A stretch of 64,000 nt of DNA from Duganella zoogloeoides. GTDB lineage: Bacteria; Pseudomonadota; Gammaproteobacteria; Burkholderiales; Burkholderiaceae_D. The position numbers were made by a program, and so were the translations under genes. Under the pieces are notes generated by a model, which saw nothing but the letters and a program-made list of their open reading frames with translations, did not search any database and was not told where the DNA came from. The stretch covers positions 2,976,001 to 3,040,000 of the forward strand of contig NZ_CP140152.1 of the NCBI RefSeq assembly GCF_034479515.1. Direction: 5' to 3'. Positions 1 to 64,000 of the stretch are shown piece by piece; within the stretch, counting starts at the first letter, position 1; each line of letters opens with the position of its first letter.

Positions 1-2312
1 TGCAGGCCGGTGGTCGGTTCATCGAGCACATATAAAGTGTCGCCCCGGCTGGCGCGCTGCAATTCGGTTGCCAGCTTGATGCGCTGCGCTTCGCCGCCCG
101 ACAGCTCGGTGGCCGGCTGGCCCAGGCGCAGGTAACCGAGGCCCACCGCGCGCAGCACGTCGAGCGCGTGACGTAGCGGCGGCTGGTCCGCAAAGAACTC
201 GGCTGCCGCATCGACGGTAAGTTTCAACACGTCGGCGATATTGCGGTCGTTGTAGCGCACGGCCAGGGTCTCCGGGTTGTACCGCGCGCCCTCGCACTCG
301 GGGCAAGGCGCGTACACGCTCGGTAAAAACAGCAGCTCCACCATGACGAAACCTTCACCGGCGCAGTTGGGGCAGCGCCCCTTGGCGACGTTGAACGAGA
401 AACGCCCGGCGTCGAACTTGCGGGCGCGCGCCGCCCTGGTGGCGGCAAACAGCTTGCGCACGTGGTCGAATAATCCGGTGTAGGTGGCCAGGTTGGAGCG
501 CGGCGTGCGGCCGATCGGTTTCTGATCGACCTGCACCAGCCGCCGCACGCCCTGCATGCCGTGGGCAATGCGGCCCTTGAGCGTTATTGCATAACTCGCA
601 TCGCTGGCGTCCAGCATCGGATCGGCGCCTTCCGCCTCGGCATCGACATGATCCTGACCCAGTTGTGCGCGCACCAGCTGCACCAGCGCCTGGCTCACCA
701 GGCTCGATTTGCCGGAGCCGGACACGCCGCTCACGCAGGTCATCACGCCGAGCGGAATATCGACATCGACTGCACGCAGGTTATTGCGCTCGATACCGCG
801 CAGTTGCAGGCTGCCGGTCGCTTCGCGCGGGGCACGGAGATCGCGTTCGATGCGCTCGAACAGGTAGCCGGCCGTACGCGATTCGGCCACGTCGCGCAAA
901 CCGTCCGGCGCACCGCTGTACAGCACTTTGCCACCGTGTTCTCCGGCCTGAGGTCCCACATCGACGATCCAGTCGGCGTGACGGATCACGTCGAGCGCAT
1001 GTTCGACCACGAACAGCGAATTGCCTGCACCCTTGAGCCGGTCGAGCGCGCGCAGCAGCGCTTCGGTGTCGGCCGGATGCAGACCCGCGGACGGTTCGTC
1101 GAGCACATACACCACGCCGAACAGCGACGAGCGCACGGCCGTCGCCAGCCGCAGGCGCTGCAATTCTCCCGGCGACAAGGTGGGGGTGGCGCGCTCCATG
1201 CTCAGGTAACCGAGGCCCAGGTCGAGCAGCACACCGAGGCGCGCCACCAGGTCCTCGGCGATGCGCTGGGTGACGATGGCTTTTTCCGGATGCTTTGCGG
1301 CGTCCTTCGGTTTGACGGCTCGCCCTTCGGCAAACGGCAGCAGCAGTTCGGCCAGGCGCTTGAGCGGCAGCCGGCCGATCTCGGTGATGTCGTGGCCACA
1401 AAACGTGACCGACAGCGATTCGGTGCGCAGCCGCTTGCCGTGGCAGGTCGGGCAATCCATGCCGACCAGGTACTGCGCCACGCGTTTTTTCATGATCGCG
1501 CTCTCGGTACCGGCAAAGGTTTGCAGCACATATTTACGCGCGCCGGTGAATGTGCCCTGGTAGCTCGGGGTTTCCTTGCGCTTCAATGCCCGCTTGGTTT
1601 CGGCGGGGGTCAGGCCCGCGTACACCGGCACCGTGGGCTGCTCGTCGGTAAACAGTATCCAGTCGCGCACTTTTTTGGGCAGGTCGCGCCACGGCGTATC
1701 GACGTCGTAGCCGAGCGTGACCAGGATGTCGCGCAGGTTCTGGCCGTGCCAGGCGGTGGGCCAGGCGGCCACCGCGCGTTCGCGGATGGTCAGACTGTCG
1801 TCGGGCACCATCGATTGCTCGGTCGCTTCGTACACGCGGCCCAGGCCGTGGCACTGTGGGCACGCGCCCTGCGGCGTGTTGGGCGAAAACGATTCGGCGT
1901 ACAGCAATTGCTGCCCGGCCGGGTAATCGCCGGCACGCGAATACAGCATGCGCATCGAATTCGACAGCGTGGTGACGCTGCCCACCGACGACCGCGTGGT
2001 GGGCGCGCCGCGCTGCTGTTGCAGGGCCACCGCCGGCGGCAGGCCGTCGATGCTGTCCACCTCGGGCACGGCCATCTGGTGGAACAGCCGGCGCGCATAC
2101 GGCGACACCGACTCCAGGTAGCGGCGCTGGGCCTCGGCGTACAGCGTGCCGAAGGCAAGCGATGATTTGCCCGAACCGGAAACGCCGGTAAACACCACCA
2201 GCGCGTTGCGCGGGATATCGACATCGACGTTTTTCAGATTGTGCTCGCGCGCGCCGCGCACGCGCACGTGACCGTTGTCGATATTTTCTGTCGATGATTT
2301 TGTCTTGGACAT
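1..2312 (-). CDS. UvrA-like ABC ATPase, class II (UvrA2 type), C-terminus beyond window
   Basis: This is a tandem ABC ATPase of the UvrA family, probably involved in DNA damage or drug tolerance. It is read from an ATG at 2312 and is still open at base 1, so at least 770 residues are present and the C-terminus is missing. Two Walker A motifs (GVSGSGKSS) lie at residues 43-51 and 529-537. The signature motifs are [12 protein letters not shown] in the first half and [12 protein letters not shown] in the second. Zinc-type CxxC pairs include CPQC at 151-154. Only about 108 residues separate the first Walker A from this CxxC, whereas classical UvrA has over 200 there because it carries the UvrB-binding domain. 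That domain is therefore absent, as in UvrA2-type proteins. It is divergent from poxB. Confidence 0.9.
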
Positions 2313-2474
2313 GGCAGCGCAGTCAGGAAGGGGATGGCTGACATTATCGGCCAGTGGCGGCAGAGCTCCGCAGCGCATCACCGCCTAGCGTGCGGCAACG
2401 AACATACGATAAGCGGTGCACGCCACATGATCGGCCATCCACCTATACCAACCATCATACCGAGGAACCACGCC

Positions 2475-4190
2475 ATGGCAAAAACAGTCGCGGAAGTCGT
2501 CATCGAGACCCTGCAGCAGGCAGGAGCAAAGCACTGCTGGGGTGTGCCGGGCGACTCGCTCAACTACGTTACCGACGCCATCCGCCGCAGCGACATCGAC
2601 TGGGTGCACGTGCGCCACGAGGAAGTGGGCGGCTTTGCGGCCGGTGCCGAGGCCACGCTTGCCAACCGCCTCACCTTGTGTGCGGGTTCGTGCGGGCCAG
2701 GCAGCCTGCATTTTGTGAACGGCCTGTTCGAGGCGCACCGCAACCGCTCGCCGGTGGTGCTGATCGCCAGCCAGATCAAGCGCGACGAACAGGGTTTCGA
2801 TTTTCCGCAGGAAGTCGATTACAAGCCAATCTTCGACCAGTGCAGCGTGTTCTGCCAGGAGATCCGTACGCCGGCACAAGCGCGCCGCGTGACCGCCATG
2901 GCAGCCCAGGCGGCGCTGGCCAGGCGCGGCGTGGCCGTGATCATTTTGCCGGTGGACGTTTCGCAGGAAGCAGCCGGCGACGAGCCGCCGTTCAGTGTGC
3001 ACCTGGCGCAACCGAATATCCGCCCGTCCGAGAACGAACTCAATCGCATTGCCGAAATCCTCAACGCCGGCAAGAAGATCGCCATCTATGGCGGCTCCGG
3101 ATGCGAGCACGCGCACGGCGCCCTGATGGCGCTGGCCGAACGCCTGAAAGCGCCGATTGCCCACACCTCGCGCGCCAAGGATTTTATTGAACCGAACAAT
3201 CCGTACAACGTCGGCATGACCGGCATCTTCGGCGTGGAATCCGGTTATCACGCCGTGCTCGAATGCGACACCTTGCTGCTGTTGGGCTGCGACTTCGCCT
3301 GGCGCCAGTACTATCCAAGCCATGCGCGCATCATCCAGATCGATATCGACCCGGCCCACCTGGGCCGCCGCCATCCGGTCGAATTGGGCGTGGTGGGCGA
3401 CATCGCCGACACCCTGCGCGCGCTGGCGCCGCGCATCCAGCCCCGTGGCGACAGCACCTGGCTCGACGACTGCGTGGCGCGCCACCACAAGGCCATGGCA
3501 GACCTCAACGAGCGCGCCACACCCGGCGACGGCGACACCATCCGCCCGCAATACCTGACCGCGCTGATCGACAAGCATGCCAGCGATGACGCCATCTTCA
3601 CGGCGGACGGCGGCTCGCCGATGGTCTGGGCGCTGCGCCATACGCGCGCGCTGGGCACGCGCCGCACCATCATCAGTCTCTCGCACGGCACCATGGCCAA
3701 CGCCATGCCACAGGCGCTGGGCGCCAAAAAGGCGTTCCCCAACCGCCAGGTGATCGCACTGTCGGGCGACGGCGGCCTGACCATGCTGCTGGGCGACCTG
3801 ATTACCGCAGTGCAGGAAAATATCGCCATCAAGGTGGCAGTGTTCAACAACGGTTCGCTGGGCTTCGTGGAACTGGAACAAAAGGTCGAGGGACTGCTGG
3901 ACGCTTACACCGAATTGAAGAACCCCGACTTCGCCCAGGTGGCGACAGCGATGGGCATCCACGGCACCCGCGTGGAATCGGCCGCTGCGCTCGAGCGCGC
4001 GGTGATCGAATGGCTGGCCCATCCCGGACCGGCGCTGCTGGACGTGACCACCGATAAATTCGAACTGGTGATGCCGCCGGCAGTGGAAGCGGCGCAGGTG
4101 CTGGGCACCGCGCTGTATTCGGCCAAGGCAGTACTGAGCGGTCGCGGTGGCGACGTGCTGGACCTGATCAAGGATAACTTCATCAAATAG
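2475..4190 (+). CDS. poxB: pyruvate:quinone oxidoreductase (pyruvate oxidase PoxB)
   Basis: This thiamine-diphosphate flavoenzyme decarboxylates pyruvate to acetate and CO2 and passes electrons to membrane ubiquinone. The 571-residue length is close to E. coli PoxB (572). The N-terminal ThDP domain shows the RHEEV glutamate region and CAGSCGPG. The C-terminal ThDP-binding motif begins at GDGGLTML and ends in the FNNGSLGF region. The last residues (SGRGGDVLDLIKDNFIK) resemble the PoxB membrane-binding tail, which argues for PoxB over acetolactate synthase or other family members. An upstream in-frame ATG at 2334 exists, but the start at 2475 fits the family length and has a GAGGA ribosome-binding site nearby. 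Confidence 0.93.
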   Translation: MAKTVAEVVIETLQQAGAKHCWGVPGDSLNYVTDAIRRSDIDWVHVRHEEVGGFAAGAEATLANRLTLCAGSCGPGSLHFVNGLFEAHRNRSPVVLIASQIKRDEQGFDFPQEVDYKPIFDQCSVFCQEIRTPAQARRVTAMAAQAALARRGVAVIILPVDVSQEAAGDEPPFSVHLAQPNIRPSENELNRIAEILNAGKKIAIYGGSGCEHAHGALMALAERLKAPIAHTSRAKDFIEPNNPYNVGMTGIFGVESGYHAVLECDTLLLLGCDFAWRQYYPSHARIIQIDIDPAHLGRRHPVELGVVGDIADTLRALAPRIQPRGDSTWLDDCVARHHKAMADLNERATPGDGDTIRPQYLTALIDKHASDDAIFTADGGSPMVWALRHTRALGTRRTIISLSHGTMANAMPQALGAKKAFPNRQVIALSGDGGLTMLLGDLITAVQENIAIKVAVFNNGSLGFVELEQKVEGLLDAYTELKNPDFAQVATAMGIHGTRVESAAALERAVIEWLAHPGPALLDVTTDKFELVMPPAVEAAQVLGTALYSAKAVLSGRGGDVLDLIKDNFIK

Positions 4191-4263
4191 CACGACCGTC
4201 CCGAATTCGCTTCACTTTTCGGGGCTACGTGCTAACCTGAAGTTTCAACTGACAGGAGGAGAT

Positions 4264-4479
4264 ATGAGCGCTTCACACGACACTTATGTTCGCCGGCAGG
4301 GTTTGAAGAAAACCTACGATATCGAGTACACGGCGCTGCGCTACAAGATTTCGCTGGCCGGCAAAGTCCTCAAGGACTGCAACCTGCCGCTGCAAGTGGG
4401 ATCGATCAGCGATGCCGACGCCGTGTGGCAGAAGGCTGTCACCGACGTCGAACACCTGCGCGGCATGAGAGAGAGTTAA
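4264..4479 (+). CDS. small conserved-looking hypothetical protein (71 aa)
   Basis: This is a small soluble protein with no signal peptide, membrane segment or motif that I recognise. The coding call rests on a strong Shine-Dalgarno sequence (AGGAGGA, with ATG a few bases later), coding-like composition and its clean placement 70 bp after poxB on the same strand. It is rich in Lys, Asp and Tyr near the N-terminus (RRQGLKKTYDIEYTALRYK) and ends with a predicted helical stretch. It could be co-transcribed with poxB, although a weak CCCGAA/TTCGGG hairpin without a T-run lies between them. No function can be assigned. Confidence 0.65.
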   Translation: MSASHDTYVRRQGLKKTYDIEYTALRYKISLAGKVLKDCNLPLQVGSISDADAVWQKAVTDVEHLRGMRES

Positions 4480-4494
4480 TCCCGAATCACGGAA

Positions 4495-5076
4495 TCAGGC
4501 GGCGAGACCGAGCCACACACCCGCGAGCGAAATGGCTGCGCCACCGGCGCGCAGCCAGTTGCCGCGCGATTGCACCGCGCGCGCCAGGCCCAGGCCCGAC
4601 ACGTGCAGTGCGGCGCTGGCGGCCACGAAACCCACACCGTACAACATGCCGCTGCCCATGGCCGGCATTTCCGCGCCGTGCGCGTAGCCGTGGCACAGCG
4701 CGAACATGCCCACTGCCAGCGCCGCCGGCGCGGCCTTGAGTTTCACCGCGAAGCCGATCAGAAGGCCCAGCAGCAGCACCGACGTGACGATGCCCGCCTC
4801 CGCCATCGGCAGCACGACGCCGCTGGCGCCCAGCACGCCGCCCACGGCCAGGAAGCCGACGAAGCTGGCCGGCAGCAGCCACTGCGCGCGGCCGCCCAGT
4901 TGCGCGGCCCACAGGCCCACCGCCACCATCGCCAGGATGTGATCGAGGCCGGTGAGCGGATGCATCAGGCCCGCGACGGCGCCTTCGGCGTGGCCCGGGT
5001 GCGCCATGGCGTTGCCGCTTGCGGCCAGTGCCATTACCGTTGACAGTACGAGTAACAGTTTGCTTTTCGAATTCAT
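4495..5076 (-). CDS. hupE: HupE/UreJ-family nickel/cobalt permease
   Basis: This predicted inner-membrane metal permease has 193 residues, the usual HupE/UreJ size. A cleavable signal peptide ending in GNAMA is followed by the family hallmark HPGHAEG, then HPLTGLDHILAMVAVG with the conserved HP and D residues. A second motif, LCHGYAHGAEMP, sits in a later transmembrane helix. About six hydrophobic segments follow the signal. It is the last gene of the cobalamin operon, 43 bp after the CobW-like gene, so cobalt import is the likeliest job, with nickel as the alternative. The start is supported by GGGGA upstream of the ATG at 5076. Confidence 0.9.
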   Translation of the reverse strand: MNSKSKLLLVLSTVMALAASGNAMAHPGHAEGAVAGLMHPLTGLDHILAMVAVGLWAAQLGGRAQWLLPASFVGFLAVGGVLGASGVVLPMAEAGIVTSVLLLGLLIGFAVKLKAAPAALAVGMFALCHGYAHGAEMPAMGSGMLYGVGFVAASAALHVSGLGLARAVQSRGNWLRAGGAAISLAGVWLGLAA

Positions 5077-5119
5077 GGTTTCCCCTTTTTGATAAATTAA
5101 ATTAGTGCTATTAGTGCTA

Positions 5120-6219
<1,100 letters not shown>

Positions 6220-6223
<4 letters not shown>

Positions 6224-7797
6224 GCTGCGGCTGGTCCTGGCTTGAGTGCATGCAGCGCATCGACGACATCGGCCACATTGGCCACCATGGCCGGATAAGC
6301 CAATTGCGGCCGCGCCACGACCAGCAGCGGAATGCCGAGCGCCTTGGCTGCCTGCACCTTGGCCTGGTAGCCGCCGGCGCCGCCGGAGTCCTTGGTCACC
6401 ACGCAGTCGATGCCCCAGTCGCGCCACAGCGCGGTGTTGAATTCAGCCGAGAAGGGGCCCTGCATGGCGCAGATGCGCTCGCGCGGGATGCCCAGTGCCA
6501 GGGCGCGTTCGATCAGTTCCGGCTCCGCCGTCTGGCGCACGAACCACTGTTTGTCAGCCGCGCCCGCAGTCTGCATGAAGGTGGCCAGGTCTTTCGATCC
6601 CGTCGCCAGGAAGATGCGCTGGCCAGTTGCGACCGCACGAGCAGCGGCTTCCTCGATCGAGGCGCAGGCTTCGCCATCGTGCGGCGCGTACTCGCTGGGC
6701 CGCTCGAAGCGCAGGTAGGGAATCCCCAGCTCTTTTGACAACGCCATCAGTTGTTCCGACATATTGCGCGCATAGGGATGGGTGGCGTCGAGCAGCACGC
6801 GCGCGCCCTTGGCGTTCAACACGCGGCGGCGCGCTTCCACGCCCTGCCGGCCCGACCAGATGGCCACGCCCGGGCAATCCTGGCGCGCAATCTCGCCACC
6901 ATGGTCGCTGGCGGCCGACACCACCACCGGGCCGATGTTGGCTGCGGCCAGGTCGGCGGCCAGCGCATTGCCGTCGCTCGTGCCGGAGAAGACCCACACG
7001 GCATTCCCGGGAAGTTGGTCCTCCTGCTGGGCGGCTTTTACAGCCAGCGGACCTTCAGGCTGCGCCCAGTCGTTATAGCCGCGCGGGGTAAAAATCTGGC
7101 CCCGCTTTTTTGCCGTAAACCGGTTGCCGACCACGATGGTGGTCAGCATGTCGAACTTCAGTCCCGGCAGCTCGTCGAGGCGATAAATGTCCACCTGCTG
7201 GCCCGGGCGGTACGCATTGCGCACCACGCCGCACAGCGTGCCCGGCGCTTTCGATTCGAGCATCAGTTGCAGCACCCGGTACACGCCTTCCTGGCGGCTG
7301 GCGCTCTGCACGTTGTACATCACGCAGGCCAGGTCGGCCTGGGCGATGTGGCGCGCGCGGTGTTCGATCCACTCCCAGGGGCACAGCAGGTCCGACAGGC
7401 TAAGCGTCGCAAAGTCGTGCGACAGCGGAGAGCCAAGCAGCGATGCACAGGCGTTGGCCGACGTCACGCCCGGCACCAGGTTCACCGTGTAGGTATCGTC
7501 CTCGCGCATTTCCTCGTACGCCAGCGCGGCCATCGCGTAGATGCCGATGTCGCCGCTCGAAATCAGGGAGACCCTGGCGCCATTGCGCGCATGCTCGATC
7601 GCCAGTTGCGCGCGTTCGCGCTCCTGCGTGAGCGGCGGGCTGAAAATCTGCTTGCCCTCGATATGGGGCGCGATCCAGCGCAAGTACAGTTCATAGGCGA
7701 CGATCACGTCGCTGTCCTTCAAGGCCGCAATCGCACGCGGGACGATCAAGTCCTCGTAACCGGGGCCCACCGACACCAGATTCAAAACACCACTCAT
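6220..7797 (-). CDS. cobJ/cobK: CobJ-CobK fusion: precorrin-3B C17-methyltransferase / precorrin-6A reductase
   Basis: This is a two-domain corrin-ring enzyme of about 525 residues. Residues 1 to about 245 form an SAM-dependent tetrapyrrole methylase (LVSVGPGYEDLIVPRA near the N-terminus, SSGDIGIYAM in the middle, LVPGVTSA next). This is the CobJ/CbiH type that methylates C17 with ring contraction. After a short linker, residues from about 270 to the end match CobK/CbiJ: VFSGTSDGNALA at its start, LLDATHPYA, then TKDSGGAGG near the end. The reductase reduces the macrocycle of precorrin-6A or its cobalt form with NAD(P)H. The chosen ATG at 7797 shares one base with the cbiG stop (TGATG); an in-frame ATG at 7812 is the alternative. 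The two activities are usually separate proteins. Confidence 0.88.
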
Positions 7798-8567
7798 CAA
7801 ATTTCCATCCATTTATCCAATACCACTGCAACGGCGACGCCGTCCAGGCTCATTTTCGGCACCAACAGCGCGCCACGCGGGCTCGCCACCAGGGCGCAGG
7901 GTTCGCACACCCCGTTCAATCCCACATTCCGTTGTACCCAGTCCGACGGCTTCGTGACCCACGGCCGCGCGGCCAGGGTGGCGCGCGCGAATACGCGCAG
8001 CGGCAGGTCATGCTGGAGGCAAAACGCCAGCAAGCCCGGCTCTTGCGCCTTCAGGTCCACCGTCGCCACCTCGCGCACGTCGCGCATGCCATAGTCGCCG
8101 GCAGCCAGCAAGGCCTGGACGACCGCCGCCTCAATGCGTGCGGCCGGCACGCCCTTGCGGCAGCCGATACCGACCGTCAGCGGCTTCAATGCTTCGGTAG
8201 CAGTGGTGACCACGGGCGCCGCGCCCACCACGTTTGCGACGCGGTACGCCAGGATATTGCCGCCGCCCTCGTGACCGGACAACAGCGCCACCGCGTGGCG
8301 CCCTGCTTCGTCGATCACCACCACGGCGGGATCCGTATGCTTATCGACCGGCAGTCCTTCGAGGAAGCGCACGGCGATGCCGCTGGCGGCCACCATGATC
8401 CATTGCGCATGGCGCCGATAGCTGGCGGCAAACTGGGTCTTTTGCGCCAGGTCCGGCTGCATCCACGGGCGGTAGATGTCGCCGCCAAGGCGTGCCTGCA
8501 AGGCGGCAGCCAGCGCTTCCCCTTCGGGACGCACCAGCCAGATGCCAAGCGGCGTCGGCGAACTCAC
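7797..8567 (-). CDS. cbiG: CbiG, cobalt-precorrin-5A hydrolase
   Basis: CbiG opens the ring-A lactone of cobalt-precorrin-5A and releases acetaldehyde, a step of the early-cobalt pathway. The protein starts at a GTG (8567) that overlaps the cobM stop by four bases (GTGA). At 256 residues it is shorter than the roughly 350-residue enterobacterial CbiG. It keeps the core region (MVAASGIAVRFLEG, then VVVIDEAGRHAVALLSGHEGG) and the C-terminal CobE/CbiG domain (TVGIGCRKG). The N-terminal part is compact. The presence of cbiG together with cbiD argues that the pathway runs with cobalt already inserted. Confidence 0.88.
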   Translation of the reverse strand: MSSPTPLGIWLVRPEGEALAAALQARLGGDIYRPWMQPDLAQKTQFAASYRRHAQWIMVAASGIAVRFLEGLPVDKHTDPAVVVIDEAGRHAVALLSGHEGGGNILAYRVANVVGAAPVVTTATEALKPLTVGIGCRKGVPAARIEAAVVQALLAAGDYGMRDVREVATVDLKAQEPGLLAFCLQHDLPLRVFARATLAARPWVTKPSDWVQRNVGLNGVCEPCALVASPRGALLVPKMSLDGVAVAVVLDKWMEI

Positions 8568-9340
8568 GCGGCTTCCTCGCTCTTTTTCACCACCCTGAAC
8601 AAGTGGGTGAAGTCTTTCGAATACAGGCTCGATTCGGCGGCGATGCCCTTGTCAAGCGCCGCGCCCACCAGCATCATCGTGGTGAGATTCCAGGCGCCGC
8701 GCTTGGTCTCTTCCAGGATCGTGCCCAGCGTGCCGGTGTAGCTGCGCTGTTCGGGCCAGGTGGCGCGGTGCACCAGGCTTACCGGCGTTTCCGGCGGATA
8801 GTGCAGCAGCAGGTCGGTGACGATTTTCTTCAGGTGCGGGCCGGAGAGGAAGATGCACATGGTGGCGCGGTGCTCGGCCAGCCGCGCGATCGATTCCAGT
8901 TCCGGCACGGCCGACGCGCGGCCCGAAACGCGGGTGAGGATCACGCTTTGCGACACTTCCGGCTTGGTCAGTTCGGTGCCGATGGCAGCTGCTGCTGCCG
9001 TAAATGAAGACACGCCCGGCACGATTTCATACGCGATGCCCAGCGCTTCGAGGCGGCGCATCTGCTCGGCGGTGGCGCCGTAGATGGCCGGGTCGCCCGA
9101 GTGCAGGCGCACCACGTCGATGTCCTGTTCCTTGGCGCGCACGTAACAGGCCTGCTGCTGTTCCAGGTCCATCTGCGCGGTGTCGAGCAGTTCGGTGTCG
9201 GGCGCGCAGTGGCTGAGCATTTCCACCGGCACCAGCGAACCCGCGTACAGCACCATGCGCACGCTGCCCAGCAGGCGCGCGCCGCGCAGGGTGATCAAAT
9301 CGGCGGCGCCAGGGCCGGCACCTACAAAATACACTTTCAT
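8564..9340 (-). CDS. cobM: CobM/CbiF, precorrin-4 C11-methyltransferase
   Basis: This 258-residue SAM-dependent methylase transfers the C11 methyl group to precorrin-4 or its cobalt form. Family features are the N-terminal VYFVGAGPGAADLITLRG, the YAGSLVP segment typical of CobM/CbiF, RLHSGDPAIYGA, and EIVPGVSSF. It starts at the ATG at 9340, directly adjacent to the cobI stop, and its stop overlaps the cbiG GTG start. Length and motifs fit CobM well. The sequence does not show whether the substrate carries cobalt, but the neighbours cbiG and cbiD suggest it does. Confidence 0.92.
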   Translation of the reverse strand: MKVYFVGAGPGAADLITLRGARLLGSVRMVLYAGSLVPVEMLSHCAPDTELLDTAQMDLEQQQACYVRAKEQDIDVVRLHSGDPAIYGATAEQMRRLEALGIAYEIVPGVSSFTAAAAAIGTELTKPEVSQSVILTRVSGRASAVPELESIARLAEHRATMCIFLSGPHLKKIVTDLLLHYPPETPVSLVHRATWPEQRSYTGTLGTILEETKRGAWNLTTMMLVGAALDKGIAAESSLYSKDFTHLFRVVKKSEEAA

Positions 9341-10072
9341 TTATCTGTCCTTTCGCGGGTTGCGGCGCACCAGCAAGGTGGCCAGGTAACCCATCGCATC
9401 ATCGGCCACCAGGTCGGCCACGCCGGACGCCAGCAGTTCACCCGGCAAGCCGATCCGGCGCGCGAACGCGCAGTGATCGGCGATCCTCATGTCGCGGAGC
9501 AGGTCGAGCACCCACGGCAGGCGCGTACCGACCTTCATCAACACCACGATATCGTGGGTTTCGATCTCGTGGCGCAGCTCTTGCGGCGTCTCCGGGCATG
9601 GCAGGATCAGTACCCGCTCCTTGCCCTCGCCCAGCGGCCAGGCCAAGGCCGATGCGGCGGCGGCATAGCTGGTAATGCCCGGGAACGTGCGCTGCGGCAG
9701 GTCGGGAATCCGTTCGCGCAGACCGGCCAGTACGTAGCCGTAAGTCGAATACGTGAGCGAGTCGCCGATGGTCAGGTAGGCCACGTTGCGCCCTGCCCGC
9801 AATTCCAACGCCAGCGTATCGGCCAACTGGGCGTAATGCTCGCTCAGCACCGAGCGGTCCGGGTCCATATTGAACTCGATCTCGCGCAGCTTGTCCGGGT
9901 CGGGAATGAAGCCGGCGCTGGCCAGGCATTGCAGCGCCACCGAATCGGCTGCACCCCGCGCGCGTGGTGCGTAGATCAGGTCCGCGTGACGCAGCGCATC
10001 GAGCGCGGCCACCGGCACAAAGCCGGCCGGGCCGGGGCCGACGCCGATGCCGTACAATGTACCGAGCTTCAT
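9341..10072 (-). CDS. cobI: CobI/CbiL, precorrin-2 C20-methyltransferase
   Basis: This enzyme methylates C20 of precorrin-2 or cobalt-sirohydrochlorin, the first committed corrin step after the chelatase. The 243-residue protein has the tetrapyrrole methylase N-terminus LYGIGVGPG, the CobI-type YAPRARG stretch, LTIGDSLTYSTYGY and TFPGITSYAAAA. The ATG at 10072 overlaps the cbiD stop by four bases, and the TAA stop at 9341 abuts the cobM start. It is about the usual length for the family. The neighbouring methylases CobJ, CobM and CbiE complete most of the set. Confidence 0.92.
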   Translation of the reverse strand: MKLGTLYGIGVGPGPAGFVPVAALDALRHADLIYAPRARGAADSVALQCLASAGFIPDPDKLREIEFNMDPDRSVLSEHYAQLADTLALELRAGRNVAYLTIGDSLTYSTYGYVLAGLRERIPDLPQRTFPGITSYAAAASALAWPLGEGKERVLILPCPETPQELRHEIETHDIVVLMKVGTRLPWVLDLLRDMRIADHCAFARRIGLPGELLASGVADLVADDAMGYLATLLVRRNPRKDR

Positions 10073-11205
10073 GCGTGCTCTCCGAGCAGATTGCCGGCCA
10101 GGTCGAACAGGCGCACCTCAATGCGGCGCGCCGAGGGCACACGTCCGCGCGCCAGCGCCGCAATGCGGTGTTCGATTTCACGCCAGAAGGCTGCCGCGCC
10201 CGGTTCCTGCCTTAATATATCCATTGCTGCTTCCACTGTATTGGCGTTTTCAATTTGCTGCACCATCGCTGGTGCGTATCCCATTTCCGAAGCCACGCGG
10301 GCCACGCCACCCATGGCCATCTTGCTCTTGCTCGAATGCGTATCCCACCAGCCGTCGAGCACCTTGGCCAGCTTGCCCGGGTGGCCGGCCAGCCACAACA
10401 CGCCGAGCGTGCGCTGCTCTTCCACCAGCACCTGCTCGGTAAAATCGAGCGCGTCGCCAAGGAAGTTCGCGATCTGCACCGTGCGCTTCTCCGGCAATTG
10501 CAACACGTCGCGCGCGAACTCGCGGCCGATCTTGCCCGGCAGGTAGGCAACGCACTGCTGGTCGCCCGCCAGCGCCACCCGGATATAAACCTCCACCGAC
10601 GCAATCCACGTGGACAGCGACATCGGCTCCACGATGCCGGACGTGCCGAGGATCGAGATGCCGCCCGCGATGCCCAGGCGCGGATTGAAGGTCTTGGTGG
10701 CGATGATCTCGCCGCCTTCGCAACCGATGGTCAGATCAAAACCCTGTTCTGCACCTTGCATCACGTCGGCCACGGCCTCGCGCATCATCTTGCGCGGCAC
10801 CGGGTTGATGGCCGGCTCGCCCACCGCCACCCGCAAACCGGGCAAGGTGGCCGTGCCCACGCCACGACCGGCGAAGAACCGCACCTCGCCGGCGTCGTTG
10901 CGCCGCACTTCCGCGAAGATGGTGGCGCCGTGCGTGTTATCGGGGTCGTCGCCGCCATCCTTGATGACTTCGGCGCGCACCACCTGCCCCGGCTCCAGCC
11001 ACTCCACGGCCTGGATCGGCACCGACAAATAGTGGGCGCCATCGGGCAGGCCGATATCGACTTTCGATACGCGCACGCCTTGCAGCAGCAGCCGTAGCGC
11101 CGCCTTGACGGCCGCCGTGGCGCAACTGCCCGTGGTGCGTCCGCGCCGCAAGCCGTTCAGGGCCAGGACGCCGAGGTCGAACGGCTGGCGTTCAGCCAGC
11201 GACAT
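10069..11205 (-). CDS. cbiD: CbiD, cobalt-precorrin-5B C1-methyltransferase
   Basis: CbiD methylates C1 of cobalt-precorrin-5B and is diagnostic of the early-cobalt route. The 378-residue protein carries the family N-terminal hallmark RRGRTTGSCATAAVKAAL. Further hallmarks are VIKDGGDDPDNTHG, GRGVGTATLPGL, INPVPRKMM and TKTFNPRLGI. The ATG at 11205 has a good ribosome-binding site (GAGGGAAG) that lies inside the end of the cbiX-cbiC gene, which it overlaps by 14 bases. The 3' end overlaps cobI. It is an intact, ordinary member of the family. Confidence 0.94.
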   Translation of the reverse strand: MSLAERQPFDLGVLALNGLRRGRTTGSCATAAVKAALRLLLQGVRVSKVDIGLPDGAHYLSVPIQAVEWLEPGQVVRAEVIKDGGDDPDNTHGATIFAEVRRNDAGEVRFFAGRGVGTATLPGLRVAVGEPAINPVPRKMMREAVADVMQGAEQGFDLTIGCEGGEIIATKTFNPRLGIAGGISILGTSGIVEPMSLSTWIASVEVYIRVALAGDQQCVAYLPGKIGREFARDVLQLPEKRTVQIANFLGDALDFTEQVLVEEQRTLGVLWLAGHPGKLAKVLDGWWDTHSSKSKMAMGGVARVASEMGYAPAMVQQIENANTVEAAMDILRQEPGAAAFWREIEHRIAALARGRVPSARRIEVRLFDLAGNLLGEHA

Positions 11206-12832
11206 CTTCCCTCGGTACCGCCGCCGGTTCTGCTGCTTGTTCTGCTGCTGGTTCGGCCGCTTGTTCAGAAGCTTGTTGCGCCGACAGGCCGTTCAACGCA
11301 TCGATCATCAGGCCATTGACCACGCTGGCCGCCCATGGCGAGCCGCCGCGCGTGCCGCGGTTGGTAATGCGCGGCACCTGCAGGCAGCGTCGCAAATCTT
11401 CCTTGGTCTCGCGCGTGCCGACAAAGCCCACCGGCAGGCCGATCACCAGTTGCGGGCGCCAGCCATGCTCGCGGATCAGGCGCGTGGCTTCGGCAATCGC
11501 CGTCGGCGCGTCGCCGATCGAGACCACCACGTCGTTGCCGAATTTTTCCCAGCCCCGGCGGATGCCGGCCGCCGAACGGGTGATGCCGTATTGTTCGGAC
11601 ATTAAATGTGTTTCGCGGTCATGCACGCCGCACCAGGTGTCGATACCCAGTTCTTCGAGCAGCGCGCGCTTGAGGCCAGTCTGCACCATGGTCACATCGG
11701 TGAGGATGCGCTTGCAGCGCAGGAGCGCGCGGATGCCGCTGTCCACGGCGCCCGGCGAGAAATACATGTCGTTGACGGCGTCGAAGTCGCCGCTGGTATG
11801 CACCAGCCGTTGCAGGATGGTCAGCTGGTCCTGCGGGAATGGCGTCCAGTCGCGGCCCTCGGCGATGATGCGGAAGCTTTCCGCTTCGATCGGATGCGGC
11901 AGGTAAGGTTTGTACCGGGAAGGCTGTGCCGCAAGCGGCTCGTTCAGCCTGGCCGATAGCGCGCGTACGGCCAGGTGATGCGCCTGCTGCGGCTCGCCCA
12001 CCTGCTGCTCGAAGCCGACGATCTGCACCCGGTATTTGCACAGCGAGCAGTTCATCGCCGCGCGACCGGCCACCGCTTCGCGCGCGCGTTCGATCATCAC
12101 GTCCGCCATCAGCGGATGCACGCCCAGGTAGCCGGCCTTGAGCACTTCCAGGCCCGGCTCGCGCTCGGCCAGGTCGTCTGCTGCGGCATAGATGCGCTTG
12201 ACCAGCACACCGTCGAACAGGAAGAACGGCAGCACCACCACGCGCGCGTAGCCGAGCTTTGCAGCGCTGCGCAAACCATCGGCCACCAGCGGGCTGGCGG
12301 TGCCGGAATAGCAGACGTAGGCTGCGCCGAAGCCCAACCCCTCTTCGAGCATGCGCGCCAGCTTGGCCACTTCGCCGTTGGCGTCGGGATCGGTGGTGCC
12401 GCGACCGACGACCACCAGGCAGGTGTCCGAGCGGCGCACGGTATTGGGCGACAGGGCTTCGGCGGCGACGATGCGTTCCTGCGCCAGTTGCAGCAGCTTG
12501 GGATCGAGGTTCATCGGCGCGCCGAAATGGAAATCGATCTCGGGATAGTCGCGCGCCGCAGCCTGCATTTCGGCCGGCATGTCGTTCTTGGCGTGACGGG
12601 CGGCCAGCAGCACGCCGGGCACGATCGCCACCTGTCTGGCGCCGCCGGCCAGGTTGGCCGCCACCGCTTCCGCAATCGTCGGCGTGGCAAATTCGAGGTA
12701 GCCGTGGGTGACCACGTCCTGCGGCACGCGCAGCTTGATCAGCTCCACCAGCGCTTCGAACTCGCGCACGGCGTCCGGGTCGCGGCTGCCATGGCCCGCG
12801 ATCACGATGCCGAATTGATCGCCACCGCTCAT
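11192..12832 (-). CDS. cbiX/cbiC: CbiX-CbiC fusion: sirohydrochlorin cobaltochelatase / precorrin-8X methylmutase
   Basis: This 546-residue protein joins an early and a late corrin enzyme. Residues 1 to about 275 are a CbiX chelatase: [10 protein letters not shown] at the N-terminus, HGYLEFATP, and [17 protein letters not shown] in the first half; [20 protein letters not shown] and [12 protein letters not shown] in the second half. M260-N-C262-S-L-C265 reproduces the MxCxxC type motif reported to hold an iron-sulfur cluster in some CbiX proteins. From about residue 300 ([10 protein letters not shown]) to 515 it is CbiC/CobH, which migrates the C11 methyl to C12, with LVHTSGDFD containing the expected catalytic His. 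The last 25 residues are an EQAAEPAA-repeat tail of low complexity. The start ATG overlaps the cbiE stop (ATGA). Confidence 0.9.
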
Positions 12833-13536
12833 GCCACCACCGGCGCCGGTTCGATCTGGCTGGCCATCGGCGCCATGGTGCGGATCAGCATGATGCTCAT
12901 GTCCGACACTTCGCGCTCGGCGCATTCGGCCAGCGTGCCATGCCACTCGGCTTCGCCACGGGTGAGGTTTTCCCACACTTCGGTGGGCTGGTTCGGCGGG
13001 ATACCCTGCTCGATCAGGTACTTGGCGATATGCCATGGCATGAACGAGCGCGCCGCATCCCACGGACACGGGATGACGATGGCGTTGCGCTGGTCTTGCA
13101 GCACGTGCACCAGGTGGCGCTTGAACGGTTCCAGGTCGCCACGGCGATGGAAAGTGATGAACGTGGTCTCGTCGAAGCACACCTTGGCGCGCGACGCCAG
13201 GATCTGCGCCGATGAAATGCCGGGCAGCGACTCGACCGGGTGGCCGCAGGCGCGCTCCACGCGTTCGAGGTACTGGAAGCCGCTGAAGTGGATATCGCCC
13301 ATGAACACGACCACGCATTTTTTACCGGCGTGGTGTTCCACTGCCACGTTGTCGAGCTGCTCGACCTGGTCGCGGTAACCCATGCTGACCACGCGCGCGG
13401 TCTCGGGAATCAGGCTGCGCACCACGTTGAGCACAGCCTCGAAGCCGGCCACCACGTCGGCGTCACGGATCAACTCCGCGCCGCGCTGGGTCAGGTAACC
13501 GATGTCGCCGGGGCCGGCGCCTATACAAATAATCAT
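12829..13536 (-). CDS. cbiE: CbiE, precorrin-6Y C5-methyltransferase
   Basis: This 235-residue tetrapyrrole methylase corresponds to CbiE, the N-terminal half of the bifunctional CobL. Features are [19 protein letters not shown], the VVSMGYR segment, [11 protein letters not shown] and SLPGISSAQ. The length leaves no room for the CbiT domain, which performs C15 methylation and decarboxylation, and I find no separate cbiT in the window. The ATG at 13536 has AGGAG upstream. The stop overlaps the cbiX start, and 31 bases separate it from the chelatase gene before it. Confidence 0.87.
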
Positions 13537-13567
13537 TACTGCTCCTGATAACTTTACGAGACCGGCG

Positions 13568-15484
13568 TCAAGCCAGTCGTGCCCGGACCGTCAGCGCCAG
13601 GCTGTCGGCCGATAATTCTTCCAGTGTCAAACACTCGGCGCCCAGCGCCTGCGCCAGTTGCGCGGCGCGTCCCAGGCGCAGATAGCCGTTTTCGGTATCG
13701 ATCACCAGCGCCGGCACGCGGCGCTCGGCCAGCACCTCCGCCAATGCCAGCGATTCGCGCCACGGATCGCCGCCTTCGCTGATCGGCACATTGCCCTTGC
13801 CGTCCGTGAGCAGCACCAGCAGCGGCGGGTTTGCCCTGGCATTGGCGCTTGCGCGCTGCAAGGTTTCCAGCGCCAGTTGCAGCGCGTGCGGCAACGGCGT
13901 GCGCCCGCCCGTGGGCAGTTCGCGCAAGCCCTGCTCGGCCAGATCGACGCTGCGCGTGGGCGCCAGCAGCAACTCGGCACGCTGGCCGCGAAACGCCACC
14001 ACTGCCACTTCGTCGCGCTGCTGATAGGCGTCGGTGAGCAAATTGACCACCGCGCCCTTGAGCGCCTCCATGCGCCGCTGCGCCGCCATCGAACCCGAGG
14101 CATCGACCACGAATAGTATCAGGTTGGCACTGGTGCCCACCCGTACCTGCTGGTGCAGATCGGCGCGCGTAACCTGAACGCCGCCGTCCGCGCCGCGCAG
14201 CGCGGCGCTGCGCAAGGTGGCGCCGATGGCGATGCTGGTCGGCTGCTCGTTGGGTACCGCACGCAGCACGTGGCCGCGCGATGCCTGCCGGGCTACACTG
14301 CGGCGGCCGGCCGCACCAGGAACCGACTGCGTCTCGACCGAAATGCGCGCGGTCGGCCCGACGGCCGCGGCGGCAAATACCTGTTCATCCTGCTCGCCCC
14401 CGGACTGCTCGTTCGCCTGCGGCTGCTGGTCACTGCCGTCAGCATTCGACGCGCCATCCTGCGGTGGAGGCGACTCGTCCTGCGCCTGCTGCATCAGGTC
14501 ATCGAGCTTGTCCTGGTCCAGGCCCGGTTGCTCGAACGGTTTGCGGCGGCGCCGGTGCGGCAGCACCAGTTCGGCCGCGCCGCGTATGTCCTGTGGCGTG
14601 ACCTGCGTGCGGGCGTCCAGCGCGGCAATCGCGCGTGCGGTCTTGTACATGACGATGTCCGCGCGCAGGCTGGCCACTTCCAGTTCACAGCACAGGTGGC
14701 TGATCAGATCGAGCAGCGCGTCGTCGAGCTGCACTTGCGGCAGCAGCTCCTGCGCCCTGGCCAGTTTGGCCTGCAAGGCATCCTGCTGCACGCGCCAGGA
14801 TTCGACATAGGCGGCAGGACCGGCCTCGAAGCCGATACGGCGGCGTACCACTTCGGCGCGCACCGCCTTTTCGCGCGGGGCGGTGACTTCCACCATCAGG
14901 CCGAAGCGATCGAGCAGTTGCGGACGCAGGTCGCCCTCTTCCAGGTTCATGGTGCCCACCAGCGTAAAGCGCGCCGGGTGGCTGACCGACAGGCCCTCGC
15001 GCTGCACGCGGTTCACGCCCATGGCGGCCACGTCCAGCAGCACGTCCACCAGGTGGTCGGCCAGCAGGTTGACTTCATCGATGTACAGCAGGCCGCGATG
15101 GGCGGCGGCCAGCAAGCCAGGCTGGAATGCTTTCTGGCCGCCGTTCAGCGCGCGCGACAGATCGAGGCTGCCCAGCACGCGGTCTTCGGTGGCGCCGAGC
15201 GGCAGCGTGACGAACGGCACCGGCGACAGACTGGTCACGCGGTCGGTTTGGCTGCAGGTTGCGCAGTGCTCGCACGGCGCGTCCACCGTGCAGTTGAAGG
15301 CGCAGCCACGGACCAGTTCAATCGGCGGCAGCACTTCGGCCAGCGCGCGCGCGGCCGTGCTCTTGGCCGTGCCCTTGTCGCCGCGTATGAGCACGCCGCC
15401 GATGCCGGGATCGACCGCGCACAGCATCAAGGCCCTGCGCAGCTGCTCTTGCCCCACGATGGCGCTGAAAGGGAAATTCGTCAT
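13568..15484 (-). CDS. ChlI/ChlD-type chelatase subunit (AAA+ with VWA), partner of CobN
   Basis: This 638-residue motor protein powers metal insertion by the CobN subunit. An N-terminal AAA+ module of the ChlI/BchI type carries Walker [10 protein letters not shown] (residues 35-43) and Walker [11 protein letters not shown]. Four Cys lie between about residues 61 and 77 ([17 protein letters not shown]). An acidic Gln/Asp/Pro-rich linker of about 50 residues follows near 330-380. The C-terminal VWA domain has the MIDAS motif DASGSM at 461-466 and LLTDGKGN. The ChlI-like and ChlD-like parts are thus in one chain, as in many bacterial CobN operons that lack CobS and CobT. It lies 10 bp after cobN. 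Confidence 0.9.
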
Positions 15485-15494
15485 CTATCAGCCT

Positions 15495-19675
<4,181 letters not shown>

Positions 19676-19679
<4 letters not shown>

Positions 19680-20008
19680 TTCGGTCCAGGTTCGCAGGTG
19701 TCGCCCACGCCCAGGCGGTGGAAGACCAGGTCGGATACTTCGCGTCCGCCCAGCAGATGTTCGTGGACGATGCGCTCGGCGTTGGCTTCATTCACGCGCT
19801 GGTACCACACGCCTTCCGGATACACGACCACCACCGGCCCCTCGAAGCGGCACGCCACCATGCAATGGGTGCGGGTACGCTTGACGGCCAGCTCGGGATA
19901 GTCGTCGATCACCTTGCCCATGTGTTCGAACACGGCCTGTGCGCGGCCTTCTTTCGGCTCGCAGCGCGGACCGACGCACATGAAGATGTGGCGGTGGTGG
20001 GTTCTCAT
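19676..20008 (-). CDS. (2Fe-2S) ferredoxin, thioredoxin-like fold, CobN-associated
   Basis: This 110-residue protein resembles the thioredoxin-like 2Fe-2S ferredoxins often found next to cobN. Four Cys could hold the cluster: one in FMCVGPRC (two Cys, five residues apart), one in THCMVAC (two Cys, four residues apart). HRHIFMC at the start and VVVVYPEGVWY are typical of this small family. Its stop overlaps the cobN start (ATGA), and it lies 15 bp after cbtA. An electron-transfer or redox role in cobalamin synthesis is likely but not shown by the sequence; a later Cys (GDTCEPG) is at the C-terminus. Confidence 0.85.
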
Positions 20009-20023
20009 GGAATCGGCACGCTA

Positions 20024-20758
20024 TCAGGCGAATTTTTTGTAGAAATAGCCGGTCAACCCGCCGAGGGCCAGCCAGAACACGGCATTGGCCAGCGCGGTGG
20101 CGATGATGAATGAGCCAACCAGTTCGGCCGGCGCGGCCATCGAGTGCACCGGCGGCTGTGGCGCGCCCACCAGGTGCGGCACGAACAGCAGCGCCACGGC
20201 GCCCACCTTGAACCACACGTTGCGGCTCCAGACCAGCACGCCGAGCGCGACGGCGGTGGAGAACGCGGTGCAGATCCACCAGGCCTGGCGTGCCGACACC
20301 GGCGCGGCCAAGGTGCCCGGCAATTCGGGCGGCAGGCCAAGCGACGGCGCGATGAAGAACACGGCGTAAGCGGCCGCGCCCCACAGCATGCCGCTGCGCC
20401 ACGTCACCGCACCGCCGCGCAGGCAGATCATGGCAGCCAGCAGCAGCGCGTAGCCGACACCCATGCTGACATCGGCCAGCGCCGTGTAGGCGGTGCGCTC
20501 GAAACCGTCTTCCGGCTCCCAGCCGCCATGGCTATGGACTTCTTCCGTCGCACCATGACCATCGTGGCCATGCGCGTGCGGCGCCACATCGGCGGCATGG
20601 GCATGTTCGGCGGGGGCAGGAGCAGATTCAGATGCAGGAGCGGCCTCCTGCGCCTTTTCAAAGACCTCGGCCTGCTGAATGATGGGAATCACTTGCAGGT
20701 GCTGCACACCGGTCAGCAGCAAGCCGGCGACGATGCCGGCGGCGGCAGCCGTGCGCAC
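20024..20758 (-). CDS. cbtA: CbtA, predicted cobalt transporter subunit
   Basis: CbtA is a predicted B12-regulated cobalt permease of the inner membrane. The protein has a first transmembrane helix (AAAAGIVAGLLLTGVQ) directly at the N-terminus. A hydrophilic loop rich in His follows (EHAHAADVAPHAHGHDGHG, then VHSHGG), then about four more helices, ending in GGLTGYFYKKFA. No ATG is in frame near the expected start. I place it at GTG 20758; an ATT at 20773, five codons earlier, would give the family-like beginning MFNGIVR and may be the true start. It is 50 bp after cbtB and 15 bp before the ferredoxin gene. Confidence 0.82.
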   Translation of the reverse strand: MRTAAAAGIVAGLLLTGVQHLQVIPIIQQAEVFEKAQEAAPASESAPAPAEHAHAADVAPHAHGHDGHGATEEVHSHGGWEPEDGFERTAYTALADVSMGVGYALLLAAMICLRGGAVTWRSGMLWGAAAYAVFFIAPSLGLPPELPGTLAAPVSARQAWWICTAFSTAVALGVLVWSRNVWFKVGAVALLFVPHLVGAPQPPVHSMAAPAELVGSFIIATALANAVFWLALGGLTGYFYKKFA

Positions 20759-20808
20759 GATGCCGTTGAAAATGCCGGCCGGCGCCCTGGCGCCATTGCT
20801 GGCGCGGC

Positions 20809-21018
20809 TTAGTGGCACGGGAAGCCCGCCGAGTGGCGGCTGTCGTGGGCGGCATTGTGCAGCGCTTCCATCGACGCGAAACCGGCGCCGAACAGCAGCA
20901 CGGCGCCAAGTCCGGCGGCGCACAGCGCGGGGATCATTTTTTCGCGCAGGGTGACGAGGCCGTTTTCAGCTTCGTTCGAAACTTCGGCTTGACCGGAGAC
21001 GACTGGGGTGACGGGCAT
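20809..21018 (-). CDS. cbtB: CbtB, small predicted cobalt transporter subunit
   Basis: This 69-residue protein has one transmembrane helix (PALCAAGLGAVLLFGAGFAS) and ends with the CbtB hallmark HNAAHDSRHSAGFPCH, a C-terminal histidine motif presumed to bind cobalt. CbtB and CbtA are known as a pair controlled by cobalamin riboswitches, which is the arrangement here: the riboswitch lies directly upstream. The ATG at 21018 has the ribosome-binding site AAGGAAG. It is the first gene of the operon. Confidence 0.92.
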   Translation of the reverse strand: MPVTPVVSGQAEVSNEAENGLVTLREKMIPALCAAGLGAVLLFGAGFASMEALHNAAHDSRHSAGFPCH

Positions 21019-21129
21019 GATCTTCCTTCCAGGGTGCGTGGATACGTGGAAGTACGCGGAGGAAGAATAGCGGGGAAGCGGCCGGGGATGCATCGGAACG
21101 GATGAACAGGGCGGCGCAGCACTCACCCG

Positions 21130-21330
21130 TATCGCCCTCCGCAATACAAACGTGTTGACGGCTACTGGCTGGTTTCCGGGCTGACGAGTGGATTGCTCCT
21201 GGCAGTGCGCCTTCCCATGCTTGCGCACAGTGGCTGTTGCACTTCCTTGGCCTCGACTACCGTTGCGGGGGCAGCGCCGGCATGGCCCTGGTCGGGCGCA
21301 CCGGCTTCCCATTTAAATATGCGGAACCGG
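21130..21330 (-). promoter_or_regulatory. cobalamin riboswitch
   Basis: Read on the minus strand, the leader contains the conserved blocks of the adenosylcobalamin riboswitch in the right order: GGGAAGCCGGTG near 21310-21299, GCTGCCCCCGCAACGGT, CACTG, GGGAAGGCGC, and the B12-box-like GTCAGCCCGGAAACC near 21185. The edges are approximate. No T-run follows before cbtB, so control of translation is more likely than transcription termination. High B12 should repress the cobalt-uptake and corrin-ring operon. The stretch 21019-21409 holds no gene other than this leader and its promoter. Confidence 0.9.
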
Positions 21331-21375
21331 ATTTAACCCGATGTCCGCGCATACCAGAAGCTTGACTACCGGCGA

Positions 21376-21404
21376 AGTATAGGGGCGGCACAGGGGAATT
21401 GCAA
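21376..21404 (-). promoter_or_regulatory. sigma70-type promoter of the cobalamin operon
   Basis: On the minus strand TTGCAA (21404-21399) and TATACT (21381-21376) are separated by exactly 17 bases. Transcription would begin near 21369, about 40 bases before the riboswitch core and about 350 bases before cbtB. The promoter starts just past the stop of the acetyltransferase gene at 21410. Confidence 0.65.
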
Positions 21405-21409
21405 GGCGT

Positions 21410-21931
21410 TCAGCCGTCCACCGGTGCGGCGGGCGTGGGCAAAATCAGCTGGTAAAACGCCAGGTCCAGCCAGCGCCCGAACTTGAAGGCCGCATGGCGC
21501 ACGGTGCCGGCGTGGACGAAACCGAGTTGCTCGTGCAGGGCGATGCTGGCGCGGTTGTCGGCGTCGATGCCGCCAACGATGGTATGCAGGTTGGCCTGCC
21601 CTGCTGCCGCGATCACCTGCTCCAGCAGCGCGCGGCCCAGGCCCTTGCCGCGCTGGTCGCCGCGCACATACACCGAATGCTCGACCGCGTACTTGTTGGC
21701 CGGGTAGCCACGGAAGGCGCCATAGCTGGCAAAACCGAGCAGCGTGCCGCTCGCGTCTTCATAACCGATCACCGGGTAGCCGCCCGCGCGCTTGGCCGCG
21801 AACCATTTGTTCATGGTGTCCAGCGTGCGCGGATGGTATTCGTACAGCGCCGTCGAATTGGCGATGGCGTCGTTGAAGATATCGAGGATAGCTTGCGCGT
21901 GGCGTTCTTCGGTACAGCTGACGAGGTGCAT
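21410..21931 (-). CDS. GNAT N-acetyltransferase (phosphinothricin acetyltransferase-like)
   Basis: This is a 173-residue GCN5-related acetyltransferase closest in style to the PAT/Bar/MnaT subgroup, which acetylates small amino compounds such as phosphinothricin or methionine sulfone. The N-terminal pattern (AILDIFNDAIANSTALYE) and W/Y-rich substrate region fit that subgroup. The acetyl-CoA loop appears as VYVRGDQRGKGLGRALLE, then ASIALHEQLGF. The start at 21931 is preferred over an in-frame ATG at 21958 because GGAG sits at good spacing before it. The natural substrate cannot be told from sequence. It is not part of the cobalamin operon. Confidence 0.85.
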   Translation of the reverse strand: MHLVSCTEERHAQAILDIFNDAIANSTALYEYHPRTLDTMNKWFAAKRAGGYPVIGYEDASGTLLGFASYGAFRGYPANKYAVEHSVYVRGDQRGKGLGRALLEQVIAAAGQANLHTIVGGIDADNRASIALHEQLGFVHAGTVRHAAFKFGRWLDLAFYQLILPTPAAPVDG

Positions 21932-22099
21932 GGTTGCTCCGTAAAAGATAGCCGACATGATAGTCGAAAATCCCGCAGATACAACGCTACCGGCCCGATC
22001 GGCTACGTAGCTTCACTTATTTTCTTGCTATTGAGACACAAATTTTACCTGCTGCTGTAACATCGCAGGCAGCCCTTTATCATCAGAACCAGAAGAACC

Positions 22100-23659
22100 A
22101 TGCGCGCACCCTCGATCCGATCCCGCCTGCTGTACCTCGTGGTGGCGTGCATCGTGCCGGCATCGCTGATGGCGATCCTGCTGATCGCTTACGATTACAC
22201 GCAGGCGCGCGCCGCCTTCATCACCGGCGCCATGGCCACCGCGCGCGCCAATGCGACCGACGTGGACAAGGAGTTCGCCACCGTGGAGGCGGCGCTGCGC
22301 GCATTGGCCACCTCGCCCGACCTGGCGCGCAACGACCTGGCCGCATTCTACGCGCAGGCGCGCGGCCTGGCGGCCGCCCAGAACATGCTCAACATCGTGC
22401 TGGAAAATGCCGGCGGCCAGCAACTGCTCAACACCTTTGTGCCATACGGCGCCGCACTGCCGCCGTCCAAGGTGGGGCCGGCGCTGCGCCACATCCAGCA
22501 GCACGAGGCGACGGCGATATCGAACCTGTTCGTGGCCGCCGTCTCGCAGCGCCACGTGGCGTCGATCGGCATACCGGTGCGGTACCCGGCGGACCGGCCG
22601 GACACCGTGGGAGCGCTCAGCGCCTCCGTCACGGTGGAGCGCTTCAACGCCCTGCTGGCCCAGCAAAGCTATCCGCAGCACTGGATCACCAGCATTCTCG
22701 ATCGCGAAGGCATCGTGGTCGCACGCAGCCAGGACATGCAGCGCTTTGTCGGCCACCAGGCGCTGCCCGAAGTGATGAAGCGCATGCACGAAGGTTTCGA
22801 AGGCGCGATCGAAACCAGCACTCTCGATGGCAAACCGATCCTGGCCGTGATGACACGCGCGGGCGCTTCCGGCTGGACGGTAGGCATCGGCATTCCGCTC
22901 GAAGTGCTGAACGCGGAACTCAATCGCAAGCTATGGCTGCTGGTACTGGTGACCGTCGTCATGCTGGTGGCAAGCCTGCTCACTGCCTGGCGCATCGGCA
23001 ACCGCATCACGCAGTCGATCGGCGCGCTGGTGGCGCCGGCCATGGCGCTGGGGCGCGGCGAACCGGTGGTCGCAGCCAGATACGGTCTGCGCGAGGCCAA
23101 CGAGGTGGGCAACGCGCTGGTCGATGCGGCGCGCATGCACGCGCTGGCGCGCCACCAGGCCACGCACGATCCGCTCACCGGCCTGGCCAACCGCGCCATG
23201 TTTTCCGAGTTCCTGGAGCGGCAGGTGGAATTGTGCGCGCGCTCGGGCGCGCCCTTGTCCCTGCTCTACCTGGACCTCGACCGCTTCAAGCATATCAACG
23301 ACACCTACGGTCACGGCGCCGGCGACGTGCTGCTCACCGGCGCCGCTGCGCGCCTGGGCGCGGAACTGCGCAAGTCGGACCTGGCGGCGCGCCTGGGCGG
23401 CGACGAATTCGCCGTGGTACTAGTGGGCAGCGACGCTGCCGATACCGCGCTCGTGGTGGCAAAACTGGAAACCAGCCTGGGCCTGCCGCACCGCATCGAA
23501 GGACACGACCTGGTGGCCGGTGCCAGCATCGGCGTGGCGATGCTGCAGGCGCCGGGTAATACGCCGCGCAAGCCGGTCACCGCCGCGGAACTGGTGGCCG
23601 ACGCCGACGACGCCATGTACCGGCGCAAGGCCGCACGCAAGCTCGCCGTGCAGAGTTAA
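22100..23659 (+). CDS. membrane diguanylate cyclase with periplasmic sensor domain
   Basis: This 519-residue protein makes c-di-GMP from GTP. An N-terminal transmembrane helix (about residues 9-30) is followed by a periplasmic dCache-like region (to about 275). A second transmembrane helix (WLLVLVTVVMLVASLLTAW) and a short HAMP-like linker come next. The GGDEF domain carries the active site RLGGDEF, with GGDEF at 433-437, and the substrate region LDLDRFKHINDTYGHGAGD. An inhibitory I-site RKSD is present at 424-427, five residues before the active site, so product inhibition is expected. The ligand of the sensor is unknown. Its stop shares bases with the opposing RNase gene. Confidence 0.9.
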   Translation: MRAPSIRSRLLYLVVACIVPASLMAILLIAYDYTQARAAFITGAMATARANATDVDKEFATVEAALRALATSPDLARNDLAAFYAQARGLAAAQNMLNIVLENAGGQQLLNTFVPYGAALPPSKVGPALRHIQQHEATAISNLFVAAVSQRHVASIGIPVRYPADRPDTVGALSASVTVERFNALLAQQSYPQHWITSILDREGIVVARSQDMQRFVGHQALPEVMKRMHEGFEGAIETSTLDGKPILAVMTRAGASGWTVGIGIPLEVLNAELNRKLWLLVLVTVVMLVASLLTAWRIGNRITQSIGALVAPAMALGRGEPVVAARYGLREANEVGNALVDAARMHALARHQATHDPLTGLANRAMFSEFLERQVELCARSGAPLSLLYLDLDRFKHINDTYGHGAGDVLLTGAAARLGAELRKSDLAARLGGDEFAVVLVGSDAADTALVVAKLETSLGLPHRIEGHDLVAGASIGVAMLQAPGNTPRKPVTAAELVADADDAMYRRKAARKLAVQS

Positions 23660-24651
23660 TTTGGTCCGGCCGCTTCGATGTAGATCTCGTCGGCACAGCC
23701 CTGCACCCGCGCCGGCGCCGGCTGGGCGTTGCCCACCATGGCCGCCAGGTCGCGGTCGGTGCCGAATTCCAGCGGCAGCGACACCCGGATCTCCTGCAGG
23801 TACTTGCGCTGGCTGCACACCAGCGTCAGACTGGCGGCTACCTTCTCGCCATGGCGCGCTTTCACGCGTGCGAAAAAGTCGTCCACCCGGATGCTCTTGC
23901 CGGTGCTGCCCAGGATGATTTTGCCCACTTCCGAATCGTTGACCACCCGCACCGCCGATACGGCCTTGATGAAGTAGTCGTCCGGGCCCAGTTCCTGGCA
24001 CTTGCCATGCTTGTTCCATTCATACGCCCCGAAGGTGCGCTCGTAATAGAAGTTGGGCATCCACGGCGCCACCTTGGCAATGGTGTCCTTGGACAGCGAG
24101 AATGGCGGGCCTTCGCAGCTGCCATAGCGCGTGCCGCACTCCTTCTTGTTGGGCCACAGGCCGTGCAGGCTCAGCGTCTTCGCTTCCAGCTTGCCGCCGT
24201 TCATGGCGTCGCATTCGGGCTTGGTGCCCTTGAACGGGAAGTGTTCGCAAAAGCCCGGCTGCCAGGTCACGGCCAGCACGTAGCTGTCCTGGCGGTTCGC
24301 GATGCTGCACGACCCGCCGTCTGCCGCCGGATCGCTGCCGCGCGGCTGCCGGGTGGAGCGCGCCTCCATCGGTTCGAGCACCGCCGCGCCGCAGTCGCGC
24401 TGCACCCAGCGCAGCTTCGGCTCGGCGCCCGGCACTTCCACCCGCACCCAGTCGTAGTCCGCCTTGTTGATCTCGCGCACCGTGTAGCCCTGGCCTGCCG
24501 TCACCTGCGCGGCACCCGGATTGGTGCGCTTGGCAAACGACGCGTAGGCCTCGCAGCTCCTGTTGGCAGTGAAAGTGCCGGTAGCCGCTTCGCTGGCGGC
24601 GGCGCCAGTGGCAAAGCACGCAAGCAGGATGGTCAGGGTAATGCGCAACAT
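23656..24651 (-). CDS. secreted ribonuclease T2 family protein with N-terminal SH3-like region
   Basis: This 331-residue exported protein has a signal peptide (MLRITLTILLACFATGAAAS). After it comes a roughly 60-residue stretch that looks like a bacterial SH3 domain (QGYTVREINKADYDWVRVEV). The rest is an RNase T2 domain with both catalytic segments: CAS1 LHGLWPN and CAS2 YEWNKHGKC, each with its active-site His. Several Cys suggest disulfides in the periplasm. It would cleave single-stranded RNA outside the cytoplasm, as RNase I does. The family member in E. coli is shorter (about 268 residues) because it lacks the SH3-like part. The last bases overlap the stop of the convergent cyclase gene (TTAA serves both). 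Confidence 0.9.
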   Translation of the reverse strand: MLRITLTILLACFATGAAASEAATGTFTANRSCEAYASFAKRTNPGAAQVTAGQGYTVREINKADYDWVRVEVPGAEPKLRWVQRDCGAAVLEPMEARSTRQPRGSDPAADGGSCSIANRQDSYVLAVTWQPGFCEHFPFKGTKPECDAMNGGKLEAKTLSLHGLWPNKKECGTRYGSCEGPPFSLSKDTIAKVAPWMPNFYYERTFGAYEWNKHGKCQELGPDDYFIKAVSAVRVVNDSEVGKIILGSTGKSIRVDDFFARVKARHGEKVAASLTLVCSQRKYLQEIRVSLPLEFGTDRDLAAMVGNAQPAPARVQGCADEIYIEAAGPN

Positions 24652-24774
24652 GGATAACTCCGCAGGAATGGTAGCCGGCATTGTAGCCGAGCGCCGGCGC
24701 ACCGAAGCCGGCGTTGTCGATTAGCCACGCCGCGAGCAAAATGGTAGCGCATGACATTTTGCGAAATCTTTCTG

Positions 24775-24804
24775 TTGACAACAACTTGGCAACGCTTCTA
24801 CACT
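24775..24804 (+). promoter_or_regulatory. sigma70-type promoter of the TonB-dependent receptor gene
   Basis: TTGACA (24775-24780) is a perfect -35 box. TACACT (24799-24804) follows after 18 bases as a 4/6 match to the -10 consensus. A LacI-type operator starts four bases after it. The leader before the receptor start is about 75 bases long and ends with AGGAG. Confidence 0.65.
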
Positions 24805-24808
24805 CAAA

Positions 24809-24822
24809 TGGTCGCGGTACCA
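24809..24822 (+). promoter_or_regulatory. LacI-family operator in front of the TonB-dependent receptor
   Basis: TGGTCGCGGTACCA matches the palindrome TGGTAGCGCTACCA, typical of XylR-like LacI-family operators, at 12 of 14 positions. It overlaps the predicted transcription start, so a bound repressor would block initiation. A half-site identical to the first nine bases (TGGTAGCGC) lies upstream at 24742-24750. Confidence 0.65.
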
Positions 24823-24885
24823 TAACAAATACAGGGCTGCGGCAGATAACAAAAAAGCAGTCAAAAAAACCATTAGGAGACAGCA

Positions 24886-27800
24886 ATGCCCAGTACCCTC
24901 ACCCCAACCGGCGGTGGCCGCCGCGTGCCTGCCCGCCTGGCCTGTGGACTCACCATGATGGCCGGCCTGATCGCCCAGGCCTATGCCCAGCAACCCACCG
25001 CACCCACCGCCCCGGTGGACGAAGCGACGATCCAGAAGGTGGAGGTGAGCGGCTACCGCAACAGCCTGATCTCGTCGGCCAAGGACAAGAAGGAAGCGGT
25101 AGGCTTCCAGGATTCGATCAACGCCGAGGACTTCGGCAAATTCCCGGACAAGAATATCGCCGAGTCCCTCAGCCGCATTCCCGGCGTGGGCGTCTCGCGC
25201 GACGTCACCGGCGAAGGCATGAACATCCAGATTCGCGGCCTCGGTTCGAGCTTCACCAAGATCCTGCTGAACAATGCGCAGATCGCGGTGGCGTCGTCCG
25301 GCCCGATCGATGGCCAGAACAGCAACCGCGAGGTCGATCTCGATCTGCTGCCCACCGACCTGTTCACCAAGCTCACGGTGAGCAAGAGCCCATCGGCCAG
25401 CATGCTCGAAGGCGGCGCCGCCGGCGTGGTGAACCTGCGCAGCGCGCGCCCGTTCGACAAGGAAGGCCGCACCGTGGCCATGAGCGTGACCGGCACCCGC
25501 AACCAGATCGCCGACAAGACCGGGGGCCGGGGTTCGCTGCTGGCCAGCCAGACCTGGGGCAAGACCTTCGGCATCCTGGGCGGCATTTCGGTGTCGCGCC
25601 AGGAGATCCGCACCACCGGTTTCGAATCGGTGGGCTGGACCAACCCGAACCTGAGCGCCACCCAGAACACGTCGCCCACCCGCAACAACACCGGCGGCGG
25701 CAACTGGAACATCCCGGCCGTGGTGCCGGCCAACGCCGGCAACGGGCTGGTGCCGGGCACGGTGATCGACCAAGCCTTCCTGCTGCAGCACAATCCGGGT
25801 CTTACCATCGAGCAGATCGACAACGCCATCCTGCCGCGCCTGGGCCGCACCATGGACTACTTCGGCACCAAGGACAAGCTCTCGGCGATTTTCAGCAGCG
25901 AATACCGCCCGACCGACGACCTGCACTTCTACGTCGACACGATGTACAGCAAGCGTGACGACAAGGCCCAGCGCGTGGCCTACAACTGGGCCGTGCGCAA
26001 CAACGGCGTCATCCCGCTCAACATGACCGTGGACCGCAGCGATTGCAGCGCCGGCTGCACCGTCACCGGCGGCACTTTTGCCAACTCGCTCAACTTCATC
26101 GAGTACGGCCCGCGCCGCGACAAGGTGGACCTGCTGGGCATCAACCCCGGCATGGAATGGACCATTACGCCCAAGCTGAAACTCGACGCGCAAGTGAACT
26201 ACACGCGCAGCCGCTTTACCCACGAAGCGCCGACGGTGATGCCGATCACGCCTGCCAACAGCGGCAACACGGTCACCTATGACAACAACGGCGGCGGCAT
26301 CCCGAACATCACCTCCAGCCTCGATCTGAACAACCCGGGCAACTATGCGTGGGCCGGCGGCCGCGTGAACATCGCCAACGAGCTGCGCGAAACCCGCACC
26401 AAGGGCGCCCACACGGATCTGACCTGGGGCGACCGCGCCTTCAACATCAAGGCCGGTATCGCCTACGACGATATCAACCGCCGCATCCGCGCCCAGGAAA
26501 ATTCGGCCGCGTGGCAGGCCGCCGTGTGCGGCAACAACCCGAGCGTGCTGCTGGCCGGCCCCAATGGCGGCCCTGCCTGCAACGGCGCCAATACGCCGGG
26601 CGCCAGCGCCGCCGCGCTGTACCCGGGCTTCGGCACCGGCTACACCGCCGGCCGCACCGACGCCCTCACCTACGGCGGCTCGCTGATCCCGCAAAGCGCG
26701 CTCGCCAGCTACATCGTGCCCGGCCCGTACGGCCGCCCGATCATCGACTGGGACCGCTTCCGCAAGGATTCCAACTACGACACGTACAACAACAACGCAC
26801 CGTACGCCACGTCGTCGTCCACCGGCGCCAGCGCCGGCTTCATCGCCGAAAAAACCACCGGCATCTACACCGAACTCAATGGCGAAGCCAAGCCGTGGGG
26901 CCTGGACCTGCGCTACAACGCCGGCATCCGCTACGTGCGCACCCGCCAGGAGGTGGGCTCGTACAATTCGTTTGCCGATCCGCGCAACGCCACCCTGCCG
27001 CTCAACGGCAGCAAGTACCCGAACGTGGACCAGTGGGTGTACCAGGAGACCACCTACAACAACACGCTGCCGTCGGCCACCGCCGCCCTCAACCTGCGCA
27101 GCGACATCGTGGCCCGCGCCGCCGTCTCGCGCAGCATGACGCGCGCCGACCCGAACGCGTTGCGCCCCGGCATCAACTTCTCCTCGCCGTCGGCGGACAT
27201 CGGCACCATCGGCAATCCCACCCTGAAACCGTACCTGTCCGATAATATCGACCTGGGGCTGGACTGGTACACGGGCCGCGAAGGTTACGTGAGCGCCACC
27301 GTGTTCCAGAAAAAGGTGGACGGCTTCACCGCCAACGAGAACCTGACGCTGCCGTTTTCCGACCTGGCGGCCTTCGGCATCAACTACAACAACCTCACGC
27401 CCAACCAGCAAAGCGCGATCAACGACCGCGGTGGCCCGAACGCCGCCAACGTGGTCATGACGCGCACCCGCAATGCCAGCGGCAAGCTGCGCATCCGCGG
27501 CCTGGAACTGGGCTGGGTGCAGCCGCTCGACAAGCTGCTGCCGTTCAAGGGCCTGGGCTTCAACGAAACCGTCACCTTCATCACCCAGCGCGCCAGTGGC
27601 GAAGGCAGCGAGGGCTTCGTGGCGCTGGGAGTACCGAAGCGTACCAACAACTTCTCGCTTTTTTACGAGAATTACGGCTACTCGGCGCGCCTGTCGCACA
27701 CGTTCTCCAAGGGCAGCCAGGTCTCTACCGGCAACCAGAACGGCATCACGCTGGCCAACCTGTACGTGAACGACTACAAGCAGCTCGATTTCTCGTCGAG

Positions 27801-27969
27801 CATCGACCTGGAACAGGTGCTGGACCGCGACGGCTGGCCGACGCTGACCTTCGACATCGTCAACCTGAACCGCGACGCGAAGCAGACCTACTTCCAGTTT
27901 TCGAACGCCCGCTTTACCGAGTACGCTCCCGGCCGCACCTATTCCTTCGGCTTGCGCAAGAAGTTCTGA
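24886..27969 (+). CDS. TonB-dependent receptor, carbohydrate-uptake type
   Basis: This 1027-residue outer-membrane receptor has a signal peptide ending near AYAQ. The plug domain begins with KVEVSGYRNSLISSAKDKKE and includes FGKFPDKNIAESLSRIPGV and IQIRGLGSS. A 22-stranded-barrel-type C-terminal region ends in SFGLRKKF with the required terminal Phe. The plug pattern is that of the long Caulobacter/Xanthomonas receptors that import plant-polysaccharide oligosaccharides through TonB-ExbB-ExbD. Its genomic partners (GH35, GH3, GH115, GH67, esterase) point to acidic xylo-oligosaccharides as ligand. It is under its own promoter with a LacI-type operator, and a strong terminator follows it. Confidence 0.93.
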   Translation: MPSTLTPTGGGRRVPARLACGLTMMAGLIAQAYAQQPTAPTAPVDEATIQKVEVSGYRNSLISSAKDKKEAVGFQDSINAEDFGKFPDKNIAESLSRIPGVGVSRDVTGEGMNIQIRGLGSSFTKILLNNAQIAVASSGPIDGQNSNREVDLDLLPTDLFTKLTVSKSPSASMLEGGAAGVVNLRSARPFDKEGRTVAMSVTGTRNQIADKTGGRGSLLASQTWGKTFGILGGISVSRQEIRTTGFESVGWTNPNLSATQNTSPTRNNTGGGNWNIPAVVPANAGNGLVPGTVIDQAFLLQHNPGLTIEQIDNAILPRLGRTMDYFGTKDKLSAIFSSEYRPTDDLHFYVDTMYSKRDDKAQRVAYNWAVRNNGVIPLNMTVDRSDCSAGCTVTGGTFANSLNFIEYGPRRDKVDLLGINPGMEWTITPKLKLDAQVNYTRSRFTHEAPTVMPITPANSGNTVTYDNNGGGIPNITSSLDLNNPGNYAWAGGRVNIANELRETRTKGAHTDLTWGDRAFNIKAGIAYDDINRRIRAQENSAAWQAAVCGNNPSVLLAGPNGGPACNGANTPGASAAALYPGFGTGYTAGRTDALTYGGSLIPQSALASYIVPGPYGRPIIDWDRFRKDSNYDTYNNNAPYATSSSTGASAGFIAEKTTGIYTELNGEAKPWGLDLRYNAGIRYVRTRQEVGSYNSFADPRNATLPLNGSKYPNVDQWVYQETTYNNTLPSATAALNLRSDIVARAAVSRSMTRADPNALRPGINFSSPSADIGTIGNPTLKPYLSDNIDLGLDWYTGREGYVSATVFQKKVDGFTANENLTLPFSDLAAFGINYNNLTPNQQSAINDRGGPNAANVVMTRTRNASGKLRIRGLELGWVQPLDKLLPFKGLGFNETVTFITQRASGEGSEGFVALGVPKRTNNFSLFYENYGYSARLSHTFSKGSQVSTGNQNGITLANLYVNDYKQLDFSSSIDLEQVLDRDGWPTLTFDIVNLNRDAKQTYFQFSNARFTEYAPGRTYSFGLRKKF

Positions 27970-28014
27970 TGTGTCGCTCCCTGCTCCCTTGTTGACTCAA
28001 GGAGCAGTTTATGG

Positions 28015-28049
28015 GCACCGCCGCCGGGTGGCGGCGGTGCTTCTTTTTT
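28015..28049 (+). terminator. intrinsic terminator after the TonB-dependent receptor
   Basis: GCACCGCCGCC and GGCGGCGGTGC form a perfect GC-rich hairpin with a tiny loop (28015-28040), followed by TTCTTTTTT. It separates the receptor from the GH35 gene by termination or attenuation, so the two may be expressed at different levels. Confidence 0.9.
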
Positions 28050-28072
28050 GACAGACTCCGAGGATAACCACG

Positions 28073-29734
28073 ATGACCCTGTGCGCATCGACCCGCCGCG
28101 CCTTTTATGCGTTGTGCGCCATTGCCGTAATCGGCATTTCTACCGACACAGCCGCCGCTGCGTCCAACCCGCCGCATCTGCGCCAGCAAGGCACGGCTAC
28201 CCAGCTCATGGTCGATGACCGGCCATTCCTGGTGCTGGGCGGCGAACTGCATAACTCGTCCGCCTCGCACCTGCCCTACCTCAACCGGCTGTGGCCCGCC
28301 CTGAAAAAAGCGGAGCTCAACACCGTGCTGGCGCCAGTGCAGTGGGACCAGGTGGAACCGGAGGAAGGCCGCTACGACTTCACGGTGCTGGACGGCATGC
28401 TGAAACAGGCCCGCGCCAACGACATGCGCCTGATCCTGCTATGGTTCGGCGCCTGGAAAAACTCGATGTCCACCTATGTGCCGCCGTATGTCAAGCGCGA
28501 TACCAGGCGCTTCCCGCGCGCGCAGAACCGCGCGGGCGCCGCTCAGGAAATCCTGTCGCCTTTCGGCGAACAGACCTTGCAGCGCGATACCGCTGCTTTC
28601 CGCGCGCTGCTGGCGCACCTCAGGCAGGCCGACACCCAGCACACCGTGGTCATGGTGCAGGTGGAAAACGAGATCGGCATGTTGCCGGACGTGCGCGACT
28701 TCGGCCCGCTGGCCAATGCCGCCCTGGCCGGCCAGGTGCCGAAGCGCCTGCTCGACTACCTGCAAGCCCATCGCACCACCCTGCATCCGTCGCTGCTGGC
28801 CTTGTGGAATGCGCAGGGCCAGCGCACCAGCGGTACCTGGGCCGAGGTGTTCGGGACGTCAACCGGCGCCGAAGAGGTGTTCCAGGCGTGGGCATACGCG
28901 GCGTTCGTGGAAATCATGAGCGCGGCCGGCAAAGCCGCGTACCCGATTCCGCTGTACGTGAACGCTGCGCTCAACCGGCCGGGCAAGAAGCCGGGCGAGT
29001 ACCCGAGCGCCGGTCCGCTGCCGCACCTGTTCGATGTCTGGAAGGCGGCAGCGCCATCGCTCGACCTGCTGGCGATCGACACCTATTTCCCCAACTTCAC
29101 CGACTGGGCGCCGCAGTTCAAGCGCCACGACAACCCGCTGTTCGTGCCGGAGGCCGACAACGCCGGCCGCCACGACGCCGCCGCCAAGGCCTTTTATGCC
29201 ATCGGCGAGCACGACGCCTTCGGCTTTTCGCCGTTCGGCATCGAGGACAGCACCGGTCTTGGCGATGACACCCTGCCCGCCGCCTACCGCCTGCTGCGGC
29301 AACTGGCGCCGGTGATCAACCAGCACCAGGGCGCCGGCCGCACGCGCGGCTTCAAGTCGCGTGTATCGTACGACGGCGTGGTCGATGCAGCCCCGCAGCA
29401 GGCCACCATGGGCGGCGTCACTTTGAACGTGGCCTTCGGTAATCCGTGGGCCAAGGCCGACAACAAGGACATCGAATCGTTCGGCGGCCTGGTGATACGT
29501 CTGGCCGACGACGAATTTCTCATCGCCGGCAAAGGCCTGACTGTCACCTTCAAGGACGCCACCGGCGCCGGAGAGAGCATCGGCCTGGAACTGGTCACCG
29601 AAGGAAGCTACGAGAACGGCAAATGGGTGCCGGGACGCTGGCTCAATGGCGACGAGATCCACCAGGGCCGCCAGGTGATGCTGGTAACGGGCGCCTTTAC
29701 CGCGCAACGGGTCAAGCTGTACCGCTACAAGTAG
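28073..29734 (+). CDS. GH35-type beta-galactosidase with DUF5597 C-terminal domain
   Basis: This 553-residue exported glycoside hydrolase has a signal peptide (to about residue 29). Its TIM barrel begins with LMVDDRPFLVLGGELHNSS, the usual GH35 opening. VQVENEIGM supplies the probable acid/base glutamate (E200), and FVPEADN supplies a candidate nucleophile (E360). The C-terminal part after about 430 matches the DUF5597 region found in this GH35 branch. It would release terminal beta-galactose, or possibly another beta-linked sugar, from hemicellulose side chains in the periplasm. The ribosome-binding site GAGGA precedes the ATG. The gene follows the receptor terminator by 23 bp, so read-through or a hidden promoter drives it. 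Confidence 0.85.
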   Translation: MTLCASTRRAFYALCAIAVIGISTDTAAAASNPPHLRQQGTATQLMVDDRPFLVLGGELHNSSASHLPYLNRLWPALKKAELNTVLAPVQWDQVEPEEGRYDFTVLDGMLKQARANDMRLILLWFGAWKNSMSTYVPPYVKRDTRRFPRAQNRAGAAQEILSPFGEQTLQRDTAAFRALLAHLRQADTQHTVVMVQVENEIGMLPDVRDFGPLANAALAGQVPKRLLDYLQAHRTTLHPSLLALWNAQGQRTSGTWAEVFGTSTGAEEVFQAWAYAAFVEIMSAAGKAAYPIPLYVNAALNRPGKKPGEYPSAGPLPHLFDVWKAAAPSLDLLAIDTYFPNFTDWAPQFKRHDNPLFVPEADNAGRHDAAAKAFYAIGEHDAFGFSPFGIEDSTGLGDDTLPAAYRLLRQLAPVINQHQGAGRTRGFKSRVSYDGVVDAAPQQATMGGVTLNVAFGNPWAKADNKDIESFGGLVIRLADDEFLIAGKGLTVTFKDATGAGESIGLELVTEGSYENGKWVPGRWLNGDEIHQGRQVMLVTGAFTAQRVKLYRYK

Positions 29735-29780
29735 CGCGTAGCGCAGCAGTTGTACGACGACCGGAAGCAAACGGTGGAAA

Positions 29781-29804
29781 TATGCTAAAGTGTTACCGCA
29801 ACCA
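29781..29804 (+). promoter_or_regulatory. -10 box and LacI-family operator of the first lacI gene
   Basis: TATGCT (29781-29786) is a plausible -10 box. TGTTACCGCAACCA (29791-29804) follows after four bases and matches the operator palindrome TGGTAGCGCTACCA at 11 of 14 positions. Spacing from the -10 box is the same as at the receptor promoter. No good -35 box is seen. It suggests autoregulation of the LacI gene 57 bp downstream. Confidence 0.5.
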
Positions 29805-29819
29805 TCGGTCGATGGTTGC
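29798..29819. repeat. perfect 10-bp inverted repeat upstream of lacI
   Basis: The arms GCAACCATCG and CGATGGTTGC are perfectly complementary with two bases between them. No T-run follows, so it is not an intrinsic terminator. It overlaps the end of the LacI-type operator and holds ACCA and TGGT half-sites in the reverse order, so it may bind a second dimer or form a leader hairpin. Confidence 0.6.
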
Positions 29820-29861
29820 CTAACATTTCCAGTGATATTTTCCAGCTAAGGTAGTCCCGCA

Positions 29862-30998
29862 ATGAATAAATTGGCGCCAGAAGAGCGCAGCCAGCCGACG
29901 ATGCACGACGTGGCGCGGCTGGCTGGCGTGTCGCCGATGACGGTATCGCGCGTCATGAATGGCAAGGACACGGTCCACGCCAAAACCCGCAAGAAGGTCG
30001 CCGACGCGGCGGCCGCGCTCAACTACATGCCCAACCAGGAAGCGCGCAAGCTGGCCGGCGCGCGGCCGATGCGCATCGGTTTCTTGTACAGCAATCCCAG
30101 CGCCGGCTACCTGAGCGCCTTGCTGGTCGGCCTGTTGAACCAGTCCAGCATCCACAATATGCAGCTGTTCGTGGAAAAAGGCGATGGCCAGGCTCACCAG
30201 CTCGAACAGATCGAACGCCTGATCGGCAACAACCTCGATGGCATCATCCTGCCGCCGCCGCTCGGCGACGATCCGGCCATCCTGGCGCGCCTGAAAAGCG
30301 CCGGCGCGCCGGTGGTGACCGTGGCCTGCGGCCAGCCCGATCCCGACGTGAGCCCGGTCAGTTCCGTCAGCATCGACGACTACCTGGCTGCCTACCAGAT
30401 GACGCGCCAGCTGATTGGCCTGGGCCACCACCGCATCGGCTTCATCGCCGGCGACGGCAACCAGACCGCCAGCGCGCGGCGCCTGGCCGGCCACCAGGCT
30501 GCGCTGCAGGAAGCGGGCGCCGATACCGCGCCCGAGCTGGTCGTGCCAGGTTTGTACACCTATCGTTCGGGACTGGAAGCGGCGGAAGCGTTGTTGGCGC
30601 TGGCAGAACGTCCTACCGCCATTTTCGCCAGCAACGACGACATGGCGGCAGCCACGGTGGCGGTGGCCCACCGGCTGGGCATGGACGTGCCGGGAGACTT
30701 GACGGTGGTCGGCTTCGACGATACCGCGCTGGCCACCACCATCTGGCCGGCATTGACCACCGTGCACCAGCCGATCACCGACATGGCCGGCGAAGCGGCA
30801 CGCCTGCTGCAACGGCAAATCCGCCGCCAGCGCGACGGCGCACCACTGAAACCCGAACACCTGTTGATGAATTTCTCGCTGATCCGGCGCCAGTCCGACG
30901 CCGCCCCGCGCGTGCGCCCGCCGGCGCACTTCATGCCACCACAGGCGCCGCGCCCTGTGGACGCGGAAATGGCGTCGGCTACCCCACCATCAGCTTGA
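29862..30998 (+). CDS. LacI-family transcriptional regulator (first of two paralogues)
   Basis: This 378-residue repressor has a LacI helix-turn-helix at residues about 14-37 (MHDVARLAGVSPMTVSRVMN) and the hinge region (NYMPNQEARKLAGARP). The periplasmic-binding-protein-like sugar domain follows (IGFLYSNPSAGYLSALLVGL, IFASNDDMAAA, VVGFDDTALATTIWP). The C-terminal tail beyond about 345 is Pro/Ala-rich. It is closely similar throughout to the LacI protein at 40178-41245. Its place between the receptor/GH35 and GH3/GH115 genes makes it the probable repressor of the locus, induced by a xylan-derived sugar or uronate. The 3' end overlaps the opposing GH3 gene by 20 bases. Confidence 0.92.
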   Translation: MNKLAPEERSQPTMHDVARLAGVSPMTVSRVMNGKDTVHAKTRKKVADAAAALNYMPNQEARKLAGARPMRIGFLYSNPSAGYLSALLVGLLNQSSIHNMQLFVEKGDGQAHQLEQIERLIGNNLDGIILPPPLGDDPAILARLKSAGAPVVTVACGQPDPDVSPVSSVSIDDYLAAYQMTRQLIGLGHHRIGFIAGDGNQTASARRLAGHQAALQEAGADTAPELVVPGLYTYRSGLEAAEALLALAERPTAIFASNDDMAAATVAVAHRLGMDVPGDLTVVGFDDTALATTIWPALTTVHQPITDMAGEAARLLQRQIRRQRDGAPLKPEHLLMNFSLIRRQSDAAPRVRPPAHFMPPQAPRPVDAEMASATPPSA

Positions 30999-33366
30999 CG
31001 GATTTGAGCAGCGCCGAATCGGGGCCGGCGTGGATGGTGAAGCTGCCAGGCTCCACCAAGCGTTCCATCCGCACATTGTAGAACGACAGGTCCGCCGGCT
31101 TGATATCGAACGACAGCGTGCGGCGCTCGCCCGGTTGCAGGGTCACGCGCTTGAAGGCCTTCAGTTCCAGCACCGGCCGCGTGACCGAGCTGATATCGTC
31201 GCGGATGTAAATCTGCACCACCTCGTCGCCGGCGACCTTGCCGGTATTGACCACGTCCACTTCCACCGTGGTGCTCTCGCTGACGCCGATACGGGCCTTG
31301 CCCAGGCGCGGTTCCGAGATGGAGAACGTGGTGTAACTGAGACCGAAGCCGAACGGGAACAGCGGTTTGGTCGAGCCGTCGATGTAACCGCGCCGCGCCG
31401 ACGGCTTGTGGTTGTAGAAGATCGGCAGCTGGCCCACGCTGCGCGCGATCGACACCGGCAGCTTGCCGCCCGGGTTGGCGCGGCCGAACAGGATGTCGGC
31501 AACCGCGTTGCCGGTCTCCTGCCCCATGTACCAGCCTTCCACCAGCGCGTCGGCCTTTTCCGCCAGCAGGTTGACCGACAGCGGCCGGCCGTTGAGCAGG
31601 AACACCACGGTCGGTTTGCCCAGCGCGAAAATGGCGCGCGCCAGGTCGTTCTGCTGGCCCATCAGGTCCAGCGTCTCGCGGTCGCCCAGGTGATTGTCGG
31701 CCCACGCTTCGCGGCTGGTCTGCTCGTTGTCGCCCAGGACCATGATGATGGTGTCGGCGTGCTTTGCCGCCGCCACCGCCTCGGCGATCAGCTTCGCATT
31801 GACTTCCGGCGCAACGAACTTGATCTCGTCCTGGCCCCAGATGCGGCTTTCGGTGATGCGCACGCCTTCGGCATAGGCCAGCTCGAAGCCCTGGGCCCGG
31901 CTCTCGGCCTGCAAGCCCTCGTACACCGACACCACGTGGCGCGGAATGTCGGAGTAGCCGCCGATCGGCGTGTCCTTGGCATGGGTACCGAGCAGCAGCA
32001 CCTTGCCCACCTTCTTGCCGTCGAGCGGCAGCAGGCCCTTGTCGTTTTTCAGCAGCACCGGCGTGCGAGTGGCGGCCAGGCGCGCCAGTGCTACCGCGTC
32101 GGCAGTGGCGGTCAGGCTGTCGGCGCGGTTGGCGTCCACGTAAGGCTGCTCGAACAGGCCGGCCTGGAACTTGAGTTTTAAAATGCGGCGCACCACGGTG
32201 TCGATTTCCTTGACCGCCACGCGCTTTTCCTTGACCAGCGCGGCCAGCGACAGGTAGCCCAGCGGGTCCGGCGTTTCGATATCGACGCCGGCCTTGATCG
32301 CATAGTAGCCCGCCTCTTTCGGATCCGCGGCCAGCTTGTGGCGCGTGACCAGTTCATTGATGCCGAAGTAGTCGGACACCGTCACGCCCTGGAAGCCCCA
32401 CTCCTCGCGCAGCACCTTGTGCAGCAGCCAGTGGCTGGCGTGCGACGGAATGCCGCCGATCTCGTTATACGACGGCATCACTGCCGCCACGTTGGTCTCG
32501 CGGATCAGGCGCTCGAACGGCGGGAAAAAGTCTTCGCGCAGGGTGCGCTCGCTCACTTCGGCGGGGCCGATGTTGGTGCCGTTTTCCGGCTGGCCGTGAC
32601 CGGTCATGTGCTTGAGCGTGACGAACACCTTGTCTTTGGCCAGCACCGGGTCTTCGCCGGCAAAGCCGATCACCGCCGCCTTGCCGATTTCGGCGCACAG
32701 GTGGGCGTCTTCGCCGTAGGTTTCCTCGATGCGGCCCCAGCGCGGTTCGCGCGCCACGTCCACCACGGGCGCCAGCGCCAGGTTGGCGCCGCGCGCGCGC
32801 ATCTCGCGCGCCGCCACGCTGAACACCTGTTTGGTGAGCTCCGGGTCGAACGACGAAGCCAGGCCGATCGCCTGCGGGAAGCTGGTGGCGTCGCGCGCCA
32901 CGTAGCCGTGCAGCGCTTCTTCGTGCATGAACAGCGGGATGCCGAGGCGGGTCTGCTCCACCGCCCATTTTTGCGCGGCATTGGTGTACACGGCGGTTTC
33001 CAGCGCCGTGCGGTTCTTGACGCCGCCGGTATCGCCGGCGCCGGCGGCCTGGCCCAGCTGGCGGTCGGACGGACGGCCGATCATGCCGATACCGTGCGGG
33101 TAGGCCTGTTTGGCTTTCGCAGCGGAGAACTCGCCGCTGGCATCCTGGATCTCGGTCTTCTTCTGCCATACGCACAGCATCTGGGCGATTTTCTCTTCCA
33201 GCGTCATGCGGCCCAGCAGGTCGTTTACCCGGCGGTCCAGCGGCAAGGCGGCGTCCTTGTAGGGTACGTTGACGGACGTGGCAGCGAAGGCCATCGGCGC
33301 CGACACCATGGACAGGCCGGCGACGCCGGTCATCGAGGACAGGAAGTCCCTGCGGTTGGTTTTCAT
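30979..33366 (-). CDS. GH3 glycosidase with Tat signal (beta-glucosidase/beta-xylosidase)
   Basis: This 795-residue exported GH3 enzyme removes terminal beta-linked glucose or xylose. The N-terminus carries a twin-arginine signal (TNRRDFLSS). The barrel domain has VTLKHMTGHGQPENGTN and the nucleophile in VSDYFGI (D332). The second GH3 domain includes VLGDNEQTSREAW and LLNGRPLSV, and a C-terminal fibronectin-III-like domain (VVNTGKVAGDEVVQIYI) ends the chain. The start at 33366 has a GGAG site; an upstream in-frame codon exists but would bury the Tat signal. In this locus beta-xylosidase activity is plausible, but family motifs do not separate it from beta-glucosidase. Confidence 0.92.
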   Translation of the reverse strand: MKTNRRDFLSSMTGVAGLSMVSAPMAFAATSVNVPYKDAALPLDRRVNDLLGRMTLEEKIAQMLCVWQKKTEIQDASGEFSAAKAKQAYPHGIGMIGRPSDRQLGQAAGAGDTGGVKNRTALETAVYTNAAQKWAVEQTRLGIPLFMHEEALHGYVARDATSFPQAIGLASSFDPELTKQVFSVAAREMRARGANLALAPVVDVAREPRWGRIEETYGEDAHLCAEIGKAAVIGFAGEDPVLAKDKVFVTLKHMTGHGQPENGTNIGPAEVSERTLREDFFPPFERLIRETNVAAVMPSYNEIGGIPSHASHWLLHKVLREEWGFQGVTVSDYFGINELVTRHKLAADPKEAGYYAIKAGVDIETPDPLGYLSLAALVKEKRVAVKEIDTVVRRILKLKFQAGLFEQPYVDANRADSLTATADAVALARLAATRTPVLLKNDKGLLPLDGKKVGKVLLLGTHAKDTPIGGYSDIPRHVVSVYEGLQAESRAQGFELAYAEGVRITESRIWGQDEIKFVAPEVNAKLIAEAVAAAKHADTIIMVLGDNEQTSREAWADNHLGDRETLDLMGQQNDLARAIFALGKPTVVFLLNGRPLSVNLLAEKADALVEGWYMGQETGNAVADILFGRANPGGKLPVSIARSVGQLPIFYNHKPSARRGYIDGSTKPLFPFGFGLSYTTFSISEPRLGKARIGVSESTTVEVDVVNTGKVAGDEVVQIYIRDDISSVTRPVLELKAFKRVTLQPGERRTLSFDIKPADLSFYNVRMERLVEPGSFTIHAGPDSALLKSVKLMVG

Positions 33367-33404
33367 GCTTGTCTCCATATTTTTTATGTGGGTACTACAA
33401 ACGC

Positions 33405-33674
33405 TCAACGTCCCCGGCTGGGTTTATTGGGGGCATAGGTCCAGCCAGCTGGCGGTGATCTTGTCCGGCGCGGCGGGATTCCGCCTTGGTCTCGCGGCCA
33501 GAGTAGCCGTTCTCGGGACGGCGTGCCCACCACCAGCGTGAAGTAAGGCGCGTGCGCGCCGCACAGGTTGAGCGGCATGCTGCCATGGCCGGCTACCGGG
33601 ATCACGCGCATGGCCGTGACGACCGGTGTCATGCAATACGGGGAGGAATGCGGTAAATGTGTTGCCTGTACCAT
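33405..33674 (-). pseudogene. gudD: decayed glucarate dehydratase (gudD) remnant
   Basis: On the minus strand the translation from 33674 gives TPVVTAMRVIPVAGHGSMPL and then NLCGAHAPYFT, which matches the N-terminus of D-glucarate dehydratase. The next bases, in a second frame, read ENGYSGRETKAESRRA, resembling the internal GFSGREVMAEFRRATG block of GudD. The end, back in the first frame, reads GWTYAPNKPSRGR, like the family C-terminus. Only about 90 of some 445 codons remain, so at least two internal deletions and a frameshift have occurred. It fills most of the 359-bp gap between the GH3 start and the esterase gene. The start ATG still lies just past the operator at 33691-33704. Confidence 0.75.
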
Positions 33675-33704
33675 GCCTTTATCCTAAAATGATTAGCGCT
33701 ACCA
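33662..33704 (+). promoter_or_regulatory. promoter and LacI-family operator of the esterase-GH115-GH67 operon
   Basis: TTGCCT (33662-33667) and TAAAAT (33685-33690) are 17 bases apart, a good sigma70 pair. The operator GATTAGCGCTACCA (33691-33704) follows at once and matches TGGTAGCGCTACCA at 11 of 14 positions, including an unbroken TAGCGCTACCA. It lies at the expected transcription start. Being nearly palindromic, it could also have controlled the now-decayed gudD on the other strand. Confidence 0.65.
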
Positions 33705-33725
33705 TTTACTCAGTGTGAAGGATTT

Positions 33726-35015
33726 ATGGGATCACGTCAACAAGGCAAGCGCGGCACGATTGCTGCGGCAGTGGCTATCATCTTCACGGTGGGTGCGCTT
33801 GGCGGCTGCGCCACGGCGCCGGGCACCGCCAGCGACCCAGGCCAGCACTGGGTCGCTTCATGGGGCGCGGCGCAAATGCTGCCGGAAACCGCCAACGAAC
33901 TGCCAGCGGCCGACTGGCGCGATGCCAGCATCCGCCAGGTCGTTCACCTGTCGCTCGGCGGCAGCCAGGTGCGGGTACGCCTTTCCAATGCATACGGCAC
34001 GGCGCCGCTGCTAGTCGATGCGGCCAGCGTGGCGCGCGCCGTGGCGCCCGGCCGCGCCGCCATCGACGCCGCCACGTTGCAGGCCCTGACCTTCGATGGC
34101 CGCAGCGCGGTCACCATCCCCGCCGGCGCCGAGTATTACAGCGATCCCGTCTCCATCGAGGTTCCGGCCGGCGCCGACCTGGCAATCTCTCTGCACTTCA
34201 CCGGCGAACCGGCGCGCCAGACCAGCCATAGCGGCGCGCGCGCCAGCAGCTTCCTCGCCGCCGGCAACCGCACAGCGGACGCCGACTGGCCGGGCGCCGC
34301 CACGGTGACGCGCTGGTTCGCGATCGCGGATGTCGATGTGCTGGCGCCGCGCGCGGCCGGCGCGCTGGTGGCCATCGGCGACTCGATCACCGACGGCTAT
34401 GGCGTGACCACCGATGGCAACGACCGCTGGACCGATGTGCTGGCCGCGCGCCTGCGTCGCGATAATGTTCCGATTGGTACGGTCAACGCCGGCATCGGCG
34501 GTGGCCGCATGTTGAAAGACGGCCTGGGGCCGAACCTGGTCTCGCGCTTCGAGCGCGACGTGCTGGGCCGCGCCGGCGTCACCCACGCGCTGGTGCTCAT
34601 CGGCGTCAACGACCTGGGGAACCTGCACCGCAACACGCCCGACCTGCCGGCCGACCGCCGGCAACTGCTGGCCGACCTGCGCCTGGCGCACCGCCAGCTG
34701 GCAAGCCGCGCCAGAGCGCGCGGCGTGTGCCTGATCGGCGCCACCGTCACGCCGTATGTCGGCAGCGACTACTACCACCCGGAGCCGGCCAACGAGGCCG
34801 ACCGGCAGGAACTCAATGCGTGGATACGCGAAGCCGGCGTGTTCGACGCGGTGGTCGATTTCGACGCCGCGCTGCGCGATCCGGCGCAGCCGCAACGGCT
34901 GGCGCCGCAGTACGACTCGGGCGACCACCTGCATCCGTCGCTGGCCGGCTACCGCGCCATGGCCGACGCGGTGCCGCTCGAGATGCTACGACGGCGATGT
35001 CGAAGTCGGCCCTGA
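33726..35015 (+). CDS. SGNH/GDSL esterase lipoprotein (candidate acetylxylan esterase)
   Basis: This 429-residue lipoprotein has a lipobox LGGC with Cys28 as the lipidation site. An N-terminal beta-rich domain (residues about 40-210) precedes the SGNH hydrolase domain. There GDSITDG holds the nucleophile Ser220, GVNDLGN the Asn block, and GDHLHPS the Asp400/His403 pair. Esterases of this type deacetylate plant polysaccharides, so acetylxylan is the likely substrate in front of GH115 and GH67. The ribosome-binding site AAGGA is well placed. It heads an operon of three genes with gaps of 43 and 24 bp. The exact substrate is inference from context. Confidence 0.88.
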   Translation: MGSRQQGKRGTIAAAVAIIFTVGALGGCATAPGTASDPGQHWVASWGAAQMLPETANELPAADWRDASIRQVVHLSLGGSQVRVRLSNAYGTAPLLVDAASVARAVAPGRAAIDAATLQALTFDGRSAVTIPAGAEYYSDPVSIEVPAGADLAISLHFTGEPARQTSHSGARASSFLAAGNRTADADWPGAATVTRWFAIADVDVLAPRAAGALVAIGDSITDGYGVTTDGNDRWTDVLAARLRRDNVPIGTVNAGIGGGRMLKDGLGPNLVSRFERDVLGRAGVTHALVLIGVNDLGNLHRNTPDLPADRRQLLADLRLAHRQLASRARARGVCLIGATVTPYVGSDYYHPEPANEADRQELNAWIREAGVFDAVVDFDAALRDPAQPQRLAPQYDSGDHLHPSLAGYRAMADAVPLEMLRRRCRSRP

Positions 35016-35058
35016 GCCAACACCGTACCACCTGCCATAAAAACGGAAAAATACAATA

Positions 35059-37929
35059 ATGAGACAACCATTGATCGCTGCGGCGGGAGCCATCCTGGCC
35101 GCCGCCCTGCTCTGCTGCACCCTGCCCGCCCAGGCACTGGGCCAGAAACGGCTGGTGCTGTTCGATTCCCCTCCCGCCAACGCGGTCGCCATCGCGCAAG
35201 CCGGCAAGGCCGCCACGCTGTACGTGGATGCCGCCGACCATGCCGGCGTGCTGCGCGCCGCGCGCGACCTGCAGGCCGATATCGGCCGCGTGACCGGCGT
35301 CACGCCAGCGCTGCAAACCGGCGCACCGGCCGGCGCCGACGCCATCATCATCGGCACCGTGGGCCGCAGCCCGCTGATCGACAAGCTGGTGGCGGCCGGC
35401 AAGCTCGATGTCGCCGCCATCCAGGGCAAGTGGGAAGGCTGGCAGGTGCAAACCGTGCTGCGGCCCCTGCCCGGCGTGGAGCGCGCGCTGGTGATTGCCG
35501 GCAGTGACAAGCGCGGCGCCATCTACGGCATCTACGAGTTGTCGGAGCAGATCGGCGTGTCGCCCTGGTACTGGTGGGCGGACGTGCCGCCGCCAAAAAA
35601 GTTGGCGTTGTATGCCTATGCGCCGGCCGCCAGACACGATGCACCAGTGGTCAAGTATCGCGGCATCTTCCTCAACGACGAGCAGCCGGCGCTGACCGGC
35701 TGGGTGCAGCAGACCTACGGCGGCTACAACCACCGCTTTTACGAGAAAGTGTTCGAGCTGCTGTTGCGCCTGCGCGCCAACTACCTGTGGCCGGCGATGT
35801 GGAACTCGGCGTTTTATGACGACGACAAGCTCAATGGAAAGCTGGCCGACGACTACGGCATCGTGATGGGCACCTCGCACCACGAGCCGATGATGCGCGC
35901 TCAGAAGGAATGGACGCGCCAGGGCAAGGGGCCGTGGGATTACCAGCGCAATGAGAAAGTGCTGCGCAGTTTCTGGACTGGCGGCATGCGCACTACGCGT
36001 GACTTCGAGAAGATGATCACCATCGGCATGCGCGGCGACGGCGACGAGCCGATGTCGGAAGAATCGAACGTGGCGCTGCTCGAACGCATCGTGGCCGACC
36101 AGCGCGCCATTATCAGCAAGGAACTGGGGCGCGATGCGGCCACCGTGCCGCAAATGTGGGCGCTGTACAAGGAGGTGCAGGACTACTACGAAAAGGGGAT
36201 GCGCGTGCCGGACGACGTCACGCTGCTGTGGTGCGACGACAACTGGGGCAATATCCGCCGCCTGCCCACGACCGAAGAACGCAAGCGCGCCGGCGGTGCG
36301 GGCGTGTACTACCACTTCGATTACGTGGGCGGCCCGCGCTCGTACAAGTGGCTCAATGTGACGCCGCTGCCGAAAATCTGGGAGCAGATGCACCTGGCGT
36401 GGCAGTACCAGGCCGACCGCATCTGGATCGTCAACGTGGGCGACCTGAAACCGATGGAAGTGCCCACCGAATTTTTCCTCGCCTATGCCTGGAACCCCGC
36501 CGCCTGGCCGGCAGAGCGCCTGCCCGAGTACCTGACACTGTGGGCCACGCGCGAATTCGGCCCACAGCACGCCGATGACATCGCCGACATCGTGGCCAGC
36601 TACGCGCGCTACAACGGCCGCCGCAAGCCCGAGCAACTGGAACCGGGCACCTACCACCCGGTCAACTACGACGAAGCCGAACGGGTAACGGCCGAGTTCC
36701 AGTCGATCGCCGCGCGTGCTGAGCGCATCGCCGCGCAACTGCCTGCGGCGCAGCGCGATGCCTTCTTCCAGCTGGTGCAGTACCCGGCGCAAGCGAGCGC
36801 CGTGGTCAACGAACTGTATACGACAGCTGCCCGCAACCGGCTGTACGCAGTGCAAGGCCGCACCTCGACCAACGACCTGGCTGCCAAGGCGCGCAGCCTG
36901 TTTGCGCAGGATGCGGAGCTGACGCGGCGCTATCACGAAGACATCAGCGGCGGCAAATGGAACCACATGATGTCGCAAACCCACCTGGGCTACACCTACT
37001 GGAACCAGCCGCCGCGCAACGTGATGCCGGCGGTGAGCGAAGTGCAGGCGCCGCTGGCGGCCGACATGGGCGTGGCCGTGCAAGGCAATGCGCAAGTGTG
37101 GCCGGGACCCGACGGCGACAAGCTGGCCCTGCCCGCCCTCGATGAAATGACCGGTGCGCCGGCCTTCCTGGAAGTGTTCAATCGCGGCCGGCAGCCGTTC
37201 GATTACCGCATCACGGCCAGCGCGCCGTGGCTGGAAATCGACCAGCCCGCCGGCCAGGTCGAACGCGACCGCCGCGTACACGTCAAGGTGCGCTGGGCCG
37301 ACGTGCCGCGCGGCGCCGACCATGCGACGCTGACGGTGCAAGGCCCCAATGGCGCCAAGGTCACGATCAAGGCCCCGCTGCGCCGGCTGGCGAAGGGAGC
37401 GGTCGCGGGCGACTTTGTCGAGACCGGCGGCGTGGTCGCCATCGAAGCTGCCAACTTCGCCAGGGCCGTGGCCCCGGCGGGCCGCCAGTGGCTCACCATC
37501 CCCGGCCATGGCCGCACGCAGTCCGGCGTGACCGCGCTGCCAGTCGATGCGAAGTCAGCTGAGACACCGCAGATGCGGCTCGACTACGCGCTGCACCTGC
37601 AAACCGCCGGCAAGGTCGTGGTGCACGCCACGCTGGCGCCCACCCAGAAATTCCAACCGGGCACCGGCCTGCGCTACGCCGTCTCGTTCGATGACGAGGC
37701 GCCGCAGCTGGTGAATGTGCACGCAGACAGTTCCGAGCAGGCATGGGAAAAGAGCGTCTCGGACGGCGCCACCGTGCTGACCTCGCGCCACACCATCGCC
37801 ACGGCCGGCCGCCACACGCTCAAGTTCTGGGCCGTGGATGCGGGCGTGGTGCTGCAAAAAATCGTGGTCGATACGGGCGGGTTGCAGGACAGCTACCTCG
37901 GGCCGCCCGAAAGTCCACGCGCACGATAA
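35059..37929 (+). CDS. GH115 xylan alpha-1,2-glucuronidase
   Basis: This 956-residue exported enzyme removes 4-O-methylglucuronic acid from internal and terminal xylose of polymeric glucuronoxylan. A signal peptide ends near residue 27 (PAQALG). The family core shows GIYELSEQIGVSPWYWWADV, YRGIFLNDEQPALTGW and ELLLRLRANYLWPAMW. YGIVMGTSHHEPMMRAQKEW and LWCDDNWGNIRRLP follow. The C-terminal third is the beta-sandwich GH115 C domain. Length is normal for the family. It sits between the esterase and GH67 and should share their promoter. Confidence 0.93.
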   Translation: MRQPLIAAAGAILAAALLCCTLPAQALGQKRLVLFDSPPANAVAIAQAGKAATLYVDAADHAGVLRAARDLQADIGRVTGVTPALQTGAPAGADAIIIGTVGRSPLIDKLVAAGKLDVAAIQGKWEGWQVQTVLRPLPGVERALVIAGSDKRGAIYGIYELSEQIGVSPWYWWADVPPPKKLALYAYAPAARHDAPVVKYRGIFLNDEQPALTGWVQQTYGGYNHRFYEKVFELLLRLRANYLWPAMWNSAFYDDDKLNGKLADDYGIVMGTSHHEPMMRAQKEWTRQGKGPWDYQRNEKVLRSFWTGGMRTTRDFEKMITIGMRGDGDEPMSEESNVALLERIVADQRAIISKELGRDAATVPQMWALYKEVQDYYEKGMRVPDDVTLLWCDDNWGNIRRLPTTEERKRAGGAGVYYHFDYVGGPRSYKWLNVTPLPKIWEQMHLAWQYQADRIWIVNVGDLKPMEVPTEFFLAYAWNPAAWPAERLPEYLTLWATREFGPQHADDIADIVASYARYNGRRKPEQLEPGTYHPVNYDEAERVTAEFQSIAARAERIAAQLPAAQRDAFFQLVQYPAQASAVVNELYTTAARNRLYAVQGRTSTNDLAAKARSLFAQDAELTRRYHEDISGGKWNHMMSQTHLGYTYWNQPPRNVMPAVSEVQAPLAADMGVAVQGNAQVWPGPDGDKLALPALDEMTGAPAFLEVFNRGRQPFDYRITASAPWLEIDQPAGQVERDRRVHVKVRWADVPRGADHATLTVQGPNGAKVTIKAPLRRLAKGAVAGDFVETGGVVAIEAANFARAVAPAGRQWLTIPGHGRTQSGVTALPVDAKSAETPQMRLDYALHLQTAGKVVVHATLAPTQKFQPGTGLRYAVSFDDEAPQLVNVHADSSEQAWEKSVSDGATVLTSRHTIATAGRHTLKFWAVDAGVVLQKIVVDTGGLQDSYLGPPESPRAR

Positions 37930-37953
37930 TCCAAAAAAACAGACGGAGACAAC

Positions 37954-40155
37954 ATGCATAAATTATTGACCACCGTGCTGGCGGCGCTGCTGCTGGCCGT
38001 CAGCCCTGGTTCGGCCAGCGCCGCCACTCATCCAGTCGCGGCGCCCGCAGACGAAGATGGCTATAACCTGTGGCTGCGCTATCAGCCGCTGGCGCCACCC
38101 GCCCAGGCAAAACTGAAAGGTCAGGCGCGCAGCATCGTGCTCACCGCTGCGGCCACCCCCACCACCCGCGCCGCTGTCGCCGAGCTGCAACGTGGCGTGG
38201 CCGGCATGGGCGGCGGCCCGGCACCGGCGCAGGCCACCGCCATCGCCGACGGTGCGCTGGTGCTGGGCACCACGGCCAGCCTGCCGGCGCTCGACGCAGC
38301 GCTGAAGACCGAACTTTCAAGGCTTGGCAGCGAAGGCTATTTGTTGCGCGCCACGCGGCTGCAAGGCCGCCCGGTCACGCTGATCGCCGCCAACACCGAC
38401 ATCGGCCTGCTGTACGGCGCCTTTGCCTGGCTGCGCGCGACCGCTGCCGGCACCGCGCCGGTAGCGGCATCCTCGCCAAAGCTGCAACTGCGCCTGCTCA
38501 ACCACTGGGATAATCTCGACCGTCACGTGGAGCGCGGCTACGCCGGCGCGTCGATCTGGGACTGGTGGGCGCTGCCCGAGATTACCGACAGCCGCTATAC
38601 CGACTACGCGCGCGCCAATGCGTCGCTTGGCATCAACGGCACGGTGCTCAACAACGTCAATTCCAAGCCGGAGGTGCTCACGCCCGCGTACATCGCCAAG
38701 GCGGCGGCCGTGGCCGACGTGCTGCGCCCTTACGGCATCAAGGTGTTCCTGTCGGCGCGCTTTTCCACGCCGCTGGAACTGAAGGAGACCGATACCGCCG
38801 ATCCGCTCTCGCCCGCCGTGCAGGCATGGTGGAAGAAGAAGGCCGACGAGATCTATCGCACCATCCCCGACTTCGGCGGCTTCCTGGTCAAAGCCAATTC
38901 CGAGGGCCAGCCCGGCCCGCAGGATTACCACCGCAGCCACGCCGACGGCGCCAACATGCTTGCCGCTGCGCTGGCGCCGCACCATGGCATCGTGATGTGG
39001 CGCGCTTTTGTCTATGCCCCCGAGGCAGGCAAAGAAACCGATCGCGCCCGCCAGGCGTACGAAGAATTCAAGCCGCTCGACGGCAAGTTCGCGGCCAACG
39101 TGATGGTGCAGGTGAAGAACGGCGCCATCGACTTCCAGCCGCGCGAACCGTTCCACCCGCTGTTCGGCGCCATGCCCAACACCCCGCTGATGATGGAATT
39201 CCAGATCACCAAGGAGTACCTGGGCTTTTCCACCGACATCGCCTACCTGGGCACGATGTTCGAAGAGGTGCTCGAGAGCGACACCATGCAAGGCGCAGGA
39301 AAAGGCCCGACCGTGGCGCAGATCATCGAAGGCGCCCATACGCTCGGTGGCCAGCCGGCAGCGACCGGCATGGCTGGCGTGGCCAACATCGGGGTCGATC
39401 GCAACTGGACCGGCCATCATTTCGACCAGGCCAACTGGTACGCGTTCGGCCGCCTGGCGTGGAATCCGCAGGCCTCGGCGCGCGCCATCGCCATCGAGTG
39501 GGCCGCGCAAACCTTCGGCAACGACGCCCGCGTGACCACCCCAGTGGTGGACATGCTGATGCTGTCGCGCGAAGCCGTGGTCGATTACATGACGCCGCTG
39601 GGACTGCACCACATGATGGGTACCGCCCACCACCACGGCCCGGCGCCGTGGGTAAACGACCTGGAACGCCCGGACTGGAACCCCGTGTACTACCACCGCG
39701 CCGCGCGCGACGGCATCGGTTTCGACCGCACCGCCAGCGGCACCAATGCACTGGAACAGTATGCGCCGGCGCTCGCTCGCCTGTACGCCGATCCGCGCAC
39801 CACGCCGGAAAAATACCTGCTGTGGTTCCACCACCTGCCGTGGACATACGCGATGCCGTCCGGCCGCACGCTGTGGGCCGAGATCATCCACCACTACGAC
39901 CGTGGCGTGGCCGCCGCGCGCGACCTGCAAACCCGCTGGGACGCCCTGCGCGGCGTGGTGGATGCGCGCCGCCATGCCGAAGTGGCGCAGCGGCTGCGGC
40001 GCCAGGTGCAGAACGCGCAGTTGTGGCGCAATGCCTGCATCGCCTACTTCCAGTCGGTGTCGGGCCTGCCCTTGCCGGACGGCGTGGCGCCGCCACCGCA
40101 GCCGCTGGAGTACTATAAGGGCATCCACTTCCCGTATGCGCCGGGCCGTGGCTGA
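37954..40155 (+). CDS. aguA: GH67 alpha-glucuronidase
   Basis: GH67 enzymes cut methylglucuronate from the non-reducing end of aldouronic acids, the oligosaccharides made by xylanases. The 733-residue protein equals Cellvibrio GlcA67A in length. It has a signal peptide (to about residue 23), the family opening EDGYNLWLRY, and the barrel motifs LNHWDNLDRHVERGYAG and NSEGQPGP (E317, presumed acid). VKNGAIDFQPREP (D393) and MMEFQITKEYLG (E421, 28 residues on) supply the presumed base pair. It is 24 bp after GH115. Together they cover both polymeric and oligomeric substrates. The signal peptide indicates a periplasmic location. Confidence 0.94.
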   Translation: MHKLLTTVLAALLLAVSPGSASAATHPVAAPADEDGYNLWLRYQPLAPPAQAKLKGQARSIVLTAAATPTTRAAVAELQRGVAGMGGGPAPAQATAIADGALVLGTTASLPALDAALKTELSRLGSEGYLLRATRLQGRPVTLIAANTDIGLLYGAFAWLRATAAGTAPVAASSPKLQLRLLNHWDNLDRHVERGYAGASIWDWWALPEITDSRYTDYARANASLGINGTVLNNVNSKPEVLTPAYIAKAAAVADVLRPYGIKVFLSARFSTPLELKETDTADPLSPAVQAWWKKKADEIYRTIPDFGGFLVKANSEGQPGPQDYHRSHADGANMLAAALAPHHGIVMWRAFVYAPEAGKETDRARQAYEEFKPLDGKFAANVMVQVKNGAIDFQPREPFHPLFGAMPNTPLMMEFQITKEYLGFSTDIAYLGTMFEEVLESDTMQGAGKGPTVAQIIEGAHTLGGQPAATGMAGVANIGVDRNWTGHHFDQANWYAFGRLAWNPQASARAIAIEWAAQTFGNDARVTTPVVDMLMLSREAVVDYMTPLGLHHMMGTAHHHGPAPWVNDLERPDWNPVYYHRAARDGIGFDRTASGTNALEQYAPALARLYADPRTTPEKYLLWFHHLPWTYAMPSGRTLWAEIIHHYDRGVAAARDLQTRWDALRGVVDARRHAEVAQRLRRQVQNAQLWRNACIAYFQSVSGLPLPDGVAPPPQPLEYYKGIHFPYAPGRG

Positions 40156-40177
40156 ACCATTCACCACACCAATCACC

Positions 40178-41245
40178 ATGACCAGCAAAGCCCATCCCAC
40201 CATGAGCGACGTCGCCCGCAAGGCCGGCGTCTCGCCGATGACCGTCTCGCGGGTGCTCAACGCCGACACCCGCGTGCGCGAAGCGACGCGCCAGCTGGTG
40301 GCCGACGCCATGACAGCACTCAGCTATGTGCCCAACCAGGCGGCCCAGCGCCTGGCCGGCGCGCGGGCCATCCGCATCGGCTTTTTGTACTCCAACCCCA
40401 GCGCCGGCTACCTGAGCGAATTCCTGGTCGGCCTGCTCAACCAGGCCAGCCCCCACAACGTGCAACTGGTGGTGGAAAAGTGCGAGGCCGACGAACACGG
40501 CGTGGAACAGGCGCGGCGCCTGATCGACAACGGCGTCGATGGCATCATCCTGCCACCGCCGCTCTGCGACATCGCCGAACTGGTGGACTTGCTGGCCCAA
40601 TCGGGCACGCCGGCGGTCACCGTGGCCTGCGGCCAGCCCGACGACCGCCTGAGCGGCGTGCGCATCGACGACTACCAGGCCGCCCATGCCATGGCCTGCC
40701 ACCTGATCGCGCTTGGCCACCAGTGCATCGGCTTTGTCGCCGGCCATCCCAACCAGACCGCCAGTGCCCGCCGCCTGCAGGGTTTTAAAGATGCGCTGGC
40801 AGAGCACCACCTGCCGCAAGCGCCCGAGCTGATCGTGCAAGGCCTGTTTACCTACCGTTCCGGCCTGGACGCCGCCGAACAGTTGCTGGCGCAGGAGCCA
40901 CGTCCCACCGCCATCTTTGCCAGCAACGACGACATGGCCGCCGCCGTGGTGGCCATCGCCCACCGCCTTGCGCTTGACGTGCCCGGCGATCTGACGGTGG
41001 CCGGCTTCGACGATACGGCGCTGGCCACCACCATCTGGCCCGAGCTGACCACCGTGCGCCAGCCGATTGCCGAGATGGCGGAAACGGCCGTGCGCGCGCT
41101 GGTGCGGCAAATCCGCGAACGCCGCGACGGCGCCCCGGCCGCGCCGCAGCAGGTGGTGATGGACCATGCGTTGATACGGCGCCAGTCGGACGCCGCGCCA
41201 CGCGTACGCCCGTCAGCGCGGGTGGTAACCCGCTTGCGTATGTAG
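40178..41245 (+). CDS. LacI-family transcriptional regulator (second paralogue)
   Basis: This 355-residue regulator has the LacI helix-turn-helix MSDVARKAGVSPMTVSRVLN. Its sugar-binding domain is very close to that of the LacI protein at 29862-30998: IGFLYSNPSAGYLSEFLVGL, GIILPPPL, VTVACGQPD, SNDDMAAA and TVAGFDDTALATTIWPELTT are shared blocks. A recent duplication is likely. It is 22 bp after GH67 and probably in the same operon. The start is uncertain: ATG 40178 lacks a clear ribosome-binding site, and in-frame ATGs at 40136 and 40202 are alternatives. It may bind the same or a diverged operator. Confidence 0.9.
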   Translation: MTSKAHPTMSDVARKAGVSPMTVSRVLNADTRVREATRQLVADAMTALSYVPNQAAQRLAGARAIRIGFLYSNPSAGYLSEFLVGLLNQASPHNVQLVVEKCEADEHGVEQARRLIDNGVDGIILPPPLCDIAELVDLLAQSGTPAVTVACGQPDDRLSGVRIDDYQAAHAMACHLIALGHQCIGFVAGHPNQTASARRLQGFKDALAEHHLPQAPELIVQGLFTYRSGLDAAEQLLAQEPRPTAIFASNDDMAAAVVAIAHRLALDVPGDLTVAGFDDTALATTIWPELTTVRQPIAEMAETAVRALVRQIRERRDGAPAAPQQVVMDHALIRRQSDAAPRVRPSARVVTRLRM

Positions 41246-41306
41246 CAGAGGCAACAATCCGGCGCCTGCGTGTGCAAGCGAACATACACGGCAGCGCATC
41301 GCGGAC

Positions 41307-42416
41307 ATGATGGCAGGACGATATCTTTCTGCGACCGCTATCATGCCCCTCACCGCCCATACGACTCAATCGCGCCCGGAATTTCTGCCCGCTCCGGCCA
41401 GGGTGCCGCCCATGCTGGCGCAGTTTCTGGCCGGCGTCACGGATGGCGACGCGGCGTCTGCGCTGCATGGCGCCGTGGCTGCGGGTCTCGACCGCCTGCC
41501 TCTGCCCGGCAGCGGCGCAACGCTGGCGCGATGGCAGGCGTTGTCCATCGCCGGCGGCCACGACCTGTCGTTCGCCAAACTGTACGAAGGCCATACCGAC
41601 GCCCTCGCCATCCTGGCGGAATTGAACGGCCCGGAAGTCGCCGGCGCCACCTGGGGAGTCTGGTGCGCGGAGCCGCCGGGGCCCGGCGTGGCGCTGCGCA
41701 TGAGCGGCAACGGACGTTACACGCTGTCCGGCCGCAAGCAGTGGTGCTCGGGCGCGGCGGCGATCAGCCACGCGCTGGTGAGCTGCCGCGACGCGGCGGG
41801 CCGCCGCATGCTGGCGGCCGTCAGCCTGCGCCAGCCCGGCGTGGAAGTGACCGACCAGGGCTGGCATGCCGTCGGCATGGCCGGCAGTGCCAGCGTGGAC
41901 GTGGTATTCAACGATGCGCAGGCCGTACCGGTCGGCGAACACGAGTCTTACCTGACCCGGCCCGGCTTCTGGCTCGGTGGCGCCGGCGTGGCCGCATGCT
42001 GGTATGGCGCCGCCCGCGCTATCGGCGAGCGCCTGCTGGCCACCACCCACACCCAGGCCGCCGACAGAAACAGCAAGGCCGATCCGCACCGGCTGGCGCA
42101 CCTGGGCAGCGTGGATATCGCGCTGTCGGGCGCCGCCGCGCTGCTGATCGACAGCGCAGCGGCCATCGATGCCCACCCGCAAGCCGACCACTGCGCGCTG
42201 GCGCTGCGCGCGCGCCTCAACGTGGAAGCCGCAGCGACCACCGTACTGGAACACGTCAACCGTGCGCTCGGCGCCGGCCCGCTGTGCCGCGACGCCGCTT
42301 TTGCGCGGATGGCAGCCGACCTGCCCGTGTTCCTGTGCCAGAGCCACGCGGAACGCGACCTGGCCACGCTGGGTTCGCAACTGGCCAAGAAGGGAGCATC
42401 GCCATGGGCCTTATGA
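41307..42416 (+). CDS. acyl-CoA dehydrogenase-like protein of a four-gene cassette
   Basis: This 369-residue protein is a divergent member of the acyl-CoA dehydrogenase fold. It shows a central beta-domain with WGVWCAEPPGP, YTLSGRKQWCSGAAAISHAL and a C-terminal helical part (LGSVDIALSGAAALL). The usual catalytic glutamate of fatty-acyl enzymes is not obvious, so the substrate may be unusual or the protein may act as a flavin-binding oxidase or desaturase. It begins a cassette with PIG-L deacetylase, methyltransferase and glycosyltransferase genes, and its stop lies inside the start of the deacetylase gene. The start at 41307 is uncertain; ATG 41343 is an alternative. Confidence 0.8.
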   Translation: MMAGRYLSATAIMPLTAHTTQSRPEFLPAPARVPPMLAQFLAGVTDGDAASALHGAVAAGLDRLPLPGSGATLARWQALSIAGGHDLSFAKLYEGHTDALAILAELNGPEVAGATWGVWCAEPPGPGVALRMSGNGRYTLSGRKQWCSGAAAISHALVSCRDAAGRRMLAAVSLRQPGVEVTDQGWHAVGMAGSASVDVVFNDAQAVPVGEHESYLTRPGFWLGGAGVAACWYGAARAIGERLLATTHTQAADRNSKADPHRLAHLGSVDIALSGAAALLIDSAAAIDAHPQADHCALALRARLNVEAAATTVLEHVNRALGAGPLCRDAAFARMAADLPVFLCQSHAERDLATLGSQLAKKGASPWAL

Positions 42417-43216
42417 CAGAAAAATTTGCCCCCGCCTTTGCCAATGAGGGGGTAGCGCACCCGCGCCAGATCGCCGGCGAAGGAACGCCCGACGCCGCAT
42501 GGCAGGCGTGGCACGGCCTGCGCCAGTTGCCACCGGTGGCAGCCCACGAGCTGGTGACGCCAGGCCAGCGCGCCATCATCGTCGCGCCGCATCCTGACGA
42601 CGAGGTGCTGGCCTGCGGCGGGCTGCTGCAACTGCTGGCGGCACAAGGTACCCGCACCGTGGTGGTGGCCGCCACCGACGGCGATGCCAGCCACCCGGGA
42701 TCGGCCATGTACCCGCCGGCGCAACTGGCGCGCTTGCGCGCGAAAGAGACCGAGGCCGCGCTGCGCGCCTTGCTGCCAGCAGGCCAGCCAGTGCCGCAGG
42801 TGATCCGCGCGCGCCTGCCCGATGGCGGCGTCACTAGCCAGGTGGGCGCGCTGCAAACCTTGCTCGAACAGTTGCTGCGTGCCGACGACGTGGTGTTTAC
42901 CACCTGGCGCCAGGACGGCCACCCCGACCACGAAGCCTGTGGCTACGCCACCGCGCAGGCCGCACGCCAGTGCGGCGCCACCGTGGTGGAACTGCCGGTG
43001 TGGACCTGGCACTGGGCCGAACCGGGTGACCGGCGCGTGCCCTGGCACCGCGCGCGCCGGCTGGCGCTCGATGCCGCAGCGCTGCAACGCAAGCGCGACG
43101 CCATTGCCTGTTACGCCACCCAGCTCCATCCAGATCCCAGCACCGGCCAGCCGGCAATCCTGCCGCCGCATGTGCTGGCGCGCCTTACCCATCCTTACGA
43201 AGTCTGCTTCCTATGA
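42404..43216 (+). CDS. PIG-L family N-acyl deacetylase
   Basis: This 270-residue zinc-dependent deacetylase of the PIG-L/LmbE family typically removes an acetyl group from GlcNAc-containing conjugates. The metal site is APHPDDE near residue 63 and HPDHEACGYA further on. The domain ends with PYEVCFL, a usual terminus of this subgroup. The start at 42404 has GGGAG upstream; an ATG at 42413 that overlaps the previous stop (ATGA) is also possible. The gene is followed by an ATGA overlap with the methyltransferase gene. Its substrate is probably made or modified by the glycosyltransferase of the same cassette, which is inference. Confidence 0.9.
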   Translation: MGLMTEKFAPAFANEGVAHPRQIAGEGTPDAAWQAWHGLRQLPPVAAHELVTPGQRAIIVAPHPDDEVLACGGLLQLLAAQGTRTVVVAATDGDASHPGSAMYPPAQLARLRAKETEAALRALLPAGQPVPQVIRARLPDGGVTSQVGALQTLLEQLLRADDVVFTTWRQDGHPDHEACGYATAQAARQCGATVVELPVWTWHWAEPGDRRVPWHRARRLALDAAALQRKRDAIACYATQLHPDPSTGQPAILPPHVLARLTHPYEVCFL

Positions 43217-43839
43217 CCATCACCAACCGGCACACCCATTTCCAGCAGCTCTACACCCAGGACGCCGATCCGTGGAAAGTGCGCCAGCGCTGGTACGAAC
43301 AACGCAAACGCAGCCTGCTGATGGCGTGCCTGCCGCTACAACGCTACCGGCGCGCGTTCGAGCCGGCCTGCGGCAATGGTGAACTGACCGCCGCCTTGGC
43401 CCATCGCGCCGAATACGTGCTGGCCACGGATCTCTCGCCCGAGGCAGTTAGACTGACGCAGCAGCGCATCCACAAGGAGCATCCGAGCGACGCATCGCGC
43501 GTGACGGTGCGCCAGCAGATCGTGCCGCAGGACTGGCCCGAGGACAGTACCTTCGACCTGATCGTCATCAGCGAAATGGCCTATTACCTGCCCGAGCACG
43601 AAGTGGTCAATCTGCGCGATCGCTGCATGGCGTCGCTGGCCGACAACGGCACGCTGGTGCTGTGCCACTGGCGCTGGCCATTTGCCGACCGCCAGATGGA
43701 CAGCGCCGACATCCACGCCCGCTTCGACGGCACGCCGGGCATGCACCGCCTGATGCAGCACAGCGAGGCCGACTTCCTGCTCGACATCTGGTCGCGCAAT
43801 CCGTCGTCCATCGCGCAGCTGGAGGGCCTGGTGCCATGA
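43213..43839 (+). CDS. SAM-dependent methyltransferase, NodS-like
   Basis: This 208-residue class I methyltransferase resembles NodS, the N-methyltransferase of rhizobial Nod-factor synthesis. Evidence is the N-terminal block HFQQLYTQDADPWKVRQRWY and EQRKRSLLMACLP, the SAM-binding EPACGNGELTAALA, ATDLSPEAV, and the ISEMAYYLP motif. NodS acts on a deacetylated amino sugar, which fits a deacetylase directly upstream. Both ends overlap the neighbours by four bases (ATGA), a sign of strict coupling. The methyl acceptor is unknown. The protein has no signal peptide or membrane segment. Confidence 0.88.
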   Translation: MTITNRHTHFQQLYTQDADPWKVRQRWYEQRKRSLLMACLPLQRYRRAFEPACGNGELTAALAHRAEYVLATDLSPEAVRLTQQRIHKEHPSDASRVTVRQQIVPQDWPEDSTFDLIVISEMAYYLPEHEVVNLRDRCMASLADNGTLVLCHWRWPFADRQMDSADIHARFDGTPGMHRLMQHSEADFLLDIWSRNPSSIAQLEGLVP

Positions 43840-44549
43840 TCGGCATCGTCATCCCGGCCCACAACGAAGAACGCTATCTTGACGGCTGCCTGAACGCCAT
43901 CCGGCTCGCTTGCGGTCATCCCGAACTGCGCGGCGAATCGGTCAACGTGGTGGTGGTGCTCGACCATTGCGGCGACGGTTCGCGCGCGATCGCCCTCGCC
44001 CATACCCACGCCCTGCAAGGCGCGGGCTACCGGGTGGAAGCAATCGAGGTCGATGCCCGCAATGTTGGCGCCGCCCGTGCCGCCGGCGCCGAACGCCTGC
44101 TGGCGCACGGCGCGCGCTGGCTGGCCTTTACCGATGCCGACACCCGCGTGGCGCCCGACTGGCTGGCGGCGCAACTGCGCCTCGGTGTGGACGTCGTGTG
44201 CGGCACCGTCTCCGTCGATGACTGGGCGGCACACCATGAAGAACCGGCCCTGCTGCGCCAGCATTTCGAGCTGACTTACACCGACAGCGACGGCCATCGC
44301 CACATCCACGGCGCCAACCTGGGCGTGTGCGCCAAGGCCTATCGCTGCGTGGGTGGCTTCGCGCCGCTGGCATGCAGCGAAGACGTCGCGCTGGTCGAAG
44401 CATTGGAGCACTGCGGCGCCAGCATCGCCTGGAGCGCGGCGCCGCGCGTGACCACCAGCGCCCGCTGCGATGCGCGGGCGCGCGGCGGTTTCGGCGATAC
44501 GCTGATCCAGTATGCGGCGGCGGCATTGCTGCCACCGGTACTGCTTTAA
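43836..44549 (+). CDS. family 2 glycosyltransferase of the four-gene cassette
   Basis: This 237-residue GT2 glycosyltransferase opens with IGIVIPAHNEERYLDGCL. It has the DxD-type metal site FTDADTRVAPDW and the acceptor-side HIHGANLGVCAKAY and CSEDVALVEAL blocks. The usual GT2 fold is complete, but there is no membrane segment, so it may act on a soluble or lipid-linked acceptor at the membrane face. It starts at an ATGA overlap with the methyltransferase gene and converges with a small gene on the other strand. The donor sugar is unknown; N-acetylglucosamine would suit the cassette. Confidence 0.9.
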   Translation: MIGIVIPAHNEERYLDGCLNAIRLACGHPELRGESVNVVVVLDHCGDGSRAIALAHTHALQGAGYRVEAIEVDARNVGAARAAGAERLLAHGARWLAFTDADTRVAPDWLAAQLRLGVDVVCGTVSVDDWAAHHEEPALLRQHFELTYTDSDGHRHIHGANLGVCAKAYRCVGGFAPLACSEDVALVEALEHCGASIAWSAAPRVTTSARCDARARGGFGDTLIQYAAAALLPPVLL

Positions 44550-44746
44550 GCGGCATCCTTGCGGCGCGGCGCCACGCGCTGCTGCGCTTGCGGCGCGCGC
44601 AGCACCTTGTAGGCGATAAAGCGCGGAATGCCGCGGCTCATCGCATATTCTGCGGCGGGATCAATGCCCATCGCGGGGAGCAACTGCTTGGCCTCTTCAA
44701 TGATGGCGGCGGTGGCGGTAGGTTTGCGGCGGTCTGAAAGTGGCAT
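44546..44746 (-). CDS. small basic hypothetical protein (66 aa)
   Basis: This 66-residue basic protein has no recognised domain. Its central part (SDRRKPTATAAIIEEAKQLL, then PAMGIDPAAEYAMSRGIPRF) looks helical, and it ends with an Arg/Lys-rich tail (RVAPRRKDAA). It converges with the glycosyltransferase gene and overlaps it by four bases. Coding is supported by composition and an ordinary start region (GAG before the ATG), not by homology I can name. It could be a small nucleic-acid-binding protein, but that is only a guess. Confidence 0.5.
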   Translation of the reverse strand: MPLSDRRKPTATAAIIEEAKQLLPAMGIDPAAEYAMSRGIPRFIAYKVLRAPQAQQRVAPRRKDAA

Positions 44747-44833
44747 GGTGAACTCGCGGTTGCATAAAGTTACAATTTACGCCGCTGGCCTGGCGCCGAC
44801 TGTACGCCTCCTCACCCACGCTTCCAACCAGAA

Positions 44834-45751
44834 CTATTTTTGACGGTACTGCGCCCGGAATGCACCCGGCAACATCGCCGCCTCGCGCTGGAAGAACTTG
44901 GTGAAATTGGTCGGTTCATCGAAACCCACGTGGCCACCCACCACCGCCACCGGCAGCGCGGTGTGGGCCAGCAGGCGCTTGGCCTCGAGCATGATGCGCT
45001 CGACGATCATGACCTTGGCGGTGCGGCCGGCGGCGGCCAGCACGGCGCGGTTGAGGGTCTTGTCGGAGCAGCCCAGCGCCGCCGCGTAATCCTGCACCTG
45101 GTGCCAGTGGCGAAAACGCTGGTCGAGCAGTTGCTGGAAGCGCCGGTGGCGCTGCCGCTCGACCGCGCGCACCGGATGGTCGGCGTTGGCCGCCTCGCGC
45201 TCGCCCCAGGCCATCGCCAGCCGTATCAGCAGCGCGTGCAACTGGTGGCGCAGCAAGGCGTGCAGGTCGCCGCGCTGGGCCGGCAGTTGTGTATCGCGGT
45301 GCAGCTGGCCGATGGCCTCGGCTACCAGTTGCTGCATGGCGGCGTCGAGCTGCATGGGCTGACCGCGCCAGGCCAGTTCCGACCCACCGCTGAGGCTATC
45401 CGGTGCAGCGCTGGAAGGCAGCAGGAAGTCGGACTGGAACAGCACCAGCCAGCCGTCCCAGGCGCCGTCCACTTCGAATTGCTGGGCCTGGCCCGGCCGG
45501 GCCATCAATACCGTGCCCGCTACGCAGGCGACCGGTTCGAAATCGACGGTGTGCGTGCAGCGCCCGGAGGTGAGCAACATCAGCTGGTTGAATTCGATGC
45601 GGTGTGCGCGGCGAAAGTGCTCTGCCTTTTGGCGGGGCCACAGCTCCGACACACGGAAGACCTCGATGTCCAGATTATATTGTTCGGGCGGCTGGTAATT
45701 CACCCGCTCCATCACCTCCACCGACTTCGGCCCGGCCATCGCATGTCCCAT
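44834..45751 (-). CDS. AraC-family transcriptional regulator
   Basis: This is a DNA-binding regulator with an N-terminal cupin-like AraC binding domain (FNQLMLLTSGRCTHTVDFEP, FEVDGAWDGWLVLFQSDFL). Two C-terminal helix-turn-helix motifs follow (DYAAALGCSDKTLNRAVLAA, then VGGHVGFDEPTNFTKFFQRE). It is divergent from the flavodoxin-like gene at 45847 and probably controls it. The start is not certain: the ATG at 45751 gives 305 residues; ATGs at 45760 and 45712 are alternatives, none with an ideal ribosome-binding site. The inducer is unknown; a quinone or oxidised aromatic would fit the divergent gene. Confidence 0.88.
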   Translation of the reverse strand: MGHAMAGPKSVEVMERVNYQPPEQYNLDIEVFRVSELWPRQKAEHFRRAHRIEFNQLMLLTSGRCTHTVDFEPVACVAGTVLMARPGQAQQFEVDGAWDGWLVLFQSDFLLPSSAAPDSLSGGSELAWRGQPMQLDAAMQQLVAEAIGQLHRDTQLPAQRGDLHALLRHQLHALLIRLAMAWGEREAANADHPVRAVERQRHRRFQQLLDQRFRHWHQVQDYAAALGCSDKTLNRAVLAAAGRTAKVMIVERIMLEAKRLLAHTALPVAVVGGHVGFDEPTNFTKFFQREAAMLPGAFRAQYRQK

Positions 45752-45846
45752 ATTGATCATTACTGGTACGGATTCTACCGTGAGTTGCGGCGCCAGTTCG
45801 CCTATAGTCGGCAGGCACACATCACCCACTCAAAACAGGACAAATC

Positions 45847-46404
45847 ATGAGCAAGGTTGTTATCGTCTTCCATTCCGGCTACGGCCACACCCAGCGCGTT
45901 GCCGAGTATGTCGCCGAAGGCGCGGGCGCCGGCGCCGAGCTGCTGCAAATCAGCGCCGACGGCGAACTGCCCGAAGGCGGCTGGGACCAGCTGGCTGCTG
46001 CCGACGCCATCATTTTCGGCACCCCGACCTACATGGGCAGCCCGAGCTGGCAGTTCAAGAAATTCGCCGACGCGACGTCGAAGGTATGGTTTACGCGCGG
46101 CTGGCAGGACAAGGTCTTCGGCGGCTTCTCCAACAGCGCCAGCTTCAATGGCGACAAGGCTGTCTCGCTGATCGCCCTGCAAACCCTGGCCTCGCAACAC
46201 GGCGGCATCTGGGTCAGCCTCGGCATCCCGCCCGCCAACACCAAGGCCGCGCAACGCACCGACCTGAACAACCTGGGCGGCTCGGTCGGCGTGCTGGTGC
46301 AATCGCCATCGGATGCGAGCGTCGATGAAATTCCGCAGGGCGACCTCGATACGGCCAAGGCGTATGGCAAGCGCGTGGCGGAGATTGCTGGCCGGTTGGC
46401 TTAA
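45847..46404 (+). CDS. flavodoxin-like NAD(P)H:quinone oxidoreductase (WrbA-like)
   Basis: This 185-residue flavodoxin-fold protein carries the FMN-binding loop FHSGYGHTQRVAEYV near the N-terminus and the second flavin segment FGTPTYMGSPSWQFKKF. QDKVFGGFSNSAS follows in the region conserved in WrbA-like quinone reductases. The size is close to WrbA (198 residues). It would reduce quinones by two electrons and limit oxidative stress. A WrbA-like multimer is expected. It is divergent from an AraC regulator, which suggests inducible expression, and a strong hairpin follows it. Confidence 0.88.
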   Translation: MSKVVIVFHSGYGHTQRVAEYVAEGAGAGAELLQISADGELPEGGWDQLAAADAIIFGTPTYMGSPSWQFKKFADATSKVWFTRGWQDKVFGGFSNSASFNGDKAVSLIALQTLASQHGGIWVSLGIPPANTKAAQRTDLNNLGGSVGVLVQSPSDASVDEIPQGDLDTAKAYGKRVAEIAGRLA

Positions 46405-46418
46405 CGCCAGGTGCGAGA

Positions 46419-46447
46419 CCCCGGCGCCGGTTGGATTGGCGCCGGGG
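46419..46447. other. GC-rich hairpin between convergent genes
   Basis: The 10-base arms CCCCGGCGCC and GGCGCCGGGG are perfect complements around a nine-base loop. No T-run follows on either strand, so it is at best a Rho-assisted or weak terminator for the flavodoxin-like gene and for the toxin gene coming from the other side. Confidence 0.5.
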
Positions 46448-46453
46448 CCACAG

Positions 46454-46732
46454 TTATCGCTGCTCCCTCGTGTGCCACAATCTGAGCACGAAAACCGTCG
46501 TTCCCTTGATTTCGTACCTCATCTCGTACTGACCGACAAGGATGCGGCGGACCTCTGCTGGTGCGAATTCATCCAGCTTTTCGCCGATACGCGGATTTGC
46601 CGCAAGCCCTGACGGCGTACTCACCAATGACTTGACAACGCGTGCCGCAGCAGGCCTGTTCACTGCGGCCAGAAACTCGTGCAAACGCGCCAGATCGGAC
46701 AGCGCCTTGCTGGTCCACTGCACGCGCATCAT
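46454..46732 (-). CDS. ParE/RelE-family toxin
   Basis: This 92-residue protein has the RelE/ParE fold pattern: VQWTSKALSDLARLHEFL at the N-terminus, then VRRILVGQYEMRYEI and VFVLRLWHTRE at the C-terminus. The ending is typical of ParE-like toxins that act on DNA gyrase, although RelE-type mRNA cleavage cannot be excluded from sequence. The start ATG overlaps the antitoxin stop (ATGA), the classic order of antitoxin before toxin. It has intact core residues and no sign of decay, so it is probably active. Confidence 0.87.
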   Translation of the reverse strand: MMRVQWTSKALSDLARLHEFLAAVNRPAAARVVKSLVSTPSGLAANPRIGEKLDEFAPAEVRRILVGQYEMRYEIKGTTVFVLRLWHTREQR

Positions 46733-47001
46733 CGCACGGAGGGTACGGGTAGCGGGGTGTCACTCTCGAGACTTTCAGCCCAGGCCAGCACCGCTTGATG
46801 ATCGATGACATTGCCGGCTTGAACGTCCGCCATTGCCTCGCGCGTCAGCCGGCTGCGCTCTTCCTCCTGATCGACCCACGCACTGAGCGCCTGCTTGACC
46901 ACCCAACCACGAGAACGCTCGAGCCGCGCTGCCAACATGTCAACCTTGTCGGCCAACGGCAAGGGTACATGAGTCGTCAATACTTTGGTTTCGGTTACCA
47001 T
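46729..47001 (-). CDS. ribbon-helix-helix (CopG/ParD-like) antitoxin
   Basis: This 90-residue protein begins with a ribbon-helix-helix DNA-binding domain (TTHVPLPLADKVDMLAARLE, then RSRGWVVKQALSAWVDQEEE). An acidic helical tail follows that should wrap the toxin. It overlaps the toxin start by four bases. A GAGG ribosome-binding site lies at good spacing before the ATG. Antitoxins of this kind repress their own operon by binding repeated sites upstream; tandem 10-bp repeats are present at 47069-47108. Confidence 0.87.
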   Translation of the reverse strand: MVTETKVLTTHVPLPLADKVDMLAARLERSRGWVVKQALSAWVDQEEERSRLTREAMADVQAGNVIDHQAVLAWAESLESDTPLPVPSVR

Positions 47002-47034
47002 GGAAGATACCTCGGGATGGATAGCAACGGGCCC

Positions 47035-47063
47035 ATGATCCCATGGCGAAGTTTCAGAGTCAA
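47035..47063 (-). promoter_or_regulatory. predicted promoter of the toxin-antitoxin operon
   Basis: On the minus strand TTGACT (47063-47058) and GATCAT (47040-47035) are 17 bases apart. The -35 box matches the consensus at 5 of 6 positions and the -10 box at 4 of 6. The antitoxin ATG is about 30 bases downstream. The 10-bp repeats begin five bases upstream of the -35 box. Confidence 0.5.
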
Positions 47064-47068
47064 TCAGC

Positions 47069-47108
47069 CTTGATCAAACTTAATCAAACTTAATCAAGCT
47101 TAATCAAA
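47069..47108. repeat. four tandem 10-bp repeats upstream of the toxin-antitoxin operon
   Basis: CTTGATCAAA, CTTAATCAAA, CTTAATCAAG and CTTAATCAAA follow one another without a gap. The 10-bp period equals about one helical turn, so all copies face the same side of the DNA. The units are AT-rich compared with the surrounding sequence. The stop codon of the next gene (47104-47106) lies within the last unit. Confidence 0.85.
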
Positions 47109-47385
47109 CCGCAGCACCCCTCAACGACCACCGCCGCGATGTATTCCCCACCCTCGGCCCCACTTCGCGGTCCCCTGCCCTGACCGCCCCCTCGAACACC
47201 ACCCGCTCGATCAGTTCGCGGTCCGCGCCCACGGTTTTCAGGTATTCGATGGCGGCGATGACGCCTACCTGCTGGCGCAGCGCGACGGCCTTGCGCACGT
47301 CGTTTTCCAGGCTGTGCTCTGCTGGTGGCAAAACACCGGCCGGCTGGCGGCGGTCGATGGTTGGGTCGGCTAAGGCTTCTGTCAT
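47104..47385 (-). CDS. hypothetical protein (93 aa) downstream of the cyclase gene region
   Basis: This 93-residue protein has no family that I recognise. Its middle is helical and charged (ENDVRKAVALRQQVGVIAAI, then EYLKTVGADRELIERVVFEG). A basic C-terminal tail follows (GPRVGNTSRRWSLRGAAV). The AGGAG ribosome-binding site before the ATG at 47385 is strong. It lies 14 bp after the siaD-like cyclase gene and probably shares its transcript. The tail may bind nucleic acid, but that is a guess from charge only. Confidence 0.65.
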   Translation of the reverse strand: MTEALADPTIDRRQPAGVLPPAEHSLENDVRKAVALRQQVGVIAAIEYLKTVGADRELIERVVFEGAVRAGDREVGPRVGNTSRRWSLRGAAV

Positions 47386-47399
47386 GCTGTTCTCCTGAT

Positions 47400-48130
<731 letters not shown>

Positions 48131-48134
<4 letters not shown>

Positions 48135-48511
48135 ATCGGCCGGTCGGTGAAATGCAGCGCGGCGAAATCGTCGCGCAATTCTTCGCCGAATTCCATGATG
48201 GTATCGTCCTCTTCGTCCCGGTACCAGTTGAGCAGCACGTCATTGCCGGCCAGGGCGGCATCGTTCAGCGCCTCGAACAGCGCGAACAGCATCTTGGTCG
48301 ATGAGCTGTTGAAGTACGCCAGCGAGACGTGGACCGTGATGGTCTGTTCACGGCAGTCTTCCAGGTAGCGGCGCAGGCGCTCGATCACCGGGCCATAAAA
48401 GGCGGCGGCGTTTTCCGGGTACGACTCGCCCTTGAGCGAAAGCGTGTGCTCGGGGAAGCGGAAATCCACTTCGGGCGAGGTGGGAGTTGCTGCGATAAAT
48501 AAGGCGTCCAT
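48131..48511 (-). CDS. siaC: SiaC-like phospho-switch protein (DUF1987)
   Basis: This 126-residue protein matches SiaC: the core LKGESYPENAAAFYGPVIER, then LAYFNSSSTKMLFALFEAL. In Pseudomonas aeruginosa SiaC is phosphorylated on a threonine of an NTSS motif by SiaB and dephosphorylated by SiaA, and only the dephosphorylated form activates SiaD. Here the equivalent site reads NSSS with Ser69, so serine would be the phospho-acceptor. The gene overlaps siaD by four bases and lies five bases after siaB. The role is taken from family knowledge. Confidence 0.9.
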
Positions 48512-48516
48512 GGCGG

Positions 48517-49074
48517 TCAGATGATGGCTTTGATGCAGAAAATGGTGGTGTCCGGCTCGTTCGGTGACGGCGCAAACTCGAATTCCAGCGGCTCGCTCGC
48601 TTCGCGCGCCATGGTCAAGAACCCCAGCCCGGCGCCCTTGCTGTCGGCCGGCACTTCGGCGCGCAGCGCCTGCTTATAGGCGGCCTTGATTTCATCGACG
48701 GTCATGGTACGCAGTCCTTCCAGGCGGCTGCGCAGTCCCGGCACGCGGTCGGTGGATACCGGATTGGCGCACAGCAGGAAGAAATGCTCGCCGCTGGTGC
48801 CGATGCAGAACGAGCCGCGCCGCATCTGTGCGTCGCGCTGGTCGGCCGGCGTGAGCGCCTCGGACGAATAGTGCATGATGTTTTGCGACATCTCGACAAA
48901 CGCCGAGAAGATGCGGCGCCGCGTGGGACCGGCCGCGCCCGCGCTGTCCATGCGCGCGCGGATGGTTTCGGAGATGGCGGCCACCACCGGCTGCGAAAAA
49001 TAGCCGGCATAAAAGAAAATGACCTGGCGCTTTTGCGCCACTTGCCATAGTTCGTCGAATTCCTCGTACAACAC
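48517..49074 (-). CDS. siaB: SiaB-like kinase (DUF6272)
   Basis: This 185-residue protein resembles SiaB, an atypical kinase with a GHKL-like fold that phosphorylates SiaC. Visible blocks are VIFFYAGYFSQPVVAAISET, FVEMSQNIMHYSSE, which holds the N-box-type Asn, and DSKGAGLGFLTMAREASEPL, which is the glycine-rich ATP lid. The start is a GTG at 49074 with a strong AAGGAG site; no ATG is in a suitable place. It lies 11 bp after siaA. The open frame continues upstream in a frame that is not coding. Confidence 0.85.
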   Translation of the reverse strand: MLYEEFDELWQVAQKRQVIFFYAGYFSQPVVAAISETIRARMDSAGAAGPTRRRIFSAFVEMSQNIMHYSSEALTPADQRDAQMRRGSFCIGTSGEHFFLLCANPVSTDRVPGLRSRLEGLRTMTVDEIKAAYKQALRAEVPADSKGAGLGFLTMAREASEPLEFEFAPSPNEPDTTIFCIKAII

Positions 49075-49085
49075 GGTGCTACTCC

Positions 49086-50306
49086 TTAGGGACGGCAACA
49101 AAAGAAAGTGAGGTCGTCGCGGCGCGGCTGTGGCCCTTGCCACGCCGCCAGCGCCTCGAGCACGCCGCCGGACAGCGCCGGGGCGCTGGCGTCGGCGTTT
49201 TCGGACAGCAGTTCGCGCACGCGGCGCTTGCCGAAGGCGATCGATTTCGGCCCGCCGATCTGGTCGATCAGGCCGTCGGTGGTGACAAACAGCAGCGTAC
49301 CCGGCGTCAGCTCCACCACGTGGGTCGGCCACTGCTGGGCGGGATCGGTATCGACATAACCGAGGCCGGCGCGCTCGCCTTCGACCACCAGCAACGATTC
49401 GCCCGGGGCCAGCAGGTGCAGTGCGATGCGGGCGCCGGCGAAATACAGGCGCCGGGTACGCGGTTCGAACCACAGGAAGGCGGCATCGAGGCCGTCGTCC
49501 GATTCGGCGACGGCGCGCTGCTCGGTGGTCTGGCCCAGCAGCGCCTTGATGCCGCCGCTGACCTCCTGCAGCAGCCGGCCCGGTGTGCGCGGTCCCACGC
49601 GCAGCAGGGCGCCGCTGAGCACCTGCGAGGCGATCAGCGTCATGAAGGCGCCCGGCACGCCGTGGCCGGTGCAATCGCCCAGCGCCACGAACCAGCCGTC
49701 GTCGTGTTGCTCGACCAGGTAAAAATCGCCGCCGACCAGGTCGCGCGGCTGCCATTCGAGGTGGGCGTCGGCGAGTTTGGCCAGTGCGTCGCGCGACGGT
49801 TTCAGGACCGCGCGCTGGATCACGCTGGCGTACTCGATGCTGTGCATGATCTGGCGGTTGCGCTCGGCCTGCATATTGGCCACCACGTTCATCAGTTGCA
49901 GGCCGAAGCCCACGCCGGCCAGTTCGCCTTCGCGGGTGATGATGAAGCCGTCGGCCAGCGCTTTTTCGCCGGAAGCGACGGCGCGGAAGGTCAGGTCTTC
50001 GATGCTGACATCGCATTCGACGATCAGCGGTTCCTTGTCCATGAAGGCGATGCAGCTCTTCTTGCCGTACAGTTCCTGGTAGAACGGCTTGGACATTTGC
50101 GACATGAAGATGTTGCGGCTGATCAGGCCGATCGGGCGGCCGCCGTCCAGCACGGGCAAACTCATCAGATCGCGGCGCTCGGTGAACAGCGCGTGCACAT
50201 CGGCGTTGCACGCTTCTGCCGCGATGGCTACCGACTCGCGGCACAGATCGGCCGCAGTCGACTGGCGGTAACGCGGCAAATGCTGGCGGGAGGCGTCGAA
50301 TTCCAC
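49086..50306 (-). CDS. siaA: SiaA-like PP2C phosphatase with N-terminal CBS-type domain
   Basis: This 406-residue soluble protein ends with a SpoIIE-type PP2C phosphatase domain (LVGGDFYLVEQ, FVALGDCTGHGVPGAFMTLI, LFVTTDGLIDQIGG, and RRDDLTFFCCRP at the end). The N-terminal half is unlike Pseudomonas SiaA, which has a periplasmic sensor and HAMP. Here residues about 15-150 look like a CBS pair (ALFTERRDLMSLPVLDGGRP, IGLISRNIFM). It would dephosphorylate the SiaC-like protein to turn the cyclase on. The start is a GTG (50306) and is not certain. Input may be an intracellular nucleotide instead of an extracellular ligand. Confidence 0.87.
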   Translation of the reverse strand: MEFDASRQHLPRYRQSTAADLCRESVAIAAEACNADVHALFTERRDLMSLPVLDGGRPIGLISRNIFMSQMSKPFYQELYGKKSCIAFMDKEPLIVECDVSIEDLTFRAVASGEKALADGFIITREGELAGVGFGLQLMNVVANMQAERNRQIMHSIEYASVIQRAVLKPSRDALAKLADAHLEWQPRDLVGGDFYLVEQHDDGWFVALGDCTGHGVPGAFMTLIASQVLSGALLRVGPRTPGRLLQEVSGGIKALLGQTTEQRAVAESDDGLDAAFLWFEPRTRRLYFAGARIALHLLAPGESLLVVEGERAGLGYVDTDPAQQWPTHVVELTPGTLLFVTTDGLIDQIGGPKSIAFGKRRVRELLSENADASAPALSGGVLEALAAWQGPQPRRDDLTFFCCRP

Positions 50307-50345
50307 AGTTCACCCAATCAAATAAAAATGCATACTAGCAATTCA

Positions 50346-50363
50346 ATATGACCTCGATATGAC
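50346..50363. repeat. direct repeat upstream of the siaA-like gene
   Basis: ATATGAC occurs at 50346-50352 and again at 50357-50363, 11 bp apart, about one helical turn. It lies about 45 bp upstream of the siaA start. It could bind a regulator. No clear -35/-10 pair was found beside it. Confidence 0.45.
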
Positions 50364-50376
50364 ATTACCGTGACCA

Positions 50377-53067
50377 CTAGCTCACTAATGAAAGCTTCAC
50401 ACGGTTGTCGAGTTCAGCCAGCGAGGCCGCCATGGCCGCTGCCGATACGGGCCGTCCCAGCAGATAGCCCTGGGCCTGGTGGCAACCGAGCTCGCGCAGC
50501 AAGGCCATCTGGGCCGGGGTTTCCACGCCTTCGGCGACGACCGTCATGCCCAGCGCGCGCGCCATCGAGACGATGGCCTGGAAGAACACCCGGCCCTCGT
50601 GCGAACGGTCGAGTTCGCGCGTAAACGCTTTATCTACCTTGAGGCCGTCGAGCCGCAGCCGCTGCAATTGCGACAGCGACGAGTAGCCGGTGCCAAAGTC
50701 ATCGACAAACACGCGCACGCCCAGCGCCCGGATCGCGGTCAGCTCGGCCTGCACATCGACCTGGTCGGCCACCATCGCCGATTCGGTGATTTCCACTTCC
50801 AGCAGGTGGGCGTCGAGTTCGTACTGCGCCAGGTGGCGCGCCAGCTGGGCGGCCACGCTGCCGTAACTGAACTGGCGCGGCGACACATTGATCGATACCG
50901 GCACCAGCGGCAACCCCTGGTCGCGCCAGGCAGCCAGTTGCGCGCAGGCCTGGCGCATCACCAGCTCGCCCAGGCGGTTGATCAAGCCGCTCGCTTCGGC
51001 CAGCGGAATGAATTGCACTGGAGGCACCATGCCCAGCGTGGGATGCTGCCAGCGCAGCAGCGCTTCCATACTCACCGGCTGGCCGCTGACCACGTCCACG
51101 CGGGCCTGGTAGTGCAGGCTCAGCTGGCCGGTGTCGATGGCCTTGGCCAGGCTGTGTTTCAGGTGGGCGCGGGCGCTCAGCAGCACGTACTGCGATGCGT
51201 CGAAGAAGCGGTAATGGCCTTTTTGCTCGCTCTTGGCGGAAAACAGGGCAATGTCGGCGTGGCGCAGCAGGGCTTCGTGGTCGGCGCTTTCGCCGCAATA
51301 GCGCGGATAGCAGCTGATGCCGATCGACGCCTCGATGCGGTACGCTTCCACGCCCAGCGATACCGGCTCGGCCAGCACGGCCAGCACCCGTTCGGCCAGC
51401 AAGGCCAGCTCGGCGAGGTCGTTGCCTTCGCCCGCCGGATCCACCAGCAGCAGGAATTCGTCGCCGCCCATGCGCACCACGCGGTCGCCGGTGCGCATCA
51501 GGGCCGCCAGGCGCTGCGCCGCCACTTGCAGCAACTGGTCGCCCACGCCGTGGCCCAGGGTGTCGTTGACATGCTTGAAATCGTCCAGGTCCACCAGCAG
51601 CACGGCCAGCGCGCCGTAACGCTCAAGGGTGGCCGCCAGGCGGCGCGGCAGCTCGCGCACCAGCCATTGCCGGTTGGGCAAGCCGGTGAGCGGATCGTGC
51701 AGCGCCAGGTGTTCGATGTCGCGTTCGTGCAGCTTGCGCTCGCTCACGTCCTGCAAGGTGATGGCCAGGCAGTCGCCCACGCGCACGATGCTGCGCCGGC
51801 CCCAGCAGATATTCAGGCGGCCATCGCCGGCCATCTGCCGCTCGTCTTCGTAGTTGCCGTCCTGTAGCGCCTTCAGATAGACCGGCAGCAGCGTCGTGCC
51901 GAACACGCCCTGGTCGAGGGCGGAGATGCGGCGGCCGATCAATTGGTCCCGTTCGAGCCCATAGAAATAGGCGCCGCGCGCGTTGCAGTCGATGATGTCG
52001 AAATCGATGACCGCGCCGGTGCCGTCGCGCACGGCGGCGGCCAGGTAAAAGCCGTCGCTGCCGTGCTCGGTGGCCATGCGGTAGGCCTGGTGCGCGGCCT
52101 TGCGGCGCACGCGTTGGCGCTGGATGCCGCGGCTGTAGTGCGTGGCCAGCGCGCCCAGCAGCAGGGTCAGCAAGCCGAGCCAGAAGGCGCGGTTGCGCCG
52201 CCGGGTCCAGTCGGTGGCGGCTGGCGCCAGCGCTTCAAGCGCGGTCATGCCAGCCACTGCCAGCACCGGGTAGGCGCTGGAATGGCGCCAGCTCACCAGC
52301 CGTCCGGCGTGATCGTAAAAGGCGGCGCCCGGCAGCAGGCGGGTGCCAACGCCGCTCCCCAGTTCGGGCGCCGTGGCAAACAGCGATGCGCCGGGCGCCA
52401 GCGTCACCGTATTGCCATGTTCTTCCATGCGCAAGGTGCTGGCGTCGCCGAGCACGGCAACGATGCCGTTGCCGCCCAGCAGGCGCTGGTTGTAGAACGA
52501 GGTCAGATAACGGGCGTCGAGCGTGAGCGCCAGCACGCCGGCAAAGCCGTCGTCGCGGGCGTCCAGGCGGCGCGTAAATTGCACGAATTCCTGGTTGGCC
52601 TGCAATGCTCCGTCCGGCACGATGATGCGCAGCGCCGATGAGTTATTCGTCTGATGAAACGGGAATGAGGCTGGCACGCGGCCGGGGGTGCTGTGAGTGC
52701 GTCCGGCGTGGCGACGTCCGACGCGGCTGAGCAGGCGGCCGTTGGCGTCGTAGATAGCGATCTCGGCAAACGCGGGATCGGTAAACATGCCGTCGCGGTA
52801 CAAGGCATCGAGCTGCAAGGTGCCGCCGCTCTGCTCCCAGCCGTGCTTGAGCTGCATGGTGACCTGGTCCATCTGGGCGATGCTGCGGGTCAGGTAGTGC
52901 TCGAACGCATCGACGTGCGCGGCCAGCTCGCGCCGCGCCGTCTGCTCGACGTCACGGTGGGTGCGTTCGGCGCTCACCACGGCGTGATTCCAGCAGGCGG
53001 CCGCTGCCAGCATGGCCAGCAGCAGCCAGGCCCAGGGCCAATATCGTGAGGCGAACGAGCGCAACAT
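50377..53067 (-). CDS. membrane GGDEF-EAL protein with periplasmic sensor and PAS domain
   Basis: This 896-residue protein can in principle both make and degrade c-di-GMP. An N-terminal transmembrane helix (WAWLLLAMLAAAACW) precedes a dCache-like periplasmic domain to about residue 290. A second helix (AFWLGLLTLLLGALATHY), a PAS domain (about 330-450), the GGDEF domain (MGGDEF at 533-538) and the EAL domain (EALLRW from 668) follow. The I-site RTGD is present. EAL metal and catalytic residues are intact (EITES, VDDFGTGYSS, LKVDKAF, VAEGVET). The C-terminus is complete. It lies 70 bp upstream of the siaA-like gene on the same strand. Which activity prevails cannot be told from sequence. Confidence 0.92.
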   Translation of the reverse strand: MLRSFASRYWPWAWLLLAMLAAAACWNHAVVSAERTHRDVEQTARRELAAHVDAFEHYLTRSIAQMDQVTMQLKHGWEQSGGTLQLDALYRDGMFTDPAFAEIAIYDANGRLLSRVGRRHAGRTHSTPGRVPASFPFHQTNNSSALRIIVPDGALQANQEFVQFTRRLDARDDGFAGVLALTLDARYLTSFYNQRLLGGNGIVAVLGDASTLRMEEHGNTVTLAPGASLFATAPELGSGVGTRLLPGAAFYDHAGRLVSWRHSSAYPVLAVAGMTALEALAPAATDWTRRRNRAFWLGLLTLLLGALATHYSRGIQRQRVRRKAAHQAYRMATEHGSDGFYLAAAVRDGTGAVIDFDIIDCNARGAYFYGLERDQLIGRRISALDQGVFGTTLLPVYLKALQDGNYEDERQMAGDGRLNICWGRRSIVRVGDCLAITLQDVSERKLHERDIEHLALHDPLTGLPNRQWLVRELPRRLAATLERYGALAVLLVDLDDFKHVNDTLGHGVGDQLLQVAAQRLAALMRTGDRVVRMGGDEFLLLVDPAGEGNDLAELALLAERVLAVLAEPVSLGVEAYRIEASIGISCYPRYCGESADHEALLRHADIALFSAKSEQKGHYRFFDASQYVLLSARAHLKHSLAKAIDTGQLSLHYQARVDVVSGQPVSMEALLRWQHPTLGMVPPVQFIPLAEASGLINRLGELVMRQACAQLAAWRDQGLPLVPVSINVSPRQFSYGSVAAQLARHLAQYELDAHLLEVEITESAMVADQVDVQAELTAIRALGVRVFVDDFGTGYSSLSQLQRLRLDGLKVDKAFTRELDRSHEGRVFFQAIVSMARALGMTVVAEGVETPAQMALLRELGCHQAQGYLLGRPVSAAAMAASLAELDNRVKLSLVS

Positions 53068-53110
53068 AACATCCAGGGGAACAAAAGTTTCCTGATGTTA
53101 TCTCAGCAGT

Positions 53111-53128
53111 ATGTCACCCGCGTGACAT
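53111..53128. promoter_or_regulatory. inverted repeat upstream of the GGDEF-EAL gene
   Basis: ATGTCAC and GTGACAT are perfect seven-base arms separated by four bases (CCGC). The site is 44-61 bp upstream of the GGDEF-EAL start and behind the stop of the oxidoreductase gene. The 16-bp core TGTCAC-N4-GTGACA looks like a dimeric regulator site. The regulator is unknown. Confidence 0.5.
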
Positions 53129-53146
53129 TGTGTGATTTTGCGGCAG

Positions 53147-55444
53147 TTATCCCGCCGCTGCCATCAACCGCACTGAAATTGCCTTGGCGGCCGGCACCAT
53201 GCTCTCGAGTGCATGGTGTTCGAGCGGCAGCAGCGGATTGCATTCCGGGTAATAGCCGGCGATGCAGCCTGGCGGCACGTCATAGCCGACCAGTTTCAAA
53301 CCCGGCACGGTGCGGACCACCCCGTCATCGGTCACGCCGTGCACGTCCACCATATCTCCTTCCGCCAGGCCCAGGCGGGCAATGTCTGCCAGGTTGACCA
53401 GCAAGACCTTGCGGCCGCCATAAATGCCGCGGAAGCGGTCGTCCTCGTTGTACACGGTGGTATTGAACTGGCTGTCGCTGCGGATGGTAAACAGGCGCAG
53501 CACGTCGCCGTCAATTGGCCTTTGGTCCGGGTCTTCCTCCAGCGTGGCCGGGGCAATGAAATTGGCGCGGCCGTTCGGGGTTTTCCATTCGCGGTGCGCA
53601 GCCGGCACCGGACGGCGAAAACCGCCCGGCTGCCACATGCGCGCATTGAAATCCTTGAAAATGTCGGGGAAGGTCACCGCGATGGCGTCGCGGATGCGGC
53701 TGTAATCGGCCACCCAGTCGGCCCACGGCACCAGCGCGGCGCGTTCGGGCGGCAGCATCGCTTGCGCCAGTCCGGCCACGATGGCCGGTTCCGACCACAG
53801 CGTGTCGGCGGCCGGTTCGGCGCGGCCGCGCGAGCCGTGCATGTAACCGGTGCTGTCTTCCACCGCCACCGACTGCTCACCGCCCGCCTGCCGGTCGATC
53901 TCGATCCGGCCCAGGCAGGGCAGCAGGTAATTGACGGCGCCCGGCACCACGTGGCTGCGATTGAGCTTGGTGGCGATCTGCACGTTCAGGCGCAGTTGTG
54001 ACCACGCCGGTTCCAGGCGGTCGGTATCGGGCGCGGCGCGCAGGAAGTTGCCGCCCAGGCCGACGAACGCCTTGACGGAACCATCCATCATGGCGCGGCA
54101 AGCGGTCACGGTATTCAAGCCCTCGTCACGCGGCGGCGCGAAGCCGTACTGTTTTTCCAGCTGATCGAGCGGCGCCAGCTTCGGTTTCTCGGTGATGCCC
54201 ACCGTGCGCTGGCCCTGCACATTGGAGTGGCCGCGCACCGGGCAGATGCCGGCGCCCGGTTTGCCGATATTGCCGCGCAAGAGCAGCAGGTTGGACACCA
54301 TCTCGACGTTCTGCACACCGTGCCGGTGCTGGGTGAGGCCCATGCCATAGACCGCGATCACGCGCTTGGCAGCGGTATAGGTGGCTGCCGCTTCTTCCAG
54401 CGCCGCGCGCGCCAGGCCCGACTCGCCCTCGATGGCAGCCCACGACGTGGCGCGTACCGTGGCAGCGAATTCGTCGAGGCCGGCCGTGTGCTCGGCAATG
54501 AACGCGGCATCGAGCACGCGCGCGCCGCCGGTTGCCTGCGCCGCGTCGTCGCGCTCGATCAGCACCTTGCACAGGCCCATGAGGGCAGCGCTGTCGCCGC
54601 CTGCTTTCACTTGCAGGTACTGGGTGCTGATCTGCGTTTCGGCGGTGCTCAGCATCTCGGCCGGCGATTGCGGATTGGCGAACGACAGCAGGCCGGTCTC
54701 GCGCAAGGGATTGAAGGTAATCACGGGCACGCCCTGTTTGCGGGCGGCCTGCAACTGGTGCAACATGCGCGGGCTGTTGGTGCCCACGTTCTGACCGAAG
54801 AACAGGATGCAGTCGGTCTGTTCGAAATCGTCGAGATTGACCGTGCCGATCGGCACGCCGATAGTCTTGGGCAGCGCCACCGAGGTGCTTTCGTGGCACA
54901 TGTTCGAGCTGTCCGGCAGATTGTTGTTACCGTACAGGCGCGCGGCCAGCTGGTACATATACGAGGTTTCCAGCGAGGCGCGGCCGGATGCGTAAAACAC
55001 TGCGCTCTTGGGATCGAGCGCCTGTAACTCGCGGCCGATTTCGTCGAACGCCGATTCCCACGCCACTTCCACGTAGCGGTCGCTGGCCGGGTCCCAGCGC
55101 AGCGGCACGGTCAGGCGGCCCACGGCCTCGAGCTGGTGGTCGGACCAGGTGCGCAATTCAGTGAGCGTATGCTGATGGAAGAAGTCGATGCCGACGCTTT
55201 TGCTGGTGATTTCCCAGGCCGTGGCCTTGGCGCCGCTTTCGCAAAATTCGAATGGATGCGGATTGGCGGGCTTGGCCCAGGCGCAGCCCACGCACGCATA
55301 GCCCTCGGCCTTGTTTTGGTGCAGCATGATGTTGCCGCCCTTGAGCAGCACACCTTCTTCGAGCAGTATGGTACCGACTTCCTTGACGGAGCCCCAGCCG
55401 CCGGCGGGATGGGGATAGGGTTCGGCGTGCGTTACTTTGGTCAT
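53147..55444 (-). CDS. YdeP/FdhF-like molybdopterin oxidoreductase
   Basis: This 765-residue protein aligns well with E. coli YdeP (759 residues), a formate-dehydrogenase-alpha-like protein of unclear reaction linked to acid resistance there. The N-terminal iron-sulfur part has YACVGCAWAKP. PDSSNMCHESTSVALPKTIG, GQNVGTNSPRML, CPVRGHSNVQGQRTVGI and KLNRSHVVPGAVNYLLP are blocks shared with YdeP. The C-terminal molydopterin-dinucleotide domain (RSDSQFNTTVYNEDDRFRGI) follows. No twin-arginine signal is seen, so it is cytoplasmic. The start at 55444 has AGGA upstream; a longer open frame to 55534 exists. No fdhD is visible nearby. Confidence 0.9.
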   Translation of the reverse strand: MTKVTHAEPYPHPAGGWGSVKEVGTILLEEGVLLKGGNIMLHQNKAEGYACVGCAWAKPANPHPFEFCESGAKATAWEITSKSVGIDFFHQHTLTELRTWSDHQLEAVGRLTVPLRWDPASDRYVEVAWESAFDEIGRELQALDPKSAVFYASGRASLETSYMYQLAARLYGNNNLPDSSNMCHESTSVALPKTIGVPIGTVNLDDFEQTDCILFFGQNVGTNSPRMLHQLQAARKQGVPVITFNPLRETGLLSFANPQSPAEMLSTAETQISTQYLQVKAGGDSAALMGLCKVLIERDDAAQATGGARVLDAAFIAEHTAGLDEFAATVRATSWAAIEGESGLARAALEEAAATYTAAKRVIAVYGMGLTQHRHGVQNVEMVSNLLLLRGNIGKPGAGICPVRGHSNVQGQRTVGITEKPKLAPLDQLEKQYGFAPPRDEGLNTVTACRAMMDGSVKAFVGLGGNFLRAAPDTDRLEPAWSQLRLNVQIATKLNRSHVVPGAVNYLLPCLGRIEIDRQAGGEQSVAVEDSTGYMHGSRGRAEPAADTLWSEPAIVAGLAQAMLPPERAALVPWADWVADYSRIRDAIAVTFPDIFKDFNARMWQPGGFRRPVPAAHREWKTPNGRANFIAPATLEEDPDQRPIDGDVLRLFTIRSDSQFNTTVYNEDDRFRGIYGGRKVLLVNLADIARLGLAEGDMVDVHGVTDDGVVRTVPGLKLVGYDVPPGCIAGYYPECNPLLPLEHHALESMVPAAKAISVRLMAAAG

Positions 55445-55582
55445 CGGAGGTCCTGGGCTTAGTGATCGGCTTGGTTGGATTCCAGTGTGCTGTACCGCCC
55501 TTCCCGCTTCCGTGCGCGTGCGCACCGACCGCAAAATGCGCTGGCGGCGACCATGCGCTTATTGCCACCAATTGTTAAATCC

Positions 55583-56554
55583 ATGACTACCACCACCATC
55601 GATCAGGATGACCCCGTCGCCCGTAACCGCCGCCAAATCGCCCTGCGTGTCAAGCAGGGTGGCCTGTCTGCCTGGCTGTACGCGGTCGCGCAGATGGCCA
55701 AGTCGGCTGCCATGGCCTGGCTCGACCGCCGCGCCGCCAGCAAGGGCGCGGCGCTGACTTTGTACGTGCTGTTTTCGCTGGCGCCGATGCTGATGCTGGT
55801 GGTGGCGCTGGCCAGCCTGTTTTTTGACGAGGACGTGGTGCGCACCGCGCTGCTGACGGAACTGGGCGGCCTGACCGGCTCCCAGGGCAGCGAAGCTCTA
55901 AAGGTGATCATTGCGGGTGCGCGCCAGGCCGATGGCAGCCTGGCGGCCAGCATCATTTCCGGCGTGATCGTGCTGGTCACGGCCACCAGCGCGTTCGCGG
56001 AACTCAAGGAAAGCCTGGACGAACTGTGGCAGATTCCGCCGTCGCAGGGCTCGGGCGTGTGGCTGTTCATCCGCGAACGCTTCCTGTCGTTCGGCCTGTT
56101 GATGGTGCTGGCGCTGATGCTGATGATGTCGCTGTCGATCAATGCCGGCCTGGCGGCGTTCCAGAGCAGCTGGGCCGATCCCACCGATCCGGGCAAGATC
56201 CTGCAATACGCGTTTTCGGCGCTGTCGATGATCATCATTACCGTGGTGTTCGCGTTCGTGTACAAGTACCTGCCCGCCACCCGCATCGCCTGGGGCGACG
56301 TGATCGTGGGCGCCATCCTGACCGCGCTGCTGTTTTTGGTCGGTAAAGTGCTGATCGGGCTGTACCTCGGCCACGGCGACTTCAGCAGCTCTTACGGCGC
56401 AGCCGGCTCCATCGTCGCGCTGATCACGTGGATTTATTATTCGGCGCAGATCTTCTTTTTCGGCGCCCTGTTCACCCACGAATACGCGACCACGCTGGGC
56501 AGCCGCCGCATTGACGGCGGGCCGGGCAAGGATGGCGGTTCGGGCGTGCGTTAA
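55583..56554 (+). CDS. YihY/UPF0761 (BrkB-like) inner-membrane protein
   Basis: This 323-residue integral membrane protein belongs to the YihY/BrkB family. The family pattern SKGAALTLYVLFSLAPMLML opens the first helix. IISGVIVLVTATSAFAELKE, LDELWQIPP and KYLPATRIAWGDVIVGAI are further hallmarks, and SSSYGAAGSIVALITWIYYS with FGALFTHEYA ends the core. About six transmembrane helices are present. The family was once called ribonuclease BN by mistake; its function is not known. The gene is transcribed away from the YdeP-like gene. An in-frame upstream extension to 55475 is less likely as a start. Confidence 0.9.
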   Translation: MTTTTIDQDDPVARNRRQIALRVKQGGLSAWLYAVAQMAKSAAMAWLDRRAASKGAALTLYVLFSLAPMLMLVVALASLFFDEDVVRTALLTELGGLTGSQGSEALKVIIAGARQADGSLAASIISGVIVLVTATSAFAELKESLDELWQIPPSQGSGVWLFIRERFLSFGLLMVLALMLMMSLSINAGLAAFQSSWADPTDPGKILQYAFSALSMIIITVVFAFVYKYLPATRIAWGDVIVGAILTALLFLVGKVLIGLYLGHGDFSSSYGAAGSIVALITWIYYSAQIFFFGALFTHEYATTLGSRRIDGGPGKDGGSGVR

Positions 56555-56619
56555 ACATGACCGTAGGGTGACCGAGATAAAAAACTGCTAACATCGCCCT
56601 TTGTCTGTCGATCCCGTTT

Positions 56620-57510
56620 ATGCGCCTGGCTCTTCCGCTGCTGCTCTCCTGTCTGCCACTGTCCACCCAGGCCACCGACTGGCAGGCATTCCACTGGCAG
56701 ATGGGCAGCTTGCAAGGCGGGCCGGTGGAGCGGCTGGGCGTGGTGCTGCCGGTCACCATCGACGGCATCGATTGCTACGCCCAGCTCGACACCGGCGCCA
56801 ATGGCGGCGTGATCTGGCACGCGCAGCCGGGCGCCCCCCAGGCGCCGGCCGCTGCCGAAGCACGCAAGGTGCTGGTGGAAATCGCGGGGGCGCGCGCATA
56901 CGCCAGTGCCGAACCGGCCATCCTGGCGCGGCTGACCACCGCGCTTTGCAAGCAGACCGTGATCGCCAGCCTGGGCAACGCTTTTTTCGAACAAGGCACG
57001 CTCACGCTCGACCTGGGCGGCGCCCGCCTGTCCTATGCGCCGCAACCGCTGCTGGCGAACGACGCCAGCGCCCAGCCGCTGTTCTACGCGCGCTGGACCG
57101 GCACCGGCGGCCATCCGCTGGTCGAGGTCGCGCAGCATGGCCGCGCACCCGGCTACGCCCTGCTCGACACCGGCGCCACCCGCTTCGGCCTCACCGCCAC
57201 CAGGGCCGAGGAATGGGCAGCGCTCACCGGCAACGCGCCGCTCCAAGCCAGCGACAAGGTACGCAAATACTCGGTCAGGAGCTGGGGCCGCGAGGTCGAT
57301 TGCTACGAGACCGGGGCCGCTGGCGACTTTAGCGTGGGGGCCGTCGCAGTGGGCGCGGTGACGGCTGCGTATTGCGTGAACCAGGGGTTTGACGCGCCCG
57401 TGCGGCTGATCGGCGTGCTCGGGTTGAAGCCGCTGGGAGACCGGGTGGTTACCATCGACTACCCGAGCCGGCGGTGGAAACTGGCACAATCTTCGACCGT
57501 CGCACCGTGA
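56620..57510 (+). CDS. secreted protein with two retropepsin-like DTGA motifs
   Basis: This 296-residue exported protein begins with a signal peptide (MRLALPLLLSCLPLSTQATD). The mature part contains two aspartic-protease-like motifs, AQLDTGANGGVIW near residue 57 and ALLDTGATRFGLT near residue 185. The two are about 130 residues apart, in a chain that otherwise has alternating hydrophobic strands. Two DTGA loops in one chain could make a pepsin-like two-lobed active site. Whether it is a protease is not known; some such secreted proteins are inactive. The gene is 65 bp after the YihY gene on the same strand. No name fits it confidently. Confidence 0.7.
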   Translation: MRLALPLLLSCLPLSTQATDWQAFHWQMGSLQGGPVERLGVVLPVTIDGIDCYAQLDTGANGGVIWHAQPGAPQAPAAAEARKVLVEIAGARAYASAEPAILARLTTALCKQTVIASLGNAFFEQGTLTLDLGGARLSYAPQPLLANDASAQPLFYARWTGTGGHPLVEVAQHGRAPGYALLDTGATRFGLTATRAEEWAALTGNAPLQASDKVRKYSVRSWGREVDCYETGAAGDFSVGAVAVGAVTAAYCVNQGFDAPVRLIGVLGLKPLGDRVVTIDYPSRRWKLAQSSTVAP

Positions 57511-57582
57511 TCCATTTTCCTGACGACGGATGCATCGCCCGCGCGGCAGCAACGGCGCCGAACCAGTGACAGAGGAATCCTT

Positions 57583-58311
57583 ATGAAGCTCGCTGCTGCA
57601 CAAATCGCGTCGATGGCTGGCGATATCGATAAAAATATCGTCAAGCATGTGCAATTGGTGGAACGCGCTGCCGACCACGGCGCCGATGGCATCTATTTTC
57701 CGGAACTTTCGCTGACCGGATATGAGCCCGGGCTGGCCGAAACGCTGGCGCTGCAGGCGTCCGACCGGCGCCTCGATGAATTTCAGCGCCTGAGCGATCG
57801 CCTCGGCATGCTGATTGCCGTCGGTGCGCCCATGCGCGCCAACGACGGCATCGAGATCGGCATGATCGCCTTTCAACCGGGCGTGGCGCGCCGCGTCTAT
57901 GCCAAGCAGCTGTTGCATGCCGATGAACTGCCATTTTTCGTACCTAGCACGCGGCAGCAGCTATTCACTTTCGGGCACCAGGTATTGGCGCCGGCCATCT
58001 GCTACGAGTCGTTGCAACCGAACCATGCGCAGCAGGCGGCAGACGCGGGCGCGCACATCTATTTCGCCAGCGTGGCCAAGTCAGCACGCGGCGTCGCTGC
58101 CGCGTATGCACATTATCCGGCTATCGCCAGGCAGCACGCGATGACCGTATTGATGGCCAATTGCGTGGGGCCGGCCGATAACTTCGTGGGCGCCGGACAA
58201 TCGGGTATCTGGAATACCGCCGGTGAACTGGTCGTGAGCGCAGAGGCAACCGGCGAGGCGCTGCTGATTTATGATTTTATAACTGGCGCAGGTGACTTGT
58301 TGGCGTTATAG
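57583..58311 (+). CDS. nitrilase-family carbon-nitrogen hydrolase
   Basis: This 242-residue amidase-type hydrolase carries the family's catalytic triad in order: Glu in IYFPELSLTGYEPG, Lys in VYAKQLLH, and Cys in APAICYESLQP. The fold begins with the usual KLAAAQIAS. Such enzymes cleave non-peptide C-N bonds in amides; the substrate here is unknown. The protein is soluble and about the usual length, somewhat short at the C-terminus. It lies 72 bp after the DTGA-motif gene and 52 bp before a lipoprotein gene, so the three could form an operon. Confidence 0.88.
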   Translation: MKLAAAQIASMAGDIDKNIVKHVQLVERAADHGADGIYFPELSLTGYEPGLAETLALQASDRRLDEFQRLSDRLGMLIAVGAPMRANDGIEIGMIAFQPGVARRVYAKQLLHADELPFFVPSTRQQLFTFGHQVLAPAICYESLQPNHAQQAADAGAHIYFASVAKSARGVAAAYAHYPAIARQHAMTVLMANCVGPADNFVGAGQSGIWNTAGELVVSAEATGEALLIYDFITGAGDLLAL

Positions 58312-58363
58312 CCTGCCGTGCGTTACGATGGCGGCCTCCCCCGTTTTATCAAGAAAATCATCG

Positions 58364-59041
58364 ATGCATAGCAAAATATTTGTGCCGGCATTGGCCGGCG
58401 TTTTATTGATCAGTGGCTGCAGCAACCTGGCCGAGCAGCGCGCCCAGCGCCTTGCCGCGATTCCCGAAGCAAAACTCGCGTATGTGATCGGCACCTATGC
58501 AGTCGGCTGCGAACGGAACAAGGACCAGTGCCGCCAGTTGTTCAATTCCATTTCGACCTCTTACCGCAATGTGGATGACAAGGACTTTGATTCCGGGTTT
58601 GGCATCGTTACCGGAAAAACGTTCGGCGATGACACGGCGCTTGACTTCGCCAACATGGAACGACGCGAAAATGGCATCTATTTTTGCCACACCCTGCCGG
58701 CTGGCCGGTACAGCGTGTTCGCCTACAATTTCTACAATTTTGCAGGGGGCGGCAGCGGCTATTCGATGAGCAAGGAACAGCAGTTCAACGTGCCCTTCAC
58801 GCTCGCTGAAGGGGAAGTGGTCGATATCGGCACCCTGAAGATCACCGCCGCCAGGGGCAAGAACCTGTTCGGTATGAGTTTGCCCGCGCCGGGCGTGCTG
58901 CTGCTGTCCGGTGCGCGGGACGGCGCGGTTGCCAAGGCACTGCAGAAATGCCCGGAAAGCGTCCGCAACCGCCCCGTGCGCACTGTCACCCTGCGCGCCG
59001 AGGGTGTTACGCCGTACGTCATGGCCGATCCCAAGCCATAA
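58364..59041 (+). CDS. hypothetical lipoprotein (225 aa)
   Basis: This protein starts with a short signal peptide and lipobox (LLISGC, lipidation at Cys19), so it is anchored to a membrane, probably the outer one. The mature part has YVIGTYAVGCERNKDQCRQL, FDSGFGIVTGKTFGDDTALD and FCHTLPAGRYSVFAYNFYNF, with beta-strand-like patterning, and four conserved-looking Cys. I do not recognise a family. Its composition is normal for the genome. It is not clear whether the preceding amidase gene and this one share a promoter. Confidence 0.75.
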   Translation: MHSKIFVPALAGVLLISGCSNLAEQRAQRLAAIPEAKLAYVIGTYAVGCERNKDQCRQLFNSISTSYRNVDDKDFDSGFGIVTGKTFGDDTALDFANMERRENGIYFCHTLPAGRYSVFAYNFYNFAGGGSGYSMSKEQQFNVPFTLAEGEVVDIGTLKITAARGKNLFGMSLPAPGVLLLSGARDGAVAKALQKCPESVRNRPVRTVTLRAEGVTPYVMADPKP

Positions 59042-59081
59042 CCCCCGCCCAACCGGCTGCCGGCACCAGCGGTGACTGCTG

Positions 59082-61355
59082 TCAGCGGTTGCTCTCGCGG
59101 CGCTGCGCCGCAAACCGCAGCAGGTCGGCGGCGGCCACCGGCCGCGAGATATGGTAGCCCTGCAGGTAGTGGCAACCCATCGCATCGAGCGCGTCGGCCT
59201 GGCCGGCGGTTTCCACGCCCTCGGCCACCAGTTGCAGTCCCAGGCTCTGCCCCATGGCGACGATGGTCGCCACCAGCGCGTGGCTGCGCGGGCTGTCCAC
59301 CATGCCGGTCACAAAACTGCGGTCGATCTTGAGTGTGTTGATCTCGAACTGGGTCAGATAGCTAAGCGACGAATAACCGGTGCCGAAGTCGTCGAGCGAA
59401 ATGCTCACGCCCAGCTCGCGCAGCCGCCCCAGCGCCGCCCGTACCTGTTCGCCGTTACCGATCAGTACCCGCTCGGTCAGCTCCAGTTCCAGCCGCTGCG
59501 GCGCCAGGCCGTGTGCGGCCAGCGCCTGCTCCACCAGCAAGAGGAACGCCGGATCGAGCAACTGCCGGGCCGAGACATTGATGCTGACCGCCAGGTGCGG
59601 CAACTGGTCGCGCCACGCGCCCAGCTGGCGGCACGCCTCGGCCAGCACCCAGGCACCGAGGTCGATGACCAGGCCGCTGTCCTCGGCCACCGGGATGAAG
59701 CGGTCGGGCCCCACGTGGCCGAGGGTCGCGCTCTGCCAGCGCAGCAGGGCTTCCACCTTGTCCATGCGGCCGGTGCGGGCATCGACGATCGGCTGATAGA
59801 CCAGCCGCAGCTCACTGGCGGCAATCGCCCCGCGCAGCGCGCCGTCGATCACCAGCGCTTCGCGCGCGTAGGCGCTCATGCCGGCGTCGAATAACCGCAA
59901 CGCTCCCCGGCCCGATTTCTTGACGTCGTGCATGGCAATATCGGCGTTGCGCACCAGGGTATCGGCCTCGTCGCCGTCGCTGCCCTGGCAGGCCACGCCG
60001 ATGCTGGCCGACACCGTGATGGCGTGCGGCGCCAGGTCGAAGCTGCCCCCCAGCGCGTGCAAGATTCGCTCGCCACAGGCAGCGGCCTGCGTCGGCGCCA
60101 TGCCGGCGGCCAGTCCCGGCAGCACCACCACGAATTCGTCGCCGCCGAAACGGCCCAGCAAATCGCCGTCGCCCACGCAACTGCGCAGCCGCGCCGCCAT
60201 CTGGCGCAGCAATTGGTCGCCGGTGGCGTGGCCGAACGAATCGTTGATGCGCTTGAACTTGTCGATGTCGATGAACAGCACCGCGCACTGCTGGCCGGCG
60301 TCGCGGGCGCGGACCAGCGCCTGGTCCAGTTCGATGCCCAGGCCGTGGCGGTTGAGGGTGCCGGTGACACTGTCGTAGTGGGCGGCGCGGTAGAGCTGAT
60401 CGTCTTTTTTCTTGCGGTCGGTGATGTCCATCACCAGCATCATGCACAACAGCTGGCCGCGCTCGTAGTGCGGCGAGGCGATCAGCTCCACCGGCAGCTC
60501 GAATTCGGTCCCGTGGCGAAATACCGTGGTCTCCACGTAGGGATAGGTGGCGGCGCTGGCAAAGCGCTGGAAATGGCCGGCCACCGTAGTGCGGGTGACG
60601 CCCGTCATCCAGTCGCCGATATTGCTGCCGATTAGTTGCCGCATACCGGGCGCGCCCAGCAAGCGGACGCAACGTTGATTGGCGGTGCGGATCACGCCGT
60701 CGCGGTCATAGACCAGGAAGCCTTTGCCCAGGCTGTCGATGGCGTGGGTGTAGCGGCGCTGGATCTTGTCCTGCACCGCGTGGATCAGGCACAGCATCGA
60801 GACCGACTTGACCAGGAACGACCAGATCAGCCACAGCTCGATCAGCTGCGGCACCAGGTGCATGCCGTTGGCCAGGTTGAACACGCCACGCAGCACGAAC
60901 ACCACCGCCAGCAAGCGGTAGCCGGAACGCTGGCTCAACAGGCGCCAGCCGATCCACAGGAAAGTGAGGCCATAGATACCGGCAATCACCGATGCAATCG
61001 ACCGGGAATGACCGATGGCGACGAATACGCCATAGCAGGCAAAACCAAGTCCGACGGACACAGCGGCCGCGCGCCGCAGCCGCGCCGGGTTCAATTTTCC
61101 AAGGAAGGCTTCGGTACCGGCCCAGAAACCGGCCACGCTGACCGTCAGCGTGAGCGCGGCCAGTACGGTCTTGGGCAGGTACTGGGGGCCGAGGCTCCAG
61201 CAGACAATGCCGAACGAGAGCGCAAACTGACCGACGGCCCAGGCCAGCGCGTGCTTTTCATCGTTGTGGCGCCACCACAAAAACACCAGCACCATGCACA
61301 GGACGAGATCGACCCCGAGCGAAAAAAGAATAAAAACCTGTGAATCTACGTTCAT
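59082..61355 (-). CDS. membrane GGDEF-EAL protein with multi-helix N-terminal sensor
   Basis: This 757-residue protein has an N-terminal membrane domain of about seven helices (residues 1-200; LFSLGVDLVLCMVLVFLWW at the start). A PAS-like domain follows (about 210-320, GKGFLVYDRDGVIRTANQRC), then the GGDEF domain (FGGDEF, GGDEF at 404-408) and the EAL domain (EALLRW from 535). The I-site is degenerate (GDGD instead of RxxD). EAL residues are intact (ELTERVL, LDDFGTGYSS, LKIDRSF, VAEGVET), so phosphodiesterase activity is likely. The end at 59082 is 41 bp from the end of the convergent lipoprotein gene. The signal sensed is unknown. Confidence 0.9.
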   Translation of the reverse strand: MNVDSQVFILFSLGVDLVLCMVLVFLWWRHNDEKHALAWAVGQFALSFGIVCWSLGPQYLPKTVLAALTLTVSVAGFWAGTEAFLGKLNPARLRRAAAVSVGLGFACYGVFVAIGHSRSIASVIAGIYGLTFLWIGWRLLSQRSGYRLLAVVFVLRGVFNLANGMHLVPQLIELWLIWSFLVKSVSMLCLIHAVQDKIQRRYTHAIDSLGKGFLVYDRDGVIRTANQRCVRLLGAPGMRQLIGSNIGDWMTGVTRTTVAGHFQRFASAATYPYVETTVFRHGTEFELPVELIASPHYERGQLLCMMLVMDITDRKKKDDQLYRAAHYDSVTGTLNRHGLGIELDQALVRARDAGQQCAVLFIDIDKFKRINDSFGHATGDQLLRQMAARLRSCVGDGDLLGRFGGDEFVVVLPGLAAGMAPTQAAACGERILHALGGSFDLAPHAITVSASIGVACQGSDGDEADTLVRNADIAMHDVKKSGRGALRLFDAGMSAYAREALVIDGALRGAIAASELRLVYQPIVDARTGRMDKVEALLRWQSATLGHVGPDRFIPVAEDSGLVIDLGAWVLAEACRQLGAWRDQLPHLAVSINVSARQLLDPAFLLLVEQALAAHGLAPQRLELELTERVLIGNGEQVRAALGRLRELGVSISLDDFGTGYSSLSYLTQFEINTLKIDRSFVTGMVDSPRSHALVATIVAMGQSLGLQLVAEGVETAGQADALDAMGCHYLQGYHISRPVAAADLLRFAAQRRESNR

Positions 61356-61541
61356 CTGGGCGTCGATTTGCGTGGTGATTAGCGCGAACGATTGTAAATC
61401 AGTCTAAGAATTGAGCGCCACTTTTATTTCTTAAAGGAAGGATTTCAACCACGGCATCGGCCATGCGCCATGCGGGCGACGTTGTCGGCCTGCTGTGACT
61501 AGACTTGCAAGACCCTCTTTTCTCAGCCAAGGAGACCCGCC

Positions 61542-62312
61542 ATGTACCAGCTCATCACCCGCCTGAATGGCTGCGCCCTCGCTGCCGCAGCCCTGACCTG
61601 CCAAGCCCAGCCGACAGCCCCACCGGGCGCCGACAAGTCGGCCCACACTCGCGCGCTCGAATTGGGGGCCAAAGTCTTGCAGGGCAATGGTCCGCTGCCG
61701 GGCTTCCATATTTACCTGGTGGGATTCCACCCGATGCGCGACATGCCGGAAAACCAGATCGAAGCGCACCATTACTGCCAGCAGCAGAACGAAGACTTCG
61801 CCCAATGTGTATTATTCGACGGCAGCAGCCGCAGCGCCAATCTGCACGGGGTCGAATACATCATCTCGGAGAAACTGTTTGCCACGCTGCCGGCAGCAGA
61901 GCGCAAGTACTGGCATCCGCACAACGGTGAAATCCTCAGCGGCCAGCTGATCGCGCCCGGACTGCCGGCGGCGGCGGAAAAATCGCTGATGCGCTCGAAG
62001 ATGAACAGCTATGGCAAAACCTGGCACATCTGGAACACGGGCCATCATGGCGAACACAACGACACACTGCCGTTCGGCGAGCCGATGCTGGCCTGGTCGT
62101 TCAATCGCGACGGCGAAGCCAGGCCCGGGCTGGTGGAGCAGCGCGACCGCCGCCTGGACGTGGATACCAGCCACATCCGTAGCGAGCGCAAAGAATTGCG
62201 CGAGCTGGCGCGGCCGCAAACCGGAGTCGATGCCATGCAAGGCCAGTTTGCGCGTCCCACCAGCGGCATCCCGGGCGTGGTCGATAGTGGCAGCGCCGGC
62301 AAATCGGACTAG
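61542..62312 (+). CDS. DUF1264/OBAP family protein
   Basis: This 256-residue protein matches the oil-body-associated protein (OBAP/DUF1264) family, named from plants but also present in bacteria. Hallmarks are FHIYLVGFHPMRDMPENQIE, AHHYCQQQNEDFAQCVLFDG and LHGVEYIISEKLF. A signal peptide is visible (LAAAALTCQAQPTAPP), so the bacterial protein is exported. A C-terminal stretch of about 70 residues (LVEQRDRRLDVDTSHIRSER) differs from the plant proteins. No reaction is known for the family. The ATG at 61542 has AAGGAG upstream. The gene converges with the decarboxylase gene, with one base between the stops. Confidence 0.85.
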   Translation: MYQLITRLNGCALAAAALTCQAQPTAPPGADKSAHTRALELGAKVLQGNGPLPGFHIYLVGFHPMRDMPENQIEAHHYCQQQNEDFAQCVLFDGSSRSANLHGVEYIISEKLFATLPAAERKYWHPHNGEILSGQLIAPGLPAAAEKSLMRSKMNSYGKTWHIWNTGHHGEHNDTLPFGEPMLAWSFNRDGEARPGLVEQRDRRLDVDTSHIRSERKELRELARPQTGVDAMQGQFARPTSGIPGVVDSGSAGKSD

Positions 62313-62313
62313 T

Positions 62314-63894
62314 TCAGCACGCCGTAGCCAGTAGGGCCGTGCCCAATTGGCGCTGTTCGGCGACGATTTCGCGCAAGTGCGCCGGCGTGGTATGGACATT
62401 GCTGAGCACCACGCGCAGCACCGTGATGCCATCGGCAAACGGTGCGCGCTCGAGCACCGTGCGCGACACGAAACTGTGGCCGTTGGCCTTTTGCCGCTCC
62501 TGCAAGCGCGCATTGAGCTCATTGACCTGGCGGTTGACGATGGTCGCCTCATCCACGCGGCCGGCGGCCAGCAATTGCGCCAGGCGCTGCCCCAGTGCCG
62601 GCGGCAGGAAGCGGTAGGTCAGGATGAAATTGTCCGAATTGCTGGTCAGTTCGAAATCGGGCTGGGCGGCGATCAGTTCACGCATGGCGGCAGCCAGGCT
62701 GGCGGCGTGACCGAGCAGCGTGGCATAGCCGCCCTCCCCCAGCAGCTTGAACGACACCCACAGCTTCAAGGCATCGAAGCGGCGCGAGCCTTCCAGCGAA
62801 GTCTGTCCCAGGTCGCCCGAATTGCTGCGGATGATGTAGTTGGCGTTGTGTTTGAGCAGGTCGAGGCTGGCCGGGTCGCGCAACAGTACCATGCCCTGCG
62901 CCATCGGCACCCAGAACAGCTTGTGGCCGTCGATCACCACCGAATCGGCCGCTTCGATGCCGGCATACAGCGGCCGGAAACGCTCGGCCATCAGCAGCGC
63001 CCCGCCCCAGGCGGCATCGACGTGGAACCAGGCCTGTTCGCGCTGCGCGATGGCAGCCAGTTGCGCCAGCGGATCGATGGCGCCGGTCTCGGTGGTGCCG
63101 GCAATGCCAACGATGGCGACGATGCGGATGCGGTCGCGCCTGAGCGCGGCAATGGTGTCGTCGAGGGCCGCCAGGTCGATGCGGTTGTCGCCATCGACCG
63201 GGACGCGGTACAGCGCGTCCTCGCCCAGGCCCAGCGTGCCGAGCGCCTTTTTCAGCGAATAATGGGCGCGCGCCGAGGCGATCACCGCCAGGCCGCGATG
63301 GCCGGACTGCTGCATCGCCGCGTAAATGCCATGCTTGCGCACGCCGGGCAGGGTACGCTCGAGCGCCACCGCCAGCGCGGTCAGGTTGCCCATGGTGCCG
63401 CCATTGACGATATTGCCCAGCGCGTGGTTTTTGGCGCGCATGGCGTCCGCGTACAACGCATCGGGCGCGCGATAGACCATGCGGTGCATCCAGCCGAGCA
63501 CCTGTTTTTCCACCAGGGTGGACGCGTAGGCGGTTTCGATCTTGACCTGGTTCTGGTTCAGGGTGGCAGTGAGCGCTTCCACCAGCACCGTCATCCAGGG
63601 CAGCGCCTGGGTCATGTGGCCGATGAACTTGGGGTGGTTCAGGCGCGCGGTATGGGGCAGCAGCTTGCGTTGCAGTTCTTCCAGCACATGCACAGGCGCC
63701 ATGCCGCCCGCGGGCGGCGCCAGCTCGGCGAACAGCGGCAGCAGCTGGTCGATGGGCGTGACCGGATACGGCGACCTGCCCTCGGGCGTCATCCAGTCGC
63801 GCACCATGCCTGCCATTTGCTGCAGCACGTCCGCATCCACCTGTTCGACCGCGAAGTGCCGATTCAGCAATTCGCGCAAGTCGCTGTCACTCAT
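62314..63894 (-). CDS. PLP-dependent decarboxylase (PanP/glutamate decarboxylase-like)
   Basis: This 526-residue pyridoxal-phosphate enzyme belongs to the group II amino-acid decarboxylases. The PLP-binding lysine is in VIDGHKLFW (K325). HVDAAWGGALLM, containing the conserved aspartate that contacts PLP, and NGGTMGNLTALAVAL are other family blocks. HPKFIGHMTQALP near residue 90 marks the N-terminal active-site loop. The nearest known types are PanP-like aspartate 1-decarboxylase, which supplies beta-alanine, and glutamate decarboxylase-like proteins; I cannot separate them by sequence alone. The start at 63894 has AAGGGTGG upstream; a longer open frame to 63975 exists. Confidence 0.85.
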   Translation of the reverse strand: MSDSDLRELLNRHFAVEQVDADVLQQMAGMVRDWMTPEGRSPYPVTPIDQLLPLFAELAPPAGGMAPVHVLEELQRKLLPHTARLNHPKFIGHMTQALPWMTVLVEALTATLNQNQVKIETAYASTLVEKQVLGWMHRMVYRAPDALYADAMRAKNHALGNIVNGGTMGNLTALAVALERTLPGVRKHGIYAAMQQSGHRGLAVIASARAHYSLKKALGTLGLGEDALYRVPVDGDNRIDLAALDDTIAALRRDRIRIVAIVGIAGTTETGAIDPLAQLAAIAQREQAWFHVDAAWGGALLMAERFRPLYAGIEAADSVVIDGHKLFWVPMAQGMVLLRDPASLDLLKHNANYIIRSNSGDLGQTSLEGSRRFDALKLWVSFKLLGEGGYATLLGHAASLAAAMRELIAAQPDFELTSNSDNFILTYRFLPPALGQRLAQLLAAGRVDEATIVNRQVNELNARLQERQKANGHSFVSRTVLERAPFADGITVLRVVLSNVHTTPAHLREIVAEQRQLGTALLATAC

Positions 63895-63958
63895 CTGCCA
63901 CCCTTCAACCCAATGCGGGGTGGCAGTATAAAACAAAGTGGCAAAAAAGTGCTTCAGA

Positions 63959-64000
63959 TCAGCGTTCGCCACCACCTTTTATGCGCACCAGCCGCCAGGC
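63959..64000 (-). CDS. possible C-terminal end of a gene entering from the right
   Basis: On the minus strand the frame from the window edge reads 13 codons (AWRLVRIKGGGER) and then TGA. This could be the end of a gene upstream of the decarboxylase. It is too short to identify, and an open frame of this length is expected by chance. Confidence 0.2.
   Translation of the reverse strand, partial: AWRLVRIKGGGER

Follow-up and report, generated by a model that had tools for sequence, protein, structure and literature searches.

A stress-linked four-gene cassette of Duganella zoogloeoides resembles part of the Nod-factor pathway and may form an amino-sugar conjugate

The synthesis of Nod factors requires a glycosyltransferase, a deacetylase, an N-methyltransferase and acyl modification. 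In the rhizobial nodB-nodC-nodS genes (with nodA), a GT2 glycosyltransferase, an N-deacetylase and a NodS-type N-methyltransferase work together. Judged from its sequence, a cassette of four overlapping genes of Duganella zoogloeoides resembles part of this pathway, but it does not look able to make Nod factor. A sequence-only reading of this DNA had assigned a Nod-factor-like logic to the cassette. For the combination of glycosyltransferase, N-deacetylase and N-methyltransferase, this assignment held up because of the kinship of the encoded proteins with NodS and chitobiose deacetylase, a NodB-fold deacetylase beside the cassette in Rubrobacter, and fusion proteins with three domains, whereas the acyl part of the assignment was not supported.

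The cassette occupies positions 41307–44549 of the window, that is, the whole stretch of 64,000 nt that was analyzed, and all of its ORFs are on the + strand. Gene 1 (41307–42416, +, 369 aa) encodes an acyl-CoA-dehydrogenase-fold protein that is most like the group D flavin monooxygenases (DszC/MsuC/SfnB), gene 2 (42404–43216, +, 270 aa) an N-deacetylase of the PIG-L (LmbE) family, gene 3 (43213–43839, +, 208 aa) a class I SAM methyltransferase (MT) of the NodS superfamily, and gene 4 (43836–44549, +, 237 aa) a small GT2 glycosyltransferase that is not of the processive type. The overlaps of 13, 4 and 4 bases between successive genes, as described earlier, were confirmed from the ORF coordinates. 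The gene 1 start at 41307 is uncertain, as similarity begins near residue 37–57 in most relatives, and the gene caller picked a later start. All NCBIfam matches of the four proteins, NodS included, were far below the cut-offs. Promoter and terminator scans of the cassette gave nothing above chance, and the region past the GT2 gene folded no better than shuffled sequence. The neighbors of the cassette in the window are GH115, GH67 and LacI genes, with no stress genes among them. A functional tie to these upstream genes was rejected on account of their poor recurrence across 16 loci, because the two GH genes were found again only in L014 and L015, and a matching LacI gene only in L014.

The four genes form a real cassette, as computation across genomes established for their linkage. 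A search of 60 genomes, that of D. zoogloeoides included, detected the PIG-L gene at E < 1e-50 in nine, each of which had the identical four-gene order, so that the grouping cannot be attributed to chance. When partners were counted within 4.5 kb of the dehydrogenase-like gene and on the same strand, the 32 Pseudomonadota loci that had been fetched with this gene contained the MT gene in 31 cases, the PIG-L gene in 27 and the GT2 gene in 25, and all four genes were present at 22 loci. The four genes thus co-occur widely, and the sequence-only reading therefore passed the test of co-occurrence that it had set for itself. At the five loci lacking the PIG-L gene, a divergent PIG-L gene adjoined the cassette in one case, a PIG-L gene was present elsewhere in three, and none was found in one; the GT2 gene was absent from seven loci. 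Homologs of gene 1 at E < 1e-35 were detected in 34 of 398 sampled genomes of the phylum (about 1 in 12), and the MT gene was also present in 33 of these 34 genomes with a strong dehydrogenase-like match, G334 being the exception. The first overlap is 13 bases long in 16 of 21 four-gene loci, with the pattern 13/4/4 in nine and 13/4/1 in five, a count in which three genomes are represented twice (L004/L017, L006/L016 and L010/L020) and in which starts were chosen close to the position expected from the alignment; gene calls on the genomes of relatives are rough, and that for L070 is plainly wrong.

The cassette was also found on records of Kitasatospora, Acinetobacter, Pandoraea, Legionella, Novosphingobium, Bradyrhizobium, Sulfitobacter, Komagataeibacter and Paracoccus, and reaches the Actinomycetota. 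In Deinococcus it is present without a glycosyltransferase match, and in a Rubrobacter stretch a NodB-fold (polysaccharide) deacetylase lies beside it, with no PIG-L gene seen there. Gene 1 is carried by Acinetobacter plasmids, some of them from human isolates. The plasmids and the patchy distribution suggest that the cassette has spread horizontally.

The family placement of the encoded proteins was likewise obtained by computation. The gene 2 protein scored above the cut-off for PF02585 (PIG-L; 96.2 bits), and its metal-binding HPDDE...HPDH motifs are intact, with H63, D65, D66, H173 and H176 invariant among 13 sequences. In a search of the PDB, the top matches of the PIG-L profile were diacetylchitobiose deacetylase (8bgn, 70.3 bits) and TT1542 (70.0 bits). 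The gene 3 protein matched the NodS superfamily (PF05401; 44.3 bits, cut-off 24), as well as other methyltransferase domains, and reached 47.2 bits against a cut-off of 300 for the NodS equivalog of NCBIfam. In the MT tree (70 of 85 rows, after removal of 15 near-duplicate or broken ones), the cassette clade (96/96) lies beside, but apart from, the NodS clade (100/100), with one long outgroup row inside the cassette clade. The gene 4 protein is a member of GT2 (PF00535, 52.6 bits) with intact DxD and ED motifs, and D43, D100, D102, E182 and D183 are invariant among 13 sequences; the QxxRW motif is absent from this 237-aa protein, and BLASTP against a NodC gave no significant match (E 0.13).

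On sequence evidence, the gene 1 protein is closer to flavin monooxygenases of the DszC/MsuC type than to acyl-CoA dehydrogenases. Its only Pfam match is the acyl-CoA dehydrogenase middle domain (PF02770; 37.0 bits, cut-off 33.3), and the window protein alone gave four weak, mixed PDB matches of at most 28 bits, two of them named dehydrogenase type 2 and one CoA dehydrogenase. In contrast, the top PDB matches of the family profile were DszC (84 bits), MsuC (72 bits) and TdsC (72 bits). In the same search, proteins named acyl-CoA dehydrogenases (at most 61 bits) outranked the sugar nitrososynthases (49–38 bits), and therefore N-oxidation in particular is weakened. The group D HMM outscored the dehydrogenase HMM in 34 of 36 cassette members (median 38.3 versus 7.2 bits), the remaining two preferring the latter; four control proteins from the D. 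zoogloeoides genome that were in neither HMM all favored the dehydrogenase HMM, one of them by just 0.3 bit. Similarly, hhalign gave E values of 2e-23 to group D versus 2e-14 to the dehydrogenases. In an unrooted tree containing 36 cassette rows, a subset of those available, and omitting three long dehydrogenases of the D. zoogloeoides genome, the cassette members form a separate clade (100/99). The sequence-only reading had noted, correctly, that this protein lacks an obvious standard catalytic glutamate: at the position of the MCAD E376 type, which we take to be the catalytic Glu site of acyl-CoA dehydrogenases, none of the 36 cassette members has Glu or Asp, as compared to Glu in three of six aligned dehydrogenase-like proteins of the same genome. 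H96 (36/36), S148 (35/36) and G149 (36/36) align with the same residues in DszC, MsuC and TdsC. The active-site histidines of DszC are presumably H92 and H391; the H92 position is Lys or Arg in all 36 members, the adjoining His (DszC H97) is retained in all of them, and the C-terminal His position of MsuC is invariably Gln (36/36). No flavin reductase was found among the 13 recurring neighbor clusters scanned (of 17).

The genomic context, which had not been foreseen in the sequence-only reading, includes stress genes that adjoin the cassette in a minority of genomes. Within 10 kb of the cassette in the 34 genomes, we computed a linkage to catalase (4 observed versus 0.37 expected), trehalose synthase (3 versus 0.13) and Ku (2 versus 0.11), three families that were selected after the loci had been viewed. 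Upstream of the cassette at L092, there are a CBM48/alpha-amylase gene, a GH77 gene and two further genes of the alpha-amylase family. For one species, co-regulation with trehalose and catalase genes has been published: Acinetobacter baumannii ACICU_02432–02435, which follow the cassette order, stood out in colistin-dependent mutants and were 31–62-fold down, along with the genes for a catalase and for the synthase and the phosphatase of trehalose 6-phosphate (PMC5660220, Table 2). The presence of the cassette in A. baumannii was confirmed at L145. The accessible part of a report on the general stress response of Sphingomonas names no acyl-CoA, PIG-L or LmbE gene (PMC6599016).

We propose, with an even chance of being right, that the cassette encodes a patchily spread, stress-induced pathway to a small cytosolic amino-sugar conjugate that is N-methylated and possibly N-oxidized. 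We infer the substrate, the order of the steps, the N-methylation, the N-oxidation and the protective role as follows. The GT2 protein would join a sugar to an acceptor, and the PIG-L protein would strip the N-acetyl group from a sugar of the GlcNAc type, a substrate class suggested by the nearest characterized relatives, diacetylchitobiose deacetylase and NodS. The NodS-like MT would methylate the freed amine using SAM, and the flavoprotein, acting as an oxygenase that depends on FMNH2 and on a reductase from elsewhere in the cell, would oxidize either this nitrogen or a different position. As part of a stress programme with trehalose, catalase and Ku, the product would have a protective role. 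In a far more speculative version, which we consider quite improbable, an N-methyl amino sugar with its nitrogen oxidized to a hydroxylamine or nitrone by the DszC-like oxygenase would be a phylum-crossing protectant of a novel chemical type that scavenges radicals and is produced together with trehalose and catalase, and the NodS chemistry would then stem from the same older superfamily of stress-glycan enzymes. In the literature searched, we found neither a description of the product of this conserved cassette nor a pathway that covers the four genes, in agreement with the sequence-only reading. Should the product serve as a stress protectant, trehalose would have an overlooked and widespread partner in the survival of desiccation and oxidative stress. 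Furthermore, Nod-type deacetylase and N-methyltransferase chemistry would extend far beyond symbiosis, and the origin of NodS would become testable.

Alternatively, a possible but rather unlikely role of the cassette is to decorate a glycan of the cell surface, be it exopolysaccharide, lipooligosaccharide or capsule, by placing a de-N-acetylated, N-methylated sugar onto a polymer or a lipid-linked oligosaccharide. Additional GT2 or GT4 genes adjoin the cassette in some alphaproteobacterial loci, a GT2-MT-deacetylase fusion (L107) lies amid glycosyltransferase genes and near a Polysacc_synt_2 gene, and the prominence of the cassette genes in the colistin-dependent mutants mentioned above also fits this role. 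However, no flippase, polymerase or lipid-carrier transferase occurs among the 13 scanned neighbor clusters, and by a crude measure no core protein has a stretch as hydrophobic as that of NodC, the highest 19-residue hydropathy means being 1.72, 1.14, 0.76 and 1.32 for genes 1 to 4 versus 2.02 for a NodC. It is very unlikely that the cassette yields a thiol or redox cofactor of low molecular weight akin to bacillithiol or mycothiol. BshB1 is the top NCBIfam match of the window PIG-L protein (56 bits, cut-off 182.5) and catalases occur in the cassette context, but the PIG-L profile is nearer to chitobiose deacetylase (70 bits) than to BshB (53 bits), and the scanned clusters contain no cysteine-adding ligase. 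The loci lacking PIG-L or GT2 would accord with a loose grouping of stress-regulated enzymes that are unrelated and share no pathway; such a grouping is highly improbable in view of the overlapping gene order, which is preserved across phyla, and of the fused GT2-MT-deacetylase analogs. Finally, acyl modification found no support, and desaturation of the acyl chain of an N-acylated, Nod-like lipid by a true acyl-CoA/acyl-ACP dehydrogenase is hardly credible; the acyl-CoA dehydrogenase domain notwithstanding, acyl-chain chemistry was dropped as the leading reading on the basis of the flavoprotein tree, the HMM preference, the missing Glu and the lack of NodA (PF02474), which had no match in the D. 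zoogloeoides genome or in 33 of the 34 cassette genomes, the sole match being marginal (22.1 bits, cut-off 22).

The proposed amino-sugar pathway shares features with several known systems and differs from each of them. Compared with the rhizobial Nod genes, the cassette is devoid of NodA and of a NodC-type processive synthase, contains PIG-L instead of NodB and an additional flavoprotein, and its MT is outside the NodS clade. This MT has a DPW...YE segment in common with a NodS and is 31% identical to it over 141 aligned positions; its profile matched NodS (3ofj) with 100 bits and 4isc with 200 bits, and 4isc_A, a solved structure named just "Methyltransferase", is apparently a direct member of the cassette MT family. 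The NodB fold is restricted to the Rubrobacter variant and to fusion proteins of alphaproteobacteria-like genomes, in which an MT related to that of the cassette (E about 1e-28 to 1e-36) sits between GT2 and Polysacc_deac_1. These fusions combine the same three activities in one frame in five of the six frames examined (L107, L108, L109, L111 and L114), the sixth (L110) containing MT and deacetylase only, and at least L107–L109 and L111 lie amid several GT2 genes; they differ from the cassette by the NodB fold in place of PIG-L, and the same stretches gave no match to the flavoprotein profile. Diacetylchitobiose deacetylase, BshB and MshB share the PIG-L family and the metal-binding motifs with the cassette deacetylase, which differs from them in its linked partner genes. 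The flavoprotein, in turn, resembles DszC/MsuC/SfnB and, more distantly, the sugar nitrososynthases (DnmZ, 3mxl) as a member of the ACAD-fold family without the catalytic Glu and with a common His and SG motif (profile matches from 84 to 38 bits), and is distinguished from DszC/MsuC/SfnB by a clade of its own and two changed His positions.

The four plus-strand genes at 41307–44549 form a widespread cassette, probably for amino-sugar modification, that is tied to stress. They encode an acyl-CoA-dehydrogenase-like protein (ACAD, 41307–42416), a PIG-L deacetylase (42404–43216), a NodS-superfamily methyltransferase (MT, 43213–43839) and a glycosyltransferase (GT2, 43836–44549), and the overlaps of 13, 4 and 4 bases given in the sequence-only reading match our own gene coordinates exactly. 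On the complete 6.32 Mb chromosome, the cassette is preceded by genes for GH115, GH67 and a LacI-type regulator, and the genes after it encode an AraC-type regulator, in the reverse orientation, and a flavodoxin/FMN-reductase-like protein. A short, alanine/arginine-rich open frame of 66 aa (44549–44746, minus strand) lies opposite the end of the GT2 gene.

PIG-L was found at E < 1e-50 in nine of the 60 genomes searched (our own included), and all nine carry the four genes in identical order. Eight of the 36 genus members (again with our own) are among these nine; thus, the cassette is patchy within the genus. At 12 of 16 loci from named genomes, three of the 12 being from genomes already in the first count, all four genes are present in order; of the other loci, L024 lacks PIG-L, L025 lacks GT2, and L028 and L029 have broken cassettes without GT2. 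These last two come from leaf-nodule symbionts, Candidatus Burkholderia humilis and a strain of Caballeronia, and their cassettes look as if they were eroding. Across the phylum Pseudomonadota, the ACAD profile matched 37 of 398 genomes at E ≤ 1e-20 and 34 (including our own) at E < 1e-35, and loci were retrieved for 32 of the 33 other strongly matching genomes (G367 was omitted). Within 4.5 kb and on the strand of ACAD, MT was present at 31, PIG-L at 27 and GT2 at 25 of the 32 loci; the co-occurrence to be checked according to the sequence-only reading was borne out, with the complete set at 22 of the 32. PIG-L was not scored at five loci: at one, a divergent PIG-L adjoins GT2, in three cases the gene lies at another place in the genome (at a distance of about 13 kb in one of them), and for one no PIG-L was found in the genome; at two of the seven loci scored without GT2 (L075 and L077), GT2 adjoins the cassette on the other strand. 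The cassette is a genuine and widespread gene set. A second PIG-L gene lies about 0.2 kb past GT2 at L090 and L092, and past MT at L093, which suggests two deacetylation steps.

Variant arrangements, some of them in other phyla, were drawn from plasmid-collection records. The gene order of the window cassette is kept in Acinetobacter, Pandoraea faecigallinarum, Novosphingobium and Kitasatospora (GT2 of the latter being recognised by our own profile only), as well as in Sulfitobacter (ACAD-PIGL-MT-GT); P. vervacti has its GT2 match divided between two frames. Legionella lytica has the rotated order PIG-L, MT, GT2, ACAD, Paracoccus has GT2-ACAD-PIGL-MT, and Bradyrhizobium and Komagataeibacter have ACAD-PIGL-MT with GT on the opposite strand. 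The Deinococcus record contains ACAD, PIG-L and MT, interrupted by a TnpB gene, with no GT match; its dehydrogenase-fold protein (L116:3448-5820) is extended at its N-terminus by about 430 aa that match no Pfam family. In Rubrobacter, ACAD, MT and GT adjoin a polysaccharide deacetylase gene and no PIG-L was seen in the cassette stretch; an extra FAD-dependent oxidoreductase gene lies between MT and GT (L036:9553-11588), and arsenic genes are located farther downstream. A Methylobacterium record shows the ACAD-like gene alone, and only MT and GT are annotated in Paraburkholderia sp. D15.

The window ACAD by itself gives weak, mixed matches only. The family profile, however, matches best DszC (84 bits), MsuC (72) and TdsC (72), followed by proteins named acyl-CoA dehydrogenase (at most 61 bits) and, lower, by the 'FAD-dependent oxidoreductase' 3m9v (49 bits; we take this to be the nitrososynthase KijD3), DnmZ (44) and the 'Nitrososynthase' 3mxl (38). 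The NCBIfam model SfnB was matched by seven of eight members, far under the cut-off in the member displayed. When HMMs of group D flavin monooxygenases (DszC/MsuC/SfnB) and of dehydrogenases, built from four sequences each, were compared, 34 of 36 cassette ACADs preferred the former (median 38.3 vs. 7.2 bits); L031 and L076 preferred the dehydrogenase HMM, as did four own-genome controls, one by just 0.3 bit. H96 (36/36) and S148 (35/36) are conserved as in DszC, MsuC and TdsC, and the catalytic glutamate noted as lacking in the sequence-only reading is indeed absent, since none of the 36 members has Glu or Asp at that position. Two His residues that are catalytic in DszC are replaced in all 36. 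Because of the profile and HMM preference, the retained H96 and S148 and the absent Glu/Asp, an oxygenase appears likelier than a dehydrogenase. KijD3 and DnmZ N-oxidise amino sugars; therefore, we propose that ACAD may catalyse an N-oxidation.

The stress connection emerges from the neighbouring genes and from expression data. Within 10 kb of the cassette, catalase occurs in four of 34 genomes (expected 0.37), a trehalose-6-phosphate-synthase-family gene in three (0.13) and Ku in two (0.11), these families having been picked after the loci were seen. At L092, the cassette lies immediately 3' of a CBM48/alpha-amylase gene, with GH77 and two more alpha-amylase-family genes upstream, which we read as glgX, malQ, treY and treZ. 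We counted, without a control, ten plasmid loci with at least one stress gene (catalase, trehalose, Ku/LigD, CsbD, spore photoproduct lyase or 'general stress protein') among the 13 annotated ones read; related Pandoraea account for two of these ten, and the 13 include the locus with only MT and GT annotated. In the consulted part of an A. baumannii study, ACICU_02432-02435, named glycosyltransferase, SAM-dependent methyltransferase, LmbE and acyl-CoA-dehydrogenase-related, have one common table letter and drop by a factor of 31 to 62 in the two colistin-dependent mutants alike. The genes for a catalase and for trehalose-6-phosphate synthase and its phosphatase drop with them, and a total of 33 genes are down more than 10-fold; that part contains no discussion of the four genes (PMC5660220). 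We confirmed the A. baumannii cassette in L145, from a strain other than that of the study.

The other three proteins were compared with solved structures. PIG-L has intact motifs and matches best diacetylchitobiose deacetylase (70.3 bits) and TT1542 (70.0), with BshB at 52.7. In GT2, the DxD and ED motifs are invariant, its sequence has no QxxRW and no strongly hydrophobic stretch, and the best match is chondroitin synthase (53 bits). MT, with 91% identity to the D. phyllosphaerae MT, matches best 4isc (200 bits), followed by NodS (100 bits). The MT profile also matches, and thus revealed, fusion proteins, such as a protein of 1001 aa (L107:7379-10381) with Pfam GT2, NodS and polysaccharide deacetylase domains and long linkers without a Pfam match. 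Its three parts each match one single frame in L108, L109, L111 and L114 (BLASTP), and the L110 frame has Pfam NodS and deacetylase domains; altogether, five of six fusion frames contain GT2, NodS-like methyltransferase and NodB-fold deacetylase parts. In a tree of 70 rows, all 52 cassette MTs form a single clade (96/96) that includes one long, unreliable outgroup row, five NodS and four further relatives form a separate clade (100/100), and the MT domains of the six fusion frames form a third (100/97). The latter two are weakly joined (88/50), so that the fusion proteins are possibly the closest kin of NodS.

The literature searched, with few subscription papers covered, contained no account of the pathway and no name for the cassette. 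The Nod-like logic proposed in the sequence-only reading holds in part: in its mode of action, the cassette resembles a portion of the Nod-factor pathway, without being a Nod-factor system itself.
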